Positions 1 through 64,000 of a stretch of DNA of 64,000 nt are shown piece after piece; the stretch's first letter is position 1, and each line of letters begins with the position of its first letter. Under the pieces are notes generated by a model that was not told the origin of the DNA, made no database searches, and was given only the letters and a program-made list of their open reading frames with translations. Source of the stretch: Crenalkalicoccus roseus (lineage in GTDB: Bacteria; Pseudomonadota; Alphaproteobacteria; Acetobacterales; Acetobacteraceae); the NCBI RefSeq assembly GCF_004761865.1, contig NZ_SJDM01000007.1, positions 62,001 through 126,000 of the forward strand, in the 5' to 3' direction. A program made the position numbers and the translations under genes.

Positions 1-880
1 GGATCACGAGCCCCACCACCAGGCGCTGGCGCTCGGTGATCAGCGTGCCCGCCTCGGCTAGGCCGATGAAGGCGAAGGCGCCGAGGATCGGGCCGTGCAG
101 CGCGCCGAGCCCGCCGAGCAGGATCATCAGCAGCCCCTCGGCCGAGCGGTGCCAGCCGAGCAGCTCCGGGTTCACGAAGGCCTCTGTCATCGCCTGCATG
201 TGTCCGGCGACGCCGGCCAGCATGCCCGCCGCGACGAAGGCGGCGAGCTTCACCCGCCGCGTATTGTAGCCGAGGGCGCGCATCCGGTCCTCGTTGGCGC
301 GGATGCCGAGCAGGGCGCGGCCGAACAGCGTGCGCATCAGCAGCGCGAGGCCCGCATACATCAGGACGAGGAGGCCGAGGTTCAGCCACAGCATCACCGC
401 GGGGCGGGAGCGCCGCGGCACCTCCAGGACGAGGCCGAACAGCTCCAGCGCCGGGCGGGTGACGAACACGCCGTCCTTGCCGCCGCCGAGCGGGGTGTCG
501 TGGAAGACGAAGAACAGCATCTGCCCGAAGGCGAGCGTCGTCATCAGGAAGAAGAAGCCGCGCGTGCGCAGCGACAGCGCGCCGACCACCGCCGCCGCGA
601 GGCCCGCCAGCGCCGCCGCCGCCGGCAGGGTGGCCAGCACGGAAAGGCCGGGCGGCAGCAGGTGGATCGCATAGGCGCCGATGCCGAAGAAGGCGGCATG
701 GCCGAGGCTGACCATGCCGCCCGCGCCCACCAGGAGCTGCAGGCTGAGCGCGAACATCGCCGCCACCAGCGCCGTGGAGGCGAGCTGCAGATGGTAGTGC
801 GAGGCCCAGAGCGGCATGGTGGCGATCCCCGCCGCCGCCAGGGCCAGCAGCGCGTGGCCCGCGCGCCCCGCGACCACCAT
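1..880 (-). CDS. livM: Branched-chain amino acid-type ABC transporter permease LivM (partial, C-terminus off the left edge)
   Basis: Inner-membrane permease of an ABC importer of the branched-chain amino acid/aromatic acid class (LivM family). The ATG at 878-880 opens a frame with no stop down to the window edge, about 293 codons. It starts MVVAGRAGHALLALAAAG and continues with hydrophobic segments, including the family-typical stretch GMVSLGHAAFFGIGAYAIHL near residue 60 and, later, LGGLGALHGPILGAF. It begins 3 bases after the LivH stop, so the two are co-transcribed, with the binding-protein gene upstream. The ATPase genes (livG, livF) are expected left of the window. The substrate cannot be read from the permease; the divergent acyl-CoA ligase operon suggests an aromatic or other organic acid as well as amino acids. 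The family is certain, the substrate is not. Confidence 0.9.
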   Translation of the reverse strand, partial: MVVAGRAGHALLALAAAGIATMPLWASHYHLQLASTALVAAMFALSLQLLVGAGGMVSLGHAAFFGIGAYAIHLLPPGLSVLATLPAAAALAGLAAAVVGALSLRTRGFFFLMTTLAFGQMLFFVFHDTPLGGGKDGVFVTRPALELFGLVLEVPRRSRPAVMLWLNLGLLVLMYAGLALLMRTLFGRALLGIRANEDRMRALGYNTRRVKLAAFVAAGMLAGVAGHMQAMTEAFVNPELLGWHRSAEGLLMILLGGLGALHGPILGAFAFIGLAEAGTLITERQRLVVGLVI

Positions 881-883
881 CGC

Positions 884-1747
884 TCAGGCCCCCCGCGCGA
901 ACAGGCCCGAGGGCCGCCAGAGCAGCACCGCGGCCATCAGCATGTACACGGCAAGCCCCGCCAGCTCCGGCAGGTAGGCCTTGCCGAGCGTGTCCACGAG
1001 GCCGATCAGCAGCGCCCCCCAGAACGCCCCGGCCACCGAGCCGACGCCGCCCACCACCACCACCACGAAGGAGATGATGAGGAACTTGTCGCCCATGCCG
1101 GGGTAGACCGACTGCAGCGGCGCGGCGAGCGCGCCCGCCAGCATCGCCAGCGCCGTGCCGAGGGCGAAGACGAGGGTGTGGATGCGCCGCGCGTCCAGGC
1201 CCAGCAGCTCCACCATCTCCGGCTTCTCCGCCGCGGCGCGCACCGCGCTGCCCATGCGCGTGCGCTCAAGGGCCAGGAACATCAGCGCCGCGACCAGCAC
1301 GCACAGCGCCAGCACCGCCAGCCGGTAGGCGGAATAGGCGAAGTCCGCCGTGACCGGCACCGAGAAGTCGAGCGCCGCCGGCACCGGCACGCTGTGGAAG
1401 TCGTTGCCGAGCAGCATGGAGCGCGCCTCCTCGAACAGCAGGATCAGCGCGAAGGTCAGCAGCACCTGGTCGAGGTGCTCGCGCGTCCGGAAGCGGCGGA
1501 ACAGCGTGCGCTCGAGCAGGGCGCCGAACAGGATGCCGCCCGCGATCGCCGCCGGCAGGGCCAGCCACAGCGAGCCGCTCCAGCGGGCGATGACGAAGGC
1601 GAGATAGGCGCCGATCATGAACAGGCTGCCATGGGCGAGGTTGATCACGCCCATCACGCCGAACACCAGCGTCAGTCCGCTGCTGATCAGGAACAGCAGC
1701 AGCCCGTACTGCAGCCCGTTCAGCACCTGCGCGAACAGGCCGCTCAT
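884..1747 (-). CDS. livH: Branched-chain amino acid-type ABC transporter permease LivH
   Basis: Second membrane permease of the same importer (LivH family), 287 residues, the usual length. It begins MSGLFAQVLNGLQYGLLLFL, has several hydrophobic segments, and carries the characteristic GVMGVINLAHGSLFMIGAY near residue 30 and a late glycine-rich motif (VVVVVGGVGSVAGAFWGALL) that contacts the ATPase in this family. It would pair with LivM to form the translocation path. The gene lies 60 bases after the binding-protein stop and 3 bases before livM, so the order binding protein, LivH, LivM is the usual one for this transporter class. Confidence 0.92.
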   Translation of the reverse strand: MSGLFAQVLNGLQYGLLLFLISSGLTLVFGVMGVINLAHGSLFMIGAYLAFVIARWSGSLWLALPAAIAGGILFGALLERTLFRRFRTREHLDQVLLTFALILLFEEARSMLLGNDFHSVPVPAALDFSVPVTADFAYSAYRLAVLALCVLVAALMFLALERTRMGSAVRAAAEKPEMVELLGLDARRIHTLVFALGTALAMLAGALAAPLQSVYPGMGDKFLIISFVVVVVGGVGSVAGAFWGALLIGLVDTLGKAYLPELAGLAVYMLMAAVLLWRPSGLFARGA

Positions 1748-1807
1748 CGCCTCCCCTCCGGGGCGCGCGCCCGGTCCCGGCGCGCCCCCTGCCGCCGCGG
1801 CGCCACG

Positions 1808-3007
1808 TCAGGCCATGCGGCAGCCGGTGCCGGGATCGGCCAGCGCCTCGGCGGCGATGCCGACCACGCGGTTCTGCCCGCCGCGCGCCTCGCGCAGGTA
1901 GATGTTCTGCACCGGGTTGTGGCTCGGCGAGAGGGTGAAGGCGCCGCGCGGGCTGTCGATGCGCGCGGCGCGCATCGCCCGCACCCATTCGCGCTCGGCC
2001 GAGACGTCGCCCCTGGCCGCGTCCATGCCGATGCCGAGAAGCTGCGCCGCGTCGTAGCCCTGCACCGCGTAGACGTCGGCCTCGCGGCCGGTGCGCTCCC
2101 GGAAGGCGGCGCGGAAGGCGTTGTTCTTCGGGTTGTCCAGCCCGTCGCCGTAGTGCAGCGCGGTGCGGATGCCCTCCGCCGCCGCGCCCTGCGCCGCCAG
2201 CACCCCCTCGGTCAGGAAGCCCGAGCCGGTGAGGGGGATGCGCTCCTTCAGCCCCGCGGCGGCGTATTCGCGCACGAACTGCACCGCGCCGCCGCCGGCG
2301 AAGAAGCTGCCCACCGCCTGCACCTCGAGGCCCGGGATCTGCGCCAGCAGCGGCTGGAAATTGGTCTCGGGGAAGGGGAGCTTCAGCTCCCGCACCACCT
2401 CGCCGCCCGAGGCCCTGAGCCCCTCGCGGAAGCCCTCGCCCGCCTCGTTGCCCGCGGCGTAGTCCCAGGTGACCCAGGCGGCGCGGCGCACCCCCTCGCG
2501 GCCGAGCGCGAGACCCATGCCGTAGGCCGGCTGCCAGTTGGTGAAGGAGGTGCGGAAGATGGTCGGCGCGCAGAGCTCGCGCGTCGCCGAGGCGTTGCCG
2601 GCGTTCGGGATGATGAGCGGCACGCCCCGTTCCCGCGCCGCCTGGACCAGCGCCATCACCACGCCCGAATGCACCGTGCCGATCAGCACCTCGGCCCGCT
2701 CGCGGCCGAGCAGGCGGTTCACGTTCTGCACCGCGTTGGCCGGGTTGCTCTCGTCGTCGAGGCGGATGAGCTGCACGGCCCGCCCGCCCATGCGCCCGCC
2801 GCGCTCGGCGAGGTGCAGCTCGATCGCCGCGGCGATGTTCTCGCCGAGCGCGGCGAAGGTGCCGGAGAAGGGCAGCATCAGCCCGACGCGCAGCGGCGCC
2901 CCCTGCGCCAGGGCGGGGCGAGGGGGGAAGGCGCCGGCAAGGGCGGCACCGGCGGCGAGCCCCGCCAGGCCGCGGCGCGAAATGGGCAAAGCAGCGCTCT
3001 GGCGCAT
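1808..3007 (-). CDS. ABC transporter substrate-binding protein (Peripla_BP_6 / LivJ type), exported
   Basis: Periplasmic ligand-binding protein of the importer, 399 residues from the ATG at 3005-3007, which is preceded by a GGAGAGGAAAC ribosome site. A longer frame continues upstream, but this start gives a proper signal sequence: ISRRGLAGLAAGAALAGAF then ALAQ, with a twin arginine at residues 11-12, so Tat export is possible though the hydrophobic core would also suit Sec. The mature protein opens PLRVGLMLPFSGTFAALGEN, typical of type I periplasmic leucine/amide-binding folds, and carries GYDAAQLLGIGMDAA near residue 330. It sits directly upstream of livH on the same strand. The ligand is unknown; family members bind amino acids, amides, urea or aromatic acids. 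Confidence 0.9.
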   Translation of the reverse strand: MRQSAALPISRRGLAGLAAGAALAGAFPPRPALAQGAPLRVGLMLPFSGTFAALGENIAAAIELHLAERGGRMGGRAVQLIRLDDESNPANAVQNVNRLLGRERAEVLIGTVHSGVVMALVQAARERGVPLIIPNAGNASATRELCAPTIFRTSFTNWQPAYGMGLALGREGVRRAAWVTWDYAAGNEAGEGFREGLRASGGEVVRELKLPFPETNFQPLLAQIPGLEVQAVGSFFAGGGAVQFVREYAAAGLKERIPLTGSGFLTEGVLAAQGAAAEGIRTALHYGDGLDNPKNNAFRAAFRERTGREADVYAVQGYDAAQLLGIGMDAARGDVSAEREWVRAMRAARIDSPRGAFTLSPSHNPVQNIYLREARGGQNRVVGIAAEALADPGTGCRMA

Positions 3008-3098
3008 CGTGTCGTTTCCTCTCCCTCGCGATGACCGTGCTCGGGCACGGCCTGTTCGTTCCGCCTCGCCTGCGCCCCGCGGCAGCGCCAGCGGGGAA

Positions 3099-3141
3099 TG
3101 CACTTTATTGCCGCCGCGCGGGATTTCGGCAATATCCTGCA
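3099..3141. promoter_or_regulatory. Symmetric dyad between divergent importer and ligase operons (candidate operator)
   Basis: The segment reads TGCA-N4-ATTGCCG-N13-CGGCAAT-N4-TGCA, perfectly symmetric about base 3120. It lies in the 227-base gap between the binding-protein gene (minus) and the acyl-CoA ligase gene (plus). A possible plus-strand promoter, TTGCCG-N16-CAATAT (3108-3135), overlaps it, which would suit repression or ligand-responsive control of one or both operons. No regulator gene for it is visible in the window. Confidence 0.45.
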
Positions 3142-3234
3142 AGCGACCCCTTCCCCCGGCGGCCGGTCCTGCACTATGCCCAAGGGCCAAGGCGCCCGCA
3201 GCAGGCGCCGCAGCCATTGGGGGGAGGAAGCGCC

Positions 3235-5022
3235 ATGGATGCCGAGCCCGCCGCGCCGCCGCTGTTCGCGCCCGTCCGGGTGGAGCGCGTCGCCCTGCCG
3301 GGCGGCGGCTGGCGGCTCCGCGCCCGCGAGCCCCTCGCCCCGCACCCGCCGCGCGTCACCGACCCGCTGTGGCACTGGGCGGAAGCGGCCCCCGGCCGAC
3401 CCTTCCTGCGCGAGCGCGGCGCCGACGGCGCCTGGCACGGCGTCACCTACGCCGAGGCGGCGGGGATGGTGCGGCGCCTCGGCGCGGCGCTGCTGGAACG
3501 CGGTCTCGGCCCGGGGCGGCCGGTGGCGATCCTCTCCGGCAATTCGGTGCGGCACGCGCTGCTCGCCCTGGCCTGCCAGGCCGTCGGCGTGCCCCACGCC
3601 GCCGTCTCCGTGCCCTACAGCCTGCAGAGCGGCGACCTCGGCAAGCTGCGCCACATCCTCGGCCGCCTGCGCCCGGCGTTGCTCCTCGCCGAGGAGGCCG
3701 CGCCCTTCGCCCGCGCCCTCTCCGTGCCCGAGGCGGAGGGGGCGGAGATCGTCTCCGCCACGGGGGAGGGGGGCGCCACGCCCTTCGCCGCGCTGCTGGA
3801 GGCGGCGCCCGGGGCGGCGCTGGAGCGCGCCATCGCCGCCGCGGATCCCGACGCGCCGGTGAAGATCCTGTTCACCTCGGGCTCCACCGGCGTGCCCAAG
3901 GGGGTGCTGACCACGCACCGCATGATGGCCGCGAACCAGCAGCAGATGGCCCAGGTCTGGCCCTTCCTGGCCGCCGAGCCGCCGGTGATCCTGGACTGGC
4001 TGCCCTGGAGCCACTGCTTCGGCGGCAGCCACAACCTGAACATGGCGCTGCGCTTCGGCGGCACCTTCTGGATAGACGATGGCCGGCCGATGCCCGGCCT
4101 GTTCGAGCGCACCCTGGCCAATCTGCGCGATGTCTCGCCCACCCTGCGCTTCGACGTGCCGCGCGGCCACGCCCTGCTGCTGCCGGCGCTGGAGGCGGAT
4201 CCCGCGCTCTGCCGCCGCTTCTTCGCCCGCCTCCGCCTGGTGTTCAGCGCCGCGGCGGCGATGCCCGAGGCGCAGTTCCGCCGCCTGCAGGCGCTCGCGG
4301 CCCGGCATGCGCCGCGGCCGGTGCCGGTCGTCTCCTCCTGGGGGCTGACCGAGACGGCGCCCGCCGCCACCACGACGCATACGGAACGCACCCCGCCCGG
4401 GGGCATCGGCACGCCGTTGCCGGGGGTCGAGCTGAAGCTCGTGCCGGTGGAGGGCAAGATCGAGATCCGCGTGCGCGGCCCCAACCTGTTTCCGGGCTAT
4501 CTCGACGATCCGGAGGCGACGGCCGCGGCCTTCGACGAGGAGGGATTCTTCCGCACCGGCGACGCCGTCACCTGGGTGGACGAGGCCGACCCGGCGCAGG
4601 GGCTGCGCTTCGACGGGCGGCTGGTGGAGGATTTCAAGCTCTCCTCCGGCACCCGCATCAACGCGCTGGAGATCCGCCTGCGCGCCCTCGCCGCCCTGCA
4701 GGGGATGGCGCGCGACCTGGTGGTGGTGGGGGCGGACCGCGACGATGTCGGCCTGCTGGTCTTCCCCGCCGACCCGGCGCGGAGCGGGGAGGCGGGGTTC
4801 CGCGAGGAGGTGCGGGCCGCGCTCGCGGCCATGAACGCGGCGGCGGGGGACGGCTCGTCGCGCCGCGTCGCCCGTGCCATGCTGCTGGCCGAGCCGCCCT
4901 CCCTCGACGCCGGGGAGGTGACGGACAAGGGCTCGCTCAACGTCCGCGCCATCACCACGCGGCGCGCCGGCGCGCTGGCGCGCCTCTACGACGACCAGGA
5001 CCCGGAGGTGATCCGCCCATGA
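3235..5022 (+). CDS. Feruloyl-CoA synthase-family AMP-forming acyl-CoA ligase
   Basis: AMP-forming ligase that would activate a carboxylic acid to its CoA thioester with ATP; 595 residues. The ATG at 3235 follows a strong GGGGGGAGGAAG ribosome site; the open frame extends upstream without support. The adenylate-forming loop FTSGSTGVPKG is near residue 213. The hinge and C-terminal region (FDGRLVEDFKLSSGTRI near 465, then TDKGSLNVRAI with the likely catalytic lysine near 562) closely resemble feruloyl-CoA synthases rather than generic fatty acyl-CoA ligases. It is translationally coupled (ATGA) to a thiolase and a 3-hydroxyacyl-CoA dehydrogenase, which suggests beta-oxidative shortening of a phenylpropenoid or related side chain. 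No enoyl-CoA hydratase/aldolase gene is adjacent, so ferulate as substrate is an inference from family resemblance. Confidence 0.82.
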   Translation: MDAEPAAPPLFAPVRVERVALPGGGWRLRAREPLAPHPPRVTDPLWHWAEAAPGRPFLRERGADGAWHGVTYAEAAGMVRRLGAALLERGLGPGRPVAILSGNSVRHALLALACQAVGVPHAAVSVPYSLQSGDLGKLRHILGRLRPALLLAEEAAPFARALSVPEAEGAEIVSATGEGGATPFAALLEAAPGAALERAIAAADPDAPVKILFTSGSTGVPKGVLTTHRMMAANQQQMAQVWPFLAAEPPVILDWLPWSHCFGGSHNLNMALRFGGTFWIDDGRPMPGLFERTLANLRDVSPTLRFDVPRGHALLLPALEADPALCRRFFARLRLVFSAAAAMPEAQFRRLQALAARHAPRPVPVVSSWGLTETAPAATTTHTERTPPGGIGTPLPGVELKLVPVEGKIEIRVRGPNLFPGYLDDPEATAAAFDEEGFFRTGDAVTWVDEADPAQGLRFDGRLVEDFKLSSGTRINALEIRLRALAALQGMARDLVVVGADRDDVGLLVFPADPARSGEAGFREEVRAALAAMNAAAGDGSSRRVARAMLLAEPPSLDAGEVTDKGSLNVRAITTRRAGALARLYDDQDPEVIRP

Positions 5023-6308
5023 ACGACCTCTCGCCCGGCGCCACCGCGCCCGACTGGACCCGCTACGCCGAGGGCGCGCTGGTCGAGACCCATGCCGATG
5101 CCACCGTGCTCGCCGGCGCGCGCACGCCCTTCGTGGATTTCAATGGCGCGCTCGCCCAGGTCTCGCCGACCGATCTCGGCATCCACGCCGCCCGCGCGGC
5201 GCTGGCGCGCAGCGGCCTCGATCCCGCCCGGCTCGGCACCACCATCGCCGGCAACTGCATCCAGGCGAGCTACGACACGCTGTTCTTCGCTCGCCACATC
5301 GGCCTCTACAGCGGGATGCGGGACGACCGGCCGGCGCATGGCGTGCAGCGCCTCTGCACCACCGGCTTCGAGGCGATCGCCCAGGGTGCGCGCCTGACCA
5401 GCACCGGGCAGGTGGAGGCCGCGCTCTGCGTCGGCACCGAGAGCATGAGCCGCGCCCCGGTCGCCGCCTTCACGCTGCGCGGCGGCTTCGGCCTCGGCCA
5501 GGTCGAGTTCAAGGACATGCTGTGGGAGGCGCTGCTCGACACCGGCTGCGGCACCGCCATGGGCGGCACGGCGGAGAACCTGGCGAGGCTGCACGGCATC
5601 ACGCGCGAGGAGGTGGACGCCTACGCCGCCGAGACCTTCCGCCGCGCCGTGGAGGCCCAGGCCGCCGGCCGCTTCGCCGAGGAGATCGCCCCCGTCACCG
5701 AGCAGGTCTTCGAGGGGCCGGGGCTGAAGCCGCGCCGCCTCAGGCTGCCGCGCAAGGTGGCGGAGGTGGCGCAGGACAGCCACATCCGCCCGACGCCGGT
5801 GGAGGTGCTGGCGAAGCTCGCCCCGGTCTTCGGCGGCGTGCAGACGGGCGGCAACAGCAGCGCCATCGTGGACGGCGCGGCGGCGGTGGTGGTCACCACC
5901 GGCAAGGCGGCGTCCGGCGGCGCCGCGGGCGGCGCGGCGCCGCTCGGGCGCGTCGTCGCCTCGGCGGTCGCCGGCGTGCCGGCGGAGGTGATGGGCATCG
6001 GCCCGGTCCCGGCCACCATCGCCCTGCTGCGCCACCAGGGGCTTCGCGTCGAGGACATCGACCTGTTCGAGATCAACGAGGCCTTCGGCGCGCAGGTCGA
6101 GGCGGTGCGCCGGGCGCTCGGCGTGCCGCGCGAGCGGTTCAACGTGAACGGCGGCGCCATCGCCTTCGGCCACCCGCTGGCGGCGACGGGCGTGCGCTGC
6201 GTGCTCTCGGTGATGATGGAGCTGCGCCGGCGCGGGCTGAAGCGCGCCATCGCCGGGGCCTGCGCCGGGGGCGGGCAGGGCATGGCGCTGCTGGTGGAGA
6301 CCGCGTGA
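5019..6308 (+). CDS. Thiolase (acetyl-CoA C-acyltransferase)
   Basis: Thiolase-superfamily enzyme, 429 residues, which would cleave a 3-ketoacyl-CoA with CoA to release acetyl-CoA. The nucleophilic cysteine lies in VQRLCTTGFEAI (Cys113). The NEAF motif, the histidine of NGGAIAFGHPLAATG (near 385) and the second cysteine of GACAGGGQGMALL (near 415) are all present, so the catalytic set is complete. The start ATG at 5019 overlaps the ligase stop by 4 bases. The N-terminal 25 residues (a stretch around TAPDWTRYAEGALVE) precede the usual thiolase start and are not explained. The next gene overlaps by 4 bases, giving a tight ligase-thiolase-dehydrogenase operon. Confidence 0.9.
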   Translation: MNDLSPGATAPDWTRYAEGALVETHADATVLAGARTPFVDFNGALAQVSPTDLGIHAARAALARSGLDPARLGTTIAGNCIQASYDTLFFARHIGLYSGMRDDRPAHGVQRLCTTGFEAIAQGARLTSTGQVEAALCVGTESMSRAPVAAFTLRGGFGLGQVEFKDMLWEALLDTGCGTAMGGTAENLARLHGITREEVDAYAAETFRRAVEAQAAGRFAEEIAPVTEQVFEGPGLKPRRLRLPRKVAEVAQDSHIRPTPVEVLAKLAPVFGGVQTGGNSSAIVDGAAAVVVTTGKAASGGAAGGAAPLGRVVASAVAGVPAEVMGIGPVPATIALLRHQGLRVEDIDLFEINEAFGAQVEAVRRALGVPRERFNVNGGAIAFGHPLAATGVRCVLSVMMELRRRGLKRAIAGACAGGGQGMALLVETA

Positions 6309-7252
6309 GCACGGCCGACATCCGGCGCGTCGCGGTCGTCGGCACCGGCGTCATCGGCGCGTCCTGGGCGGCGAATTTCCTCGCCCGGGGCCTCGAGGTC
6401 ATCGCGACCGACCCGGCGCCGGGGGCGGAGGAGCGGCTGCGCCGCGCGGTCGCCGCGCACTGGCCTGCGCTGGAGCGGCTCGGCCTGGCGCCAGGGGCCT
6501 CGCCCGACCGGCTGCGCTTCGTCGCCACGCCGGAGGCGGCGGTGGAGGGCGCCGGCTTCGTGCAGGAGAACGGGCCGGAGCGGCTGGAGGTGAAACGCGA
6601 GCTGTTCCGCGCCATGGACGCGGCGGCGCCGGCGGAGGCGGTGCTCTCCTCCTCCTCCTCCTTCATCCCGCCAAGCGAGGTGCAGGCCGCCTGCGCCCAC
6701 CATCCGGAGCGGGTGGTGCTCGGCCACCCCTTCAACCCGCCGCACCTGATCCCGCTGGTGGAGGTGGTGGGCGGCAAGGCCACCTCCGAGGCGGCGGTTG
6801 GCCGCGCCATGGCGTTCTACGCCGCCATCGGCAAGAAGCCGATCCGGCTGCGCAAGGAGATCCGCGGCCACATCGCCAACCGGCTGCAGGCGGCGCTATG
6901 GCGGGAGGCGGTTTTCCTGCTCCAGGAGGGGGTGGCCGATGTCGCCGACCTCGACGCGGCCATCGCGCACGGGCCGGGGCTGCGCTGGGCGCTGCTCGGG
7001 CCCTTCCTCAACCTCCACCTCTCCGGCGGGGAGGGCGGGATCGAGCACCTGCTCTCCCATATCGGCCCCTCCATCGGGGCCATGTGGCGGGAGCTGGGCG
7101 AGGCCGAGCTGACGCCGGAAGCGCAGGCGGCGATCGCCCGCGGCACCCGCGCCGAGCTTGCGGCGCTGGACGAGGCGGAGATGCTGCGCCAGCGCGACCG
7201 GCTGCTGCTCGACCTGCTGCGGGCCAAGGCGGAGGCGGCTGCCCTGCCTTGA
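6305..7252 (+). CDS. 3-hydroxyacyl-CoA dehydrogenase-superfamily NAD-dependent dehydrogenase
   Basis: NAD-dependent dehydrogenase of the 3-hydroxyacyl-CoA dehydrogenase superfamily, 315 residues, initiated by GTG at 6305 within the thiolase stop (GTGA). The dinucleotide site VVGTGVIGASWAANFLARG is at residues 11-29. The catalytic histidine motif GHPFNPPHLIPLVEVVGG is near 140, and the C-terminal dimerisation domain contains HIANRLQAALWREAV. A single N-terminal Rossmann domain and one C-terminal domain match the short subgroup that also contains L-carnitine dehydrogenase and lambda-crystallin/L-gulonate 3-dehydrogenase, so it could oxidise a 3-hydroxy acid other than a CoA ester. Coupling to a thiolase and a CoA ligase favours the beta-oxidation role. 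It is the last gene of the operon. Confidence 0.85.
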   Translation: MSTADIRRVAVVGTGVIGASWAANFLARGLEVIATDPAPGAEERLRRAVAAHWPALERLGLAPGASPDRLRFVATPEAAVEGAGFVQENGPERLEVKRELFRAMDAAAPAEAVLSSSSSFIPPSEVQAACAHHPERVVLGHPFNPPHLIPLVEVVGGKATSEAAVGRAMAFYAAIGKKPIRLRKEIRGHIANRLQAALWREAVFLLQEGVADVADLDAAIAHGPGLRWALLGPFLNLHLSGGEGGIEHLLSHIGPSIGAMWRELGEAELTPEAQAAIARGTRAELAALDEAEMLRQRDRLLLDLLRAKAEAAALP

Positions 7253-7279
7253 GGGCAGACCGGCCAGGCCGACCTGCCC
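7253..7279. terminator. Bidirectional hairpin between convergent operons
   Basis: GGGCAG at 7253-7258 pairs with CTGCCC at 7274-7279, and an inner CGGC/GCCG stem (7261-7264 with 7268-7271) lies within, giving a nested hairpin with symmetric AC/AC internal loops. It sits between the stops of the dehydrogenase (plus) and the second fluC gene (minus). There is no T-run, so the call rests on structure and location. Confidence 0.5.
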
Positions 7280-7280
7280 C

Positions 7281-7703
7281 CTACCTCCGCCCGGCCCGGG
7301 GGTGCAGCCACCGGGCGAGGCGGTGGCCGAGCCAAGCCGAGGCCAGCCAGAGGGCCGCCGATCCGGCCACATAGACGCCGGCGCGGCCGGTCGCGCCCGC
7401 CTCGAACAGGCGGAGGCTCTCCAGGCTGAAGATCGAGAAGGTGGTGAAACCGCCGCAGAAGCCGGCCATGACGAAGTGGCGCGCGGCCGGGGAGGGGAGG
7501 AGCGGCCCCCCCGGCCCCGCCAGCGCGGCGTAGAGCCCGATCAGGAAGGAGCCGGCGGCGTTGACCAGCAGCGTGCCCCAGGGAAAGGCGGGGCCGAGCA
7601 GCGCCAGCGCGCCGACCGAGCAGAGGTAGCGCGCCACCGAGCCGAGCGCGCCGCCCGCCGCTACCGCGGCATAGACCACCGCCTGCCTGCCCATGCGGCT
7701 CAT
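7281..7703 (-). CDS. crcB: Fluoride ion channel FluC/CrcB (second tandem copy)
   Basis: Small inner-membrane fluoride channel of the FluC/CrcB family, 140 residues, four predicted membrane helices. Family motifs are clear: GGALGSVARY near the N-terminus, FPWGTLLVNAAGSFLIGLY in helix 2 and the canonical GGFTTFSIFSLE, with the phenylalanines and serines that line the ion path in this family. The start ATG at 7701-7703 overlaps the stop of the upstream paralogue (ATGA); a second in-frame ATG lies 3 codons later. FluC channels work as antiparallel dimers, so this copy may dimerise with itself or with the neighbouring, more divergent copy. It exports toxic fluoride from the cytoplasm. Confidence 0.92.
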   Translation of the reverse strand: MSRMGRQAVVYAAVAAGGALGSVARYLCSVGALALLGPAFPWGTLLVNAAGSFLIGLYAALAGPGGPLLPSPAARHFVMAGFCGGFTTFSIFSLESLRLFEAGATGRAGVYVAGSAALWLASAWLGHRLARWLHPRAGRR

Positions 7704-8092
7704 CCTCCGAACAGCCGGGCGCCGGCGAGGTGGCCGGCTGCCACCGCCCCCAGGCACAGGGCGAGGGAGGCGAGGAGGTTGAGCAGGGCCCGCCGGCCTT
7801 CCCCCGCCTGTGCCAGGGTCAGGGTCTGCAGACTGAAGGAGGAGACGGTGGTGTAGCTGCCCAGAACCCCGACCGCGAGGGCAAGCCAGGCTCCACGCCA
7901 CTCCGGCGCGAGCCCCTCCGGGCGCAGCGCCACGGAGGACAGCAGGCCGATGGCCAGCGCGCCGGTGGCATTCACCGTCAGCGTGCCCCAGGGAAAGATC
8001 TCGCGCAGGCGCCGCGCCACGAGGCCCGAGAGCCAGAAGCGGGCACAGGCCCCGGCGGCACCGCCGAGCGCCACCGCCAGCAGCTCCGTCAT
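7700..8092 (-). CDS. crcB: Fluoride ion channel FluC/CrcB (first tandem copy, divergent pore motif)
   Basis: FluC/CrcB-family protein of 130 residues with the motifs GGAAGACARFW and FPWGTLTVNATGALAIGLL, four predicted membrane helices, and a start ATG at 8092. The motif around the ion path reads GSYTTVSSFSLQT, where the partner gene has GGFTTFSIFS: the first phenylalanine of the usual TTFSTFS is replaced by valine. It overlaps the downstream copy by 4 bases, so the two are made together. In organisms with two adjacent FluC genes the products can form a heterodimer; the divergence of pore residues here fits that arrangement but does not prove it. No fluoride riboswitch was recognised upstream. 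Confidence 0.88.
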   Translation of the reverse strand: MTELLAVALGGAAGACARFWLSGLVARRLREIFPWGTLTVNATGALAIGLLSSVALRPEGLAPEWRGAWLALAVGVLGSYTTVSSFSLQTLTLAQAGEGRRALLNLLASLALCLGAVAAGHLAGARLFGG

Positions 8093-8286
8093 GCCGCGCT
8101 GGCCCCGGGCGGGAAGAGCCGCGTCCGGCCGGGCGGCCGGCGCCGCTCCCCGGCCAGGTGCGCGCCGGCGCGCGGCCGGACATTGCTCATGCGTGCCCTC
8201 CACCCTGCTCTGCTGCGACGGGGCTGCATAGGCGGATCGCCTCGGGAGGTGAACGCCCCTGCCGTGGGTGGGAGGGAGACCCCCCT
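8093..8286. other. Gap upstream of the fluC pair with no recognised gene
   Basis: About 190 bases between the fluC start and the mgtE control region. It is very G+C-rich and holds short frames on both strands without ribosome sites or recognisable products. The fluC promoter must lie here or slightly to the right, but no clear promoter elements were seen. Confidence 0.4.
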
Positions 8287-8317
8287 TCATGACACGGCGA
8301 TGAACGCCGCCTCATGA
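8287..8317. promoter_or_regulatory. 31-base inverted repeat just upstream of the predicted mgtE promoter
   Basis: TCATGA (8287-8292), CA, CGGCG (8295-8299), loop ATGAA, CGCCG (8305-8309), CC, TCATGA (8312-8317). Both arms are exact, with a 2-base internal loop. It ends 3 bases before the TTGACC -35 element of the predicted mgtE promoter, a suitable place for a dimeric regulator. It could also be a terminator-like hairpin, but no gene ends into it. Confidence 0.4.
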
Positions 8318-8320
8318 GGC

Positions 8321-8349
8321 TTGACCCACCGGCCGCTTCGCGCGATATG
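8321..8349 (+). promoter_or_regulatory. Predicted sigma70-type promoter of mgtE-mgtC
   Basis: TTGACC (8321-8326), 17-base spacer, GATATG (8344-8349). Transcription would start near 8356, leaving about 200 bases of leader before the mgtE ATG at 8557. The -35 match is good; the -10 match is partial, as is common in this base composition. Confidence 0.45.
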
Positions 8350-8409
8350 GCCTGCAAGCGCGCCGGGTCCGCCCGGCGCGCATCCCGTGTCAACCCCCTG
8401 GAGTGCCCG

Positions 8410-8496
8410 ATGGACGAGGCGAGCGGAAGTAGCCGCACGCATCACCAACGCCGCGCCGCCGCGCGGCGCCGGGCCCCGCGCGCGCCGATCGCCTGA
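8410..8496 (+). CDS. 28-codon upstream ORF in the mgtE leader (putative leader peptide)
   Basis: A short frame starting ATG at 8410, preceded by CTGGAG at a normal ribosome-site distance, and ending TGA at 8494-8496. The peptide is MDEASGSSRTHHQRRAAARR followed by RAPRAPIA, rich in arginine, alanine and proline. It does not resemble a known protein. Its coding sequence contains a perfect 7-bp hairpin (8453-8459 with 8463-8469) that a translating ribosome would melt, and its stop lies 4 bases before the structures over the mgtE ribosome site. This layout resembles the leader-peptide control of magnesium transporter genes in enteric bacteria. Function is inferred from position only; codon content alone cannot show that it is translated. 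Confidence 0.4.
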   Translation: MDEASGSSRTHHQRRAAARRRAPRAPIA

Positions 8497-8500
8497 CGAT

Positions 8501-8549
8501 CCGCCGCCTCCGTTCCGGCGCCCCGCGGCGGCGCCCCGAACCGGACGGA
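8501..8549 (+). promoter_or_regulatory. Competing hairpins over the mgtE ribosome-binding site
   Basis: The mgtE ribosome site (ACGGAG, 8545-8550) lies in the 3' arm of a stem: TCCGT (8509-8513) pairs with ACGGA (8545-8549) and CCGG (8515-8518) with CCGG (8541-8544), with one bulged T. An alternative stem pairs CCGCCGCC (8501-8508) with GCGGCGGC (8525-8532); it crosses the first, so the two exclude each other, and the second leaves the ribosome site free. This is a plausible translational switch, though G+C-rich DNA forms such stems by chance more easily. Confidence 0.4.
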
Positions 8550-8556
8550 GACGGTC

Positions 8557-9876
8557 ATGAGCGCCACCACACTTCCGACCGCCAAGGCGCCGCTGCCTGC
8601 CGAGGCGGCCGCCGCCCTGCACCCCGCCGACCTCGCCGCGCTGCTCGACCTGCGCGAGCCCGGAGCCGCCTGGGAGGTGCTGGCCGCCCTGCCGCTGGCC
8701 CGGCGGGCGGAGACCTTCGGCTACCTCTCGGCCGCCACCCAGGTGGCGGTGGCCGAGGTGGCCTCCCCGCGCGACCTCGCGGCCCTGCTGACCGCCATGG
8801 ATGCCGATGAGCGGGCCGATTTCTGGGCGCGCCTGCCCGAGGAATCGCGGGAGGCGCTGGCGCCCGCCCTCGCCGCCGCCGAGCGCGAGGACATCCGCAA
8901 GCTCGCCTCCTACCCGCCGGGCACCGCCGGGGCGGTGATGACGAGCGACTACGCCGTGCTGCGCCCGGAGATGGCGGCGCGGGAGGCGATCGAGGCGCTG
9001 CGCCGCCAGGCCCCCTCCAAGGAGACCATCCACGTCGCCTACGTGCTCTCGCCGCAGCGGCGCCTGCTCGGCACCGTCACACTCGAGGATCTGGTGCTCG
9101 CCCCGGCCGGGCAGCGCGTCGCCGAGATCATGCGCACCGACCCGCCTTCGGTTCGCGCCGAGGATCCGGCGGAGGAGGCGGCGCGGCTGGTCGCCCGCTA
9201 CGACCTGCCGGCGATCCCCGTGATCAACGGCGGCGATGCGATGGTCGGCATCGTCACCGCCGACGACGCGATGGACGTGGCCGAGGCCGAGGCGACGACG
9301 GACTTCCACAAGGCCGGCGGCTCGGCGAGCCTCGGCGTCACGCTGCGCGAGGCCACGACGGGCCTGCTCTACCGCAAGCGGATCGTCTGGCTGATCGTCC
9401 TGGTCTTCGCCAACATCTTCTCGGGCGCGGGCATCGCCGCCTTCGAGGACGTGATCGCGGCCAATGTCGCGCTGGTGTTCTTCCTGCCGCTGCTGATCGA
9501 CTCCGGCGGCAATGCCGGCAGTCAGTCGGCGACGCTGATGGTGCGCGCCCTCGCCACCGGGGAGGCCCGCATGGCCGACTGGGGCCGGATGCTGGGGCGG
9601 GAGGTCGTGGTTGCGGCGCTGCTCGGCGCCACCATGGCGGCGGCGGTCTCGATCCTCGGCCTGGTGCGGGGCGGGCCGGAGATCGCGGTGGTGGTGGCGC
9701 TGACCATGGTCTGCGTGGTGCTGGTGGGCAGCCTGGTCGGCCTCTCCCTGCCCTTCCTGCTGTCGCGCTTCGGCTTCGATCCCGCCACCGCGAGCGCGCC
9801 GCTGATCACCACCATCGCTGACGCCTCTGGCGTGCTGATCTACTTCGCCATCGCCTCGGCGCTGCTGGTGGGCTGA
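8557..9876 (+). CDS. mgtE: Magnesium transporter MgtE
   Basis: Mg2+ channel/transporter of the MgtE family, 439 residues, the usual length. Domain order matches the family: an N-terminal helical N domain (about residues 20-125; ALLDLREPGAAWEVLAALPL onward), paired CBS domains (about 130-255, including MTSDYAVLRP and IPVINGGDAMVGIVTADDAM), a connecting helix, and five membrane helices with the signature LIDSGGNAGSQSATLMVRAL and the C-terminal DPATASAPLITTIADASGV. In this family Mg2+ bound between the CBS and N domains closes the pore. The gene follows a long structured leader and is followed after 32 bases by an mgtC-family gene, forming a magnesium homeostasis pair. Confidence 0.95.
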   Translation: MSATTLPTAKAPLPAEAAAALHPADLAALLDLREPGAAWEVLAALPLARRAETFGYLSAATQVAVAEVASPRDLAALLTAMDADERADFWARLPEESREALAPALAAAEREDIRKLASYPPGTAGAVMTSDYAVLRPEMAAREAIEALRRQAPSKETIHVAYVLSPQRRLLGTVTLEDLVLAPAGQRVAEIMRTDPPSVRAEDPAEEAARLVARYDLPAIPVINGGDAMVGIVTADDAMDVAEAEATTDFHKAGGSASLGVTLREATTGLLYRKRIVWLIVLVFANIFSGAGIAAFEDVIAANVALVFFLPLLIDSGGNAGSQSATLMVRALATGEARMADWGRMLGREVVVAALLGATMAAAVSILGLVRGGPEIAVVVALTMVCVVLVGSLVGLSLPFLLSRFGFDPATASAPLITTIADASGVLIYFAIASALLVG

Positions 9877-9908
9877 ACGGGGCGGTCCCGCCGCGGGGAG
9901 GCTGGGCG

Positions 9909-10622
9909 ATGGAACTGCAGGAGGTGGCGCTGCGGCTCGCCGCGGCGCTCGCACTCGGCGCGCTGATTGGCGGCGAGCGGCAGTGGCGGCAGCGCATGGC
10001 GGGGCTCAGGACCAATGCCCTGGTCGCGATCGGCGCCTGCAGCTTCACCGTGTTCGGGCTGGTCACGCCGGGCGACGCCAGCCCGACCCGCGTCGCCGCG
10101 CAGGTGGTGTCGGGAATCGGCTTCCTCGGCGCGGGCGTGATCATGCGCGAGGGGCTGAACATCCGCGGGCTGAACACCGCCGCGACGCTGTGGTGCGCGG
10201 CCGGGGTCGGGGTGTTCTGCGGCGCCGGCGCCTATGGGGCGGCGGCGGTGGCGACGGCGCTGATCGTCGGCGCCAATCTCGGCCTGCGCCCCATCGTGCG
10301 CCTGATCAACCGCCAGCCCCAGGCGGGGGCGGAGATCGAGCACCTGTACCGGGTGACGGTGACCTGCAAGGCCGCCAACGAGGCGCATATCCGCGCCCTG
10401 CTGATGCAGGCGATCGCGGCTGGCGAAGTGCGGCTGAAGCGGCTGGACAGCGAGGATCTGCCGGCCGCCGAGGGGAGCGTGGAGCGCGTCGCCGTGACGG
10501 CGGAGCTGGTCTCTCCGGGGCGGGCCGAGGCGCTGCTCGAGGGCATCGTCGGGCGGCTCAGCCTCGAGCCCTCGGTCAGCCGCGCCGGCTGGGCGGAGGA
10601 GAACCCGCCCTCCGCCGGCTGA
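9909..10622 (+). CDS. MgtC/SapB-family membrane protein
   Basis: Inner-membrane protein of the MgtC/SapB family, 237 residues. The conserved N-terminal membrane domain is clear: [20 protein letters not shown], then [17 protein letters not shown] and [19 protein letters not shown] soluble C-terminal domain of about 90 residues follows (from [19 protein letters not shown]), as in full-length MgtC. MgtC proteins are linked to survival at low Mg2+ and restrain the F1Fo ATP synthase in Salmonella; the role here is inferred. The start ATG at 9909 lies 32 bases after mgtE, preceded by GGGGAGGCTGGGCG, so both genes are probably on one mRNA. Confidence 0.88.
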
Positions 10623-10649
10623 TCCTTCGGGTCATGGTCTGGAGAGGGG

Positions 10650-10725
<76 letters not shown>

Positions 10726-10765
10726 GCGCCACCGGCGCCGCGGGTCGGGTGCCCGCAGGGCGCGC

Positions 10766-10794
10766 TAGATGCCCCCGCGGCGCGGGGAAGTCAA
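10766..10794 (-). promoter_or_regulatory. Predicted promoter of tRNA-Ala
   Basis: On the minus strand TTGACT (10794-10789), a 17-base spacer and CATCTA (10771-10766), about 40 bases upstream of the tRNA 5' end. The near-consensus -35 box and exact spacing make it a credible stable-RNA promoter. Confidence 0.5.
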
Positions 10795-10807
10795 GGCGCG
10801 TCGCTGC

Positions 10808-10836
10808 TTGTCCAGGGGCGTTCCCGCCACTAGGTT
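10808..10836 (+). promoter_or_regulatory. Predicted promoter of the yggT-DUF167-folD operon
   Basis: TTGTCC (10808-10813), 17-base spacer, TAGGTT (10831-10836), about 33 bases before the YggT start. The -10 box keeps the most conserved T, A and final T. Confidence 0.4.
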
Positions 10837-10869
10837 GCGCCGGCGTTTGCGGCGGGGGTGGGCAGGGCG

Positions 10870-11181
10870 ATGTTCCTGGACGTGGTGTTCTTCCTGGCGG
10901 GGGCCGTGCTCGACCTCCTCTGGTGGGCCGTGATCCTGGCGGTGATCGTCCACCTGCTGGTGAACTTCAACGTCCTCGACACCCGCAACCGATTCGTCTG
11001 GATGATCGCGGACTTCCTCTACCGCGTCACCGAACCGATGTTCCACCGGGTGCGCCGCTACATGCCGCGTTTCGGCGCGATCGATCTCTCGCCGCTCGTC
11101 GTGCTGCTGCTGATCTCGGCGGGGCAGCTCCTGCTCCGCGCCGTGCGGAACTACATGCTGGCGGCGGGGGTGTATTTTTGA
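10870..11181 (+). CDS. YggT-family small membrane protein
   Basis: Inner-membrane protein of the YggT family (103 residues), with two hydrophobic segments (FLDVVFFLAGAVLDLLWWAV region and LSPLVVLLLISAGQLLL) joined by the characteristic FNVLDTRNRFVWMIADFLYR and VTEPMFHRVRRYMP. YggT proteins are implicated in osmotic or turgor adaptation and cell-division-related functions in different bacteria; the biochemical role is not settled. The ATG at 10870 was chosen because GGGCAGGGCG precedes it; an in-frame GTG 4 codons upstream is possible. The stop overlaps the next gene (TTGA), and yggT followed by a DUF167 gene is a common arrangement. Confidence 0.85.
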   Translation: MFLDVVFFLAGAVLDLLWWAVILAVIVHLLVNFNVLDTRNRFVWMIADFLYRVTEPMFHRVRRYMPRFGAIDLSPLVVLLLISAGQLLLRAVRNYMLAAGVYF

Positions 11182-11483
11182 GCGCCTTCTGGCGGGCAGA
11201 GGCGGACGGGGTGCTGGTGCGGGTGAAGGTGCGGCCGCGCGCGGGGCGCAACGGAGTGGAGGGGGTCGTGCCCTCGGCGGACGGGCCACGCCTCCGCCTA
11301 GCGGTGGCCGAGGCGCCCGAGAACGGGCAGGCGAACCGCGCCGCCTGCGCGGTACTGGCGCGCGCTCTTGGCCTCGCCCCCACGGCGGTGCGGGTCTCGG
11401 GCGGCGCCAAGTCGCGCGAGAAGACGCTGGCGGCGGCGGGGGACCCCTCCGTGCTCGCCGCCCGGCTTGAGGGGCTCGGATGA
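11178..11483 (+). CDS. DUF167 (YggU-family) protein
   Basis: Small soluble protein of the DUF167/YggU family, 101 residues, initiated by TTG at 11178 inside the YggT stop codon. The family core is visible: [16 protein letters not shown], then [20 protein letters not shown] and [14 protein letters not shown]. Its function is unknown; structures of relatives show a compact alpha/beta fold. No ATG or GTG with a ribosome site fits upstream, so the TTG start with translational coupling is the best choice. It overlaps folD by 4 bases (ATGA). Confidence 0.82.
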
Positions 11484-12331
11484 CGGCGCGGATCATCGAC
11501 GGCAAGGCGGTGGCGCAGCGGCTGCGGGAGGAGGTGGCGCGGCGCGTCGCCGGCCTGTCCTTCCGGCCCGGCTTGCGCGTGATTCGCGTCGGGGACGATC
11601 CGGCGAGCGGCGTCTATGTCCGCAACAAGGACCGCGCCGCCGCGGCGGCCGGCTTCGACAGCGCCACCCTCCACCTCCCGGCCGGCATTTCGGAGGCGGC
11701 CCTGCTCGCGGAGCTGGCGGCGCTGAATGCCGATCCGGCGGTGGACGGCATCCTGGTGCAGCTTCCCCTGCCGCCGCAGATCCGCCCGGAGGCGGTGATC
11801 GACGCCCTGGACCCGGCCAAGGACGTGGACGGCTTCCACCCGCTGAACGCCGGGCGGCTCGCCTCCGGGGAGACGGGGGGGCTGCTGCCCTGCACGCCCA
11901 AGGGGGTGATGCACCTCCTGCGCGAGGCCGGGGCGGCGCTGCCCGGGGCACGGGCCCTGGTGCTCGGCCGCTCCCGCATCGTCGGGCGGCCCATGGCGCA
12001 GCTCCTCCTGGCCGCCGACTGCACGGTGACGGTGGCGCATTCCCGCACCCGGGACCTCGCCGCCGAGTGCCGGCGGGCGGAGATCCTGGTCGCGGCGGTA
12101 GGGCGGGCGGCGATGGTGCGCGGGGACTGGATCGCCGAGGACGCCGTGGTGATCGATGTCGGCATCACCCGCGGGGCCGACGGCCGCCTGGTGGGCGATG
12201 TCGCCTTCGCCGAGGCCGTGACCCGGGCCGGCGCCATCACCCCGGTGCCCGGCGGGGTCGGCCCCATGACCATCGCCTGCCTGCTGGAGAACACCCTGCA
12301 GGCGGCGCTGGCGCGGCGGGGCGGGGGCTGA
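11480..12331 (+). CDS. folD: Bifunctional methylenetetrahydrofolate dehydrogenase/cyclohydrolase FolD
   Basis: Cytosolic one-carbon enzyme (283 residues) interconverting 5,10-methylene-THF, 5,10-methenyl-THF and 10-formyl-THF with NADP. The catalytic region [11 protein letters not shown] holds Tyr46 and Lys50, [10 protein letters not shown] and [13 protein letters not shown] follow, and the nucleotide site lies in [16 protein letters not shown]; the C-terminal signature is [19 protein letters not shown]. Length and all motifs are standard. It is the last gene of the yggT-DUF167-folD unit and ends in a hairpin. Confidence 0.97.
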
Positions 12332-12343
12332 ACCCCGCGCCCC
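12318..12343 (+). terminator. Hairpin at the folD stop
   Basis: GGGGCG (12318-12323) and GGGG (12324-12327) pair with CGCCCC (12338-12343) and CCCC (12333-12336), with one bulged G and loop CTGAA, overlapping the stop codon. No T-run follows; it separates folD from the next operon. Confidence 0.4.
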
Positions 12344-12513
12344 GAAGGGCATCCCTCCCTCCGTTGCAGCCCCCCGCCCGATGGGGCAATCTTCCCGCAA
12401 CCGCCATGGGCGAGGCCGTTCCGCCAGCCGCCGGAACCGCCCCGCCCCTGGCAGCGGGCCGGGCCGGCCTCGCCGGGCACACCGCAACGAGACAACATAA
12501 TGGAAGCGTCCGC

Positions 12514-14319
12514 GTGAAGCCGACCGACATCTCCAACCCCGACTACTTCCACAGGGTGGTGGACTGCCAGTGGGCGTGCCCCGCCCACACGCCGGTGCCG
12601 GAATATATCCGCCTGATCGCGGCGGGCCGGTACACCGACGCCTACATGGTGAACTGGCACTCCAACGTCTTTCCCGGGATCCTCGGCCGCACCTGCGACC
12701 GCCCCTGCGAGCCGGCCTGCCGCCGCGGGCGGGTGGAGGAGGAGCCGGTGGCGATCTGCCGCCTCAAGCGCGTCGCCGCCGACAACAAGGACGACATCGC
12801 CGCCCGCCTGCCGGAGGTGCCGGCCGCCTGGAACGGCCGGCGCGTCGCCTGCGTCGGCGCCGGCCCGGCCAGCCTGACGGTGGCGCGCGACCTGGCGCTG
12901 CTCGGCTACCGCGTGACGGTGTTCGACGAGCAGGACAAGCCCGGCGGCTTCATCCGCACCCAGATCCCGCGCTTCCGCCTGCCGGAATCGGTGATCGACG
13001 AGGAGTGTGGCTACATCCTGGACCGCGGCAACATCGAGACGCGCTACCGCACCCGCGTGAACAGCATGAAGGCGCTGCTCGAGGAGGGCTACGATGCGGT
13101 CTTCGTCGGCTGCGGGGCGCCGCGCGGGCGCGACCTCGACATCCCCGGGCGGCGCGAGGCGGCGGCGAACATCCACATCGGCATCGACTGGCTCTCCTCC
13201 GTCTCCTTCGGCCACGTGAAGTCCATCGGCCGGCGCGTAATCGTGCTCGGCGGCGGCAACACGGCGATGGATTGCTGCCGCTCCGCACGCCGCCTCGGCG
13301 GGGAGGACGTGAAGGTGATCGTCCGCTCCGGCTTCGAGGAGATGAAGGCGTCCCCCTGGGAGAAGGAGGACGCGATGGCCGAGGGCATCCCGATCCTCAA
13401 CTACCTCGTGCCGAGGAGCTTCGTGCACCGGGACGGCCAGCTCGTCGGCATGACCTTCGAGAAGGTGAAGGCGGAGTACGACGCAAAGGGGCGCCGCAGC
13501 CTGGTGCCGACCGGCGAGCCCGATGCCTTCTTCGAGTGCGACGACGTGCTGGTGGCGATCGGACAGGAGAACGCCTTTCCCTGGATCGAGCGGGACATCG
13601 GCATCGAGTTCGACCGCTGGGGGCTGCCGCGCCTCGACGAGGCATCGCTGCAGTCCACCAATCCGCGCGTCTTCTTCGGAGGCGACGCCGCCTTCGGCCC
13701 GAAGAACATCATCTGGGCGGTGGCGCACGGCCACGAGGCGGCAGTCTCCATCGACCGCTTCTGCCGCGGCGAGGCGGTACGGGACCGCCCGCCGCCGCAT
13801 GTGAGGATGTCCAGCCAGAAGATGGGCATCCACGAATGGTCCTACGACAACGACGTGTCGCTGGACCTGCGCTACAAGGTGCCGCATCGCGATCCCACGG
13901 TGGCGTTGCGCGACATCACGGCCGAGGTCGAGCTCGGCTACGACAGGGAGCTCGCCTTCAAGGAGGCGCAGCGCTGCCTGAACTGCGACGTGCAGACCGT
14001 GTTCACCGCGCGCCTCTGCATCGAGTGCGACGCCTGCGTGGACATCTGTCCGGTGGACTGCATCACCTTCACGGAAGACGGGCCGGAGGAGGAGCTGCGC
14101 ATCCGTCTGAAGGCGCCGGCGGAGAACCTCTCCCAGCCGCTCTACGTGCAGGACGGGCTGAAGACCGGCCGCGTGATGGTGAAGGACGAGGATGTCTGCC
14201 TGCACTGCGGGATGTGCGCCGAGCGCTGCCCGACCGGCGCCTGGGACATGCAGAAATTCCTGCTGAACACGGCCAAGACCTACACGATGAGGGAGGGCGC
14301 GGCATGCCGGAGCCGCTGA
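12514..14319 (+). CDS. korC: GltD-like FAD/NAD(P) oxidoreductase with [4Fe-4S] ferredoxin domains (2-oxoacid oxidoreductase electron-transfer subunit)
   Basis: Electron-transfer subunit, 601 residues. An N-terminal Fe-S domain (CQWACPAHTPVPEYI and CDRPCEPACRRGRV) resembles the glutamate synthase small subunit. It is followed by an FAD site (VACVGAGPASLTVARDLALLG near residue 112), an NAD(P) site (VIVLGGGNTAMDCCRSARRL near 243), and two C-terminal [4Fe-4S] motifs (CIECDACVDICPVDC near 507 and CLHCGMCAERCP near 562). It would pass electrons between NAD(P)H and the ferredoxin-type clusters of the partner enzyme. The start is GTG at 12514 after GGAAGC; the nearby ATG at 12501 is out of frame and stops at once. 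The alpha-subunit gene overlaps its end. The same three-part build is known from NADP-linked 2-oxoglutarate oxidoreductase of aromatic-degrading Azoarcus; the symbol follows that comparison. Confidence 0.82.
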   Translation: MKPTDISNPDYFHRVVDCQWACPAHTPVPEYIRLIAAGRYTDAYMVNWHSNVFPGILGRTCDRPCEPACRRGRVEEEPVAICRLKRVAADNKDDIAARLPEVPAAWNGRRVACVGAGPASLTVARDLALLGYRVTVFDEQDKPGGFIRTQIPRFRLPESVIDEECGYILDRGNIETRYRTRVNSMKALLEEGYDAVFVGCGAPRGRDLDIPGRREAAANIHIGIDWLSSVSFGHVKSIGRRVIVLGGGNTAMDCCRSARRLGGEDVKVIVRSGFEEMKASPWEKEDAMAEGIPILNYLVPRSFVHRDGQLVGMTFEKVKAEYDAKGRRSLVPTGEPDAFFECDDVLVAIGQENAFPWIERDIGIEFDRWGLPRLDEASLQSTNPRVFFGGDAAFGPKNIIWAVAHGHEAAVSIDRFCRGEAVRDRPPPHVRMSSQKMGIHEWSYDNDVSLDLRYKVPHRDPTVALRDITAEVELGYDRELAFKEAQRCLNCDVQTVFTARLCIECDACVDICPVDCITFTEDGPEEELRIRLKAPAENLSQPLYVQDGLKTGRVMVKDEDVCLHCGMCAERCPTGAWDMQKFLLNTAKTYTMREGAACRSR

Positions 14320-16145
14320 CCGCTGTGAACGACTTCGTCGTCAAATTCGCCAACGTCAACGGATCCGGCTCGGCCAGCGCCAACGGCCTGTTCGCCAAGG
14401 CCATCCTGCGCATGGGCATACCCATCGCCTCGCGCAACATCTTCCCCTCCAACATCCAGGGCCTGCCGACCTGGTTCGAGGTGCGGGTCAGCGGCGAGGG
14501 GCATCTCGGGCGGCGCGGCGGGGTGGACCTGATGGTCGCGATGAACCCGCAGACCTGGGACCGCGACGTGGCCGAGATCGAGCCGGGCGGCTACCTGTTC
14601 TACGACTCCACCAAGCCGCTGCCGCGCTCCAGGTTCCGCGACGACATCCATGTCATCGGCGTGCCGCTGACGGAGATCTGCAACGCCGCCTACTCCGACC
14701 CGCGGCAGCGGCAGCTCTTCAAGAACATCATGTACATCGGCGCGCTCTCCGCGCTGATCGGCCTGGAGCCGGAGGTGGTGGAGGCCCTGCTCGGCGAGCA
14801 GTACCGCGGCAAGGAGAAGCTCAACGCCTCCAACCGCGCCGCCTTCCACATGGGGCGCGACTGGGCGCTGGCGCATCTCCGGCCGATCGGCCTGCAGCTC
14901 CGGCGCATGGATGCCGTGGGGCGTCGCATCTACGTGGACGGCAACAGCGCCGCCGCGCTCGGCGCCGTCTATGGCGGCGCCACGGTCTGCGCCTGGTATC
15001 CCATCACCCCCTCCACCTCGCTCGCCGAGGCCTTCGAGCGCTGGTGCCGCCGCCACCGCACCGACGGGGAGACGGGGAGGAAGCGCTACGCCATCGTCCA
15101 GGCGGAGGACGAGCTCGCCAGCATCGGCATCGTCATCGGCGCCGCCTGGAACGGGGCACGGGCCTTCACCTGCACCTCCGGCCCCGGCATCTCGCTGATG
15201 CAAGAGTTCCTGGGCCTCGCCTATTTCGCCGAGATCCCGGCGGTGGTGTTCGACGTGCAGCGGGCCGGCCCCTCGACCGGCATGCCGACGCGCACCCAGC
15301 AGTCGGACGTGCTGGCGGCCGCCTACGCCAGCCACGGCGACACCAAGCACATCGTGCTGTTCCCCGAGGATCCGCACGAATGCTTCGAGTTCGGCGCCGC
15401 GGCGATGGACCTCGCCGACCGGTTCCAGACCCCGGTCTTCGTGCTGCTCGACCTCGACATCGGCATGAACGATTGGCTGTGCGAGCCCTTCCGCTGGGAC
15501 GACGGCCGGCGCATGGACCGCGGCAAGGTCATGACCGCGGAGATGCTGGACGCCGGCACCACCTTCGGCCGCTACCTGGACGTGGACGGGGACGGCATTC
15601 CCTACCGCACCTATCCCGGCACGCACCCCTCCAAGGGCGCCTTCTTCACCCGCGGCACCTCGCGCGACCGCTTCGCCAAGTACACCGAGGCGGGGCCCGC
15701 CTATGTGGACAACATGGAGCGGCTGCTCCGCAAATTCGCCACGGCGAAATCCTGGGTGCCGCGACCCGTCGAAACCCGCGCCGCCGAGCCCACCCGCCTC
15801 GGCGTGATCCATTACGGCTCCACCGGCGCCGCCATGCGTGAGGCGCTGGCGGCGCTGCAGGGCGACGGGGTGCGGCTCGACGCGCTGCGCATCCGCGCCT
15901 TCCCCTTCCACGACGACGTCATGGACTTCATCGCCCGCCATGACCGCGTCTTCGTCGTCGAGCAGAACCGCGACGCCCAGCTCCGCACCCTGCTGATGGT
16001 CGAGGGCAATGTGGATCCCGCGAAGCTCGTCCCGGTGCTGCACTATGACGGCACGCCGATCACCGCGCGCTTCATCCGCCGCGCCATCGCCGAGAAGGTC
16101 CAGGGGCTGAGGATCGGCCCCCTGCACGAGGTCGCCGCCGAATGA
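14304..16145 (+). CDS. korA: 2-oxoacid:acceptor oxidoreductase, fused gamma-alpha subunit
   Basis: Large catalytic subunit (613 residues) of a thiamine-dependent 2-oxoacid oxidoreductase. The N-terminal ~190 residues are the gamma domain (FANVNGSGSASANGLFAKAI). The alpha (pyrimidine-binding) domain follows, with CAWYPITPSTSLAEAF near residue 230, EDELASIGIVIGAAWNGARA and TCTSGPGISLMQEFLGLAYF, and a C-terminal transketolase-like domain ends with RVFVVEQNRDAQL. The gamma-alpha fusion and YPITPST motif point to the 2-oxoglutarate (Kor) type rather than pyruvate synthase, but the substrate is not proven. It overlaps the electron-transfer gene by 16 bases and the beta-subunit gene by 4, so the three are made stoichiometrically. 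Confidence 0.88.
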   Translation: MPEPLTAVNDFVVKFANVNGSGSASANGLFAKAILRMGIPIASRNIFPSNIQGLPTWFEVRVSGEGHLGRRGGVDLMVAMNPQTWDRDVAEIEPGGYLFYDSTKPLPRSRFRDDIHVIGVPLTEICNAAYSDPRQRQLFKNIMYIGALSALIGLEPEVVEALLGEQYRGKEKLNASNRAAFHMGRDWALAHLRPIGLQLRRMDAVGRRIYVDGNSAAALGAVYGGATVCAWYPITPSTSLAEAFERWCRRHRTDGETGRKRYAIVQAEDELASIGIVIGAAWNGARAFTCTSGPGISLMQEFLGLAYFAEIPAVVFDVQRAGPSTGMPTRTQQSDVLAAAYASHGDTKHIVLFPEDPHECFEFGAAAMDLADRFQTPVFVLLDLDIGMNDWLCEPFRWDDGRRMDRGKVMTAEMLDAGTTFGRYLDVDGDGIPYRTYPGTHPSKGAFFTRGTSRDRFAKYTEAGPAYVDNMERLLRKFATAKSWVPRPVETRAAEPTRLGVIHYGSTGAAMREALAALQGDGVRLDALRIRAFPFHDDVMDFIARHDRVFVVEQNRDAQLRTLLMVEGNVDPAKLVPVLHYDGTPITARFIRRAIAEKVQGLRIGPLHEVAAE

Positions 16146-17197
16146 GCTTCCTTCCCAAGCCCAAGCTGCACCACCCGAAGCTGCCGACCAACGCGCTCGG
16201 CTACACGCGCCGGGACTATGAAGGCTCGATCAGCACCCTCTGCGCCGGCTGCGGCCACGACTCGATCAGCGCCGCCATCATCCAGGCCTGCTGGGAGCTC
16301 TCGATCGAGCCGCACCGCGTCGCCAAGCTCTCCGGCATCGGCTGCTCCTCCAAGACGCCGGACTACTTCCTCGGCGCGAGCCACGGCTTCAACTCCGTGC
16401 ATGGCCGCATGCCCTCGGTGCTGACCGGCGCCAACCTGGCGAACCGCGAGCTGATCTATCTCGGCGTCTCGGGCGATGGCGACAGCGCCTCGATCGGCCT
16501 CGGCCAGTTCGCGCACATCATGCGCCGTGGCGTGAACATGACCTACATCGTCGAGAACAACGGCGTGTACGGCCTGACCAAGGGCCAGTTCAGCGCCACC
16601 TCCGACAAAGGGTCGAAGGCAAAGAAGGGCGCCATCAACACCGACGAGGCGATAGACCTGGTGGCGCTGGCGCTGCAGCTCGGCGCCACCTACGTCGCGC
16701 GCGGCTTCTCCGGCGACAAGGAGCAGCTCGTCGGGCTGATCAAGGGGGCGCTGCGGCACAAGGGTGCCGCCTTCATCGACTGCATCTCCCCCTGCGTCGC
16801 CTTCAACAACCACGAGGGCTCGACCAAGAGCTACGACTATGTCCGGGAGCACAACGAGGCGGTGAACCGGCTCGACGTGATCCTCGGCCGCGCCGCGCTC
16901 ACCGCCGACTACGCACCGGGCACGGTGCAGGAGGTGGTGCAGCATGACGGCACCGTGCTGCGCCTGCGCAAGCTCGCCTCCGGCTACGACCCCGCCGATC
17001 GGATCGCCGCGATGAACTACCTGCAGGAGCGCAAGGCGGCGGGCGAGATCGTCACCGGCCTGCTCTATCTCGAACCGGAGGCCGAGGATCTGCACGATCA
17101 TCTCGGCACGGTGGAATTGCCGCTGAACCGCCTGGACGACGCGGCGCTCTGCCCCGGCGCGAAGGCGCTGGAGGCGATCAACGACGCGCTGCGCTGA
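16142..17197 (+). CDS. korB: 2-oxoacid:acceptor oxidoreductase beta (thiamine diphosphate-binding) subunit
   Basis: Beta subunit, 351 residues, carrying the thiamine diphosphate site: GVSGDGDSASIGLGQFAHIM near residue 107 with the NNGVYGLTKGQFSAT motif downstream. The TLCAGCGHDSISAAI segment at 32-46 holds cysteines typical of the family (Cys34, Cys37), and GIGCSSKTPDYF follows. Together with the gamma-alpha subunit it would oxidatively decarboxylate a 2-oxoacid to its acyl-CoA and pass electrons to Fe-S clusters and then to the FAD/NAD(P) subunit. It ends 15 bases from a convergent gene. Confidence 0.9.
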   Translation: MSFLPKPKLHHPKLPTNALGYTRRDYEGSISTLCAGCGHDSISAAIIQACWELSIEPHRVAKLSGIGCSSKTPDYFLGASHGFNSVHGRMPSVLTGANLANRELIYLGVSGDGDSASIGLGQFAHIMRRGVNMTYIVENNGVYGLTKGQFSATSDKGSKAKKGAINTDEAIDLVALALQLGATYVARGFSGDKEQLVGLIKGALRHKGAAFIDCISPCVAFNNHEGSTKSYDYVREHNEAVNRLDVILGRAALTADYAPGTVQEVVQHDGTVLRLRKLASGYDPADRIAAMNYLQERKAAGEIVTGLLYLEPEAEDLHDHLGTVELPLNRLDDAALCPGAKALEAINDALR

Positions 17198-17212
17198 CGC
17201 GCCGCGGCCGCG

Positions 17213-18313
17213 TCAGCGCCCGGTCGTGGCGCAGCCCTCGCGGAGATAGGCCATCTCCGCCGCGCTCAGCCGCTCGCCCTGTTGCCAGCGGAACATGGCA
17301 TCCAGGCAGCGGCGGTCGTAGGTGAGGCCCCGGCGCGGTGCCGGCCGCGCGGGCGGCGGCGGCATCGCCTCGGGCGGTGGTGGCACGGCCTCCGCGATGG
17401 ACGGATCCTCCGGCGGGGTGGCCTCGGCGGCGGGAATGCCGTCGCCGCGATCCGCCCCGAGGGCCGCCGCGTCGGGAGCCATTGCGGGCCACTGCCAGCC
17501 ATTGCCGGCCGGCCCTTCCCCAGCGATAGCTGCGGGGCCTACTGCGGGAGCAGGCGGCAGCGCCGTGCCGGACGGCCCGGCCTCCGGAGCCACGGGCAGG
17601 ATGAACGGCGCGGCCGGGGCCTCCCGGGGCGGCAAGGGCGCCGGAGCCGGCCCCGCCATCTCCGGCGGGTCGTCCTCGACCGGCCAGAAGCCGAGCTGAA
17701 GCCCGGCGGCGACACCAAGCAGGAACACCGTGCAGAAACCCAGCCCCAGCAGGACGCCCCGCGCCACGCCACGCAGGATGCCGTGATCCCTGCGGGCCGG
17801 TCCCTCCCAGGCCATGGCCGGAAGCGGCGCCTTCGCCCTGGGTGCTGTCTGCCTCTCGCGCCCCGCCGCCTGCCAAGCGGGATCGGCGTCCAACGCCTCC
17901 CGCACCGCCACGGGCCACGCGCCCCCGCCGGTCAGGGTCAGCGGGGCGAGGGAGGCAAAGGCCTCCTCGAGCAGCCAGGGCAGGCGCCGGAGCTGGGCTG
18001 GCTCCAGGCGGGTGTGCCAGACCGGCAAGGTGCCGGGGAACAGGTCGCGGAAACCGGAGGCGGCGAGCAGGCGCCGCAGCCGCGCCTCGGCGTTCGGCGT
18101 CACATCCGGCGCGAGATCCAGCAGGGCGATCCCGATGTCGGGATGTGCCAGGACATGGCAGCCGGTCGGCCCATCCGCCGGGGGCGCGGCGCCCTGCCGA
18201 CAGCGCCCGATGACTGACCAGCCCCGCGGCAGCGGTACCCCCAGCAGGCGCGATGTGCCGGTCGCCTCCCCTGCCGGCGCAGCGGGCGCCGGAAAGCGCG
18301 CATCATGCTCCAT
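17213..18313 (-). CDS. Hypothetical protein with one membrane helix and a proline-rich linker
   Basis: Not recognised. 366 residues from an ATG at 18311-18313. Three parts can be seen: an N-terminal globular region of about 170 residues (GCHVLAHPDIGIALLDLAPD and FRDLFPGTLPVWHTRLEPAQ); one clear membrane helix near 185-206 (GVLLGLGFCTVFLLGVAAGL); and a long proline/alanine-rich stretch (about 215-325) ending in a compact tail with two cysteines (RRCLDAMFRWQQGERLSAAE and YLREGCATTGR). The N-terminal part sits upstream of the helix with no signal peptide, suggesting a cytoplasmic domain and a periplasmic linker and tail. A palindromic repeat lies just upstream. Function unknown; coding status is supported by length and orderly domain layout. 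Confidence 0.6.
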   Translation of the reverse strand: MEHDARFPAPAAPAGEATGTSRLLGVPLPRGWSVIGRCRQGAAPPADGPTGCHVLAHPDIGIALLDLAPDVTPNAEARLRRLLAASGFRDLFPGTLPVWHTRLEPAQLRRLPWLLEEAFASLAPLTLTGGGAWPVAVREALDADPAWQAAGRERQTAPRAKAPLPAMAWEGPARRDHGILRGVARGVLLGLGFCTVFLLGVAAGLQLGFWPVEDDPPEMAGPAPAPLPPREAPAAPFILPVAPEAGPSGTALPPAPAVGPAAIAGEGPAGNGWQWPAMAPDAAALGADRGDGIPAAEATPPEDPSIAEAVPPPPEAMPPPPARPAPRRGLTYDRRCLDAMFRWQQGERLSAAEMAYLREGCATTGR

Positions 18314-18326
18314 CCGGCCGGAGCCT

Positions 18327-18390
18327 AGAGCAGATCCCGTTCAGGCGGAATCACTCGAACGGGTGAGGCCACCTGAACGGGAGCTGCTCT
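18327..18390. repeat. Imperfect palindromic intergenic repeat (REP-like)
   Basis: AGAGCAGATCCCGTTCAGG (18327-18345) and CCTGAACGGGAGCTGCTCT (18372-18390) are inverted copies matching at 18 of 19 positions, separated by 26 bases with further partial symmetry. The 19-base segment GATCCCGTTCAGGCGGAAT recurs exactly at 55801-55819. It may act as a terminator for the transcript coming from the right or as a dispersed repeat. Confidence 0.6.
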
Positions 18391-18583
18391 AAAGATCCGC
18401 ACGCCAGATCCAGAGGCCGATCAGGCTGGACACGATGGCGCCGAGCAGGGCGGCGCCGGTCCCGTCGGCGGCAAGCTCGCGGGCGATCGCGAGCCATAGC
18501 GCGAACACGCCGACCGCCACCGCCGCCCCGCCGATGAGCGAGGCGCGGGAGCGCTTGATCTGCCCGCCATCAAGGGGCGCCAC
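18389..18583 (-). CDS. Small predicted two-helix membrane protein
   Basis: 64 residues from GTG at 18581-18583, starting 8 bases after the stop of the hydroxylase/desaturase-like gene; GGAGTAGGCGG upstream may serve as its ribosome site. The sequence has a charged start (GGQIKRSRASLIGG) and two hydrophobic stretches (GAAVAVGVFALWLAIARELA and GAALLGAIVSSLIGLWIW). It resembles no family that I can name. Position and hydrophobic pattern suggest a real gene co-transcribed with its upstream neighbour, but a chance frame cannot be excluded. Its stop overlaps the outer edge of the palindromic repeat. Confidence 0.55.
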   Translation of the reverse strand: MAPLDGGQIKRSRASLIGGAAVAVGVFALWLAIARELAADGTGAALLGAIVSSLIGLWIWRADL

Positions 18584-18591
18584 GGTGCCGC

Positions 18592-19416
18592 CTACTCCGC
18601 CGCCGCCGGCGCGCGCGGCGTGCCGGCATGCGGATCGTCATGCGTGTTGCGCACGCGCTTCAGGTCGCGGCGCAGATGGGTCGTGTCGTAGCCGTTGAAG
18701 AGGTGCCCGAACAGCCCGCGGCGGAGGTCGCTGGTGCCGAACAGCCAGTCCGCGATCGGGTAGGTGAGGTTGAAGTTCCTCTCCATCATGATCGCGGTGT
18801 TGTGGTGCGCCGCGTGGTGGCGGCGGATGGTGTTGATGAAGGGGATGTGCCGGACGATGCGGTCGTCCTTCACGTGGCAGCAATAGTGGAACAGCTCGTA
18901 GTTCAGGTAGAGCGCGGTGTTGGTGATCAGCAGCAGCCAGCCGGCGTCCGGCAGGCCGAGCGCGCCGAGGATCGCCGCCGGAACCAGCGACAGGGTGATG
19001 AAGGTGACCAGCGCGTAGGGCGGAAAGAACACGATGCGGAAATCGCGGCTGTTGTCCAGCGTGTACTCGTTCTCCGTGAAGAACTGATGGTGCGCCAGGG
19101 TGTGGCGCTTGTAGATGCCCATCAGCCCCGGCACGGGGCGGTGCATCACGTATTTGTGGATCCACCACTCGAAGATGTTGGCGCCCAGGAAGGCGGCCGG
19201 CACCACCAGCCACTCGTACCAGGCGGGCGCCTGGATCTGCCGCGCGAAATACCAGATGGCGGCGAGGCCGATGGCGTAGATCAGGGCCACATGCGCCCAG
19301 CCATGGTAGAGCCGGCCGATCTTGCTGCGGAAATCCTGGCGGAACGCCTGCTGGCGACGCGACAGCCGGGCACGCCTCTCGGCATCGGCCTCGGCCAGGG
19401 ATGTGCGGCCACCCAT
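18592..19416 (-). CDS. Fatty acid hydroxylase / sterol desaturase-family membrane protein
   Basis: Diiron membrane oxygenase-family protein, 274 residues. The histidine clusters that bind the two irons are present: HKYVMH near residue 93, HTLAHHQ near 112, HYCCH near 178 and HHAAHHN near 201. Hydrophobic segments flank them (WYEWLVVPAAFLGANIF, LLLITNTALYL). Family members hydroxylate or desaturate lipids such as sterols, hopanoids, ornithine lipids or carotenoids; the substrate here is unknown. The start ATG at 19414-19416 follows a perfect GGGGGAGGAAAC site. A 12-base palindrome (19440-19451) lies in its promoter and matches a site upstream of the adjacent GntR regulator, so control by that regulator is likely. 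Confidence 0.85.
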   Translation of the reverse strand: MGGRTSLAEADAERRARLSRRQQAFRQDFRSKIGRLYHGWAHVALIYAIGLAAIWYFARQIQAPAWYEWLVVPAAFLGANIFEWWIHKYVMHRPVPGLMGIYKRHTLAHHQFFTENEYTLDNSRDFRIVFFPPYALVTFITLSLVPAAILGALGLPDAGWLLLITNTALYLNYELFHYCCHVKDDRIVRHIPFINTIRRHHAAHHNTAIMMERNFNLTYPIADWLFGTSDLRRGLFGHLFNGYDTTHLRRDLKRVRNTHDDPHAGTPRAPAAAE

Positions 19417-19439
19417 GTTTCCTCCCCCGCTTGCCACGT

Positions 19440-19451
19440 CTGATATATCAG
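19440..19451. promoter_or_regulatory. Palindromic operator-like site CTGATATATCAG
   Basis: A perfect 12-base palindrome, AT-rich against a very G+C-rich background, 24 bases upstream of the hydroxylase/desaturase-like gene and overlapping where its -10 box should be. The form (short dyad with a central ATAT) is typical of GntR-family operators, and a 9/12 match lies upstream of the neighbouring gntR gene. Confidence 0.55.
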
Positions 19452-19648
19452 TCGTGCGGCACCTCCGTCCAGCTCGGAGGCCGGGGGGCGCCTCGTTCCA
19501 GCGGCCATGCCACAGCCACGGAAAGTGAACGCGGCCGCCGCCATGCCCTCGATTCCACGTGCAGCGCCCCTCTGGGCCCGATCGCGGCCGGCCGCGATGG
19601 GAACCCGACAGCCTCGTGCGGATGCGCCCGGCGCCGCCGCCGGCCCTG

Positions 19649-20374
19649 TCAGGGGTCGGCCCCGACCGTGGCGCGCGTGAAGGCCTCGATGTAATCCAGC
19701 AGCCGGTCCGATGCCGCCGCGGCCGCCTCGGGCCTGGCCTGGCCGATGGCACGGGCCAGCGCGGCATGCACCGCGGCCGCCTGCGGCAGATCGGCGCTGC
19801 GCCGCCAGTGGATGAACCAGAACCGCCGCGACAGCCCGTGCATCAGCGTCATGGCGGCGGTGGCGAACTCGTTCCGCGCCGCCTCTAGCACCAGCAGGTT
19901 CAGCTCGCGGTCGAGGCGCAGGAAGGTGGTGTCGTCGCCAGTCTCGGCGGTCCGTTCCATCTCGGCGGCCAGGGCCAGCAGGCGCGCACGCTGCGGCACA
20001 TCCGCGCGGCGGGCGGCGAGGCGCGCGCAGAGCCGCTCCAGCTCCCGCCGTACTTCGAGCAGGCGCAGCTGCTCGCGCACATCCACCGCCGCCACGACGA
20101 TGCCGCGCCGCGGCAGGATCCGCACCAGCCGCTCCCGCGCGAGGCGCTGCAGCGCCTCGCGGATGGGGGTGCGACCGTAATGGAACCGCGCGGAGAGCTG
20201 CGCCTCGCTCACAACCTCTCCAGGTTGCAGATCCAGGCGGACGATCGCTTCCTCCAGCACGTGATAGGCGCGATCGGTCAGCGTGGCATCGGGCGCGGGC
20301 GCTGTCCTTCCGCGCCGGCGAGGGGGAGGCAGGCGGCGGGCGTGGCTGAGGGCGGCAGGCATCGTCTCAGACAT
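19649..20374 (-). CDS. GntR-family transcriptional regulator (FCD/FadR subfamily)
   Basis: DNA-binding repressor of the GntR family, about 241 residues from the ATG at 20372-20374; other in-frame ATGs at 20413 and 20362 are possible and none has a strong ribosome site. The winged helix-turn-helix is clear (LTDRAYHVLEEAIVRLDLQP, GEVVSEAQLSARFHYGRTPI, REALQRLARERLVRILPRRG). A helical C-terminal effector domain of the FCD type follows (EVRRELERLCARLAARRADV, FLRLDRELNLLVLEAARNEF). FCD regulators bind small carboxylates. An ATATATCAG half-palindrome 70-80 bases upstream matches the site at the hydroxylase/desaturase-like gene, suggesting autoregulation plus control of that gene. Confidence 0.87.
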   Translation of the reverse strand: MSETMPAALSHARRLPPPRRRGRTAPAPDATLTDRAYHVLEEAIVRLDLQPGEVVSEAQLSARFHYGRTPIREALQRLARERLVRILPRRGIVVAAVDVREQLRLLEVRRELERLCARLAARRADVPQRARLLALAAEMERTAETGDDTTFLRLDRELNLLVLEAARNEFATAAMTLMHGLSRRFWFIHWRRSADLPQAAAVHAALARAIGQARPEAAAAASDRLLDYIEAFTRATVGADP

Positions 20375-20444
20375 GACGCGAAGGGCCGATGCCGGCAATG
20401 CGCCCGTTGACATTGGTGACAACAGCCATCACAGTGGTATGCGC

Positions 20445-20456
20445 AAAATATATCAG
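20445..20456. promoter_or_regulatory. Second GntR operator-like site upstream of gntR
   Basis: AAAATATATCAG matches 9 of 12 bases of the palindrome at 19440-19451, sharing ATATATCAG, and lies about 70 bases before the gntR start in an AT-richer stretch where its promoter is expected. It supports autoregulation. Confidence 0.45.
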
Positions 20457-20565
20457 AGCGGTGCCAAGCCGCGCTTATTCCCGACCGGGCCCGGAATTCT
20501 ACGAAAGCCTGGTCACGACAGCGTCATTGCGGCGTTGCCGCCGGGTTTGGGGAGAGAACGTCCGC

Positions 20566-20591
20566 AGGCGGGTCCCGCAAGGGGCCCGCCT
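20566..20591 (-). terminator. GNRA-loop hairpin downstream of fdsA
   Basis: AGGCGGGTCCC and GGGGCCCGCCT form an 11-pair stem (one G-T pair) capped by the tetraloop GCAA, about 70 bases past the fdsA stop. No T-run follows on the minus strand. It is a likely terminator or 3'-end stabiliser for the formate dehydrogenase transcript. Confidence 0.5.
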
Positions 20592-20660
20592 TGCGTGTCC
20601 TGGAGCCGCTTCCACTCGGCTGGCTTGCGGCAAGGGCTTCAGCCCGTTGTCGGTGCGGAG

Positions 20661-23441
20661 TCACGCTCCTGGCTGGCTGCACCCCTCCGCGGGCTGCTCC
20701 ACCCCGTCACTCTCCGCCTCCAGCCGCGCGGCGCAGTATTTGAAGCCGGGGATCCTTCCGGAAGGGTCGAGCTGCGGGTGGGTGAGCAGGTTCGCCGCCG
20801 CTTCCGCATAGGCGAAGGGGATGAACAGCATCTCCTCCGGCAGCCCGGGATCGGCGCGCAGCGTCAGCCGCACCACGCCGCGCCGCGTCACCACGCGCGC
20901 CGTCTCGCCGGGCGCGAGGCCGAGCCGCGCCAGCGTCGCCGGAGAGACGGAGACGGTCGGCGCCGGCTGCAGCGCATCCAGCACGCCCGCGCGGCGCGTC
21001 ATGGTGCCGGTATGCCAGTGCTCCAGCTCGCGCCCCGTGCTCAGCACGAAGGGGAACTCCGCATCCGGCGCCTCGCTCTCCGGCGTGAGGCCCGCCGGCA
21101 CCAGGCGGGCGCGTCCGGTCCCGGTGGGGAAGCGATCGGCGAAAACGATCGCCTCTCCCGGCGCGTCCGGCGCGGGGCAGGGGTAGGTGACGCTGCTCTC
21201 GCGCTCCAGCCGCTCCCAGGTGATGTTGGCGAGGCTCGGCATCGCCTGCGCCATCTCGGCGAACACTTCGCGCGGATGGGCGTAGCGCCAGCCGAGGCCG
21301 AGGCGGCGGGCGATCTCCACGATGATGGCGAGGTCCTGCCGCGCCTCGCCCGGCGGCGCCACGGCGGCACGCCCGATCTGCACCTGGCGGTTGGTGTTGG
21401 TGACGGTGCCCTCCTTCTCCGGCCAGGCGGAGGCGGGCAGCACCACATCGGCCAGCGCCGCCGTCTCGGTCAGGAACAGGTCCTGCACCACCAGATGGTC
21501 GAGCCGCGCCAGCGCCGCGCGCGCATGGGCGAGGTCGGGATCCGACATCGCCGGGTTCTCGCCCATGACGTACATGCCGCGGATCTCGCCGCGCTCCGCC
21601 GCCTGCAGGATCTCCACCACGGTGAGGCCGGGATCCGGCCGCAGCGCCGCGTCCCACAGCGCCTCCATCCGGGACCGCGCCGCGTCGTCGGTGGTGCGGC
21701 GGTAATCCGGCAGCATCATCGGGATCAGCCCGGCGTCGGAGGCGCCCTGCACGTTGTTCTGGCCCCTCAGCGGGTGCAGCCCCGCCCCCGGCCGTCCGAC
21801 CTGGCCGCAGAGCAGCGCCAGCGCGATCAGCGCCCGCGCGTTGTCGGTGCCGTGCACGGATTGCGACACGCCCATGCCCCACAGCACCAGCGCCGCGCGC
21901 GCCCGCGCGAACAGCCGCGCCACGCGGCGGATCTGCGCCGCCGGGACGCCGCAGAGCGGCGCCATCGCCTCCGGCGTCGCGCCCGCGACATGGGCGGCCA
22001 GCGCCGCGAAGCCGTCCACCCGCGCGGCGACGAATTGCCGGTCGTACAGCTCCTCCGCGATCACCACGTGCAGCAGCGCGTTGAGCAGCGCCACGTCCCG
22101 CCCGGGCGCGAAGCGCACCACCTCCCGCGCGAAGCGGTCGAGGCCGTTGCCGCGCGGATCCATGACGATCAGCGCCGCGCCGCGCGTCGCGGCGTCCTTC
22201 AGGTAGGTGGCGGCGACCGGGTGGTTCTCGGTCGGCCGCGCGCCGATCACCAGGATCACGTCGGACTGCGCGGCGGCGGTGAAGGGCGCGGTGACGGCGC
22301 CGGAGCCGATCCCTTCCAGCAGCGCCGCGACGCTCGCCGCGTGGCAGAGCCGCGTGCAGTGGTCCACGTTGTTGGTGCCGAAGCCGGTGCGCACCAGCTT
22401 CTGGAACAGATAGGCCTCCTCGTTCGAGCCCTTGGCCGAGCCGAAGCCCGCAAGCGCGTCCGGCCCATGCGCGTCGCGGAGGGCGCGCAGGCCCGAGGCG
22501 GCGCGATCCAGCGCCTCCTCCCAGGACGCCTCGCGGAATTTCGCCCGCGCGGCGCGTGGATCGAGGCAGTCGGCCGGGTCCTTGGCGGCGCCCTCGATCC
22601 GCAGCAGCGGCCGCGTGAGCCTTTCCGGATGGCGGAGATAGTCGAAGCCGAACCGGCCCTTGACGCAGAGCCGCCCCTGATTCGCCGGCCCGTCGCGGCC
22701 CGTCACCTCGATGATGGCGCCGTCGCGGACGCGGAACTCCACCTGGCAGCCGACGCCGCAATAGGGGCAGACGCTCGCCACCGCGCGCTCGGCCGGCGCG
22801 CCGCGGTGGCCGCGCGCGTCCAGCACCGAGGCGGGCAGCAGCGCGCCGGTCGGGCAGGCCTGCACGCATTCGCCGCAGGCGACGCAGCTCGACTCTCCCA
22901 TCGGGTCTTCGAGGTCGAACGCCACCCGCGTCGCCATGCCGCGCCCGGCGAGGCCGATGACGTCGTTGTGCTGCACCTCGCGGCAGGCGCGCTCGCACAG
23001 GCCGCACTGGATGCAGGCGTCGAGCTGCACCGCCATGGCGGGGTGGGAGAGGTCGGGCGCAGGCCGCGCCGGCTCGCGCGGGAAGCGCGAGGCGCTGACG
23101 CCGAGGCGTGCCGCCCATTGCGCGAACCCGCCCGTCGCGTCGCGCGGCTCGGCATCGGCGAGCAGCAGCTCGAACACCATGCGCCGTGCCGCCTGCGCCC
23201 GCGCGCTTGCCTCGCTGCGCACCACCATGCCCTCGCGCGGGGCGCGGATGCAGGAGGCGGCCAGCCCCCGCTCGCCCTCGATCTCGACCAGACAGGCGCG
23301 GCAATTGCCGTCCGGCCGATAGCCGGGGCGGGGCAGGTGGCAGAGATGCGGGATGGCGACGCCGGCGCGCCACGCCGCCTGCCAGATCGTCTCGCCCGGC
23401 GCCGCCTGCACCGCCGCGCCGTCCAGGGTGAAGCGGATCAC
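20661..23441 (-). CDS. fdsA: NAD-dependent formate dehydrogenase alpha subunit (molybdenum, FdsA type)
   Basis: Catalytic subunit of a soluble formate dehydrogenase (926 residues), oxidising formate to CO2. An N-terminal [2Fe-2S] domain comes first (IPHLCHLPRPGYRPDGNCRA, then CLVE), then [4Fe-4S] motifs CIQCGLCERACREV and CVACGECVQACP, then the molybdopterin domain with its own cluster CPYCGVGCQVEF. The molybdenum-ligand cysteine is in NNVDHCTRLCHAASVAALLE, so this is a cysteine, not a selenocysteine, enzyme. MGVSQSVHGTDNARA and the C-terminal molydopterin domain (FVLSTGRELEHWHTGTMTRR) complete the fold. GTG at 23439-23441 overlaps the upstream stop. FdsC/FdhD and FdsD, usually next in the operon, are not in this window. 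Confidence 0.93.
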   Translation of the reverse strand: MIRFTLDGAAVQAAPGETIWQAAWRAGVAIPHLCHLPRPGYRPDGNCRACLVEIEGERGLAASCIRAPREGMVVRSEASARAQAARRMVFELLLADAEPRDATGGFAQWAARLGVSASRFPREPARPAPDLSHPAMAVQLDACIQCGLCERACREVQHNDVIGLAGRGMATRVAFDLEDPMGESSCVACGECVQACPTGALLPASVLDARGHRGAPAERAVASVCPYCGVGCQVEFRVRDGAIIEVTGRDGPANQGRLCVKGRFGFDYLRHPERLTRPLLRIEGAAKDPADCLDPRAARAKFREASWEEALDRAASGLRALRDAHGPDALAGFGSAKGSNEEAYLFQKLVRTGFGTNNVDHCTRLCHAASVAALLEGIGSGAVTAPFTAAAQSDVILVIGARPTENHPVAATYLKDAATRGAALIVMDPRGNGLDRFAREVVRFAPGRDVALLNALLHVVIAEELYDRQFVAARVDGFAALAAHVAGATPEAMAPLCGVPAAQIRRVARLFARARAALVLWGMGVSQSVHGTDNARALIALALLCGQVGRPGAGLHPLRGQNNVQGASDAGLIPMMLPDYRRTTDDAARSRMEALWDAALRPDPGLTVVEILQAAERGEIRGMYVMGENPAMSDPDLAHARAALARLDHLVVQDLFLTETAALADVVLPASAWPEKEGTVTNTNRQVQIGRAAVAPPGEARQDLAIIVEIARRLGLGWRYAHPREVFAEMAQAMPSLANITWERLERESSVTYPCPAPDAPGEAIVFADRFPTGTGRARLVPAGLTPESEAPDAEFPFVLSTGRELEHWHTGTMTRRAGVLDALQPAPTVSVSPATLARLGLAPGETARVVTRRGVVRLTLRADPGLPEEMLFIPFAYAEAAANLLTHPQLDPSGRIPGFKYCAARLEAESDGVEQPAEGCSQPGA

Positions 23442-25108
23442 GGCACCACCTCCGGAAAGAAGCGCAGCAGCGAGCGCACCGGGTTCATCGCCGCCTGGCC
23501 GAGGCCGCAGATCGAGCCGTCCGCCATCGCCTGCGCCAGCTCCTCGAGCAGCGCGCGGTCCCATTCCGGCGCCTCCAGCAGCCGCGCTGCCTTCGCCGTG
23601 CCGACGCGGCAGGGCGTGCACTGGCCGCAGCTCTCGTCGCGGAAGAAGCGCACGAGGTTGCGCGCCGCCTCCGCCAGGTCGTCGTGGTCGGACAGCACCA
23701 CCACCGCCCCGGAGCCGACGAAGCAGCCATGCGGCTCCAGCGTGCCGAAATCGAGCGGCAGGTCGGCCATGTCGGCCGGCAGGATGCCCCCCGAGGCGCC
23801 GCCGGGGAGGTAGGCGGCGAAGCGGTGGCCCGGCGCCATGCCGCCGCAGAACTCCTCGATCAGTTCGCGCGCGGTGATGCCGGCCGGCGCCAGCTTCTCC
23901 CCCGGTTCGCGCACGCGGCCGGAGACGCTGAACAGCCGCAGTCCGCCGCGCCCGCGCCGGCCGGCGGCAGCGTGGCGGGCAGGCCCCTCCGACGTACCCA
24001 GGATGTCAGGCAGCCACCACAGCGTCTCGACGTTGTGGATCAGCGTCGGTCGGCCGAACAGGCCGTGCTCGCCGGGGAAGGGGGGCTTGTGGCGCGGCCA
24101 GCCCTTGCGGCCCTCCAGGCTCTCCAGCAGCGCCGTCTCCTCGCCGCAGATGTAGGCGCCGGCGCCGCGCCGCAGATGGACCGGCAGCCGCGCCAGGCCG
24201 GCCGCCTCCAGCGCCGCGACCTCCCGCCGCAGCGCGGGGAGCAGGTGCGAATACTCGTCGCGCAGATAGATCCAGCACGCCCCGGCGCCCGCGGCATGGG
24301 CGGCGAGCAGCATCCCTTCCAGCACGCGGTGCGGCTCGGTCTCCAGGCACCAGCGGTCCTTGAAGGTGCCGGGCTCGCCCTCGTCGGCGTTGACCACGAG
24401 ATGCCGCGGCGCGGGGTTGGCGCGCACCAGGCGCCACTTGCGCGCGGCGGGGAAGCCGGCGCCGCCGAGGCCGCGCAGGCCGGCCGCCTCCACCGCGGCG
24501 ATCATCGCCTCCGCCGTAAGCGCCCCGTCCAGCGCGCGGCGCAGCGTGGCGTAGCCGCCGCGCGCCCGGTAGGCGTCGAGGTCCGGCGGCTCGGGTGGTG
24601 CCGGCACATCCCCGGCCGCGGCGGCGCGCAGGCGCGCCTCGGTCGCGTGCCCGATCGGCGCGTGGCCGAACGCGGCGGCGGGGGCGCGGTGGCAGGCGCC
24701 CATGCAGGGCGCGCGGAGCACGCGCACACCTTCGGGCGGCGCCGCCCGCATCGCGGCGATCAGCGCCTCCGCCCCCGCCATGGCGCAGGGCAGGCCGTCG
24801 CAGATGCGCAGCGCCGGCGCCGGCACCGGCGCGTCGTCGGCACGCAGGTCGAAATGCGCGTAGAAGCTGGCGGTCTCGAACACCTCGACCGGCGCCGTGC
24901 CCAGCAGCGCGGCGAGCGCCACCAGGTGCCCCTCGCGCAGGCAGCCATGCCGGTTCTGCAGCGTGTGCAGATGCTCGATCAGCAGGTCGCGGCGCGGCGG
25001 CAGGCCGCCAAGCGCCGCCCGCACGGCGGCGATCGCGGCGGTATCGGCGGTGCGGCCGCGCGGCCCCGGGCGGGGCCGCCGGTCGCGGGGCGGCGGGCCG
25101 TCCGTCAT
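23438..25108 (-). CDS. Formate dehydrogenase FdsG-FdsB fusion (NADH-oxidising diaphorase module)
   Basis: 556 residues combining two subunits that are separate in the usual fdsGBACD operon. Residues 1-~150 are a NuoE/FdsG-like thioredoxin-fold [2Fe-2S] domain (HLHTLQNRHGCLREGHLVAL, FETASFYAHF, then cysteines in CDGLPCAMAG and RAPCMGACHRAP). The rest is NuoF/FdsB-like: RGLGGAGFPAARKWRLV, HLVVNADEGEPGTFKDRW for FMN and NAD, GAYICGEETALLESLEG, and the [4Fe-4S] motif ESCGQCTPCRVGT. It passes electrons from the formate-oxidising subunit to NAD. The ATG at 25106-25108 was chosen because the extra 32 upstream codons are low-complexity. It is the first gene of a two-gene operon, with fdsA overlapping by 4 bases. 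Confidence 0.9.
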   Translation of the reverse strand: MTDGPPPRDRRPRPGPRGRTADTAAIAAVRAALGGLPPRRDLLIEHLHTLQNRHGCLREGHLVALAALLGTAPVEVFETASFYAHFDLRADDAPVPAPALRICDGLPCAMAGAEALIAAMRAAPPEGVRVLRAPCMGACHRAPAAAFGHAPIGHATEARLRAAAAGDVPAPPEPPDLDAYRARGGYATLRRALDGALTAEAMIAAVEAAGLRGLGGAGFPAARKWRLVRANPAPRHLVVNADEGEPGTFKDRWCLETEPHRVLEGMLLAAHAAGAGACWIYLRDEYSHLLPALRREVAALEAAGLARLPVHLRRGAGAYICGEETALLESLEGRKGWPRHKPPFPGEHGLFGRPTLIHNVETLWWLPDILGTSEGPARHAAAGRRGRGGLRLFSVSGRVREPGEKLAPAGITARELIEEFCGGMAPGHRFAAYLPGGASGGILPADMADLPLDFGTLEPHGCFVGSGAVVVLSDHDDLAEAARNLVRFFRDESCGQCTPCRVGTAKAARLLEAPEWDRALLEELAQAMADGSICGLGQAAMNPVRSLLRFFPEVVP

Positions 25109-25212
25109 GTCGGGCCGGCCTGCGGCTGCGGCATGGGCGTTCCTCCGGCGCTGCCTCTCGGGCGGCGCTGCCGCAGGATGAGGCGCGGGAGGGCGGGGCG
25201 GCAAGGTGCCGC

Positions 25213-25228
25213 GGTGCGGCCGCGCACC
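25213..25228 (-). terminator. Short hairpin after the acyl-CoA synthetase gene
   Basis: GGTGCG (25213-25218) pairs with CGCACC (25223-25228) around the loop GCCG, about 20 bases past the stop of the acyl-CoA synthetase gene. The stem is short and has no T-run, so the call is weak. Confidence 0.3.
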
Positions 25229-25249
25229 CCGCGCGTCGTCAAGGGGCCG

Positions 25250-27397
25250 TCACCCTGCGCCGCAGCGCACCAGCCCGTCCACCGCCAGGCACCCCCAGGG
25301 GCCGGCGATCAGCGGGTTCACCTCCGCCTCCTGCACCCGCTCGCCCGCGCCGGCGGCGAAGGCGGAGAAGGCGGAGACTGCCCGCGCCACCGCCGCGATG
25401 TCGGCCTTCGGCGCGCCGCGGAAGCCGTCGAGCAGGGGGAAGCCCTTCAGGCTGCGCAGCATCGCCTCGGCGCGCTCGGGGGAGACGGGCGCGAGGTCGA
25501 GCGCCACGTCGCGCCACAGCTCCGCCTGCACGCCGCCGGTGCCGACCAGCACCATCGGGCCGAATTGCGGGTCCCGACGCGCGCCGAGGATCAGCTCCAC
25601 TCCCTTCGGCGCCATGCGCTGGATCAGCACGCCGTCGATGCGCGCCTTCGGCGCGTGACGCTTGGCGGAGGCGACGATCTCCTCGAAGGCGGCCTTCACC
25701 GCCGCCGCGTCGCCGAGGTTCAGCTTCACCCCGCCGACCTCGGTCTTGTGCGCGATGTCGGGGCTGTCGAGCTTCAGCACCACCGGGAAGCCGATCGCCG
25801 CGGCGGCGTCGGCGGCGGTGTCCGCCGTGGCGGCGCGGCGCTCCTCCACCACCGGTACGCCGACCCGGGCGAAGAGCGCCTTGGCCTCGGCCTCGGTCAG
25901 CACCGCCTCGCCACGGGGCAGGGCGGCGATCGCCTCCGCCATGCCGGGGGGCGGCGTCGGCGCCTGCATCGGCGCCTGGCCGTGGTATTCCAGCCAGAGC
26001 CGGATCGCGTTCATCAGCCGGCGCATGGACCGGAACAGCGCCAGCTCCGGCACCGATTCCGCGGCGAAGGCACCCGAGGCCTCGAGCTGCTCCGGGATCC
26101 AGGCGATGAGCAGCGGCTTGCCGAATTTCGCCGCATAGGGCCGGAGCTGCTGCATCCGGTTCTGCGTCAGCGCGTGGTGGGAATACACCACCGGGATCAC
26201 CGCGCAGCCGTATTGCGGATCGGCCAGCATGGCCTCCATGCAGGCGTCGTAGCTCGCCGGGTTGCTCGCCACCTGCGCGGTCAGGTCGCAGGGGTTGCGC
26301 GGCGCGCCGAAGTCGGGGATGGCGGCGCGCAGCACCGCCTCGGTCTCCGGCAGGGGCTGGGGCATGTCGAGGCCGAGCGCCTCGGCATGGTCGGCGGCCA
26401 TGATGCCGGCGCCGCCGGAGGGGGTGATGATGGCCACCCCCTTCGCCTTCGGCGGCGGCGCCTTGGCGAAGAGGCCGGCGGTCTCGAGCAGCGCGTCGAA
26501 ATCCTCGACCTCCACCATGCCGGCGCGGCGGAAGGCCGCCGACCAGGCGGCGGCGCTGCCGGCGAGCGAGCCGGTATGGGAGACGGCGGCCGCCGCCCCC
26601 GCCTCGCCGCGGCCGAGCTTCAGCACGACGATCGGCTTGCCCGCCTGGCGCGCCGCCTCGCCGAGCAGGAACAGCCGCCGCCCGTCGCGCAGCCCCTCCA
26701 CCGCCAGCGCCACGGCGCGGCATTCCGGCATGGAGAGCTGGTAGGCGGCGAGGTCGCACACGTCGAGATCGGTGGCGTTGCCCGCCGTCGTCATGTGGCA
26801 GACGGAGAAGCCGCGCTCGGCCGCCTGCATCAGGGCATAGCCGAGCGCGCCGGACTGGCTGGTGATGGCCACGCCCCCGGGTGGCGCCACCATGCGCGGG
26901 TATTCCGGCATGAAGGTGACGCCGGCCTTCAGCACGTGGTCCACGATGCCGAGGCAGTTCACGCCGACCAGCGGCAGGCCGGCGGCGCGGCAGCGCTCGC
27001 GCAGCGCCTCCTCCTCCGCGACACGCTCGGGCAGGCCGGTCTCGCCATAGCCCGAGGCATAGACGATGACGCCGCCCGCGCCCCTGGCGATGGCGGCCTC
27101 GACCGCCGGCATCACGCCCTGGCGCGGCAGGGCGAGCAGCACGCAGTCCGGCGCCTCGGGCAGTTCGGCGAGGGAGGCGTAGCAGGGCCGGCCGTGCAGC
27201 TCCTGTCCCGCATATTTCGGGTTCACCGCCCAGACCTGACCGGCGAAGCCCGCCAGGTTGGTGACGGTGCGGGCACCGAAGCCCGAGGGCTCGCCGGAGA
27301 CGCCGACCACCGCCACGCTCCGCGGCGAGAGCAGGCGGCGCAGGCTGGCCGGGTCGCGCAGCGGCTCGGGCGCGGCGCCGAGGCCCTGCGCGCTCAT
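25250..27397 (-). CDS. Acetate--CoA ligase (ADP-forming) family / NDP-forming acyl-CoA synthetase
   Basis: Single-chain NDP-forming acyl-CoA synthetase, 715 residues, converting an acyl-CoA plus ADP and phosphate to acid plus ATP, or the reverse. The N-terminal CoA-binding domain is LLSPRSVAVVGVSGEPSGFG near residue 24. The succinyl-CoA ligase-like domain carries GVAITSQSGALGYALMQ and the phosphorylatable histidine in AVSHTGSLAGS near 283. The C-terminal ATP-grasp half contains FPVVLKLDSPDIAHKTEVGG near 540 and ELILGARRDPQFGPMVLVG. The start ATG at 27395-27397 follows GGAGGGGCGCGG; a longer frame exists without support. Its substrate is unknown. Its position between formate dehydrogenase and bicarbonate transport genes, all on one strand, is suggestive but not explanatory. 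Confidence 0.88.
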   Translation of the reverse strand: MSAQGLGAAPEPLRDPASLRRLLSPRSVAVVGVSGEPSGFGARTVTNLAGFAGQVWAVNPKYAGQELHGRPCYASLAELPEAPDCVLLALPRQGVMPAVEAAIARGAGGVIVYASGYGETGLPERVAEEEALRERCRAAGLPLVGVNCLGIVDHVLKAGVTFMPEYPRMVAPPGGVAITSQSGALGYALMQAAERGFSVCHMTTAGNATDLDVCDLAAYQLSMPECRAVALAVEGLRDGRRLFLLGEAARQAGKPIVVLKLGRGEAGAAAAVSHTGSLAGSAAAWSAAFRRAGMVEVEDFDALLETAGLFAKAPPPKAKGVAIITPSGGAGIMAADHAEALGLDMPQPLPETEAVLRAAIPDFGAPRNPCDLTAQVASNPASYDACMEAMLADPQYGCAVIPVVYSHHALTQNRMQQLRPYAAKFGKPLLIAWIPEQLEASGAFAAESVPELALFRSMRRLMNAIRLWLEYHGQAPMQAPTPPPGMAEAIAALPRGEAVLTEAEAKALFARVGVPVVEERRAATADTAADAAAAIGFPVVLKLDSPDIAHKTEVGGVKLNLGDAAAVKAAFEEIVASAKRHAPKARIDGVLIQRMAPKGVELILGARRDPQFGPMVLVGTGGVQAELWRDVALDLAPVSPERAEAMLRSLKGFPLLDGFRGAPKADIAAVARAVSAFSAFAAGAGERVQEAEVNPLIAGPWGCLAVDGLVRCGAG

Positions 27398-27562
27398 GCC
27401 GCGCCCCTCCGCTCCTGTTCCCGTCCGGGTCCGATCCCGCGATGCGGGGTGAGGCTCTGCTGCTCTGGCAATCCTTCCTCCCGGGCCCGCGCAGGGTGCG
27501 GGCCATTGCTGGCTCGGCAGGCTAATGGCGGGGGCGCGGGCGAACAACCCGCCCTGGCCGGG

Positions 27563-27865
27563 TCAGAAATGCTCGCCGCGCAGCACCGCGCAGTCCGAGA
27601 CCGAGACGATGGCGGGGCGGGCGCCGAGCAGCTCCTCCCGCTCCGCCAGCACCCGGGCCGTGACCTCCTCCGAGGCGATGCAGAGGATCAGCACGTTGTC
27701 GAGCACGCCCCCCGGGTCGCCGCCGCGCCGCAGCCCCTGCCGCCCGCGGCCGGCGATGACCGGCAGCATGGTCCACCCCGGAGCGCCGAGGCGGTCGAGC
27801 AGCTCCGTCACCGCCTCGGCCTGCACTGCCTCGACCACGATCTCGATCCGCTTGCGCGCATGCAT
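27563..27865 (-). CDS. sbtB: SbtB-like PII-family signalling protein
   Basis: Small PII-superfamily protein of about 100 residues, next to the bicarbonate transporter gene as in cyanobacteria, where SbtB trimers bind adenine nucleotides and inhibit SbtA. The fold is recognisable: RIEIVVEAVQAEAVTELLDR, the T-loop region LPVIAGRGRQGLRRGGDPGG, then VLILCIASEEVTARVL and a terminal strand VSVSDCAVLRGEHF. The C-terminal cysteine motif of some cyanobacterial SbtB is absent. The ATG at 27863-27865 has AGGATGG at good spacing; an in-frame ATG at 27872-27874, one base after the sbtA stop, is also possible. It follows sbtA directly. Confidence 0.82.
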   Translation of the reverse strand: MHARKRIEIVVEAVQAEAVTELLDRLGAPGWTMLPVIAGRGRQGLRRGGDPGGVLDNVLILCIASEEVTARVLAEREELLGARPAIVSVSDCAVLRGEHF

Positions 27866-27875
27866 GGCGCCCATC

Positions 27876-28853
27876 CTATCCGGTCGCGCCGGCCACCCAG
27901 AGATAGAGGGGGATGCCGACCACCACATTGAAGGGGAAGGTGACGGCGACCGAAAGCGTCACGTAGATCCCGGCATCGGCGCGCGGGAGGGCGAGGCGCA
28001 TCGCCGCCGGCACGGCAATGTAGGAGGCGCTGGCGCCAAGCACGGCCATCAGCGCCATGCCGCCCGGCGACAGCCCGGCGAGCCAGCCGCCGCCGAGCCC
28101 GCAGGCCGCGCCGATCAGGGGCATGAGCAGGCCGAAGCCGATCAGCGCCGGCTCCAGCCCCCGCCCGGCGGCGCGCAGCTGGCGTACCGCGACCAGCCCC
28201 ATCTCCAGCAGGAACAGGCAGAGGGCGCCGGGAAACAGCCCCTCGGCGAAGACCGAGAGCTGCGCCTTGGCCGCCGGCCCACCGATCCAGCCGATGGCGA
28301 AGCTGCCGAGCAGCACCACCACCGAGCCGTTCAGGAACACCTCGTGCAGCAGGTGCCGCGGCGCCCCGCCGCCGCGCGGCGCCTCGGCCCGCGCCGCCGA
28401 GCCGTGCCGGGCGAGGAGCAGGGCGGTCAGGATCGCCGGCGTCTCCATCGCCGCCAGCACTGCCGGCATGAAGGGCTCGTAGCCCACTCCCCGCGCCGAG
28501 AGCGCGCCGACCGCGGCGGCGAAGGTGACGACGCTGACCGAGCCGTAATGGCCCGCGACCGCCGCCGCGGTCTCGCGGTCCAGCCGCGTCATCGTGCGCA
28601 GGAGGAGGAAGGCGGGCAGGGGCAGCAGCAGGCTCAGCGCCACTCCCGCCGCGAGGGCCGGGACCAGTCCCTCCGCCCCTCCGGGCATGGCGACGGCGGC
28701 GCCCCCCTTCAGGCCGATGGCGACCATCAGATAGAGCGAGAGCGCCTTGGCCAGCGCGTCCGGCACGGCGAGGTCGGAGCGCAGCGCCCCGGCGCCGAAG
28801 CCGAGGGCGAAGAACAGGATGGGCGGAGGAAACAGGAGGGCGAGGCTGGTCAC
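27876..28853 (-). CDS. sbtA: Sodium-dependent bicarbonate transporter SbtA
   Basis: Inner-membrane Na+/HCO3- symporter family protein, 325 residues, with about ten hydrophobic segments in two inverted halves. The family signature AAAVAGHYGSVSVVTFAAAV near residue 100 and its counterpart in the second half (LMAVLGASASYIAVPAAMRL) are present, and the N-terminus (PPPILFFALGFGAGALRSDL) is typical. The start is GTG at 28851-28853 with GGAGGGCGAGGCTG upstream. In cyanobacteria SbtA feeds carbon concentration; in heterotrophs it is sporadic and may supply bicarbonate for carboxylases. Here it is paired with sbtB and close to formate dehydrogenase. Na+ dependence is family knowledge, not shown by the sequence. 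Confidence 0.88.
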   Translation of the reverse strand: MTSLALLFPPPILFFALGFGAGALRSDLAVPDALAKALSLYLMVAIGLKGGAAVAMPGGAEGLVPALAAGVALSLLLPLPAFLLLRTMTRLDRETAAAVAGHYGSVSVVTFAAAVGALSARGVGYEPFMPAVLAAMETPAILTALLLARHGSAARAEAPRGGGAPRHLLHEVFLNGSVVVLLGSFAIGWIGGPAAKAQLSVFAEGLFPGALCLFLLEMGLVAVRQLRAAGRGLEPALIGFGLLMPLIGAACGLGGGWLAGLSPGGMALMAVLGASASYIAVPAAMRLALPRADAGIYVTLSVAVTFPFNVVVGIPLYLWVAGATG

Positions 28854-28905
28854 GGGCGGGGAAGTACTTGCCCGCGCGGCCGAAGGAAACCCCGCCGGAG
28901 GGGGG

Positions 28906-29019
28906 TCAGCGCATGAGCACGATCGGGTGGTGCGCCCCGACCATCAGCGCGGCCCGACCGCCGCCGAACGCGACGCCAATCAGGCTGAAGCTCACGAGCA
29001 CCGCAAGCGCCGACTTCAT
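28906..29019 (-). CDS. 37-residue small ORF with an N-terminal hydrophobic segment
   Basis: ATG at 29017-29019, stop 28906-28908, preceded by GCGGAGGCGGCC, a near-perfect ribosome site. The peptide begins MKSALAVLVSFSLIGVAFGG and ends with ALMVGAHHPIVLMR, so it has a lysine then a 15-residue hydrophobic core, like a signal peptide or one membrane helix, with a short His-containing tail. It lies 52 bases upstream of sbtA on the same strand in a 308-base gap otherwise without genes. It is unrecognised; the strong ribosome site and hydrophobic design make translation plausible. Confidence 0.5.
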   Translation of the reverse strand: MKSALAVLVSFSLIGVAFGGGRAALMVGAHHPIVLMR

Positions 29020-29161
29020 GGCCGCCTCCGCAGAGGTCAGTGGCCGGACAACGTCTCAGGACGGCAACGGGTTGCCGCCACACCGGAAGACTAGACGGGC
29101 CGCCGGGCGGCGCGCCACGGAAAACCCGCGGCGGCGGTGCGGAATCGGGAGCGGTCTTCCC

Positions 29162-29587
29162 TCACGTTTCCTCCACCGGCCTGCCGCGCAGGCGCTTCAA
29201 GCCGGCCCGGCGCGCCTTGCCCTCCAGCCGCCGCAGCCTGGAGCCCGCGGTCGGTCTGGTCGGCCGGCGCGGCGGCGGGGGCGGGGCGGCGGCCTCGCGG
29301 ATCAGCGCCAGCAGCCGCTCCCGCGCCTCCTGCCGGTTCCGCTCCCGCGTGCGGTGGCGCCGGGCGGTGATGACGAGGACCCCCGCCTCCGTCACCCGGC
29401 GGCCGCCGAGGCGGAGCAGGCGCCGGCGCACCGCCTCGGGCAGGCTGGGGGAGCGGGCGATGTCGAAGCGGAGCTGCACTGCCGTCTCCACCTTCTGCAC
29501 GTTCTGCCCGCCGGGGCCGGAAGCGCGCAGGAAGCTCTCCTCGAGCTCCGCCTCGTCGAGGGCGATGCCGGGCGCCACCAGGATCAT
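29162..29587 (-). CDS. arfB: Alternative ribosome-rescue factor ArfB (YaeJ family)
   Basis: Peptidyl-tRNA hydrolase that rescues stalled ribosomes, 141 residues as usual. The catalytic GGQ lies in LRASGPGGQNVQKVETAVQL near residue 27, and the basic C-terminal tail (RLRRLEGKARRAGLKRLRGR) that enters the empty mRNA channel is present. The ATG at 29585-29587 overlaps the eutC stop by 4 bases, so it is read through from the ethanolamine ammonia-lyase genes, an unexpected partner for a housekeeping factor. Confidence 0.93.
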   Translation of the reverse strand: MILVAPGIALDEAELEESFLRASGPGGQNVQKVETAVQLRFDIARSPSLPEAVRRRLLRLGGRRVTEAGVLVITARRHRTRERNRQEARERLLALIREAAAPPPPPRRPTRPTAGSRLRRLEGKARRAGLKRLRGRPVEET

Positions 29588-30333
29588 GGCGGGGGCAGGA
29601 CGCCGCGGGGCTGCTCGTCCTTCAGCGCGATGCCGGTGGCGCCGATCCGTCGCGCCGCCCCAACCAGCCAGGCGAGCGTCTCCGCCGCGGCGCGCGGCGC
29701 CATGCCGCCGGGGCGGATGTTGGAGAGGCAGTTGCGCTCCGCATCGGTGCGTCCGCGCCGCGGGGCGAGGGTGAGGTAGATGCCGAGGCTGTCGGTGGCG
29801 GAGAGGCCCGGCCGCTCCCCGATCAGCACCGCCACCATGCCGGCCCCGAGCGCCTCCCCCACCTCGTCGCCGAGCGCGACCCGGCCCTGGGTGGCGACCA
29901 CCACGGGGCCGAGGGGCACGCCGGCCCGGCGGAGCAGGGGCACCGCCTCGGCCAGCACGGCGGGGGCCTGGGCCTGCACCCCGGTGGCGCAGAGCCCGTC
30001 CGCCACCACGAAGGCCATCGCCCCGGGCGCGGGATCGGTGGCGAGGCGGGCGCGGTCCCCGGCGCGCAGCCGGCGGCCGAGATCGGGGCGGAGCAGGTAG
30101 GTGCGGCGGTCCTCCGCCTCGCTCGCCACGTGGCGCACCGGCAGGCCGAGGGGGGCCAGCGCGGCCGCCAGCGCCTCGGGGTCGAGCGCCGACCACACCG
30201 CGTCGCGGGCGCGGGCATGCGCCTCCTGGAAGTCGAGATGCGCCGCGGTCGGCAGCCCGTTTCCCGCCCGGCCGAGCGCGACGCGCGCCGCGGTGAAGCG
30301 GCGGAGGTCGGCCCAGCGCGCCGGCGCGCTCAT
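29584..30333 (-). CDS. eutC: Ethanolamine ammonia-lyase small subunit EutC
   Basis: Light chain (249 residues) of the adenosylcobalamin-dependent enzyme that splits ethanolamine into acetaldehyde and ammonia. Family features include ARDAVWSALDPEALAAAL, the strand VFVVADGLCATGVQAQAP-like segment (AFVVADGLCATGVQAQ), MVAVLIGERPGLSATDSLGI and the cysteine-containing ERNCLSNIRPGGM. It overlaps eutB by 4 bases. No eutA, microcompartment genes or ethanolamine permease lie nearby, so the acetaldehyde must be handled by enzymes elsewhere. Confidence 0.93.
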   Translation of the reverse strand: MSAPARWADLRRFTAARVALGRAGNGLPTAAHLDFQEAHARARDAVWSALDPEALAAALAPLGLPVRHVASEAEDRRTYLLRPDLGRRLRAGDRARLATDPAPGAMAFVVADGLCATGVQAQAPAVLAEAVPLLRRAGVPLGPVVVATQGRVALGDEVGEALGAGMVAVLIGERPGLSATDSLGIYLTLAPRRGRTDAERNCLSNIRPGGMAPRAAAETLAWLVGAARRIGATGIALKDEQPRGVLPPP

Positions 30334-31700
30334 GCGAGGCCCGCCAGGGCGGGGGCGAGGGGCAGGCGTCCCTCCCGCGCCCCGGCCTCGAGGCCCATGC
30401 GCTCCATCCAGGCCTCGAATTCCGGCGCCGGACGCCTGCCGAGCGCGGCGCGGACATAGAGCCCGTCGTGGAAGGAGGTGGACTGGTAGGCGAGCATCAC
30501 GTCATCCGCCCCGGGCACGCCCATCACGTAGGTGACGCCGGCGACGCCGAGCAGCGTCAGCAGCGCATCCATGTCGTCCTGGTCCGCCTCGGCGTGGTTG
30601 GTGTAGCAGACATCCACCCCCATCGGCAGGCCGAGCAGCTTGCCGCAGAAATGGTCCTCGAGGCCGGCGCGGATGATCTGCTTGCCGTCGAACAGGTATT
30701 CGGGACCGATGAAGCCGACCACGCTGTTCACCAGCAGCGGCGCGAATTCCCGCGCCACCGCATAGGCGCGGGCTTCGACGGTCTGCTGGTCCACGCCGTG
30801 ATGCGCCTCGGCCGAGAGGGCGCTGCCCTGGCCGGTCTCGAAATACATCACGTTGTCGCCGACCGTCCCGCGCCGCAGCGCCAGCGTCGCCTCCCGCGCC
30901 TCGGCCAGCAGGGAGAGCGAGACGCCGAAGGAGCGGTTCGCCGCCTCCGTCCCGCCAATGGACTGGAACACCAGGTCCACCGGCGCGCCGCGCCCGATCG
31001 CCAGCAAAGTGGTGGTGACGTGGGCGAGCACGCAGGTCTGGGTCGGGATGGCGTAGCGCTCCCGCACCGCGTCGAGCAGGTCGAGCAGGCGCAGCGTGGT
31101 CTCGACATTGTCGGTCGCCGGGTTGACGCCGATCACCGCGTCCCCCGCGCCGAGCAGCAGTCCGTCGAGGATCGCCGCCGCCACGCCGCGCGGGTCGTCC
31201 ACCGGGTCGTTCGGCTGCAGGCGGATGGAGAGGCGGCCCGGCAGCCCGATCGTGTTGCGGAAGCGGGTGGTCACGCGGCACTTCGCCGCCACCGCCACCA
31301 GGTCCTGCAGGCGCATGATCTTGCTGACCGCCGCGACCATCTCGGGCGCGAGCCCGGGAGCGAGGGCGGAGAGCGCCGCCGCGTCCGCCGCCTCGGAGAG
31401 CAGCCAGTCGCGGAAGCCGCCGACGGTCAGGTGTGCCACGGGGGCGAAGGCGGCGGCGTCGTGGCGGTCGAGGATCAGCCGCGTCACCTCGTCGACCTCG
31501 TAGGGGATGACCGCCTCGGAGAGGAAGTGCCGCAGCGGCAGCTCGGCCAGGGCCCGCTGCGCCGCCACCCGCTCCTGCGCGCTCGCCGCCGCCAGCCCGG
31601 CCAGCGCGTCGCCCGAGCGCGGCGGCGTGGCCCGCGCCAGCAGGGCGCGGAGGTCGGGGAAGACGTGGCGCGTGCCGCCGACGGTATGCGCGAAGCCCAT
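30330..31700 (-). CDS. eutB: Ethanolamine ammonia-lyase large subunit EutB
   Basis: Catalytic heavy chain, 456 residues, near the usual length. The substrate and cobalamin regions are recognisable: VTTRFRNTIGLPGRLSIRLQ near 145, DAVIGVNPATDNVETTLRLL, DLVFQSIGGTEAANRSFGVS, VGDNVMYFETGQGSALSAEA and MGVDVCYTNHAEADQDDMD near 385. The start ATG at 31698-31700 follows GGGAGGCACCC; the longer upstream frame lacks support. It is divergent from the catabolic island starting at 31795, with only 94 bases between them, so the two units may share control. Confidence 0.95.
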   Translation of the reverse strand: MGFAHTVGGTRHVFPDLRALLARATPPRSGDALAGLAAASAQERVAAQRALAELPLRHFLSEAVIPYEVDEVTRLILDRHDAAAFAPVAHLTVGGFRDWLLSEAADAAALSALAPGLAPEMVAAVSKIMRLQDLVAVAAKCRVTTRFRNTIGLPGRLSIRLQPNDPVDDPRGVAAAILDGLLLGAGDAVIGVNPATDNVETTLRLLDLLDAVRERYAIPTQTCVLAHVTTTLLAIGRGAPVDLVFQSIGGTEAANRSFGVSLSLLAEAREATLALRRGTVGDNVMYFETGQGSALSAEAHHGVDQQTVEARAYAVAREFAPLLVNSVVGFIGPEYLFDGKQIIRAGLEDHFCGKLLGLPMGVDVCYTNHAEADQDDMDALLTLLGVAGVTYVMGVPGADDVMLAYQSTSFHDGLYVRAALGRRPAPEFEAWMERMGLEAGAREGRLPLAPALAGLA

Positions 31701-31794
31701 GGGTGCCTCCCACCGCCCTTCATCTACGCCGTGCCGGCGCGGCTTGCCAGCGGCGGCGGGGCGCGGGATGCTCCGGCCGGACGAGGGGGGGCGG

Positions 31795-32331
31795 ATGAGC
31801 AGCGAACAGCCCGGTGACGCCACGGCCTGGCCGGACCAGATCTACGACCTGCTGAAGGAGCACGGCATCCGCCAGGTGGCGCTGGTGCCGGATGCCGGCC
31901 ATGCCCGGCTGATCAGGCGCTGCCTCGCCGACAACGCGATGCGGGTGGTGCCGCTGACCACCGAGGAGGAGGGCATCGCCATGCTCTTCGGCGCCTGGCT
32001 CGGCGGCGAGAAGGGCGTGCTGCTGATGCAGAGCTCCGGCGTCGGCAACTGCATCAACATGCTCTCGGTGGCGATCGCGCACCGCACGCCCTGCCCGATG
32101 ATCGTGACGATGCGCGGCGAGTTCGGGGAGTTCAACCCCTTCCAGGTGCCCATGGGCCAGGCCACCCCCGCGGTGCTGGAGGCGATGGGCACGCTGGTGA
32201 GGCGCGCCGACCGGCCCGAGGACGTGGCGCCGACGGTGGATGCCACGCTGCGCCTCGCCTTCAACACCTACCGTCCGACCGCGACGCTGATCGGCCAGCG
32301 CGTGATCGGCGCCAAGACCTTCGGGAAGTGA
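31795..32331 (+). CDS. Two-subunit thiamine-dependent decarboxylase, alpha subunit (ComD/sulfopyruvate-phosphonopyruvate decarboxylase type)
   Basis: 178 residues, the pyrimidine-binding half of a thiamine diphosphate decarboxylase. It matches the short alpha subunits of sulfopyruvate decarboxylase (ComD-like): DQIYDLLKEHGIRQVALVPD at the start, the catalytic glutamate region LTTEEEGIAMLFGAWLGGEK near 60, then LLMQSSGVGNCINMLSVAIA and MIVTMRGEFGEFNPFQVPMG. The start ATG at 31795 has GAGGGGGGG upstream. The beta gene follows 3 bases later. Known relatives decarboxylate sulfopyruvate or phosphonopyruvate, but many alphaproteobacterial members are uncharacterised, so the substrate is open. Confidence 0.78.
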   Translation: MSSEQPGDATAWPDQIYDLLKEHGIRQVALVPDAGHARLIRRCLADNAMRVVPLTTEEEGIAMLFGAWLGGEKGVLLMQSSGVGNCINMLSVAIAHRTPCPMIVTMRGEFGEFNPFQVPMGQATPAVLEAMGTLVRRADRPEDVAPTVDATLRLAFNTYRPTATLIGQRVIGAKTFGK

Positions 32332-32334
32332 GAG

Positions 32335-32949
32335 ATGGCGGCTGAGATCGGGACCGGGCCCTCCGGCAAGCTGCACCGCCGCGCGGTGGTGCGCGCCCTG
32401 CTGCGCGACCGCGGCCGGCTGCTGGTCATCGGCGGCCTCGGCGCGCCGGCCTGGGACATCACCGATGCCGGCGACGCGCCGGAGAACCTGCCGCTCTGGG
32501 GCGGCATGGGGGGCGCGGCGATGATGGGCCTCGGCTTGGCGCTGGCGCAGCCCTCCCGCCCCGTGCTGGTGGTGACGGGCGACGGCGAGATGCTGATGGG
32601 CGTCGGCGCGCTCGCCACCATCGCCGTGCAGAGGCCGGCGAACCTCTCGGTGGTGGTGCTGGACAACGAGCATTACGGCGAGACGGGCATGCAAGAGACG
32701 CACACGCGGCACGGCGTGGACCTCGCCGGCATGGCGCGCGCGGCGGGCATCCCCGACAGCCGCCTGGTAACGCGGGCCGAGGAGGTGCAGGCGCTGCGCG
32801 AGGCCCTCCACGCCGGCGCCGGGCCGCTCTTCGCCCAGGTGAAGGTGGACGAGCAGTCCCTGCCGCTGGTGCTGCCGCCGCGCGAGGGCGCCATCCTGCA
32901 GGCCCGGTTCCGCGAGGCGGTGCTGGGCCCGAAGGCGCATCTGCAGTGA
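32335..32949 (+). CDS. Two-subunit thiamine-dependent decarboxylase, beta subunit (ComE type)
   Basis: 204 residues, the thiamine diphosphate-binding half. The cofactor site is VVTGDGEMLMGVGALATIAV near residue 80, ending VVVLDNEHYGETGMQETHT, with GGMGGAAMMGLGLALAQ before it. Family members assemble with the alpha subunit so that each active site lies at the interface. The separated alpha and beta genes, 3 bases apart, match ComDE of sulfopyruvate decarboxylase. The next gene, a 2-hydroxyacid dehydrogenase, could supply its 2-oxoacid substrate. Confidence 0.8.
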   Translation: MAAEIGTGPSGKLHRRAVVRALLRDRGRLLVIGGLGAPAWDITDAGDAPENLPLWGGMGGAAMMGLGLALAQPSRPVLVVTGDGEMLMGVGALATIAVQRPANLSVVVLDNEHYGETGMQETHTRHGVDLAGMARAAGIPDSRLVTRAEEVQALREALHAGAGPLFAQVKVDEQSLPLVLPPREGAILQARFREAVLGPKAHLQ

Positions 32950-32979
32950 CGCGCGGCGTCTGACCGAGGAGCCCGGCCC

Positions 32980-33954
32980 ATGCCCCATGTCGTCTGCCTC
33001 CGCCCGCTGCATCCGGAGGCGCTGGAGAGGCTGCGCGCCCACCCCGGCATCACCCTGGAGGTGCTGGAGGAGGTGACGCCGGCGACGCTCGCCGCCGCGC
33101 TGCCGCGGGCCGAGGCGATCACGGTGCGGGCGACGCGCATCGACCGCGCCGTGCTCGACATGGCGCCGAACCTGCGCATCGTCGCCCGCCATGGCGTCGG
33201 CTACGACGCGGTGGACGTGGAGGCGCTGACCGGGCGCGGCATCGTCCTCACCGTCACGCCGGATGCCAATGCCGTCTCGGTGGCCGAGCACGCGATGATG
33301 CTCCTGCTCTCCGTCGCGCGCCGGGTGAAGGATTACGACGCCAATCTGCGCGCGCTGACATGGGGCGCGCAGCCGGACCTGCCCTGCTTCGACCTCGCCG
33401 GGCGGACGCTGCTGGTGGTGGGATTCGGGCGCATCGGCGGGCGCGTGGCGCGGCTCGCCCAGGCCTTCGGGATGCGGGTGCTGGTGCGCGACCCCTTCGT
33501 GCCGCAGAACACGATCAAGGGCGCCGGCTTCGCCCCGGTGCGGGACCTGCCGGCGGCGCTGGCCGAGGCCGACGTCGTCACCCTGCACTGCCCGAGCAAC
33601 GAGCAGAACCGCGGCATGGTCGGCCCGGAGTTCCTCGCCGCCATGAAGCGGGGCGCGGTGCTGGTGAACACCGCGCGGGGGACACTGGTGCAGGAGGAGG
33701 CGCTGGTCTCGGCGCTGCGCTCCGGCCACCTCGCCGCCGCCGGGCTCGACGTGTTCTGGGAAGAGCCGGTGGAGCGCCACATCCCGCTGCTCGACCTGCC
33801 GAACGTGGTGCTGACGCCGCACAGCGCCGCCGCCACCGAGGAGGGGATGCGGCGCATGTCCCTCTCCTGCGCGGACAGCGTGATTGCCTGCTTCGAGGGG
33901 CGGCTCGACCCCGAGGTGGTGATCAACCAGGAGGTGCTGCGCGGGAACCGCTGA
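32980..33954 (+). CDS. D-isomer-specific 2-hydroxyacid dehydrogenase (NAD-dependent)
   Basis: 324 residues of the D-2-hydroxyacid dehydrogenase/phosphoglycerate dehydrogenase family. The dinucleotide site is LLVVGFGRIGGRVARLAQAF near residue 145, the catalytic arginine is in LVNTARGTLVQ near 230, the glutamate is in GLDVFWEEPVE near 260 and the histidine in VVLTPHSAAAT near 280; the N-terminal half has RIVARHGVGYDAVDVEAL. Length excludes a full SerA with ACT domains. The (S)-sulfolactate dehydrogenase SlcC belongs to this family, so coupling with a ComDE-like decarboxylase suggests hydroxyacid to 2-oxoacid to aldehyde. Many other substrates are possible. Confidence 0.83.
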   Translation: MPHVVCLRPLHPEALERLRAHPGITLEVLEEVTPATLAAALPRAEAITVRATRIDRAVLDMAPNLRIVARHGVGYDAVDVEALTGRGIVLTVTPDANAVSVAEHAMMLLLSVARRVKDYDANLRALTWGAQPDLPCFDLAGRTLLVVGFGRIGGRVARLAQAFGMRVLVRDPFVPQNTIKGAGFAPVRDLPAALAEADVVTLHCPSNEQNRGMVGPEFLAAMKRGAVLVNTARGTLVQEEALVSALRSGHLAAAGLDVFWEEPVERHIPLLDLPNVVLTPHSAAATEEGMRRMSLSCADSVIACFEGRLDPEVVINQEVLRGNR

Positions 33955-33968
33955 AGGGGAGGACCGCC

Positions 33969-35333
33969 ATGGCCGAGAACCCGCTGACGATCCTGGCCGG
34001 GCACGCGGCCTCCTGGCGCGCGCGCCCCATGCCGGCGGAGGTGGAGCGCCATGCCCGGCGCGCGCTGATCGACTGGTTCGCCGCGCTGCTGCCCGGCTGT
34101 TCCCGCCCGCCGGCCACCCTGCTCGCCGCGGCGCTGGCGCCGGAGCGGGGGCCGGGCCGCGCCATCTGCTACGTGGACGGCATTCCCGGCCCCGTGCGCC
34201 ACGCGGCGCTGCTCAACGCCATCGCCAGCCATACGGTGGAGTTCGACGACATCCACCGCGATTCCGGCTACCACCCCGGCTGTCCCACCATTCCCCCCGC
34301 GCTCGCCGCCGCCCAGGCGCGGGGCGCCGGCATGGAGACGCTGCTCCGCGCCATCGTCGCGGGGTACGAGGTCTCCTGCCGCATCGGCATGGCGGTGCAG
34401 CCAAGCCACTACCGCTACTGGCACACCACCGGCACCGTCGGCACCTTCGGCGCCGCCGTCTCCACCGCGCTGGTGCTGGGCTGCGACGCGCGCCAGGTGG
34501 CGCACGCCATCGCCACCGCCGCCACCTTCGCCGGCGGGCTGCAGCAGGCCTTCCTCTCCGACAGCATGTCGAAGCCCCTGCATCCCGGCCACGCCGCGGA
34601 GGCGGGGGCGCTGGCGGCGATCGGCGCCGCCGCCGGGGTGACCGGGGCGCTCGACGCGCTGCACGGGCCGGCCGGCTTCGCCGCCGCCACCAGCGAGGAC
34701 CGGGGCAAGTGGGACAAGGCGCTCGCCGGCCTCGACGAGCGCTTCGCCATCACCGCCATCACCTTCAAGAACCACGGCTGCTGCGGCCACATCTTCGCCG
34801 CCCTCGACGCGGTGCAGGAGCTTCGCCGCGAGCACGGCTTCGCCGCCGGCGACGTGGCGGGGATCCATGTCGGCGGCTACGGCCCGACCAAGACCATCTG
34901 CGACCGGCCCGAGGCGGCGACCGAGGCCGATGCGCGCTTCTCGGTGCAGTATGCCATCGCCGCGCTGCTGGTGCTGGGCGGCGTGCGCCTCGCCGCCTTC
35001 GCGCCGGAGAACCTGCGCAACCCGGCGATCCGCGCGCTGATGCCGCACATCTCGGTCGCCCTGGACCCGGAACTGGCCGAGGCCTATCCCGGACGCCGCG
35101 CCGCCAGGGTGCGGATCACGCTCCGGGATGGGCGGGAGCTCTGCCGCTACCAACCGACGCGCAAGGGCGACCCGGACGCGCCGCTTTCCGACGCCGAGCT
35201 GTCGGAGAAGTTCACCGAGCTCGCCGCGCCCGTGATCGGCTCGGCGGCGGCGGAACGGCTGCTGCGGGCGCTGTGGTCCGGCAGCGCGCTGCCTGGCGCC
35301 GTGCCGCTGCCGGTCCGCGCCGCGGCGGAGTGA
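33969..35333 (+). CDS. MmgE/PrpD-family protein
   Basis: 454 residues of the MmgE/PrpD fold, which includes 2-methylcitrate dehydratase, cis-aconitate decarboxylase and iminodisuccinate epimerase. Recognisable segments are ALIDWFAALLPGC at residue 34, the conserved HTVEFDDIHRDSGYHPG near 88, and YHPGCPTIPPALAAAQ; MSKPLHPGHAAEAGALAA and TFKNHGCCGHIFAALDAVQ follow. The HxxEFDD and K-x-HPGHAA motifs are the family hallmarks. It lacks methylcitrate synthase and 2-methylisocitrate lyase neighbours, so it is not part of the methylcitrate cycle and its reaction is unknown. Confidence 0.85.
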   Translation: MAENPLTILAGHAASWRARPMPAEVERHARRALIDWFAALLPGCSRPPATLLAAALAPERGPGRAICYVDGIPGPVRHAALLNAIASHTVEFDDIHRDSGYHPGCPTIPPALAAAQARGAGMETLLRAIVAGYEVSCRIGMAVQPSHYRYWHTTGTVGTFGAAVSTALVLGCDARQVAHAIATAATFAGGLQQAFLSDSMSKPLHPGHAAEAGALAAIGAAAGVTGALDALHGPAGFAAATSEDRGKWDKALAGLDERFAITAITFKNHGCCGHIFAALDAVQELRREHGFAAGDVAGIHVGGYGPTKTICDRPEAATEADARFSVQYAIAALLVLGGVRLAAFAPENLRNPAIRALMPHISVALDPELAEAYPGRRAARVRITLRDGRELCRYQPTRKGDPDAPLSDAELSEKFTELAAPVIGSAAAERLLRALWSGSALPGAVPLPVRAAAE

Positions 35334-35411
35334 CGCCGCGCCGCCAGGCGTGAAACCGCCGCCGGCGGCGCCCGTTCTACCCTGCCGCCAGACCGGCGGG
35401 GAGAGACGCGC

Positions 35412-35561
35412 ATGGACGAGCAGGCACCGCCGCCCGAGGGGCAGGAGGAAGAAGGCATCCCGCTCATCGAGGGCTGGATGTTCGGTGTCCTTCTCTTCCC
35501 CTACGCCATGGGCGAGGTGGTCCGCGTCCCGCCGGCGAACGACAACCCGCCACGGACCTGA
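35412..35561 (+). CDS. 49-residue small protein
   Basis: ATG at 35412, stop 35559-35561, preceded by GGGGAGAGACGCGC, a good ribosome site. The acidic start MDEQAPPPEGQEEEG is followed by a hydrophobic middle (IPLIEGWMFGVLLFPYAMGE) and a short tail ending in NDNPPRT. It is unrecognised. It lies in the 282-base gap between the MmgE/PrpD and amidase genes on the same strand and would be co-transcribed with them. The segmented composition and the ribosome site support a real small, possibly membrane-associated, protein. Confidence 0.5.
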   Translation: MDEQAPPPEGQEEEGIPLIEGWMFGVLLFPYAMGEVVRVPPANDNPPRT

Positions 35562-35615
35562 CCGGCCGCGCGGGCGGCACTTGCCCTTAGCTCCCGGGGC
35601 GGCCAGCATCGGCCC

Positions 35616-36965
35616 ATGCAGCACATCGCCGACGCCGCGGCGGCGCTTGACGCCGGCCGCCTCTCCGCCACCGCCCTGGTCGAGGCGGCGCTCGAGCGCA
35701 TCGCCGACCCGGCGGGGGAGGGAGGACGCGCCTTCATCGCCGTGCACGCGGAGAGCGCGCGGGCCGTCGCGGCAGCGATGGACGCGCTGCGCCGGGCCGG
35801 CCGCGCCCCCAGCCCCTGGGCCGGCATCCCGGTCACGATCAAGGATCTGTTCGACGAGCGTGGCCACGTCACCCGCGCCGGCTCGGTGGCGCTGGCGGAT
35901 GCCCCGCCGGCCGCGGCCACCGCCCCCGCCGTGGCGCGGCTGGAGCGCATGGGCTTCGTCATCCTCGGCCGCACCAACATGACCGAGTTCGCCTATTCCG
36001 GCCTCGGCGTGAACCCGCATTACGGCACGCCGCGAAGCCCCTGGGACCGCGCCACGGGGCGGCTGCCCGGCGGCTCCTCCTCCGGCGCCGCCGTCGCCGC
36101 GGCCGACCACATGGGCTTCGGCGGCCTCGGCACGGATACCGGCGGCTCCTGCCGCATCCCGGCGGCGCTGTGCGGCGTGGTCGGCTACAAGCCCACCGCC
36201 CGCCGCGTGCCGATCACGGGCGCGCTGCCGCTCGCGCCCTCGCTCGATTCGGTCGGACCGCTGGCGCGCAGCGTCGCCTGCTGCGCGCTGCTCGACGCGG
36301 TGATCGCGGGCGAGGAGAACCCGGCACCGCTGCCGCGCCGGGATGTCGCCGGGCTGCGCCTCGGCCTGCCCTGCGGCACCTTCCTCACCGAGGACATGGA
36401 CGCGGCGGTGGACGCGGCCTTCACGCGCGCGCTGGCGCGGCTCGCCGCCGCCGGGGCGCGGATCGAGATGTTCGAATTCCCCGAACTCGACGAGATCCCG
36501 GCCGCGAACGCCACGGGCGGCTTCGCCGCGAGCGAATCCTGGGCCTGGCACCGCACGCTGATCGAGCGGCGGCGCGACGCCTACGACCCGCGCATCCTCG
36601 CCCGCATCCTGCGCGGGGAGCGGATGGCGGCGGCCGACTACATCGCGCTGGTCGAGGCGCGCGCGCGCATCGCCGCCGCCGCCGCCGCGCGCACCGCGCC
36701 CTTTGACGCCATCTTGTGCCCGACCTGCCCCGTCATCCCGCCCGCCCTGGCGGAGGTGGAGGAGGAGCGGGAGTACAACCGCATCAACATGCTGCTGCTG
36801 CGCAACACCTCGGTCGGCAATTTCCTCGACCGCTGCAGCATCAGCCTGCCGGTCCACCGCCCTGGCGAGGCGCCGGTGGGGCTGATGCTGACGGGCGGGA
36901 CGATGGCCGACCGCCACCTGCTCACCGTGGCGGCGGCGGTGGAGGCGGCGCTGGCGGAGCCATGA
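35616..36965 (+). CDS. Amidase signature-family amidohydrolase (first of two)
   Basis: 449 residues of the amidase signature family, hydrolysing an amide to acid and ammonia. The Ser-cisSer-Lys triad is complete: lysine in GIPVTIKDLFDERG near 72, the cis-serine and nucleophile region in RLPGGSSSGAAVAAADH near 150 and GTDTGGSCRIPAALCGVVGY near 172. The end of the protein (VLCPTCP-like segment ILCPTCPVIPPALAEVE) is typical. The start ATG at 35616 is the first after the small ORF. Its substrate is unknown; the clustered decarboxylase and dehydrogenase suggest an amide of an unusual acid. Confidence 0.88.
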   Translation: MQHIADAAAALDAGRLSATALVEAALERIADPAGEGGRAFIAVHAESARAVAAAMDALRRAGRAPSPWAGIPVTIKDLFDERGHVTRAGSVALADAPPAAATAPAVARLERMGFVILGRTNMTEFAYSGLGVNPHYGTPRSPWDRATGRLPGGSSSGAAVAAADHMGFGGLGTDTGGSCRIPAALCGVVGYKPTARRVPITGALPLAPSLDSVGPLARSVACCALLDAVIAGEENPAPLPRRDVAGLRLGLPCGTFLTEDMDAAVDAAFTRALARLAAAGARIEMFEFPELDEIPAANATGGFAASESWAWHRTLIERRRDAYDPRILARILRGERMAAADYIALVEARARIAAAAAARTAPFDAILCPTCPVIPPALAEVEEEREYNRINMLLLRNTSVGNFLDRCSISLPVHRPGEAPVGLMLTGGTMADRHLLTVAAAVEAALAEP

Positions 36966-37105
36966 CGCCACCGCGCGGCGGCCCGCCCCGCCCCGCGGCC
37001 GGTGCCCGGGCTTCGTGGCGGGGGAGGGCCTCTGCCCGTTTTCGGGTAATCCCAGGCGGGTGGAATCTGCCCTAACCTGCTGGGTCCGACCGGGAACGCC
37101 AGCCG

Positions 37106-38524
37106 ATGCAGCACCTGCCCCCCGAACTCTGGACATGGGACGCCGCGGACCTCGCCCGCGCCATCCGCCTCCGCGCGGTGTCGAGCCGCGAGGCGGTGCG
37201 GGCGGTGCTCGACCGCTGCGCCGTCGTGAACCCGGCGATCAACGCCGTGGTCGAGGTGCTGGAGGAGGAGGCGCTGGCCGCCGCCGACGCCGCCGACGCG
37301 GCGCTGCGCCGCGGCGAGGCGCCGGGGCCGCTGCATGGGGTACCGGTCTCCATCAAGATCAACGTGGACCAGAAGGGGCGGGCCACGAGCAATGGCTGCG
37401 TACCGCTGCGCGACCTGGTGGCGGCGGAGGACGCGCCGGTAGTGGCGAACCTGCGCCGCGCCGGCGCGGTGCTGTTCGGCCGCACCAACACGCCGGCGCT
37501 GTCCATGCGCTGGTTCACCGAGAACGCGCTGCATGGCCGCACCCTCAACCCCTGGAGCGCCGGGCATACGCCAGGCGGCTCCTCCGGTGGGGCCTCGGCG
37601 GCGGTGGCGGCGGGCATCGGGCCCATCGCGCACGGCAACGATCTCGGCGGCTCCATCCGCTATCCCGCCTATGCCTGCGGCGTGGCGGGCCTCCGCCCCT
37701 CCTTCGGCCGGGTGCCGGCCTTCAACCCGACCCTGCAGGCGGAGCGGCCGCTCTCGGCGCAGATGATGTCCACCCAGGGCCCGCTGGCGCGGCGGGTGCG
37801 CGACCTGCGCCTCGCGCTGGCGGCGATGGCGGAGGGCGATGCGCGCGATCCCTGGTGGGTGCCGGCGCCCCTCGAGGGACCGCCCGCGCGGCGGCCGATC
37901 CGTGTGGCGCTCAGCGCCGATCCGGCCGGGATGGGGGTGCATCCGGCGGTGGCCGAGGCGGTCCGCCGCGCCGGGCGGATCCTGGAGGCGGCAGGCTACG
38001 CGGTGGAGGAGGCCGATCCGCCCGGCTTCGCCGAGGCGGCGCGGGACTGGGACAGGCTGGTGCACGCCGAGGCCCGGCTGTTCATGGCCGAGGCCTTCGA
38101 GCGCCTGGCCGACGAGGGCGCCCGCGCCACCTTCGCCTGCATGCTGGCGCGAAGCCCCGCCCCCGACATGGCGGAATGGCTGCGCATCGCGGCGCGGCGC
38201 ACCACCCACCAGCGCGCCTGGGCCGCCTTCCTCGCCGAGCGGCCGCTGGTGCTCTGCCCCGTCTCGGCCGAGCCACCCTTCCCGCAGGGGCTGGACACCG
38301 AGGGACAGGCGGGCTTCGACCGGGTGTACCGCGCGCAGCAGCCGCTGCTGGCCACGCCCCTGCTCGGCCTGCCGAGCGTCGCCGTGCCCACGGGAGTGGT
38401 GGAGGGGCTGCCGCTCGGCGTGCAGATCATCGCCCCGCGCTGGCGGGAGGACCTGGCGCTGGACGCGGCGGAGGTGATCGAGGCGGCCTGCCCGATGCCG
38501 ACGCCGCTCGACCCCCGCGGCTGA
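37106..38524 (+). CDS. Amidase signature-family amidohydrolase (second of two)
   Basis: 472 residues, a distinct amidase signature protein with only motif-level similarity to its neighbour. The catalytic lysine is in GVPVSIKINVDQKG near 84, the serines are in HTPGGSSGGASAAVAAG near 160 and in GNDLGGSIRYPAYACGVAGL near 180. It closely resembles the aryl/aliphatic amidase branch. A 140-base gap separates it from the first amidase, so it could have its own promoter. Two amidases side by side may act on different substituents or substrates. Confidence 0.88.
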   Translation: MQHLPPELWTWDAADLARAIRLRAVSSREAVRAVLDRCAVVNPAINAVVEVLEEEALAAADAADAALRRGEAPGPLHGVPVSIKINVDQKGRATSNGCVPLRDLVAAEDAPVVANLRRAGAVLFGRTNTPALSMRWFTENALHGRTLNPWSAGHTPGGSSGGASAAVAAGIGPIAHGNDLGGSIRYPAYACGVAGLRPSFGRVPAFNPTLQAERPLSAQMMSTQGPLARRVRDLRLALAAMAEGDARDPWWVPAPLEGPPARRPIRVALSADPAGMGVHPAVAEAVRRAGRILEAAGYAVEEADPPGFAEAARDWDRLVHAEARLFMAEAFERLADEGARATFACMLARSPAPDMAEWLRIAARRTTHQRAWAAFLAERPLVLCPVSAEPPFPQGLDTEGQAGFDRVYRAQQPLLATPLLGLPSVAVPTGVVEGLPLGVQIIAPRWREDLALDAAEVIEAACPMPTPLDPRG

Positions 38525-38615
38525 GCCCGCGCGGCGCGCCCCTTCCGGTTCCCATGCATCCCGCGGCCGCACCAGATCGTATCCCTGCCGCGCGCATGGG
38601 AGCGGGAGCCTTGGG

Positions 38616-39320
38616 ATGACGCAGAGGACGAGGGACAAGCCGGGCGCCGCCCAGTCGGCCGGGCGCTACATCCTGATCGGGATCATCACCGCCGCGCCGC
38701 TCGCCATCACCTGGTGGATCGTCGCCTTCCTGTTCACCCAGCTCTCGCGGATCGGCCGGCCCTGGGTGAGCGCGCTCGCCCGCTTCCTGCAGCCGGAGCA
38801 GCCCCTGATCGCGGCCTGGCTGGCCAGCGAGCAGGTGCAGTCGGTGCTCGCCGCCCTGACCGTGCTGCTGCTGCTCTACCTGCTCGGCCGGGCCACCACC
38901 ATCATGGTGGGGCGGCGCCTGATCGCGCTGATCGAGGGGGTGATCGGCAGCATCCCCTTCGTGGACACCATCTACCGCAGCATCAAGAGATTCCTGGTCG
39001 TCGCCAGCGTGACGCCGGAGGGCGAGCGCCGCGTGGTGCTGATCAGCTTCCCCTCGCGCGAGATGAAGGTGATCGGCCTCGTCACCCGCATCATGCAGGA
39101 CAGCGTCACCGGCGAGGAGCTGGCGGCGGTCTACGTGCCGACCTCGCCCAACCCCACCTCCGGCTACATCGAGATCGTGCCGGTGCGCGACATCGTCTTC
39201 ACCGACTGGACCTTCGACCAGGCGATGGCCTTCATCGTCACCGGCGGCGCCAACGCCCCGGACAGCATCGCCTACACGCGCCGCCAGGAGGTTCCCGCCC
39301 CCGCGCCGCCCCCGCCCTGA
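38616..39320 (+). CDS. DUF502-family membrane protein
   Basis: 234 residues of the DUF502 family of inner-membrane proteins. Two hydrophobic segments are visible (YILIGIITAAPLAITWWIVA and VLAALTVLLLLYLLGRATTI), followed by the diagnostic IPFVDTIYRSIKRFLVVAS and a soluble domain with VVLISFPSREMKVIGLVTR and VYVPTSPNPTSGYIEIVPV. Function is unknown. It precedes the glycan genes but a 56-base gap and unrelated family make it a neighbour rather than a clear partner. Confidence 0.85.
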   Translation: MTQRTRDKPGAAQSAGRYILIGIITAAPLAITWWIVAFLFTQLSRIGRPWVSALARFLQPEQPLIAAWLASEQVQSVLAALTVLLLLYLLGRATTIMVGRRLIALIEGVIGSIPFVDTIYRSIKRFLVVASVTPEGERRVVLISFPSREMKVIGLVTRIMQDSVTGEELAAVYVPTSPNPTSGYIEIVPVRDIVFTDWTFDQAMAFIVTGGANAPDSIAYTRRQEVPAPAPPPP

Positions 39321-39376
39321 GGCGGGGCGCCCTTGGCGGTGGCGCGGCACGGCGCGATCGGATAGGAGCGGCCCCC

Positions 39377-40300
39377 GTGCGCATCCTGTTCATCACCGCA
39401 ACCCGGATCGGCGACGCCGTGCTCTCGACCGGGCTGCTCGACCACCTGATCCGCGCCCATCCCGCGGCCAAGGTGGTCGTGGCCTGCGGCCCGGCGGCGG
39501 AGGGGGTGTTCGCCCGCATGCCCAACCGGGCCTGGACCATCGTGCTGGAGAAGCGCCGCTTTCGCCTGCATTGGCTGGATCTGTGGCGCCAGGTCGCGGG
39601 CCAGCGCTGGGACCTGGTGGTGGACCTCCGCGCCTCCGCCTTCGCCTACACCCTGCGGGCCGGGCGGCGGGTGGTGGCGCGGGGCGGGCGGCAGCCCGGG
39701 CACCGCCTGCGGCATCTCGGCGCCCTCCTCGGCCTCGATCCGCCGCCGCTGCCCGTCGCCTGGTTCGGGCCGGCGGACGCGGCGCGCGCCGCGGCGCTGC
39801 TGGGCGGGGAGGGCGGGGCCTGGATCGGCCTCGGCCCGACCGCGAACTGGGCGCGCAAGGTCTGGCCGGCGGAGCGCTTCGTCGCCCTCTACCGCGCTCT
39901 CGCCGGGCCGGACGGGCCGCTGCCCGGCGCCCGCGCCGTGCTGCTCGGCGGGGCCGGGGCGGAGGAGGCAGCGATGGCCGCGCCGGTGCGCGAGGCCCTC
40001 GGCGCGCGGGCGCTCGACCTGACCGGCCGCCTGTCCCTGCCGGAGGCCGCCGCCGTGCTGGCCCGCTGCGCCCTGTTCGTCGGCAATGATTCCGGGCTGA
40101 TGCACCTCGCCGCCGCCGCCGGCGCCCCGACGCTCGGCCTGTTCGGCCCGACCAGCGCCGAGGAATACGCCCCGGCGGGCCGCCGCGCCGCCTTCGTCGC
40201 CGCCCCCGGATCGCCGGCGCCCGATTCCCTGCCGGGCCTGACGGTGGAGGCGGCGCGCGCGGCGGCGGAGCGGCTGCTCGCCCAGCCGGTGCCGGCATGA
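39377..40300 (+). CDS. Glycosyltransferase family 9 (heptosyltransferase-like)
   Basis: 307 residues of GT9, the ADP-heptose:LPS heptosyltransferase family that builds lipopolysaccharide inner core on the cytoplasmic face of the membrane. It starts GTG at 39377 with MRILFITATRIGDAVLSTGL, has GLGPTANWARKVWPAERFVA for the nucleotide-sugar site near residue 155, and the C-terminal FVGNDSGLMHLAAAAGAPTL near 235 and GLFGPTSAEEYAP. It overlaps the next glycosyltransferase by 4 bases. The sugar donor is not determinable. Confidence 0.88.
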   Translation: MRILFITATRIGDAVLSTGLLDHLIRAHPAAKVVVACGPAAEGVFARMPNRAWTIVLEKRRFRLHWLDLWRQVAGQRWDLVVDLRASAFAYTLRAGRRVVARGGRQPGHRLRHLGALLGLDPPPLPVAWFGPADAARAAALLGGEGGAWIGLGPTANWARKVWPAERFVALYRALAGPDGPLPGARAVLLGGAGAEEAAMAAPVREALGARALDLTGRLSLPEAAAVLARCALFVGNDSGLMHLAAAAGAPTLGLFGPTSAEEYAPAGRRAAFVAAPGSPAPDSLPGLTVEAARAAAERLLAQPVPA

Positions 40301-41118
40301 ACGCGCCCGCGCCGGAGCGCGCCCTGGCCGCCGCGGCGCCGCGCCTCTCCGCCCTGGTAGTGGCGCGCGACGAGGAGGCGCGGCTGCCCGACTGCCTCGC
40401 CTCCCTCGCCTTCGCCGACGAGGTGGTGGTGGTGCTCGACCGCACCACCGACCGCAGCGCCGAGATCGCCCGCCGGCACGGCGCCCGGGTGCTGGAGGGC
40501 GCCTGGGAGCGGGAGGGGGCGCGGCGCAATGCCGGCATCGCCGCCTGCAGCGGCGACTGGATCCTGGAGGTGGACGCCGACGAGCGCGTCACCCCCGCGC
40601 TCGCCGCCGAGATCCGGGAGGTGATCGCCACCTCCCCCCACGCCCGGCACCTGGTGCCGGTGGAGAACTACATCGGCGGGCGGCTGGTGCGGAACGGCTG
40701 GGCCGGCAGCTTCGGCACCACCGCCGTGCCCCGCCTGTTCCGCCGCGGCGCCAAGCGCTGGCGGGAGCAGCGCGTGCATCCGGGCCTCGACTGGACCGGC
40801 AGCGAGGGGCCGCGCCTCAGCCGCGGCGCGCTGGTGCACCTCGTGGACCGCGACATCTCCGACATGCTGCGCCGCCTCGACCGCTACTCCTCGGCGAGGG
40901 CGGCGGATCTCCTGGAGGCCGGGGACATCGGCACCCTGCCGGGCAGCCTGCGGCGCTGCCTCTCCCGCGCCTTCAAATCCTACGTCTCCCGCCGCGGCTA
41001 CCGGGAGGGGGGCTGGGGCGTGCTGCTCGCCTTCTGCGCCGGCGCCTTCCCCCTGCTCGCCCACCTCAAGGCCCGGCTGGAGCCGGAGCGGCACCGTCCC
41101 GGAGGAGAGGGCGCATGA
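40297..41118 (+). CDS. Glycosyltransferase family 2 (LPS core-type)
   Basis: 273 residues of GT2, of the WaaE/KdtX-like branch that adds glucose to LPS core. The nucleotide-binding start is LSALVVARDEEARLPDCLAS near 18, and the metal-binding acidic motif is WILEVDADERVTPAL near 90; FRRGAKRWREQRVHP follows. The C-terminal region ends with a hydrophobic segment (VLLAFCAGAFPLLAHLKARL) likely lying on the membrane. Overlaps at both ends place it in one operon with GT9, GT4 and the amidotransferase. Confidence 0.88.
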   Translation: MNAPAPERALAAAAPRLSALVVARDEEARLPDCLASLAFADEVVVVLDRTTDRSAEIARRHGARVLEGAWEREGARRNAGIAACSGDWILEVDADERVTPALAAEIREVIATSPHARHLVPVENYIGGRLVRNGWAGSFGTTAVPRLFRRGAKRWREQRVHPGLDWTGSEGPRLSRGALVHLVDRDISDMLRRLDRYSSARAADLLEAGDIGTLPGSLRRCLSRAFKSYVSRRGYREGGWGVLLAFCAGAFPLLAHLKARLEPERHRPGGEGA

Positions 41119-42185
41119 TCCACGGCGCGGCGGAGCCCCGCCTCAGGGTGGCGCAGGTGATGGCCGGCGCCCCCTTCGGCGGTGCCGAGGCCTTCTTCGA
41201 GCGGCTGGTCGCCTCCCTCGCCGCGGCGGGGGAGGAGGTGCTGGCGGTGATCCGCGACGATCCCGGCCGCCTCGCCCGGTTGCGCGCGGCCGGGCTGGAG
41301 CCGGTGCGGCTGCGCTTCGGCGGGCATCTCGACCTGCGCACCCGCCCCCGCCTCGCCGCGGCGCTTGCCGCCTTCCGGCCGCGGGTGGTGGTCTCCTGGA
41401 TGAACCGGGCCAGCGCCCAGGCCGGCCAGGTGAGGCGGCGGGGCGCGCCCTGGACGCTGGTCGGCCGGCTCGGCGGCTATTACGAGCTGAAGCACTACCG
41501 CCATTGCGACCACCTGGTCGGCAACACGCGCGAGCTGCGGGCATGGCTGGTCTCCCAGGGCTGGCCGGAGGCGCGGGCGCATCACCTGCCGAATTTCGTC
41601 CACGACCTCGCCGGCCTCGCCCCGGCGGCGCTGCCGGCCCCGGCCGGGGCGCCGCGGCTGCTCGCGCTCGGCCGGCTGCACCCGAACAAGGGCTTCGACC
41701 TGCTGCTGCGCGCGATGCCGCTGCTGCCCGGCGCGCATCTCTTCCTCGCCGGAGAGGGCGGGGAGCGGGCGGCGCTCGAGCGCCTCGCGCGCGAACTCGG
41801 CGTGGCGGATCGGGTCGCCTTCCTCGGCTGGCGGCAGGATCCGGGCGCGCTGCTCGCCGCCTGCGACGTCTTCGTCTGCCCCTCCCGCCATGAGCCGCTC
41901 GGCAATGTGGTGCTGGAGGCCTGGTCGGCGGCGCGCCCCGTGGTGGCGGCGGCGGCGCAGGGCCCGACCGAGCTGATCCGCGACGGCGAGACCGGCCTTC
42001 TCGTGCCGCGCGAGGCGCCGGAGGCGCTGGCCGCCGCCATCGCCGGCCTGCTCGCCGACCCCGCCCGCGCCGCCGCGCTGGCCGCCGCCGGGCGGGCCGA
42101 GTTCCTGCGCGCCCATGCCGAGGGCCCGGTGCTCGCCCGCTGGCGCGCATTCCTGCGCGCCGTCGCGCCGGAGGGGGCGGGCTGA
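41115..42185 (+). CDS. Glycosyltransferase family 4
   Basis: 356 residues, GT-B fold retaining glycosyltransferase. The N-terminal half has VAQVMAGAPFGGAEAFFERL and the C-terminal half the donor site: LALGRLHPNKGFDLLLRAMP near residue 188, then the E-x7-E motif in CPSRHEPLGNVVLEAWSAAR near 265 and GPTELIRDGETGLLVPREA. It acts in the cytoplasm on a lipid-linked or LPS acceptor. The stop shares one base with the start of the next gene (TGATG). Confidence 0.9.
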   Translation: MIHGAAEPRLRVAQVMAGAPFGGAEAFFERLVASLAAAGEEVLAVIRDDPGRLARLRAAGLEPVRLRFGGHLDLRTRPRLAAALAAFRPRVVVSWMNRASAQAGQVRRRGAPWTLVGRLGGYYELKHYRHCDHLVGNTRELRAWLVSQGWPEARAHHLPNFVHDLAGLAPAALPAPAGAPRLLALGRLHPNKGFDLLLRAMPLLPGAHLFLAGEGGERAALERLARELGVADRVAFLGWRQDPGALLAACDVFVCPSRHEPLGNVVLEAWSAARPVVAAAAQGPTELIRDGETGLLVPREAPEALAAAIAGLLADPARAAALAAAGRAEFLRAHAEGPVLARWRAFLRAVAPEGAG

Positions 42186-43945
42186 TGTGCGGCCTCGCCG
42201 GCCTCGCGCTGCGGCAGGGGGAGACCCCCTCCGTCGCCGTGCTGGACGCGCTGGCGCGGGCGCTCGCGCATCGCGGCCCCGACGGCGGCGGGCACCACGT
42301 CTCGGGCAGCGTGGCGCTGGCCCACACGCGCCTCGCCATCATCGATCTCGTCACCGGCGACCAGCCGCTCTTCGCCGGACCCGCGGCGCTGGTCGCCAAC
42401 GGCGAGATCTACAACTACGTCGAGCTGCGCGAGGCGAACCGGCTCGCCTGCGCCACCGGCAGCGACTGCGAGCCGCCGCTGCACCTCTGGCGCCGCGACG
42501 GCCTGGCCTTCGCCGACAGCCTGCGCGGCATGTATGCCCTGGCGCTGCACGATCGCGCGGCGCGGCAGGTGGTGCTGGCGCGCGACCCGTTCGGCATCAA
42601 GCCCCTCTACATGGCGGAGGTGCCGGGCGGCATCGCCTTCGCCTCCGAGCCGCAGGCGCTGCTCGCCGCCGGGCTGGTCCGCCCCCGCGTCCGGCCCGAG
42701 GCGCGGGCGGAGCTGCTGCAGGTGCAGTTCACCACCGGCGCCGAGACCATCTTCGAGGGGATCTGCCGCGTCCTGCCGGGGGAGACGGTGGCGATCGCCG
42801 ACGGCGCGGTGGTGGAGCGCCGCCGCCGTCCCGCCCTGCCCGAGGGCGGGCCGGAGGAGATCGGCGAGGAGGCGGCGCTCGCCCGCCTCGACGCCGCGCT
42901 GGAGGAGAGCGTGGCGCTGCACCAGAGGAGCGACGTGCCCTACGGCCTGTTCCTCTCGGGCGGCGTGGACAGCGCCGCGGTGCTGGCGATGATGGCGCGG
43001 CTGAACGAGCGCCCGGTGCTCGCCTTCACCGCCGGCTTCGACATCCCGGGCGTCGCCGACGAGCGGCCGGCGGCGGCGGAGGCGGCGCGCGCCGCGGGGG
43101 CGCGGCACGTGACGGTGGCGGTGGACGAGGCGATGGTCTGGCGCCACCTGCCCGAGATCGTCGCCCGCATGGACGACCCGGCGGCGGACTACGCCATCAT
43201 CCCCACCTGGTTCCTCGGCCGCGCCGCGCGGGCGCACGGGGTGAAGGTGGTGCTCTCGGGCGAGGGCGGCGACGAGATCTTCGGCGGCTACGGCCGCTAC
43301 CGCGCCGCGATGCGGCCCTGGTGGCTCGGCGGCAAGGCGCCGCGCGCCCATGGCAGCTTCGACCGGCTCGACGTGCTGCGCGCGCCGCTCGCCGCCTGGC
43401 GCGACGGCATCGCCGCCGCCGAGGCCGCCGCCGCCACGCCCGGCCGCACGCGGCTGATGGCGGCGCAGGCGCTCGACGTGGCGGACTGGCTGCCCAACGA
43501 CCTGCTGGCCAAGCTCGACCGCTGCCTGATGGCGCATGGCGTCGAGGGGCGGACACCGCTGCTCGACCCCGGCGTGGCCGCCGCCGCCTTCCGCCTGCCG
43601 GACGCGCTGAAGGTGCGCGGCCACGCCGGCAAGTGGCTGCTGCGGCAGTGGGTGGCGCGGCACCTGCCGGCGGTGGAGCCGCACCGTCCCAAGCAGGGCT
43701 TCACCGTGCCGGTCGGCGCCTGGATCGCGGGGGTGGGTGCCCGGCTCGGCCCGCTGGTCGCCGCCCAGCCCGGCGTGGCGGAGATCGCGAAGCCTGACCG
43801 CGTGGCGGCGCTGTTCCGCCACGCGGCGGAGAAGCGCGCCGGCTTCGCCGCCTGGCACCTGCTGTTCTACGCCCTCTGGCACCGCCGCCACGTCGAGGGG
43901 CGGCGGGAGGAGGGCGACGTGTTCGCGGTGCTGGCGGCGCGCTGA
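42185..43945 (+). CDS. Asparagine synthase-family glutamine amidotransferase (AsnB type)
   Basis: 586 residues with the two AsnB domains. The N-terminal glutaminase has the processed Cys2 nucleophile (MCGLAGLAL), ALAHRGPDGGGHHVSG and LVANGEIYNYVELREA. The synthetase domain carries the PPi loop YGLFLSGGVDSAAVLAMMA near residue 255, VVLSGEGGDEIFGGYGRYR near 355 and MAHGVEGRTPLLDP near 455. It transfers glutamine nitrogen to a carboxylate activated as AMP ester. Because it ends a run of three overlapping glycosyltransferase genes, it may amidate a uronic acid of the glycan, as AsnB-like genes in O-antigen clusters do, rather than make asparagine. Confidence 0.87.
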   Translation: MCGLAGLALRQGETPSVAVLDALARALAHRGPDGGGHHVSGSVALAHTRLAIIDLVTGDQPLFAGPAALVANGEIYNYVELREANRLACATGSDCEPPLHLWRRDGLAFADSLRGMYALALHDRAARQVVLARDPFGIKPLYMAEVPGGIAFASEPQALLAAGLVRPRVRPEARAELLQVQFTTGAETIFEGICRVLPGETVAIADGAVVERRRRPALPEGGPEEIGEEAALARLDAALEESVALHQRSDVPYGLFLSGGVDSAAVLAMMARLNERPVLAFTAGFDIPGVADERPAAAEAARAAGARHVTVAVDEAMVWRHLPEIVARMDDPAADYAIIPTWFLGRAARAHGVKVVLSGEGGDEIFGGYGRYRAAMRPWWLGGKAPRAHGSFDRLDVLRAPLAAWRDGIAAAEAAAATPGRTRLMAAQALDVADWLPNDLLAKLDRCLMAHGVEGRTPLLDPGVAAAAFRLPDALKVRGHAGKWLLRQWVARHLPAVEPHRPKQGFTVPVGAWIAGVGARLGPLVAAQPGVAEIAKPDRVAALFRHAAEKRAGFAAWHLLFYALWHRRHVEGRREEGDVFAVLAAR

Positions 43946-44017
43946 GCGGCGCCGTGCGCCGGATGACGGCCGGCGGACCGCCACGCTATAGGGGCGCGCC
44001 GGAGGAGGAGGCCCGCC

Positions 44018-45349
44018 ATGACCCGCTTCGACCTGGTGCTGCGCGGCGGCGCCTGCGTGCTGCCCTGGGGGATCGAGGAGGCCGATGTCGGCGTGCGCGA
44101 GGGGCGCATCGCCGCGCTCGGCGACCTGCGCGCGGCCGAGGCGGCCGAGACGCTGGACTGCCGTGGCCTGCACGTCCTGCCCGGGCTGATCGACGCGCAT
44201 GTGCACCTGCGCGACCCGGGCGACGCCGCGGTGGAGACGCTGGAGACGGGCACGCGCGCGGCGGTGCTGGGCGGCCTCGCCGCCGTGTTCGACATGCCGA
44301 ACACCACCCCTGCCATCACCGACCGCACGCGGCTGGACTGGAAGCGCGACCACCTGAGGGGCCGCGCCTGGTGCGATGTCGGCCTCTACGTCGGCGCCAC
44401 GAAGGGGAACATCGCCGCGCTCGGGGAGCTGGAGCTGCAGCCGAATGTCTGCGCCATCAAGGTGTTCGCCGGCAGCTCCACCGGCGACCTGCTGGTGGAG
44501 GACGACGCCAGCCTGGAGGCGGTGATGCGCTCCGGCCGCCGTCGCGTCTGCTACCACTCCGAGGACGAGTACCGGCTGCAGGCGCGCCGGGCGCTGTTCT
44601 CTCCCGGCATGCCGCACCGCAGCCACATGGAGTGGCGCGACGTGGAGACGGCGCTGCTCGGCACGCGGCGGCTGATGGCGCTGGCGCGCCGCACCGGCCG
44701 CCCCGCCCACATCCTGCACGTCTCCACGGCGGAGGAGCTCGACTACCTCAAGGGCTTCCGCGACCTCGCCACGGTGGAGGTGCTGCTGAACCACCTCACC
44801 CAGACGGACGAGGCCTATGAGCGCCTCGGCGGCTACGCGGTGATGAACCCGCCGATCCGCGACAGGCGCCACCTGGAGGCGGCCTGGGCGGCGGTGCGCG
44901 ACGGCACGGTGGACGTGGTGGGCAGCGACCACGCGCCGCATCCCCGCGCCGCCAAGGAGCGGCCCTGGCCGGAGACGGCGGCGGGGCTGACCGGGGTGCA
45001 GACCATCGTGCCGCTGATGCTCGACCATGTCAGCGCCGGGCGCCTCTCCCTGCCGCGGCTCGCCGACCTGATGTGCGCCGGCCCGGCGCGGGTCTATGGC
45101 GTGGCGGGCAAGGGCCGGCTCGCCGCCGGCTACGACGCCGACTTCACCATCGTGGACATGAAGCGGCGGCGCGTGATCGAGGAGGGATGGATCGTCTCCC
45201 CCTGCGGCTGGACGCCCTTCGCCGGCCATCGCTGCACCGGCTGGCCGGCGATGACGGTGGTGCGCGGCCAGGTGGTGATGCGCGAGGACGAGGTGATCGG
45301 CCCGCCCCGCGGCGTGCCGGTGCGCTTCCTCGAGGCGCGGGGGGCGTAG
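44018..45349 (+). CDS. Dihydroorotase-family amidohydrolase
   Basis: 443 residues of the class I dihydroorotase/hydantoinase family. The first metal motif is VLPGLIDAHVHLRDPGDA near residue 55, the carboxylatable lysine is in CAIKVFAGSSTGDLLVEDD near 148, later histidines appear in VCYHSEDEYR and HILHVSTAEELDYL, and DVVGSDHAPHPRAAKE near 305 gives the catalytic aspartate. Features such as DMPNTTPAITD fit dihydroorotase (pyrC) better than dihydropyrimidinase. No other pyrimidine gene is adjacent, so the exact ring it hydrolyses is inferred. The start ATG at 44018 has GGAGGAGGAGG upstream. Confidence 0.87.
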   Translation: MTRFDLVLRGGACVLPWGIEEADVGVREGRIAALGDLRAAEAAETLDCRGLHVLPGLIDAHVHLRDPGDAAVETLETGTRAAVLGGLAAVFDMPNTTPAITDRTRLDWKRDHLRGRAWCDVGLYVGATKGNIAALGELELQPNVCAIKVFAGSSTGDLLVEDDASLEAVMRSGRRRVCYHSEDEYRLQARRALFSPGMPHRSHMEWRDVETALLGTRRLMALARRTGRPAHILHVSTAEELDYLKGFRDLATVEVLLNHLTQTDEAYERLGGYAVMNPPIRDRRHLEAAWAAVRDGTVDVVGSDHAPHPRAAKERPWPETAAGLTGVQTIVPLMLDHVSAGRLSLPRLADLMCAGPARVYGVAGKGRLAAGYDADFTIVDMKRRRVIEEGWIVSPCGWTPFAGHRCTGWPAMTVVRGQVVMREDEVIGPPRGVPVRFLEARGA

Positions 45350-45361
45350 CCGGGCGGCGGG

Positions 45362-45733
45362 TCAGAACAGGCCCGGCCAGCGCCGGGTGCGGTGCGCCTC
45401 CTGCGCCGGCGTCAGCCGCGCCGGCCCATCCGCGACGCCTGGCACGTAGGGCAGGGCGAGCGGCGGCTGCGTCCAGCAATCCACCCGTCCCAGGCTGCGG
45501 GTGCAGTAGGGTGGCGGTGCCGGCGGCGGCTCCCGCGGCGCGCAGTAGGACAGGCCGCGGTCGAGCCGCACCGCCGAGCAGTCCCGCCCGCTGGCCAGCG
45601 ACACCACCGCGTCCACCGGCGTCCGCCCGATCACCGCGACCGAGCCGGCGGTGACGGCGGCGGCGGCGCCGAGGCCGGTGGCGTCGCAGCCGGCGAGCGG
45701 GAGCAGCAGCAGGAGAAGGGCAGGGGAGCGCAC
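45362..45733 (-). CDS. Putative small lipoprotein
   Basis: 123 residues from GTG at 45731-45733. A lipoprotein signal is evident: MRSPALLLLLLPLAGC with the lipobox cysteine at residue 16. The mature part contains AVTAGSVAVIGRTPVDAVVS, a proline-rich stretch and two further cysteine pairs (RDCSAVRLDRGLSYC, PYCTRSLGRVDC) that could form disulfides in the periplasm. Not recognised as a named family. It is convergent with the dihydroorotase-family gene, 12 bases apart. Confidence 0.68.
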   Translation of the reverse strand: MRSPALLLLLLPLAGCDATGLGAAAAVTAGSVAVIGRTPVDAVVSLASGRDCSAVRLDRGLSYCAPREPPPAPPPYCTRSLGRVDCWTQPPLALPYVPGVADGPARLTPAQEAHRTRRWPGLF

Positions 45734-45809
45734 CGCGCCAGCCTGGCCCGGCCGGGCTTAACGCAAGGCGAAGGCGCCGCTATGGTCCGCCGCCTTTTGC
45801 GGGGGAATC

Positions 45810-46460
45810 GTGTCGGACATCTTCAACGAGGTCGAGCAGGATCTCCGCGCCGAGCGCATGAAGCGGCTGCTCGCCCGCTATGGCGGGCTGCTGGCCGGCG
45901 CGGCGCTGCTGGTGGTCGGCGCGGTCGCGGGGGTGCAAGGCTGGCGCTGGTGGCAGGACAGGCAGGCGGCGCAGGCTGCCATCGCCTATGTGGAGGCCAG
46001 CCGGCAGGCCGCCGCCCCGGAGGCGGACGGGCGTGCCGCCGCCGAGCGTTTCGCCGCCGTGGCGGCGAATGCCCCGGCCGGCTACCGCACCCTCGCCCGG
46101 CTGCGCGCCGCGGCGCTGCTGGCCGAGGCCGGAGACCGGCAGCAGGCCCTGGCGCTGTGGGACGCGGTGGCCGGGGACGGCGCCGCCGATCCGCTCTATC
46201 GCGATCTCGCCTCGCTGATGTGGGGGCTGCATGCGCTGGACAGCGAGGATCCGCAGGTGATCGAGGCCCGGCTCGGGCCGCTTGCCGTGCCCGGCAATCC
46301 CTGGCGCGCCTCGGCCGAGGAGGTCCGGGCGCTCGCCATGCTGCGCCGCGGCGAGACGGAGGCGGCCCGGCGCAGCCTTGCCGCCCTGGCCGCCGACGAG
46401 GCGGCGCCGCAGGGGGTGCGCGACCGCGCCGGGCGGCTGCTCGCGGGGCTCGGCGGCTGA
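45810..46460 (+). CDS. YfgM-like tetratricopeptide membrane protein
   Basis: 216 residues from GTG at 45810 with GGGGGAATC upstream. A short cytoplasmic start (SDIFNEVEQDLRAERMKRLL) and one membrane helix (GGLLAGAALLVVGAVAGVQG) are followed by a helical periplasmic domain of TPR type (RTLARLRAAALLAEAGDRQQ onward), matching the YfgM/TPR_21 family. In gammaproteobacteria YfgM associates with the SecYEG translocon and periplasmic chaperones. It is directly followed by bamB and der, the classic order, so its assignment is supported by context. Confidence 0.87.
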   Translation: MSDIFNEVEQDLRAERMKRLLARYGGLLAGAALLVVGAVAGVQGWRWWQDRQAAQAAIAYVEASRQAAAPEADGRAAAERFAAVAANAPAGYRTLARLRAAALLAEAGDRQQALALWDAVAGDGAADPLYRDLASLMWGLHALDSEDPQVIEARLGPLAVPGNPWRASAEEVRALAMLRRGETEAARRSLAALAADEAAPQGVRDRAGRLLAGLGG

Positions 46461-47815
46461 TGGCGGGGGAGGGCGCGCGCGGCCTCGCCCGACGGGGCGT
46501 GCTGCTCGCCGGGGCCGGCCTGCTCGGCGGCTGCCAGGCGATCGATTCCATCTTCGGAGAGCGCAAGCGGCCCCTGCCCGGGGAGCGCCTGCCGGTGCTC
46601 GCCACCGAGCGGCCGCTCGAGGTGGATGGGGGCGGGGCGCCGCTCGCCCTGCCGCCGCCCGAGGCGGTGGCGGAATGGCCGCAGGCGGGGGGCGTGATCG
46701 GCCACGATCCCGGCCACCCGGCGCTCGGCGCGCCGCTCTCCCTCGCCTGGAGCGTGCCGGTCGGCATCGGCTCCGCCTACCGGCGCCGGCTGGTGGCGCC
46801 GCCCATCGTCGCTGGCGGCGCGGCCTACGCGATGGACGCCTACGGGCGGGTGACGGCGGTGGAGGCGGCGCGCGGGCGGCGGCTCTGGGAGCTCGACACC
46901 CGGCCGCGGCGCGGGCGCGACGGCGCGCTCGGCGGCGGCTGCGCCTTCGCGGACGGCACCCTCTACGTCGTCACCGGCCTGGCCGAGGCGATGGCGGTGG
47001 ATCCGGCCGGCGGCGCCGTGCGCTGGCGCGTGAGCCTGCCCGCGCCGGCGCGCGGCGCGCCCACCGTGGCGGATGGGCGCCTCCTGGTGCCGACGGTGGA
47101 GAACCAGCTCCTCGCCCTTTCGGCCGCGGATGGGGAGCGCCTCTGGACCTACCGCGCCCAGCCGGTGACCACTCTGGTCCTCGGCCTTCCCGCCCCGGCG
47201 GTGGAGGGGGAGGTGGTGGTGGCCGGCTTCGCCTCCGGCGAGCTCGCGGCGATCCGCGCCACGGACGGGCGGCTGCTGTGGAGCGAGACCCTCTCCTCGG
47301 CCCGCGGCGGAGGGTTCTCCGACATCGCCGCCATCACCGCCATGCCGGTGATCAGCCGGGGCCGGGTCTATGGCGCAGGGCTCGGCGGCCTCGCCATCGC
47401 CCTCGATCTCCGCTCCGGCCGCCAGATCTGGGAGCGGGAGGTGGCGGTGGGCGAAACCCCCTGGGTGGCGGGGGAGGCGCTGTTCCTGGTCACCACCGGC
47501 GGCGACCTGGTCTGCTTCGGCGCCGATGACGGGCGGGTGCGTTGGATCCGCCCGCTCGGCCGCTACCGCGACGCGGCGCGGCGGCGCAACCCGATCACCT
47601 GGGGCCCGCCGGTGCTGGCGGGAGGGCGGCTGCTGATCGCCGGCAGCCACGGCCAGATGGCGGAGGTGAACCCGCTGGACGGGACGCCGATCGGGCAGAC
47701 GCGCCTGCCCGGCGGGGTGACGCTGGCGCCGGCCCTGGCGGGCGGGGTGCTCTACCTGCTCACCGACGACGCGCGGCTGGTGGCGCTCGCGGGGCCGGCG
47801 GCGCCGACGGCCTGA
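46460..47815 (+). CDS. bamB: Outer membrane assembly lipoprotein BamB (PQQ-repeat beta-propeller)
   Basis: 451 residues. The signal region ARRGVLLAGAGLLGGC gives a lipobox cysteine near residue 25, with two arginines before the hydrophobic core. The mature protein is made of PQQ-like beta-propeller repeats with AxxxxGxxxW blades: AYAMDAYGRVTAVEAARGRR, LYVVTGLAEAMAVDPAGGAV, NQLLALSAADGERLWTYRAQ and GLAIALDLRSGRQIWEREVA. BamB scaffolds the BAM complex that inserts beta-barrel proteins. The start ATG at 46460 shares a base with the preceding stop. The YfgM-BamB-Der order is widely conserved. Confidence 0.92.
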   Translation: MAGEGARGLARRGVLLAGAGLLGGCQAIDSIFGERKRPLPGERLPVLATERPLEVDGGGAPLALPPPEAVAEWPQAGGVIGHDPGHPALGAPLSLAWSVPVGIGSAYRRRLVAPPIVAGGAAYAMDAYGRVTAVEAARGRRLWELDTRPRRGRDGALGGGCAFADGTLYVVTGLAEAMAVDPAGGAVRWRVSLPAPARGAPTVADGRLLVPTVENQLLALSAADGERLWTYRAQPVTTLVLGLPAPAVEGEVVVAGFASGELAAIRATDGRLLWSETLSSARGGGFSDIAAITAMPVISRGRVYGAGLGGLAIALDLRSGRQIWEREVAVGETPWVAGEALFLVTTGGDLVCFGADDGRVRWIRPLGRYRDAARRRNPITWGPPVLAGGRLLIAGSHGQMAEVNPLDGTPIGQTRLPGGVTLAPALAGGVLYLLTDDARLVALAGPAAPTA

Positions 47816-47885
47816 GGGCGGCAGGGCGCGCGGAGGAAGCGGGCGGGATTGACGCCCCTCTCCCCCGGGCGGCATCTGCCCCGGG

Positions 47886-49235
47886 ATGATCCCGACCGTC
47901 GTCATCCTCGGCCGCCCCAATGTCGGCAAGTCCACCCTGTTCAACCGGCTGGCCGGCCGCCGGCTGGCGATCGTGGACGATACGCCGGGCGTCACCCGCG
48001 ACCGCAAGGAGGCGGAGGCGCTGGTCGGCGGCCGCGCCGTGCGCCTGGTGGACACGGCCGGGCTCGAGGAGGCGCCGCCCGACACCATCCCCGGCCGCAT
48101 GCGCGCGAGCAGCGAGGCGGCGCTGCGCGGGGCCGACCTCGCCCTGTTCGTGGTGGATGCGCGCGGCGGCCTCACCCCGGCCGACCGCGCCTTCGCCGCC
48201 TGGCTGCGCCGCCAGGCCGTGCCCGTGCTGCTGGTGGCGAACAAGGCCGAGGGGCGGCTCGGCGCCGCCGCGGCGATGGAGGCCTACGAGCTCGGCCTCG
48301 GCGAGCCGATCCCGGTCTCGGCCGAGCACGGCGAGGGCATCGGCGCGCTGCACGAGGCGGTGCGGGAGCACCTGCCGGAGGCGGAGGAGCCGACGGCGGA
48401 AGAGGAGGGGGAGGAGCGCCCGCTGCGGCTGGCCATCGTCGGCCGCCCCAACGCCGGCAAGTCCACCCTGCTGAACGCCCTGCTCGGCGAGGAGCGGATG
48501 ATCACCGGCCCCGAGCCCGGCCTGACCCGCGACGCCGTGGCGGTGGAGTGGACGGATGCCACCGGCGGGCGGGTGCGGCTGGTGGACACCGCCGGGCTGC
48601 GCCGGCGCGCGCGCATCGCGCAGAGGCTGGAGCAGCTCTCCGTCGCCTCCACCATTGCGGCGCTGAAGGAGGCGGAGGTGGTGGTGCTGGTGGTGGACGC
48701 GCTGCTCGGCATGGACGAGCAGGACCTCCGCATCGCCCGCCTGGCCGAGCGCGAGGGCCGCGCCGTGGTGATCGCGCTGAACAAGTGGGACGCGGTGGAG
48801 GACCGCGCCGCGGCGCGGCGGCGGGTGGAGGACGTGCTCGCGGCGAGCCTCGCCCAGCTCCGCGGCGTGCCGGTGGTGCCGCTCTCCGCAGAGACCGGGC
48901 GGGGGGTGGAGAAGCTGATGCCGGCGGTGCGCGAGGCCTACGCGCTGTGGAACCGCCGCGTTCCGACCGGCGAGCTGAACCGCTGGTTCGAGGCGGCGCT
49001 CGCGCGCCACCCCCCGCCGCTGGTCGAGGGGCGGCGCATCAGGCTGCGCTACGTCACCATGCCGAAGGCGCGCCCGCCCACGCTCGCGGTGTTCGGCACC
49101 CGCGCCGAGCTGCTGCCGGAGGACTGGCGGCGCTACCTGGTCAACAGCTTCCGCGAGGCCTTCGCCATGCCGGGCGTGCCGATCCGGCTGAACCTGCGCG
49201 GGACGCGCAACCCCTTCGCCGAGCGCGAGGGGTAG
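47886..49235 (+). CDS. der: Ribosome biogenesis GTPase Der (EngA)
   Basis: 449 residues with two tandem GTPase domains and a KH-like tail, the defining layout. G1 of domain one is [20 protein letters not shown] near residue 7 with G3 [11 protein letters not shown] and G4 VANKAEG (the usual NKxD aspartate is glutamate here). Domain two has [20 protein letters not shown] near 184, [14 protein letters not shown] and ALNKWDAVE. The KH-like end includes [20 protein letters not shown] and [19 protein letters not shown]. Essential for 50S subunit maturation. The NKAE in place of NKAD in domain one is a common Der variant. Confidence 0.97.
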
Positions 49236-49284
49236 GGGCGCCCGTCGCGGCGGCGCCTTCCGGCCCCGCCCCGGAACGCCCCGC

Positions 49285-50124
49285 TCACACCTGCCGGATG
49301 AACCCGGCCCAGCGGTCGAGGACGGGGAGAATCGCGTCCTCCTTCTCCGATTCCAGGGAGACCACCACGCGCGAGACGCCGAGGTCGCGCAGACGCCGGA
49401 TCTCCCCGAGATCCTCGGCCGCCCCGAAGGCGGTGACCGGCACGCCGGCGGGGTCGCGGCCGGCCTCTCTCGCCATCTCCCCGAACTTCGCCAGCGCCTC
49501 GTGGATCGGCGCGCGGCCGGTGATCGGGATCCAGCCATCGCCGTAGCGCAGCGCCCGCCGCGCCCCCTGCGGGAAGCCGCCGCCGACGATCACCGGCGGG
49601 TGCGGCTTCTGCACCGGCTTCGGCCAGGCCATGATCGGGTCGAAGTTGACGAACTCGCCGTGGTATTCGGGCTTCGGCTTGGTCCAGATTTCCTTCATGG
49701 CCTCGACGCGTTCGCGCACCAGCCTGGCGCGGGTGGCGAAGACGGTGCCATGGTTCTCCATCTCCTCGGCGTTCCAGCCGATGCCGATGCCGAACAGGAA
49801 GCGCCCGCCCGAGACCTGGTCGATCGAGGCGACCAGCTTCGCCGTCTGGATCGGGTCGCGCTGGTTCACCAGGCAGACGCCGGTGCCGATCTTCAGCGTC
49901 CGCGTCGCCGCCGCGGCGGCGGTGAGGCAGACGAAGGGGTCCATCACGTCGTAGTAGCGCTTGGGCAGTTCGCCCCCGCCCGGCCAGGGGGAGCGGCGCG
50001 ACAGAGGGATGTGGCTGTGCTCCGGCGCCCAGAGGGATTCGAAGCCGCGCTCCTCCAGCGCCCGCGCCAGCGCTGCGGGCGTCATGGAATAGTCGGTGAA
50101 GAACATCGAGGCGCCGAACAGCAT
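49285..50124 (-). CDS. LLM-class flavin-dependent oxidoreductase (luciferase-like, F420/FMN)
   Basis: 279 residues with the luciferase-like TIM-barrel fold: ALEERGFESLWAPEHSHIPL near 22, TRTLKIGTGVCLVNQRDPIQ near 72, then LVASIDQVSGGRFLFGIGIG and KPHPPVIVGGGFPQGARRAL. The pattern matches the TIGR03619-type F420-dependent group, but it could use FMN. Substrate unknown. The start ATG at 50122-50124 has GGGAGGGACGG upstream; a longer frame starts 7 codons earlier. It lies 72 bases after the mrp stop on the same strand. Confidence 0.82.
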   Translation of the reverse strand: MLFGASMFFTDYSMTPAALARALEERGFESLWAPEHSHIPLSRRSPWPGGGELPKRYYDVMDPFVCLTAAAAATRTLKIGTGVCLVNQRDPIQTAKLVASIDQVSGGRFLFGIGIGWNAEEMENHGTVFATRARLVRERVEAMKEIWTKPKPEYHGEFVNFDPIMAWPKPVQKPHPPVIVGGGFPQGARRALRYGDGWIPITGRAPIHEALAKFGEMAREAGRDPAGVPVTAFGAAEDLGEIRRLRDLGVSRVVVSLESEKEDAILPVLDRWAGFIRQV

Positions 50125-50196
50125 GACCGTCCCTCCCAGGCACACGCCCCGGAGCCTACACCGGATGCCGCGGCCGGGGAGGGCGGAGCCGCGGGC

Positions 50197-51327
50197 CTAC
50201 TCCACCACGATGCGCGGCGCCGCCGGGGCGCCGTCGCCCTCCAGCTTCTCCCACAGCCGCGCCGCGATGCGGCGGTAGGCGAGCGCCTCCTCCGTCTCCG
50301 GCCGCGCCGCGACGATGGGCGTGCCGGCATCGGCCAGTTCGCGGATCGCGAGCTTCAGCGGCAGCTCTCCCAGGAACTCGACGCCCAGCCGCTCCGCCTC
50401 GGCGCGCGCCCCGCCATGGCCGAAGACCTCGCTGCGGTGGCCGCAATTCGGGCAGCAGAAGAAGCTCATGTTCTCAATGATGCCGAGCACGGGTACGTTC
50501 ACGCGCTCGAACATCCTGACGCCGCGCCGGGCATCGAGCAGCGCCACGTCCTGCGGCGTGGAGACGATGACCGCGCCGGCGAGCGGCACCCGCTGCGACA
50601 TGGTGAGCTGCGCGTCGCCCGTGCCCGGCGGCATGTCCACCACCATGACGTCGAGCGGGCCCCATTCCACCTGGCCCATCATCTGCTCGAGCGCGCCCAT
50701 CACCATGGGGCCGCGCCAGATCATCGCGGTGTCGGCGTCCACCAGGAAGCCGATGGACATCGCCTTCAGCCCCCAGCGCCGCAGCGGGATGATCCGCTGC
50801 CCCTCGACCCGCGGCTTCTCCCGCGCGCCGAGCATCTGCGGCAGGGAGGGGCCGTAGATGTCGGCGTCGAGCAGCCCGGTGGAGAGTCCCTGCGCCGCCA
50901 GCGCCACGGCGAGGTTGACCGCGGTGGTGGACTTGCCGACGCCGCCCTTGCCCGAGGCGACGGCGATGATGCGCCTCACCTCCGGCAGCAGCATCGGCCC
51001 CTGCCCCGGGGGCGGCTTCGGCGCCGTGCGCGGCGCGGCGGCCCGAGCGGCGCCGCCCGGCGGCGGCTCCGCCGGCGCGCGGTGCGCGGTGAGCACCACG
51101 GTGGCGCTGAGCACGCCGCGAACGGAAGCGGCGGCCTTCTCCGCGGCGGCGCGCACCGGCTCCATCTCCCGCGCGCGCTCCCGCGGCACCTCGAGGGCCA
51201 GGTGCACGAGGCCGTCGCGCACGGTCAGGCCCTGTACCAGCCCGGCCTCGACGATGTCGCGGCCGCTCGCCGGGTCGCGGATGGTGCGCAGCGCCTCCCG
51301 CACCGCCTCCGCCAGTGTCTCTGCCAT
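50197..51327 (-). CDS. apbC: Mrp/ApbC-family Fe-S cluster carrier ATPase
   Basis: 376 residues, a P-loop ATPase that carries and inserts Fe-S clusters in the cytosol. An N-terminal DUF59-like (MIP18) domain spans about 1-90 (EALRTIRDPASGRDIVEAGL), a proline/alanine-rich linker follows, then the deviant Walker A site IIAVASGKGGVGKSTTAVNL near residue 125, DADIYGPSLPQMLG, VVDMPPGTGDAQLTMSQ and the cluster-binding CxxC in NMSFFCCPNCGHRSEVF near 290. The start ATG at 51325-51327 follows GGGAGG at a long distance. It is divergent from hflK, with a 195-base shared control region. Confidence 0.93.
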   Translation of the reverse strand: MAETLAEAVREALRTIRDPASGRDIVEAGLVQGLTVRDGLVHLALEVPRERAREMEPVRAAAEKAAASVRGVLSATVVLTAHRAPAEPPPGGAARAAAPRTAPKPPPGQGPMLLPEVRRIIAVASGKGGVGKSTTAVNLAVALAAQGLSTGLLDADIYGPSLPQMLGAREKPRVEGQRIIPLRRWGLKAMSIGFLVDADTAMIWRGPMVMGALEQMMGQVEWGPLDVMVVDMPPGTGDAQLTMSQRVPLAGAVIVSTPQDVALLDARRGVRMFERVNVPVLGIIENMSFFCCPNCGHRSEVFGHGGARAEAERLGVEFLGELPLKLAIRELADAGTPIVAARPETEEALAYRRIAARLWEKLEGDGAPAAPRIVVE

Positions 51328-51330
51328 CGC

Positions 51331-51359
51331 TTGAAAAGCCTCCCCGACCCGACAATATC
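51331..51359 (+). promoter_or_regulatory. Candidate promoter for hflK-hflC
   Basis: CTTGAAAA at 51330-51337 followed by the AT-rich CAATATC at 51353-51359; as TTGAAA-N17-AATATC it is an acceptable sigma70-type pair, and the CTTGAAA form also resembles heat-shock -35 boxes. It is the only AT-rich element in the mrp-hflK gap. The leader would be about 155 bases. Confidence 0.35.
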
Positions 51360-51522
51360 GCTCTGCGGCGGCGCGTAAATTCTGGCCTGCGCGGGCGACA
51401 GCAGCCCGCCTTCGTGTCATATGGACGGGCCGCGGCGCTCCATCCACCCCCCGAGAGGGGGCGGCGCCGGTACGAACACGACAATACCAACCCGGGATCA
51501 GCAGCGGAGGCCGGCAGAAGAG

Positions 51523-52704
51523 ATGGCGTTGAACACCGGTGGACCCAGCCCCTGGGGCAACCCACGCCCGGGCGGGCCGTGGGGAGCGCCGCCGCCCCCG
51601 CCGGGGGGGCGCGGCGGGCCCGGTCCTGACCTCGACGACCTGATCCGGCAGGCGCAGGATTGGGTGCGGCGCGTCCTCCCCGGCCGCGGCGGCGGCAAGG
51701 GGCTTTCCGTGCTGGCGCTGATCGTGCTGGCGCTGTGGGCGGCCTCGGGCTTCTACCGGGTGCAGCCCGACGAGGAGGGGGTGGTGCTGCGCTTCGGCGC
51801 CTTCAACCGCACCACCGCGCCCGGCCTGAACTACCACATCCCCTGGCCGGTGGAGACGGCGCTGACGCCCCGCGTCACCACCGAGAACCTGGTGTTCGTC
51901 GGCTTCCGCACCGCCGATCCCGGTACCACCCGCGCCCCCGTGGTGCGCGACGTGCCCGAGGAGTCGCTCATGCTGACGGGGGACGAGAACATCATCGACA
52001 TCGACTTCGTGGTGCGCTGGCGCATCCGCGAGGCCGCGGACTTCCTGTTCAACACCCGCAACCCCGAGAACACGATCAAGTCCGCCGCCGAGAGCGTGAT
52101 GCGCGAGGTGATCGGCCGCACGCCGATCCAGCCCGCGCTGACCGAGGCGCGCGCCCAGATCGAGGAGCAGGTGCGCGCCGGCACCCAGGCGATCCTCGAC
52201 CAGTACGGCGCCGGCGTCGCCGTCACCCAGGTGCAGCTGCAGAAGGTGGACCCCCCGTCGGCGGTGATCGAGGCCTTCCGCGACGTGCAGCGCGCCGCGG
52301 CGGACCGCGAGCGGCAGCGCAACGAGGCCGAGGCCTACCGCAACGACATCATCCCCCGTGCCCGCGGCGAGGCCGAGCGGTTGGTGCAGGAGGCGCAAGC
52401 CTTCCGCGACAGCCAGGTGGCCCGCGCCCGCGGCGAGGCGCAGCGCTTCACGCAGGTGCTGGCCGCCTACCAGCAGGCGCAGGACATCACCATGCGCCGC
52501 CTCTACCTCGAGACCATGGAGGACATCCTGCGCCGCAACCCGAAGGTCATGGTGGATGACCGGCTGCAGGGCCTGGTGCCATTCCTGAACCTGAACGAGA
52601 ACGGCCGTCAGGCGCAGCAGCAGCCGCAGCAGCGCCCCGCCGTCTCCCCCGGCGTGGCCGCGCCGGCGCTGATGCCGGGTCGCCCGGCGGGAGTGACGCG
52701 ATGA
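51523..52704 (+). CDS. hflK: FtsH protease modulator HflK
   Basis: 393 residues, a membrane-anchored SPFH-domain protein. The glycine/proline-rich cytoplasmic start (PSPWGNPRPGGPWGAPPPPP) is typical of HflK, followed by a membrane helix (GLSVLALIVLALWAASGFYR near 65), the SPFH domain (VQPDEEGVVLRFGAFNRTTA onward) and a long charged coiled-coil stretch (RERQRNEAEAYRNDIIPRAR). HflK and HflC form a large periplasmic cage around the FtsH protease. The ATG at 51523 has GGCAGAAGAG before it. It overlaps hflC by 4 bases. Confidence 0.94.
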   Translation: MALNTGGPSPWGNPRPGGPWGAPPPPPGGRGGPGPDLDDLIRQAQDWVRRVLPGRGGGKGLSVLALIVLALWAASGFYRVQPDEEGVVLRFGAFNRTTAPGLNYHIPWPVETALTPRVTTENLVFVGFRTADPGTTRAPVVRDVPEESLMLTGDENIIDIDFVVRWRIREAADFLFNTRNPENTIKSAAESVMREVIGRTPIQPALTEARAQIEEQVRAGTQAILDQYGAGVAVTQVQLQKVDPPSAVIEAFRDVQRAAADRERQRNEAEAYRNDIIPRARGEAERLVQEAQAFRDSQVARARGEAQRFTQVLAAYQQAQDITMRRLYLETMEDILRRNPKVMVDDRLQGLVPFLNLNENGRQAQQQPQQRPAVSPGVAAPALMPGRPAGVTR

Positions 52705-53672
52705 ACCGTCTTGTCGTCTTCGGCGCCGCGGCGCTCGTCCTCCTGATCGTCGCGCTGTCCTCGCTGTTCACGGTGCACCAGACTCAGCAGGTGCTGATCA
52801 CCCAGTTCGGCGAGCCGATCCGCGTGATCCGCGAGCCCGGCCTCGCGGTGAAGCTGCCCTTCATCCAGTCGGTGATCACCGTGGACCGCCGGCTGCTCGA
52901 CTACGACGCGCCGGGCCAGGAGGTGATCCTCGGCGACCAGCGCCGCGTGGTGGTGGACACCTTCACCCGCTACCGCATCGTCGATCCGCTGCGCTTCTAC
53001 CAGACGGTCGGCGCCACCGAGGCCGGCATCCGCCTGCGGCTCGGCCCCGCCGTCTCCTCGGCGCTGCGGAACACGCTCGGCAACGAGCCGCTGATGGCGG
53101 TGCTCTCCGCCGACCGCGCGCGGATCATGGGCGAGATCCGCGACCGCGTGAACCAGGAGGCGCGCAGCTTCGGCATCCAGGTGGAGGATGTGCGCATCCG
53201 CCGCGCCGACCTGCCGGAGGAGAACACCCAGGCCATCCTGGCCCGCATGCAGTCCGAGCGCGAGCGCGTGGCCCGCGAGCAGCGCGCCGAGGGTGCTGAG
53301 CAGGCGCAGCGCATCCGCGCCAGCGCCGAGCGCGAGCGCACCGTGCTGCTGGCGGAGGCGCAGTCCCAGGCCGAGATCCTGCGCGGCCAGGGCGAGCAGC
53401 AGGCGATCGCCATCTTCGCCGACGCCTTCCAGCGCGACCCGGAATTCTACCAATTCTGGCGCACCATGCAGGCCTGGCGCGAAGCCTTCTCCGATGGCGA
53501 GTCGCGGCTGCTGCTGAGCCCCGATTCGGAGTTCTTCCGCTACTTCCGGTCCATGCCGCAGAACAACGCGACCGCCGCGGCGGCGGCCCCGGCCGCCGGG
53601 AACGGGGCGCCGCCCGCTCCCGTGGACACGGCGCAGGCCGTGCCGGAACAGCCCGGCACGCAGGCGCGGTAG
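52701..53672 (+). CDS. hflC: FtsH protease modulator HflC
   Basis: 323 residues. The N-terminal membrane helix (LVVFGAAALVLLIVALSSLF) is followed by the SPFH domain with VHQTQQVLITQFGEPIRVIR, LLDYDAPGQEVILGDQRRV and the coiled-coil (RMQSERERVAREQRAEGAEQ, then ILRGQGEQQAIAIFADAF). YQFWRTMQAWREAF and FRYFRSM are typical HflC end motifs; beyond them this protein has an alanine/proline-rich tail of about 40 residues. It acts with HflK on FtsH. A strong hairpin terminates the operon. Confidence 0.94.
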   Translation: MNRLVVFGAAALVLLIVALSSLFTVHQTQQVLITQFGEPIRVIREPGLAVKLPFIQSVITVDRRLLDYDAPGQEVILGDQRRVVVDTFTRYRIVDPLRFYQTVGATEAGIRLRLGPAVSSALRNTLGNEPLMAVLSADRARIMGEIRDRVNQEARSFGIQVEDVRIRRADLPEENTQAILARMQSERERVAREQRAEGAEQAQRIRASAERERTVLLAEAQSQAEILRGQGEQQAIAIFADAFQRDPEFYQFWRTMQAWREAFSDGESRLLLSPDSEFFRYFRSMPQNNATAAAAAPAAGNGAPPAPVDTAQAVPEQPGTQAR

Positions 53673-53692
53673 CGGGCGCGGGGCGGCCGAAG

Positions 53693-53717
53693 GGGGGCGG
53701 AGCCGCGCTCCGCCCCC
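53693..53717. terminator. Bidirectional hairpin terminator after hflC
   Basis: GGGGGCGGAG (53693-53702) and CTCCGCCCCC (53708-53717) form a perfect 10-pair stem with loop CCGCG. It lies between the convergent hflC and DUF2891 genes and can serve both. No T-run is present on either side. Confidence 0.65.
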
Positions 53718-53742
53718 TCGCCGCGTCCGGAGCACGGGCACA

Positions 53743-54750
53743 TCAGGCCGGGGGCGCGTCCAGGGCGAGCAGCGCGAAGCTCCCCAGCCAGTGCGCGCCC
53801 ATGTAGTCGCCCCCCACATGGGGCAGGCTGGCCGCGAGATGCGCGGCCGCCGCCGCCTCGGCCCGCCGCCGGCGGGGATCCTCCGCCTCCCACCCCGTGG
53901 CCAGGGCGCGCCAGCACCAGGCGCGGCTGAGGTTCAGCCCGTCCAGATGCACGATCCGCCCGTCGGTGCGGTCGCTGACCCGTGCGGGGCGGAACAGCGT
54001 CGCCGGCTCCCCCAGGGCGAGGCGGGGCAGGAAGCGGCCAAGCCAGGGCGCGAATTCCGCGGCGGGCAGCAGGCGGCGCATGCACTCCGCCTCGATCAGC
54101 GCCGGCGAGAGGAAATCCTCCCCGCCCGGCTCCCAGGCCTGGCAATCCGCATCCTCCCCGTACCAGGACAGCGCCTTCTCCCCGAGCAGGGCGAACAGCG
54201 CCGGATCCCGCCCCGCCGCCCAGTCGGCGGCCAGAGCGAGGGCGAAGGCGGTGTTGCCATGGGTCCCGGCGCGCACCGGATAGTCGGCGCGCGGCAGGAA
54301 GTCCCGCAGGCGTTCGGCGAAGGCGCGGGCCAGGGGCTCGAGCGCCGCCGCCCAGCCTCCGCCCTCCAGCCCGTCGAGCTCCGCCGCCAGGCGCAGCAGC
54401 CAGGCCCAGCCATAGGGGCGTTCGAAGCCGCGCGACAGCGGCCGGTCGAGATAGGCGCGCTCCGCCGCCACCTTCTCCGGCGTGAGCTGGGCGTCGAACA
54501 GGGCGCGGATGGCGGGGGCGGGCGCCATGGCCGGGAAGCGCCGCAGCAGCCTCGCCAGCATCCAGTAGGCGTGGACGCAGGAGTGCCAGTCGAAGCTGCC
54601 GTAGAACACCGGATGCAGGGTGCGGGGCGGGCGGAGATCCTCCTCCCCGCCCAGCACGTGGTCGGGCTTGTTCGGCCATTCGCGCCGCACATGGCCGAGG
54701 GCGATGGCGGCAAGGCGCCGCGCCATCTCCTCCTCCAGGCCGTCGCGCAT
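53743..54750 (-). CDS. DUF2891-family protein
   Basis: 335 residues matching the DUF2891 family of cytosolic, alpha-helical (probably (alpha/alpha)6-barrel) proteins. Recognisable are HPVFYGSFDWHSCVHAYWML near residue 46, RPLSRGFERPYGWAWLLRLA near 103, THGNTAFALALA, and near the end LDGLNLSRAWCWRALATGW and HVGGDYMGAHWLGSFALLAL. The histidine and aspartate clusters suggest an enzyme or ligand-binding role, but none is established. It is divergent from the alcohol dehydrogenase gene by 50 bases. Confidence 0.83.
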   Translation of the reverse strand: MRDGLEEEMARRLAAIALGHVRREWPNKPDHVLGGEEDLRPPRTLHPVFYGSFDWHSCVHAYWMLARLLRRFPAMAPAPAIRALFDAQLTPEKVAAERAYLDRPLSRGFERPYGWAWLLRLAAELDGLEGGGWAAALEPLARAFAERLRDFLPRADYPVRAGTHGNTAFALALAADWAAGRDPALFALLGEKALSWYGEDADCQAWEPGGEDFLSPALIEAECMRRLLPAAEFAPWLGRFLPRLALGEPATLFRPARVSDRTDGRIVHLDGLNLSRAWCWRALATGWEAEDPRRRRAEAAAAAHLAASLPHVGGDYMGAHWLGSFALLALDAPPA

Positions 54751-54800
54751 CGCTGCTCCCCATGCCGTGCCACGCTATCCTGCGGGGAAGGAGGCGGGGC

Positions 54801-55796
54801 ATGCAAACCACGACACGCGCCATGGTGCTGGAACGGCCGGGCCGGCCACTCGCGCTGCGCTGCCTGCCGGTGCCCGAGCCCGGCCCGGGGCAGGTGCGGC
54901 TCAGGGTCCGCGCCTGCGCCGTCTGCCGCACCGACCTGCATGTGGTGGATGGCGAACTGCCCGCCGCGAAGCCGGATGTGGTGCCGGGCCACGAGATCGT
55001 CGGGACCGTCGAGGCGGTGGGCGCGGGTGTGGAGCGGTTCGGTCCCGGCGCGCGGGTCGGCGTCCCCTGGCTCGGCTGGGCCTGCGGCACCTGCCGCTTC
55101 TGCCGCTCGGGGCGGGAGAACCTGTGCGGGCAGGCGCGCTTCACCGGCTATCAGCTCGATGGCGGCTATGCCGAGCATGTGGTGGCGGATGCGCGCTTCT
55201 GCTTCCCCCTGCCCGGCAGCTATGGGGATGCGGAGGCGGCGCCCCTGCTCTGCGCCGGGCTGATCGGCCACCGGGCGCTGCGCATGGCCGGCGACGCGGC
55301 ACGGCTCGGCCTCTACGGCTTCGGGGCGGCGGCGCACATCGTGGCGCAGGTGGCGCGCCACGAGGGGCGGCGCGTCTTCGCCTTCACCCGGCCCGGCGAC
55401 GCGGCGGCGCAGGGCTTCGCCCGCCGGCTCGGCGCCGAATGGGCCGGCGGCTCGGACGAGGCTCCGCCGGAACCCCTCGACGCGGCGCTGATCTTCGCCC
55501 CCGTCGGCGCGCTGGTGCCGGCCGCGCTGCGGGCGGTGGACCGCGGCGGCACCGTGGTCTGCGCCGGCATCCACATGAGCGACATCCCGGCCTTTCCCTA
55601 CGCCATCCTGTGGCACGAGCGGCGCGTGCTCTCGGTGGCCAACCTGACCCGGCGCGACGCGGAGGAGTTCCTGGCGCTCGCGCCGCGCATCCCGGTGCGG
55701 ACCGAGATCGAGACCCTGCCGCTCGAACAGGCAAACGAGGCGCTGCGCCGGCTGCGCGCCGGCGAGGTGACGGGCGCGCTGGTGCTGGTGCCATGA
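54801..55796 (+). CDS. Zinc-dependent alcohol dehydrogenase (AdhA type)
   Basis: 331 residues of the medium-chain dehydrogenase family. The catalytic zinc ligands are in ACAVCRTDLHVVDGE near residue 38 and VPGHEIVGTVEAVG near 60, and the structural zinc is in the four cysteines of CGTCRFCRSGRENLC near 95. The nucleotide region LGLYGFGAAAHIVAQVA near 172 has a GxGxxA pattern. It resembles the AdhA zinc-binding alcohol dehydrogenase subgroup. The ATG at 54801 with GGAGGCGGGGC is preferred over the longer frame. Oxidises an unknown alcohol with NAD(P). Confidence 0.87.
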   Translation: MQTTTRAMVLERPGRPLALRCLPVPEPGPGQVRLRVRACAVCRTDLHVVDGELPAAKPDVVPGHEIVGTVEAVGAGVERFGPGARVGVPWLGWACGTCRFCRSGRENLCGQARFTGYQLDGGYAEHVVADARFCFPLPGSYGDAEAAPLLCAGLIGHRALRMAGDAARLGLYGFGAAAHIVAQVARHEGRRVFAFTRPGDAAAQGFARRLGAEWAGGSDEAPPEPLDAALIFAPVGALVPAALRAVDRGGTVVCAGIHMSDIPAFPYAILWHERRVLSVANLTRRDAEEFLALAPRIPVRTEIETLPLEQANEALRRLRAGEVTGALVLVP

Positions 55797-55800
55797 GGCG

Positions 55801-55834
55801 GATCCCGTTCAGGCGGAATGCGCCCGGACGGGCG
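55801..55834. repeat. Partial copy of the palindromic repeat, with an adjacent hairpin
   Basis: The first 19 bases (GATCCCGTTCAGGCGGAAT) are identical to 18333-18351. They are followed by CGCCC/GGGCG, a short stem (55821-55825 with 55830-55834) around GGAC. It lies between two convergent genes, where it may end both transcripts. Confidence 0.5.
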
Positions 55835-55838
55835 ACGT

Positions 55839-56150
55839 TCAGGAGCCGCGGCCGAGGGCGGGGTTCGGGCCCGGATGCACCGGCTGGCCGGGCGGATGCT
55901 CGGCCCCGGCAGGGGGCACGGGCTGCCGCTGCGTGGTTCCGGGGCTGGTGTCGGTCTGCCCGCCGCCCTGGTCGCGGCGCGGGGTTCCATTGCCCAGGCT
56001 CTCCGCCTGCACCGGCGCCGCCTCCTGCCGCTGCTGGGCGGATTGCGGATCCTGGGGCAGGGGGGCCGGCGTCTGCGCGCCCGCCCCGCCGGGGGCAAGG
56101 GCGAAGGCAAGCGCCGCCGCGGCGAGCAGGCGCGGAAGGCCAAGGGTCAT
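55839..56150 (-). CDS. Small exported proline/glutamine-rich protein
   Basis: 103 residues from the ATG at 56148-56150, which has TGGGAG upstream. A Sec-type signal peptide is clear (LPRLLAAAALAFALAPGGAG, ending AQ), so it is exported. The mature part is low-complexity, rich in Pro, Gln, Gly and Ala (APLPQDPQSAQQRQEAAPVQ) without cysteines or recognised motifs, and is probably disordered. It is unrecognised. It lies downstream of the Mrp antiporter operon on the same strand, 94 bases after its last stop. Confidence 0.65.
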   Translation of the reverse strand: MTLGLPRLLAAAALAFALAPGGAGAQTPAPLPQDPQSAQQRQEAAPVQAESLGNGTPRRDQGGGQTDTSPGTTQRQPVPPAGAEHPPGQPVHPGPNPALGRGS

Positions 56151-56244
56151 CGGTAGCGACTCCCATGAGAACGCCACCGAAACGCGGCGGCGGGGCGGGC
56201 GGTTGCGGCCTCGCCACGCCTCGGGCCGGCGGCCGCCGGCCGCA

Positions 56245-57915
56245 TCAGGGCAGCAGCGCCACGGAGGCGCCGAGCAGGAGCATCACCGCGAGCAGCGAAA
56301 GCCCCGCCGCGGGCCATTCGCGCAGCACCCGCTCGGCCCGCGTCAGCGCCAGCGTCAGGCCGCGGCGCGGCCGCAGCGGGGGCGGGGCGATCCGGGGCGG
56401 GCGCAGCAGCGGCGCCACCCGCCGCGCCGTGCCCTCGCCAAGCACCACCAGATCGCCCTCCGGCAGCGCCGGCAGCCGCACCCAGCGCGCCAGGGCGAGG
56501 GCGATCAGCGCGCCGAGCAGCACCGGCCAGAGCTGCTCCCACAGGATGGCCGGCGCCAGCGCATAGGCCAGCGCGCCCTCCTCCCCCGCGAGATGGAGGC
56601 CCCAGGGCACGAGAAGCGCGGCAAGCGCCGCCACCAGCCAGGGCACGACCAGGCCGCGCGGAGCGGCGGCGGCCGGCGCCTCGGCCGCCGTGGCGGCGAG
56701 GCAGCGCAGGAAATGCACCATCAGCACCGTCGTGGTCACGGAGGTAAGGCCGGCCAGGCGCCCGACATAACCCTCTCCGAGCGGTTCCTTCATCGCCAGC
56801 TTGGCGAGCGCCCCGCCGGTCAGCGGCAGGCCGCCCAGCGCCACCGCCAGCACCGCCGCCGCCGCCAGCACCCAGCCGAGGCGGTCGCGTCCGGTGGCGG
56901 CGACCACGCCCACGGCGAGGAACAGTGCGCCCTTGGCCAGCGCATGGTGCGCCGCGTGCAGCGCCGCCGCCGCGCCGACCCCGGCATTGGCCTCGGCGAG
57001 GGCCACGCCGAGCAGCGCCGTCACCAGCCCCATCTGGCTGACGGTGGAATAGGCGAGCACCGTCTTCGGGTTGGACTGCGTCACCCCGATGGCGACGCCA
57101 TAGAAGGCGGTAAACAGGCCGGCGAGGGCGAGCGCCTCGCCCCAGGCGGGCATTCCCGCCTCCAGTGGCAGGAAGCGCAGCAGGCCGAAGATGCCGGCCT
57201 TGACCAGCGCCCCGCTCAGCACCGCCGAGGCGGGAGTGGGCGCCGCCGGATGGGCGAGGGGCAGCCACACATGCAGCGGCACCAGCCCCGCCTTCAGCCC
57301 GAAGCCCGCGACCAGCAGCAGGAGCGTCAGGTCGCGCCAGGGTGAGTCCGGCAGCGCCGCCACCGCCGGTGCGATCAGCAGGCTGTCCGCGGCCGCCGCC
57401 AGCAGCATGAAGCCGAGCAGCAGGCAGATCTCGCCGGACAGGGCGAGCAGGATGTAGATGAAGGCGGCCCGGTGCGCCCGCGCCGTCTCCTCGTGCACCA
57501 CGAGGCCGTAGGCGGTGAGGCTCACCAGCGCGAAGGAGAGGTAGAAGCTGACGATGTCGGCGGCGAGGAACACGCCGAGGCCGCCGGTCAGCGTCAGCAG
57601 CCAGAAGGCGGCGAAGCGCTCGGCCAGCGCCTTGCCGCGCAGATAGGCGGCGGCGTAGGCGCCGGCGGCGATCCAGAGCAGCGCCGTCGCGCCCAGGAAC
57701 ACCGCCCCCGTGGCGTCGAGCGCCAGCGCCATGCCGAGCAGCAGCCACGGGCCCTCTTCCACCAGGCCGACCGGGCCCGAGAGCGCCGTCGCCAGCGCCG
57801 GCAGCGGCGCGACCGGCAGCAGCGCCAGCATGTGCGCGCGCACCGGGCGCGCCAGGCAGGCGAGCAGCAGCGCCACCGGAAAGCCGAGGGCGAGCCAGGG
57901 AAGGGCGGCCGTCAC
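56245..57915 (-). CDS. Third antiporter-like (NuoL/M/N, MrpD-like) subunit, lacking the TM5 glutamate
   Basis: 556 residues with about 14 membrane helices of the proton-pumping antiporter family (proton_antipo_M). The conserved lysines are kept (VAGFGLKAGLVPLHVWLPLA near 215 and GALVKAGIFG near 243), as are AYSTVSQMGLVTAL and HHALAKGALFLAVG. At the place where relatives have F-E-L-x-S (the antiporter glutamate of TM5), this protein reads FYLSFALVSLTAYGLV, with Ala129 for Glu. The C-terminal ~100 residues extend beyond the core and end in a hydrophobic helix. GTG at 57913-57915 overlaps the previous stop. It is the last membrane gene of the Mrp-type operon. Confidence 0.82.
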   Translation of the reverse strand: MTAALPWLALGFPVALLLACLARPVRAHMLALLPVAPLPALATALSGPVGLVEEGPWLLLGMALALDATGAVFLGATALLWIAAGAYAAAYLRGKALAERFAAFWLLTLTGGLGVFLAADIVSFYLSFALVSLTAYGLVVHEETARAHRAAFIYILLALSGEICLLLGFMLLAAAADSLLIAPAVAALPDSPWRDLTLLLLVAGFGLKAGLVPLHVWLPLAHPAAPTPASAVLSGALVKAGIFGLLRFLPLEAGMPAWGEALALAGLFTAFYGVAIGVTQSNPKTVLAYSTVSQMGLVTALLGVALAEANAGVGAAAALHAAHHALAKGALFLAVGVVAATGRDRLGWVLAAAAVLAVALGGLPLTGGALAKLAMKEPLGEGYVGRLAGLTSVTTTVLMVHFLRCLAATAAEAPAAAAPRGLVVPWLVAALAALLVPWGLHLAGEEGALAYALAPAILWEQLWPVLLGALIALALARWVRLPALPEGDLVVLGEGTARRVAPLLRPPRIAPPPLRPRRGLTLALTRAERVLREWPAAGLSLLAVMLLLGASVALLP

Positions 57916-59399
57916 AGCCCGTAATCCCGCGCCACGATCAGCCGCGCCCAGCCGAGCGGACTGAGCGCCACCGCGGCGAAGAGGCCAGCGGCGAGGGCAA
58001 CGGCGGCGGTCGCCACCGGCGGCAGCACCAGGCCCCAATGCCCCTCCCGCGCCAGCAGCGGCGTCCAGCCCCCCGCACGCTCCCCGGGCGGGGGCACGAA
58101 CCAGGCGCGGTACACCAGCGGCAGGAAGTAGGCGGCGTTGAGCAGGCTGCTGCCGGCGAGGACGAAGATCACCCAGACCTGCCCGGCCTGCAGGCCGCCC
58201 ACGCCGAGATACCACTTGCTGACGAAGCCCGCGACCGGCGGCACGCCGATCATGCCGAGCGCGGCGATGCTGAAGGCGAGCATGGTCAGCGGCATGCGCC
58301 GCCCGGCACCGTCCATCTCGCCCACCTTGTGGATGTGCAGCGTCTCCGCCAGCGCGCCGGCGCAGAAGAACAGCGTGATCTTCATCAGCCCCTGGTGCAC
58401 CAGGTGCACCAGCCCGCCGACCGCGGCCACCGGCCCGGCCAGCGCCACGCCGAGGGTGATGTAGGAGACCTGGCTGACGGTGGAGAAGGCGAGGCGGCGC
58501 TTGATGTCGTCCTGCGCCAGCGCGCGCAGCGAGCCGTAGAGGATGGTGAGGGAGGCCATCGCCGCCAGGGGCACGCCCAGCCCCTCCGCCTGCACCAGCC
58601 CGATGCCGAAGACGTCGAGCACCACGCGCAGGATGCCGAAGGCGCCGGCCTTCACCACCGCCACGGCGTGCAGCAGCGCGCTGACCGGTGCCGGCGCCAC
58701 CATCGCCGCCGGCAGCCAGGCGTGCAGCGGCACGATCGCCGCCTTCACCGCCAGCCCGCCCACCAGCAGCAGGAAGCAGATGCCGAGCGTTGCGCTGTCG
58801 AGCCCGGCGAGCGTGCCGTGCCGTGTGAACTCGATCGGCCCGACCAGACCCTCCAGCCAGACGATGCCGAGCAGCAGCGAGGTGCTGCCGCCCAGCGTGT
58901 AGGCGAGGTACTTGCGCCCGGCGGCGAAGGATTCCCCGTCGCCGCGGTGCACCACCAGCGGCCAGGTGGAGAGGGTCAGCAGCTCGTAGAAGATGAAGAA
59001 GGTGATGAGCGAGCCGGACAGCGCGATGCCCGTGGTCGCGGCGACGCAGAGGCTGAAGAAGCCGAAGAAGCGCGACTGGTGCGGCCCCTCGCCGAGATAG
59101 GCGATGGCGTAGATCGTGGTCAGCAGCCACAGCGCGGCCGAGAGGGTGACGAACAGCAGCGCCAGCGCGTCCACCCGGAGCAGGAAGTCGAGCCCGGGCA
59201 CGAGCGGGAAGCGCAGCTCGTACTCGGCGCCGGCGGCAACGCTGTCCAGCATGTAGGCGACCAGGGCGAGCTTGCCGACCGCCCCGGCGATGTTGATGGC
59301 GGTGCGGGTGCGCCAGGCGTGCTCGGAGAGGAAGAAGATCACCACCGCCGGCACCAGCGAGGTCGCCAGCACGAGGAGGGGCAGCAGCGCGCCTCTCAT
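57912..59399 (-). CDS. Second antiporter-like (NuoL/M, MrpA/D-like) subunit
   Basis: 495 residues with about 14 membrane helices of the same family. It keeps the key charged residues: the TM5 glutamate in FIFYELLTLSTWPLVVH near 156, the TM7 lysine in GGLAVKAAIVPLHAWLPAAM and AVVKAGAFG, and the broken-helix histidine pattern in HQGLMKITLFFCAGALAE. The N-terminal half resembles the NuoL-like part of MrpA (FAATVFF region absent), so it may replace it. It overlaps both neighbours by 4 bases. It should move H+ or Na+ across the inner membrane as part of the complex. Confidence 0.83.
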   Translation of the reverse strand: MRGALLPLLVLATSLVPAVVIFFLSEHAWRTRTAINIAGAVGKLALVAYMLDSVAAGAEYELRFPLVPGLDFLLRVDALALLFVTLSAALWLLTTIYAIAYLGEGPHQSRFFGFFSLCVAATTGIALSGSLITFFIFYELLTLSTWPLVVHRGDGESFAAGRKYLAYTLGGSTSLLLGIVWLEGLVGPIEFTRHGTLAGLDSATLGICFLLLVGGLAVKAAIVPLHAWLPAAMVAPAPVSALLHAVAVVKAGAFGILRVVLDVFGIGLVQAEGLGVPLAAMASLTILYGSLRALAQDDIKRRLAFSTVSQVSYITLGVALAGPVAAVGGLVHLVHQGLMKITLFFCAGALAETLHIHKVGEMDGAGRRMPLTMLAFSIAALGMIGVPPVAGFVSKWYLGVGGLQAGQVWVIFVLAGSSLLNAAYFLPLVYRAWFVPPPGERAGGWTPLLAREGHWGLVLPPVATAAVALAAGLFAAVALSPLGWARLIVARDYGL

Positions 59400-60907
59400 C
59401 CGATCCCCTCCTCCGCCGCCTCGGGGCGGCCGACCTGCAGCAGGGCGAAGGGCATGAGCGGCGCGACGCCGAGCGCCACCGAGCAGAGCGCGAGCCCCAG
59501 CACCGCCCATTGCTGGTGCCGCGGCACCGGCCGGCCGGGCAGCACGGGCGTCTCGGTCCGCGCCAGCAGGGGTGTGAGGGCGCGGAACACGTAGCCCGCG
59601 GCGAGCAGCCCGCCCGCGAACATCACCAGCGCCCACCACCACTGGCCGGAGGCCATCGCCGTGGTCAGCAGCAGCCACTTGGCGATGAAGCCGCCGCTCG
59701 GCGGCAGGCCGAGCAGGGAGAGGCCGGCGAGGCCGAAGGCCAGCGTCACCATGGGCAGGGCGGCGCCCATGCCGCGCAGCTCGGCGATGCGGTCATGCCC
59801 CGCGGCGCGCAGGAACAGCCCGGCGGCGAGGAACATCGCCGCCTTGGCGAAGGCGTGGGAGACGGCGTGCAGCACGCCGCCGCTCCAGGCCCCGGCATCC
59901 CAGGGCTGGGCCGCGCCGCCGCCGCCCGCCAGCGGCACCATCAGGAACAGGTAGCCGAGCTGCGCCACGGTCGAATAGGCGACGAGCAGCTTCATCCGCA
60001 CCTGGTGCAGGGCGAGCACGCTGCCGAACAGGATCGCCCCCGCCCCGAGCGCGGCGAGGAGCTGCCCCGCCGCCGCCGTCATCACCCCCGGCAGCGCGTC
60101 GAACCAGAGGCGGAGCACGAGGAAGAAGGAGGCCTTCACCACCAGCGCCGAGAGCACGGCGCTCGCCGCCGCCGGCGCGCCGGCATGGGCGGGCGGCAGC
60201 CAGAGATGCAGCGGGAACAGCGCGGTCTTGGCCAGGAGCCCCGCCGTCATCAGCGCCGCCGCGGCCCAGGTGACCGGCTCCGGCCCCGCCCGCTCGGCCA
60301 GCAGCGTGATGTCGAGCGTGCCGTAGGCGCCGTAGAGCAGCACCGCGCCCAGCAGGTAGAGCACCGAGCCGGCGAGGGCGAAGAACAGGTAGCGCAGCGC
60401 CGCCGCCAGGGTCTCCGCCCGCGCCTCGAGGCTCGCCATCGGCACCGCGGCGAGGGTCAGCAGCTCCAGCGCGACGTAGAGGTTGAACAGATCGTTGCCC
60501 AGGAAGGCGGCGTTCAGCGCCCCCCATAGGCCGAGCAGCAGCGCCCAGAACAGCAGCGCCGCGCGCGTCTCCTCCCCCGGCGGGGCGCGGAAGGAGGATT
60601 GCGCGAACAGCGCGACGCCGAGCAGCACCACCGCCGTGGTGACCACCATCACCGCCGAGAACCCGTCCGCCCGCAGCGCAATGCCGAGCGGCGGCGTCCA
60701 GCCGCCCAGCGCGTAGGTCACCTCCCCCTCTCGCCAGACCTGGGCGGCGAGCAGCAGCGCCACCACGAGCCCGGCCGGGATCAGCAGCAGCGCCAGCGCG
60801 CGGGCATGCCGGCCGAGCGGCAGCGCCGCCACCATCCCGGCCAGCGGCAGGAGGATGGCAAGCACGATCCAGGGGAAGCCTGCCTCGGGTGCCGCCACAG
60901 GGGGCAT
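59396..60907 (-). CDS. mrpD: Na+/H+ antiporter subunit MrpD (MnhD)
   Basis: 503 residues, the first of three antiporter-like subunits in the operon and the closest to classical MrpD. Features are LYVALELLTLAAVPMASLEA near 155 with the TM5 glutamate, LAKTALFPLHLWLPPAHAGA near 230 with the TM7 lysine, LVVKASFFLVLRLWFDAL, AYSTVAQLGYLFLMVPL, SHAFAKAAMFLAAGLFLRAA and LPPSGGFIAKWLLL. The start ATG at 60905-60907 is 4 bases after the MrpC stop. In Mrp complexes MrpD, with MrpA, carries the ion-translocating paths. Confidence 0.88.
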   Translation of the reverse strand: MPPVAAPEAGFPWIVLAILLPLAGMVAALPLGRHARALALLLIPAGLVVALLLAAQVWREGEVTYALGGWTPPLGIALRADGFSAVMVVTTAVVLLGVALFAQSSFRAPPGEETRAALLFWALLLGLWGALNAAFLGNDLFNLYVALELLTLAAVPMASLEARAETLAAALRYLFFALAGSVLYLLGAVLLYGAYGTLDITLLAERAGPEPVTWAAAALMTAGLLAKTALFPLHLWLPPAHAGAPAAASAVLSALVVKASFFLVLRLWFDALPGVMTAAAGQLLAALGAGAILFGSVLALHQVRMKLLVAYSTVAQLGYLFLMVPLAGGGGAAQPWDAGAWSGGVLHAVSHAFAKAAMFLAAGLFLRAAGHDRIAELRGMGAALPMVTLAFGLAGLSLLGLPPSGGFIAKWLLLTTAMASGQWWWALVMFAGGLLAAGYVFRALTPLLARTETPVLPGRPVPRHQQWAVLGLALCSVALGVAPLMPFALLQVGRPEAAEEGIG

Positions 60908-60911
60908 GTGC

Positions 60912-61211
60912 TCAACCCTCCGGCGGGTCAGGCTCGGCCCGGCCCGTCTCGCGGGCCAGGTGCAGCACCAGCGCCACGCCGAGGGCGGTCGCCGCCAGTG
61001 CCACCACGATGCCGGTGATGATCATCGCATGCGGCACCGGGTCCCCGCCCGGTCCGGCCCGCTCCGCCACCGCGCCGAACAGCAGGAACACGCCGCTGCC
61101 GAGCAGGTTGAAGGCAAGCAGCCGGCGCAGCGCGTGGCGGCGCACGATCAGCCCGTAGAGGCCGATGCCGACCAGCGCGGCGCCGGTGAGGCCGTAGAGC
61201 GTGGCGGTCAC
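60912..61211 (-). CDS. mrpC: Na+/H+ antiporter subunit MrpC (NuoK-like)
   Basis: 99 residues, three membrane helices, homologous to complex I subunit NuoK. LTGAALVGIGLYGLIVRRHA, LLAFNLLGSGVFLLFGAVA and PVPHAMIITGIVVALAATAL (with the PxxHAMIITGIVV signature) are present. The start is GTG at 61209-61211, overlapping the stop of the fused B subunit. MrpC packs between MrpD and the smaller subunits. Confidence 0.9.
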   Translation of the reverse strand: MTATLYGLTGAALVGIGLYGLIVRRHALRRLLAFNLLGSGVFLLFGAVAERAGPGGDPVPHAMIITGIVVALAATALGVALVLHLARETGRAEPDPPEG

Positions 61212-62140
61212 GGCGCCCGCTCCGGCGCGCCGGCCACCAGGAGGGCGAGGGTCGCGGCGATGGAGAGGGTTAGCGCCGCCTCGACGGTGACGATCAGCGT
61301 CTTGGCTGCCGCCGGCGGGTAGCCGAGGAAGGCGCCAGCCACGAAGAGGCCCGCGGTGCCGATGCCGAGGAACACCACCGGCCCCGCCACCAGCACCAGC
61401 CGCAGCGCCAGGCTGCGCACCGGCGGCGCGTCGGAGAGCCCGGCCATGATGGCGAGCAGCCACACCGCGGCGAGGATGGTGCCGGCCTGGAAGGCGCCGC
61501 CTGGCTGGTCGCTGCCGATCCAGAACACGTACACCCCGACCAGCAGCCCGATCGGCGGCAGCAGCCGCCCGAGCCAGGCCAGCGTGCCCTCGGGCCGCGC
61601 CCGGTGGCGCAGCCCGGGCCGCCCGCCCCACAGCCGGTCCGGCGCCAGCGACCACACGCCGAGCAGCGCCAGCAGCAGCACCAGGGTCTCGAGCAGGGTG
61701 TCGTAGCCGCGGAAGGCGAGCAGCACCGCGGTGACCGGGTTGCCGAGGCCGGTGGCCGGGATCGCCGCCTCGACCGCCGGGACGAGGCTCGGCGCCGGCA
61801 CGGGCAGGGAAAGCACGGCGGCCGCCAGCGCCACCGAGACGGCGGCGCAGCCGGCGCCGATGGCGAGGCGCATGCCCCGGCCGGGGCCGGGCGTCCGCGC
61901 CTCCATGTGCACCCGCGCGGTGACGCCGAGCAGCAGCACGCCGGTCAGCCCGGCGCCGATCGCCGCCTCGGCCAGCGCCACGTCCACCGCGTCGAGCCGC
62001 ACCCAGGCCAGGGCGATCAGCAGGCCGTAGGCGACGAAGAAGACGGTGGCGGCGAACAGGTCGCGCGCCGCCACGGCGCTGAGGGCGACGGCAAGGATCA
62101 CCGCGACCAGGCAGAGGTCGAGCAGCCAGAGCGCGGTCAT
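61208..62140 (-). CDS. Fused DUF4040/MbhE-like and MrpB subunit
   Basis: 310 residues combining parts that in classical Mrp lie at the C-terminus of MrpA (DUF4040/MbhD and MbhE) with MrpB. Residues 1-80 are MbhD-like (AATVFFVAYGLLIALAWVRL, DAVDVALAEAAIGAGLTGVL). About 90-165 is MbhE-like (LLAFRGYDTLLETLVLLLAL). About 195-310 is MrpB (IGLLVGVYVFWIGSDQPGGA then FQAGTILAAVWLLAIMAG, TVEAALTLSIAATLALL). No NuoL-like domain is attached, so MrpA is split. It overlaps mrpC and mrpG by 4 bases each. Confidence 0.85.
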   Translation of the reverse strand: MTALWLLDLCLVAVILAVALSAVAARDLFAATVFFVAYGLLIALAWVRLDAVDVALAEAAIGAGLTGVLLLGVTARVHMEARTPGPGRGMRLAIGAGCAAVSVALAAAVLSLPVPAPSLVPAVEAAIPATGLGNPVTAVLLAFRGYDTLLETLVLLLALLGVWSLAPDRLWGGRPGLRHRARPEGTLAWLGRLLPPIGLLVGVYVFWIGSDQPGGAFQAGTILAAVWLLAIMAGLSDAPPVRSLALRLVLVAGPVVFLGIGTAGLFVAGAFLGYPPAAAKTLIVTVEAALTLSIAATLALLVAGAPERAP

Positions 62141-62451
62141 CGCGGCGGCCCGCCGGGCTGGCCCGCCGTCTCGCGCAGCGCCGCGCGCGCGACGAGCTGC
62201 GCCACCGTCGCCGCCGCCAGCAGGGCCAGCAGCCAGATTCCCACGAGCTTCAGCGCCTCCGCCACGCCCTCCATGCGCGGCAGCAGGCCGAGCACGACCA
62301 GGCCGAGGCCGAGATTGTCGGCCTTGGTCAGCGCGTGCAGGCGCGTCAGCGTGTCGGGGAAGCGCAGCATCCCGATCGTCGCGGCCAGGAAGAACACCCC
62401 GCCTGCCGAGACGCAGAGGATGGTGAAGAGGTCGAGGGCGAGGCGCATCAT
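62137..62451 (-). CDS. mrpG: Na+/H+ antiporter subunit MrpG
   Basis: 104 residues with three hydrophobic segments; the signature FFLAATIGMLRFPDTLTRLH followed by ALTKADNLGLGLVVLGLLP identifies MrpG (MnhG). A small structural subunit of the Mrp complex. The start ATG at 62449-62451 (a second ATG follows at once) overlaps the mrpF stop. Confidence 0.92.
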   Translation of the reverse strand: MMRLALDLFTILCVSAGGVFFLAATIGMLRFPDTLTRLHALTKADNLGLGLVVLGLLPRMEGVAEALKLVGIWLLALLAAATVAQLVARAALRETAGQPGGPPR

Positions 62452-62723
62452 GCCTCCGGGTCGCCGGCGCCCGAGGGGCTGCGGCCCTTGACGAAGGCCA
62501 CCGCGGCGAAGGCGGCGAGGAGGGCGAGCACGAGCGCGACGTCCACCGCCGCCGGCCGCTCCATCGCCACCGCCAGCAGCAGCAGCACGGCGATGCCGCC
62601 GCTGCCGAGAAGCTGCGCCGCCATCATGCGGTCGGCCTCCGCCGGCCCGTGCAGGATGCGCACCAGCCCGGCGCCGACGGTGAGCAGCACGAAGGCCGCG
62701 GCGACGACCAGGAATTCAGCCAT
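62448..62723 (-). CDS. mrpF: Na+/H+ antiporter subunit MrpF
   Basis: 91 residues, three membrane helices. LVRILHGPAEADRMMAAQLL carries the RxxxGPxxxDR core of MrpF (MnhF), and the end helix VDVALVLALLAAFAAVAFVK is typical. ATG at 62721-62723 lies within the end of mrpE. MrpF stabilises the small-subunit part of the complex. Confidence 0.9.
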   Translation of the reverse strand: MAEFLVVAAAFVLLTVGAGLVRILHGPAEADRMMAAQLLGSGGIAVLLLLAVAMERPAAVDVALVLALLAAFAAVAFVKGRSPSGAGDPEA

Positions 62724-63207
62724 GTCCCGGCTCCTCCTCCAGCGCGGCGAGGAGCCGCGCCTCCTCCTCGGCGAGCTGCGCCGGAACCGGCTGCGCGACA
62801 TCGAGGCAGTGCAGCCGCAGCGCGTCGCCCTCCTGCCCCACGGCGAGGGTGCCGGGCAGCAGGCTCATTTCGGTGGCGAGGGCATTGCGCGCCCCGCCAG
62901 GAGGCAGGCGCAGCGGGCAGGTGACGAAGCCCGGCGCCAGCGGCAGGCGGGGGCTCAGCGCCCGCCAGGCCACGTCCAGCCCGCCCCGCACCGACTGCCA
63001 CAGGAAGCGCAGCAGGAGCGGCGGCAGCGCACCGGGCCGGATCCGGCGCGGGCCGGGCGGCAGCAGCCGCAGGCTCGCCAGCGCGGCCGCCAGCGCGGCG
63101 AGCGCGCCCGGGATCAGGGCGCCAGGGTCCGCCGCCGAGAGGACGAGCCAGACGCCGAAGAAGGCCGCGGCACGCCCGGCGGCGCGCCGCGTCATCGCTG
63201 CTGCCAT
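62716..63207 (-). CDS. mrpE: Na+/H+ antiporter subunit MrpE
   Basis: 163 residues. The N-terminal membrane hairpin (AAAFFGVWLVLSAADPGALI) and the soluble C-terminal domain (RNALATEMSLLPGTLAVGQE, LRLHCLDVAQP) match MrpE (MnhE). The ATG at 63205-63207 with AAGGGTTGG upstream is chosen; another ATG lies 4 codons on. It is the first gene of the eight-gene antiporter operon, whose promoter must lie in the 64 bases before it or further right. Confidence 0.88.
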   Translation of the reverse strand: MAAAMTRRAAGRAAAFFGVWLVLSAADPGALIPGALAALAAALASLRLLPPGPRRIRPGALPPLLLRFLWQSVRGGLDVAWRALSPRLPLAPGFVTCPLRLPPGGARNALATEMSLLPGTLAVGQEGDALRLHCLDVAQPVPAQLAEEEARLLAALEEEPGHG

Positions 63208-63271
63208 GGCCAACCCTTAGCGGCGCCGTGCGTCGCGGGCGATGCGAAGCTGCGTGAGCCCGGGGCGCCCC

Positions 63272-64000
63272 TCATGCCGCCGAGGGCGCCTTCTCCTTCT
63301 CGTCCTCCTCCTCGGGGGAGTGCCGGTCGGCCAGGAATTCTCCGACCGGGGCGAGGGCTTCCACATGCTGCGTCAGCACCTTGAGCAGCACCAGCATGGG
63401 CACCGCCATCACCGCCCCGACGATGCCCCACATCCAGGCCCAGAAGGCGACCGAGAGGAACACCACCACCGCGTTCATGTCGAGCCGCCGGCCGACGATG
63501 GAAGGCGTGAGGATGTGCCCCTCCAGCGTGTTGCTCAGCACGTAGAAGGCGGGCGGCAGCAGCGCCCAGGCGAGGTCGTCGAAGGTGACGACGCCCACCA
63601 GCCCCACCACCACGGTGCCGATGAAGGCCCCGAGATAGGGGATGAAGTTCAGCATGAAGGCCATGGTGCCCCAGAGCGCCGGGTTTGGCAGGCCGATCAG
63701 CCACATCCCGAACCCCATCCAGACGCCGAGTCCGACATTGATGAAGAAGATGGTGGAGAGGTAACGCGACACTTCCTGCTCCACGTCATGGGCGATGCGC
63801 AGCGCCCGCTTCTTGTCGCGGAAGGTCGGCAGCACCCGCACCAGCTTGGCGTAGAACAGGTCGCCGGAGGCGAGCAGGAACAGCAGCAGCACGAGGGTGA
63901 AGACGAGCCCTGTGGCGGCGTTGGGCAGCGTCGCCGCGGTCCGCGCCAGCAGCCCGGGCTCGCGCACCACCACCTCCGGCGTGCGCGCATCGGCATCGCC
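63272..64000 (-). CDS. AI-2E/PerM-family transporter (partial, N-terminus off the right edge)
   Basis: At least 242 residues of the PerM/AI-2E exporter family (inner-membrane permease with about eight helices); the frame is open to the window edge. Visible are TLVLLLFLLASGDLFYAKLV, LGVWMGFGMWLIGLPNPALW, FMLNFIPYLGAFIGTVVVGL, YVLSNTLEGHILTPSIVGRR and DMNAVVVFLSVAFWAWMWGI, the family core, with GHxLTPxIxGxxxxLxPxxV-like order. The acidic/basic tail (EEEDEKEKAPSAA) is cytoplasmic. Some relatives act in Na+/H+ antiport or quorum signalling; this one is undetermined. 64 bases separate it from mrpE, so it may share the transcript. Confidence 0.88.
   Translation of the reverse strand, partial: GDADARTPEVVVREPGLLARTAATLPNAATGLVFTLVLLLFLLASGDLFYAKLVRVLPTFRDKKRALRIAHDVEQEVSRYLSTIFFINVGLGVWMGFGMWLIGLPNPALWGTMAFMLNFIPYLGAFIGTVVVGLVGVVTFDDLAWALLPPAFYVLSNTLEGHILTPSIVGRRLDMNAVVVFLSVAFWAWMWGIVGAVMAVPMLVLLKVLTQHVEALAPVGEFLADRHSPEEEDEKEKAPSAA

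Follow-up and report, generated by a model that had tools for sequence, protein, structure and literature searches.

Which elements upstream of mgtE control this Mg2+ transporter gene in Crenalkalicoccus roseus (Acetobacteraceae, Alphaproteobacteria), and does a short open reading frame in the leader take part? The whole stretch of DNA analysed here, the window, is 64,000 nucleotides long. An earlier description of it, made from the letters alone (the sequence-only reading), had named an mgtE-mgtC pair behind a structured leader, and both gene identities were borne out by Pfam:

8557..9876, plus strand: mgtE (Pfam MgtE, MgtE_N and CBS)
9909..10622, plus strand: mgtC (Pfam MgtC and MgtC_SapB_C), in the same direction as mgtE

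A pair of adjoining CrcB/FluC fluoride-channel genes (7281-7700 and 7700-8092, minus strand) is divergent from mgtE-mgtC; no fluoride riboswitch of Rfam reaches the gathering score within the window. From crcB/fluC towards mgtE follow a dyad, a promoter-like site, a 5' hairpin, a GGAG, the upstream open reading frame (uORF), a 60-nt spacer and the mgtE ATG. The second mgtE of the same genome also has a uORF (MDDGSSR), and no such uORF precedes its CorA gene in the stretches scanned. The elements upstream of the uORF are:

8287..8317, no strand: inverted repeat of 31 bases, upstream of the promoter; a possible operator, outside the leader RNA
8321..8349, plus strand: promoter-like TTGACC-N17-GATATG, with TTGA[CT] at a like distance from the uORF in the Acetobacteraceae first-gene leaders examined
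8358..8381, plus strand: perfect 5' hairpin of 10 bp, close to where the transcript probably begins, missed in the sequence-only reading

The inverted repeat is near-perfect (CTTCATGA...CGGCG-N5-CGCCG...TCATGAGG) and faces the divergent crcB/fluC pair. It had been counted as part of the leader; it is present and folds beyond chance (z -5.28, equalled by none of 200 shuffles), but relatives do not share it, as no copy was found upstream of mgtE in 16 of them (600 nt each; best match 7-10 mismatches of 22). A pattern search allowing up to 3 mismatches revealed it as the sole copy in its own genome. It is probably a separate DNA element and possibly an operator. The proposed promoter is found at its place, and TTGA[CT] lies at -74 to -89 of the uORF in all 13 Acetobacteraceae first-gene leaders examined, whose -10-like hexamers match 2-4 of 6 letters. 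The 5' hairpin folds with a z of -5.64, equalled by 0/200 shuffles. Hairpins resembling it are visible by eye in relatives, and over 59 loci structure upstream of the uORFs gives a weak general signal only (mean z -0.34).

The uORF is introduced by the following features:

8400..8403, plus strand: uORF ribosome site GGAG, assigned from sequence
8410..8496, plus strand: uORF of 28 codons, MDEASGSSRTHHQRRAAARRRAPRAPIA, conserved upstream of mgtE
8410..8436, plus strand: signature ATG GAC GAG GCG AGC GGA AGT AGC CGC, acidic residues and then AGT before AGN/CGN

The claim of a 28-codon uORF with its own GGAG ribosome site stands, and the uORF is conserved. The test applied required GAN as codon 2, AGT in frame at codons 3-8 with AGN or CGN as the next codon, an ORF of 9-60 codons and a position within 500 nt, and was devised after the pattern had been noticed in the same loci. 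Of 79 mgtE upstream regions 38 passed it, mostly those of Alpha- and Gammaproteobacteria, and of 1580 dinucleotide shuffles 12; the loci are related to one another, and counts over them are not independent. The loci, 80 in number, came from a scan of genome contigs, the 80th (L021) having no upstream DNA at the tested place, and Elioraea-type variants were left out of the 38. The other 41 upstream regions failed the test, and L011, L012 and L039 are close relatives without the uORF. Overlapping flanking stretches passed in 23 of 4298 cases; these stem from 12 ORFs, several of which are genuine additional copies (upstream of the second, tandem mgtE of L003-L006 and of a CBS-domain ORF in L077 and L079). 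Among later loci (L126-L183), an AGT-type uORF was found in 22 of 41 distinct upstreams by a looser test, run without shuffle control.

The MDEASGSSRTHHQRRAAARRRAPRAPIA peptide recurs before mgtE in Roseicella, where the uORF DNA is identical. Close forms precede mgtE in Caldovatus, Falsiroseomonas and Neoroseomonas, and a shorter relative, MDDGSGSxR, in Elioraea. Farther afield the uORF starts with MDLPSR in Pseudomonas and Halopseudomonas, MEPPSR in Halomonas, Franzmannia and Billgrantia, MDPSSR in Alcanivorax, MDLPSSR in Alishewanella, MDxPSR with a GTG start in Lysobacter, MDVPSSR in Hyphomicrobiaceae and MDDPSSR in Pelagibacterium, and with MPSDSxSR or MPGDSxSR in an MgtE subfamily that is more distant. 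Within the Acetobacteraceae a match to mgtE (E<=1e-60) occurs in just 33 of 397 genomes and 14 of 102 genera, and the window-type uORF start (<=1 mismatch) in 15 of the 397, some of these by chance. A GGAG, GAGG or AGGA was found before 40 of 67 uORFs, with no clear one before the remaining 27, among them the MPSDS/MPGDS type and Lysobacter.

Four loci (L003-L006, at ~5250-5500) carry a tandem second mgtE with a uORF of its own (MDDGSRR, MDEGSRR, MDEGSRW, MDEGSSR). These uORFs sit between same-strand genes, like mgtQ of Salmonella, and none of the four has TTGA[CT] in the preceding 130 nt. A like leader, with TTGACA, a uORF MDSCSSRV... and, by eye, a near-perfect hairpin hiding the Shine-Dalgarno (SD) sequence, is located in L018 (286-451) before a non-mgtE ORF of 69 residues without Pfam match. 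In Billgrantia (L077 at ~5545, L079 at ~6506) a uORF MEDPSSRLSKRG... lies ~350 nt before the CBS-domain ORF; the CBS domain of the L077 ORF was seen in a scan of the first 166 of its 352 residues. One more AGT-type ORF in the window, at 22556, is antisense inside a long ORF and was taken as chance.

The uORF start is conserved in its codons. When matches were defined by the peptide, the signature Ser was AGT in 56 of 66, whereas AGT makes up 94 of 1623 Ser codons (5.8%) in the mgtE genes concerned; in three of the ten non-AGT matches (L029, L037, L041) the following codon is an AGT Ser. Conversely, selection by AGT plus AGN/CGN alone gave an ORF in 60 of 150 mgtE loci, and although no acidic residue had been asked for, an Asp or Glu precedes the AGT in 59 of these 60 AGT-type uORFs. 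At residue 2, 35 of the 60 have an acidic residue and 17 have Pro; the window uORF has Asp2 and Glu3. The conserved letters are in-frame codons, and their codon distance from the start is variable. Judged by sequence comparison, codons are held at the uORF start beyond the residues alone, and the conserved part is the acidic-Ser-Arg start and not the Arg-rich tail. The AGT preference in G+C-rich genomes is a specific, unexplained constraint. In L046 and L051 (Methylomicrobium sp. wino1 and a MAG) a GTG-start uORF was read by eye, as MSQEGPSR in one locus and as MSQEGPTR in the second, so that the signature Ser is naturally replaced by Thr in one of them.

Conserved Ser and Arg codons, often with Pro ahead of them, could point to classical amino-acid attenuation, in which the leader would respond to the charging of tRNAs for Ser, Arg or Pro; proline sensing is described for the leaders of Salmonella mgtA and mgtC (PMC3641672). 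The signature, however, contains no run of Ser, Arg or Pro codons, its acidic residue is as constant as Ser-Arg, and the Acetobacteraceae have Gly, and often no Pro, at that place. We therefore regard this explanation as very improbable.

Between the uORF and mgtE, the ribosome site of mgtE lies within a hairpin:

8503..8555, plus strand: SD-hiding hairpin between the uORF stop and mgtE, from multi-locus folding
8547..8550, plus strand: mgtE ribosome site GGAG, in the 3' arm of the hairpin

The set for comparison comprised 67 loci drawn from 82 rows. Spacers over 90 nt were left out and ten rows were removed by eye: L081, L119 and L166 as duplicates, and L038, L043, L083, L087, L088, L090 and L106 as not this uORF, although L087, L090 and L106 would have fallen within the spacing limit. 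In 64 of the 67 loci the uORF stop and the mgtE start are 40-66 nt apart. Folding of the spacers gave a mean z of -2.58, against -0.20 for 174 control genes of the same loci (machine-picked by taking, in long open frames, the first ATG that has an SD), with z below -1.5 in 49/67 spacers and 31/174 control genes. Pairing of the SD beats shuffles (p<=0.05) in 34 of the 67. The arms have unrelated letters in different lineages, with the 3' arm being the mgtE ribosome site each time, as in GGTCAACTCC/GGAGTTGACC from Halopseudomonas, GGTAACTCCT/AGGAGTTACC from Pseudomonas and CTCTTATCA/TGATAAGAG from Alishewanella. When SD arms were exchanged among the loci, the 5' part of a spacer paired better with the arm of its own locus than with foreign ones (double-centred -5.29, permutation sd 0.41). 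This arm takes first place in 7 of 59 loci and is ninth in the window, as may be expected if a purine-rich SD is present in every arm.

The sequence-only reading had described two mutually exclusive stems here, one hiding the mgtE ribosome site and one freeing it. The hiding stem is present and upheld by the 67-locus comparison; in the window alone it does not rise above chance (8497-8560, z -0.67, 43/200 shuffles as good; 8505-8556, z -0.16, 80/200), the window spacer having a z of -1.1 in the multi-locus run and folding of the whole window leader being marginal (z -1.68, 9/200 shuffles). Single-sequence folding thus could not settle the SD stem, and the comparison with relatives did. In the hairpin predicted for the window the SD is inside the stem and the mgtE AUG just outside. 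The freeing stem at 8501-8532 is not above chance (z -0.64, 48/200 shuffles as good), and the competing partner is the uORF instead. Nor does the region of the proposed uORF-internal hairpin at 8453-8469 fold as such (8440-8480, z -0.47, 59/200 shuffles as good). A hairpin around the uORF stop, suggested by alignments of Lysobacter and Halomonas, was dropped, as 59 loci gave no general signal (mean z +0.28). A consensus fold of Acetobacteraceae spacers (MAFFT, 8 sequences) has 6 pairs, 2 with both sides changed, in an alignment that seems to misalign the sliding arms. The gammaproteobacterial consensus (10 sequences) has 13 pairs, 5 with both sides changed.

A structured leader of mgtE with the SD in its last stem might also be a metal-binding riboswitch to which the uORF is incidental, as proposed for the mgtE motif of Thioalkalivibrio, a gammaproteobacterium. 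This motif, SRC-65-1, has 32 examples, all from the one genus, and was called a strong riboswitch candidate; its last stem, P4, has the SD and the AUG at its base (PMC11109978). It resembles the present leader in its place upstream of mgtE and in the SD within the last stem, and the available part of its description mentions no uORF (PMC11109978). Against a riboswitch in the present case, the conserved letters are in-frame codons at a variable distance from the start, and the hairpin arms have unrelated letters between lineages, so that no common aptamer core is visible. Furthermore, Rfam gave no match in the window leader or in the mgtE leaders of 15 relatives: at gathering score the window has tRNA alone, and the 15 related loci only an asX1 sRNA in L032, over 2 kb from mgtE. 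Weak matches in the window leader to ROSE, P13, snoTBR17 and BASRCI414 were far below gathering scores and were rejected. The M-box (ykoK) Mg2+ riboswitch has no match at E<=10 in 8100-8600, in agreement with the earlier statement that the leader is unlike the M-box. We consider a riboswitch with an incidental uORF improbable. By its description, SRC-65-1 may be the same device as the present leader.

The competing partner of the hairpin was found within the uORF itself, where the sequence-only reading had missed it:

8453..8473, plus strand: strand of the uORF body (antisequester) that pairs with the spacer, in a predicted helix with 8514-8534

The complementarity of uORF body and spacer has a mean z of -1.43 over 60 loci, with p<=0.05 in 27 of them, against -0.11 and 3/60 in a control using 5' leader sequence instead of the body. 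The duplex of the window has a z of -3.28, reached by 0/200 shuffles. Own spacers beat swapped spacers (-6.37, permutation sd 0.65, the lowest of 5000 permutations being -2.39); the own spacer ranks first in 8 of 59 loci and fifth in the window. Six near-duplicate loci were left out of the pairing tests (stop-arm distance, uORF end, body and spacer, direct, and swap), and L070 was also left out of the direct SD-pairing and swap tests.

Since the uORF body is complementary to the spacer, a bare uORF should free the SD. Over 59 loci the predicted pairing of the SD is 0.74 with the body covered, 0.58 with it bare and 0.72 with shuffled bodies. This direct test, judged by k/n as mean z is inflated by small spreads, gave p<=0.05 in 25/59 loci, with 34/59 individually non-significant and p=0.09 for the window. 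For the window, the predicted SD pairing falls from 0.86 when all of the uORF is covered to 0.47 when it is bare; cover over 8410-8505 gives 0.78, and over 8410-8440 alone 0.49. With 8440-8496 covered and the uORF start bare it is 0.22, which is not an off state because the bare start pairs with the 5' arm of the hairpin; for the predicted off state the start must thus be covered as well, for instance by a second ribosome behind the first.

Sequence conservation in the Acetobacteraceae is consistent with such a role of the uORF as RNA. In a group of five members, uORF DNA is 0.89-1.00 identical to that of the window and mgtE 0.79-0.86, and the codon differences of L002 (6) and L014 (7) from the window uORF are all nonsynonymous. 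As the DNA is kept while residues change, the uORF outside its start seems to be constrained as RNA rather than as protein. The consensus fold of the five is the uORF-spacer helix itself (37 pairs, 4 with both sides changed), with an unfavourable covariation term (+2.44), so that conservation and not covariation carries this fold. The conserved peptide start might alternatively suggest a peptide that works in trans, the RNA pairing being incidental. With a length that varies from 14 to 43 residues, a tail that differs between lineages, and DNA unusually conserved in L002 and L014 even though every codon difference alters a residue, this appears extremely unlikely.

Taken alone, the 5' arm of the hairpin has no complementarity to the uORF (mean z -0.04 over 66 loci). 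With the uORF end it tends to pair only modestly (p<=0.05 in 13/59 loci); a second test gave 8/59 against 1/59 in the control, with p=0.73 for the window. In the Halomonas-type loci L050, L052, L064 and L065, GCGCCGGAGC at the end of the uORF is similar to GCGCCAAGGAGC, the SD arm of mgtE, and this is a possible second form of antisequester.

We consider it highly probable that mgtE has here a genuine, widespread, uORF-dependent cis-regulatory leader. The distinct translational control suggested by the sequence-only reading is supported by the conserved uORF and codons, the SD hairpin and the uORF-spacer complementarity, and is not confined to this lineage as had been supposed. Its best explanation, to which we give somewhat better than an even chance, is a leader-ORF translational attenuator of mgtE. 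The mRNA would start probably a few bases after 8349 and carry the 5' hairpin, the uORF and the hairpin with the mgtE ribosome site in its 3' arm. Ribosomes running through the uORF would block its pairing with the spacer, so that the local hairpin forms and mgtE is off. Ribosomes that drop off or pause at the acidic residues or the AGT-Arg codons would leave the uORF body bare; the body would then pair with the spacer, preventing the hairpin and leaving the ribosome site free, and mgtE would be on. This logic, in which a translated uORF turns mgtE off and a bare uORF body turns it on, is reasonably probable on the predicted structures. The acidic start may act like those of enteric MgtL and MgtQ, through an intrinsic destabilisation of the ribosome, with low Mg2+ as the presumed trigger. 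An importer should rise in low Mg2+, and the sign given by the drop-off logic therefore fits. By analogy with the enteric leaders, the chance that Mg2+ acting on the translating ribosome is the signal is about even.

MgtB is a P-type ATPase. The leader of its gene and that of mgtA offer the closest parallels: like these transporter genes, mgtE is preceded by a short putative ORF that has a ribosome site and carries acidic residues close to its start. Alternative RNA structures, of which one hides the downstream ribosome-binding site as in mgtQ, were found for mgtE by computation over many loci. In Salmonella mgtQ, Asp2 and Glu5 reduce translation of mgtQ itself and, via alternative stems, increase that of mgtB; when they are replaced, mgtQ is translated more and mgtB less, and removal of the start codon lowers mgtB (PMC8092293). 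The control is translational in mgtQ, as is predicted here, through stem-loops of which one hides the ribosome-binding site of the transporter gene (PMC8092293). As a difference, mgtQ encodes 8 residues and is situated between the mgtC and mgtB genes, and the available part of the report describes no AGT-Arg signature for it (PMC8092293). The present leaders also differ in the gene concerned, mgtE, and in that the first-gene leaders of the window family have a promoter-like site of their own. In mgtL of Escherichia coli, ribosome drop-off at EPDP in low Mg2+ raises mgtA (PMC11282234). The acidic start is shared, as is an effect through RNA conformation, here predicted; mgtL acts via Rho-dependent transcription termination (PMC11282234), whereas the visible switch of the mgtE leader is over the ribosome site. 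Transporter family and lineages differ as well.

The main rival of the attenuator is translational coupling, according to which a ribosome finishing the uORF opens the adjacent hairpin and turns mgtE on, and ribosome loss at the signature lowers mgtE. The uORF stop is <=15 nt from the 5' arm of the hairpin in 52 of 59 loci, near enough for a ribosome that terminates there to reach the arm, and this distance, which also fits hairpin opening with the opposite sign, is joined by the 40-66 nt spacers in 64 of 67 loci. The lowering of mgtB upon loss of the mgtQ start codon (PMC8092293) speaks for coupling too and, by analogy, is opposite to what the attenuator predicts for a uORF that is never translated. 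Yet coupling offers no reason for the complementarity between a uORF body and its own spacer, and the sign of coupling is wrong for a Mg2+ importer if low Mg2+ causes drop-off. We regard coupling by the terminating ribosome as rather unlikely.

The M-box (ykoK leader) is also a leader of Mg2+ transport, but an aptamer RNA; in Mycobacterium tuberculosis it controls a uORF (PMC12810186). A literature search by title and abstract start gave no paper on a leader ORF of proteobacterial mgtE among the matches listed, subscription journals and preprints being mostly outside its scope; the Mg2+ leaders among these matches were the M-box and the enteric mgtA, mgtC and mgtB leaders. As far as these searches show, the attenuator proposed here would be a variant of known leader ORFs that sense through the ribosome, and a uORF of proteobacterial mgtE is apparently unreported.

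More tentatively, and as a whole still unlikely, an ancient Mg2+ sensor based on the ribosome may be common to Alpha- and Gammaproteobacteria and stand before their mgtE genes. The sensor would be a nascent chain of 4-8 residues with Asp or Glu and a near-invariant AGU, wobble-read, before an Arg codon, the weak AGU codon-anticodon pair being itself part of it. The rest of the uORF would be free as protein because its job would be that of an antisequester RNA, and the "mgtE riboswitch candidate" of Thioalkalivibrio would be the same uORF device; these points belong to one joint and doubtful proposal. If it is right, one short codon signature would explain many mgtE leaders at once, would predict which genomes sense through the ribosome, and would offer a test of whether a proposed riboswitch candidate is a leader ORF.
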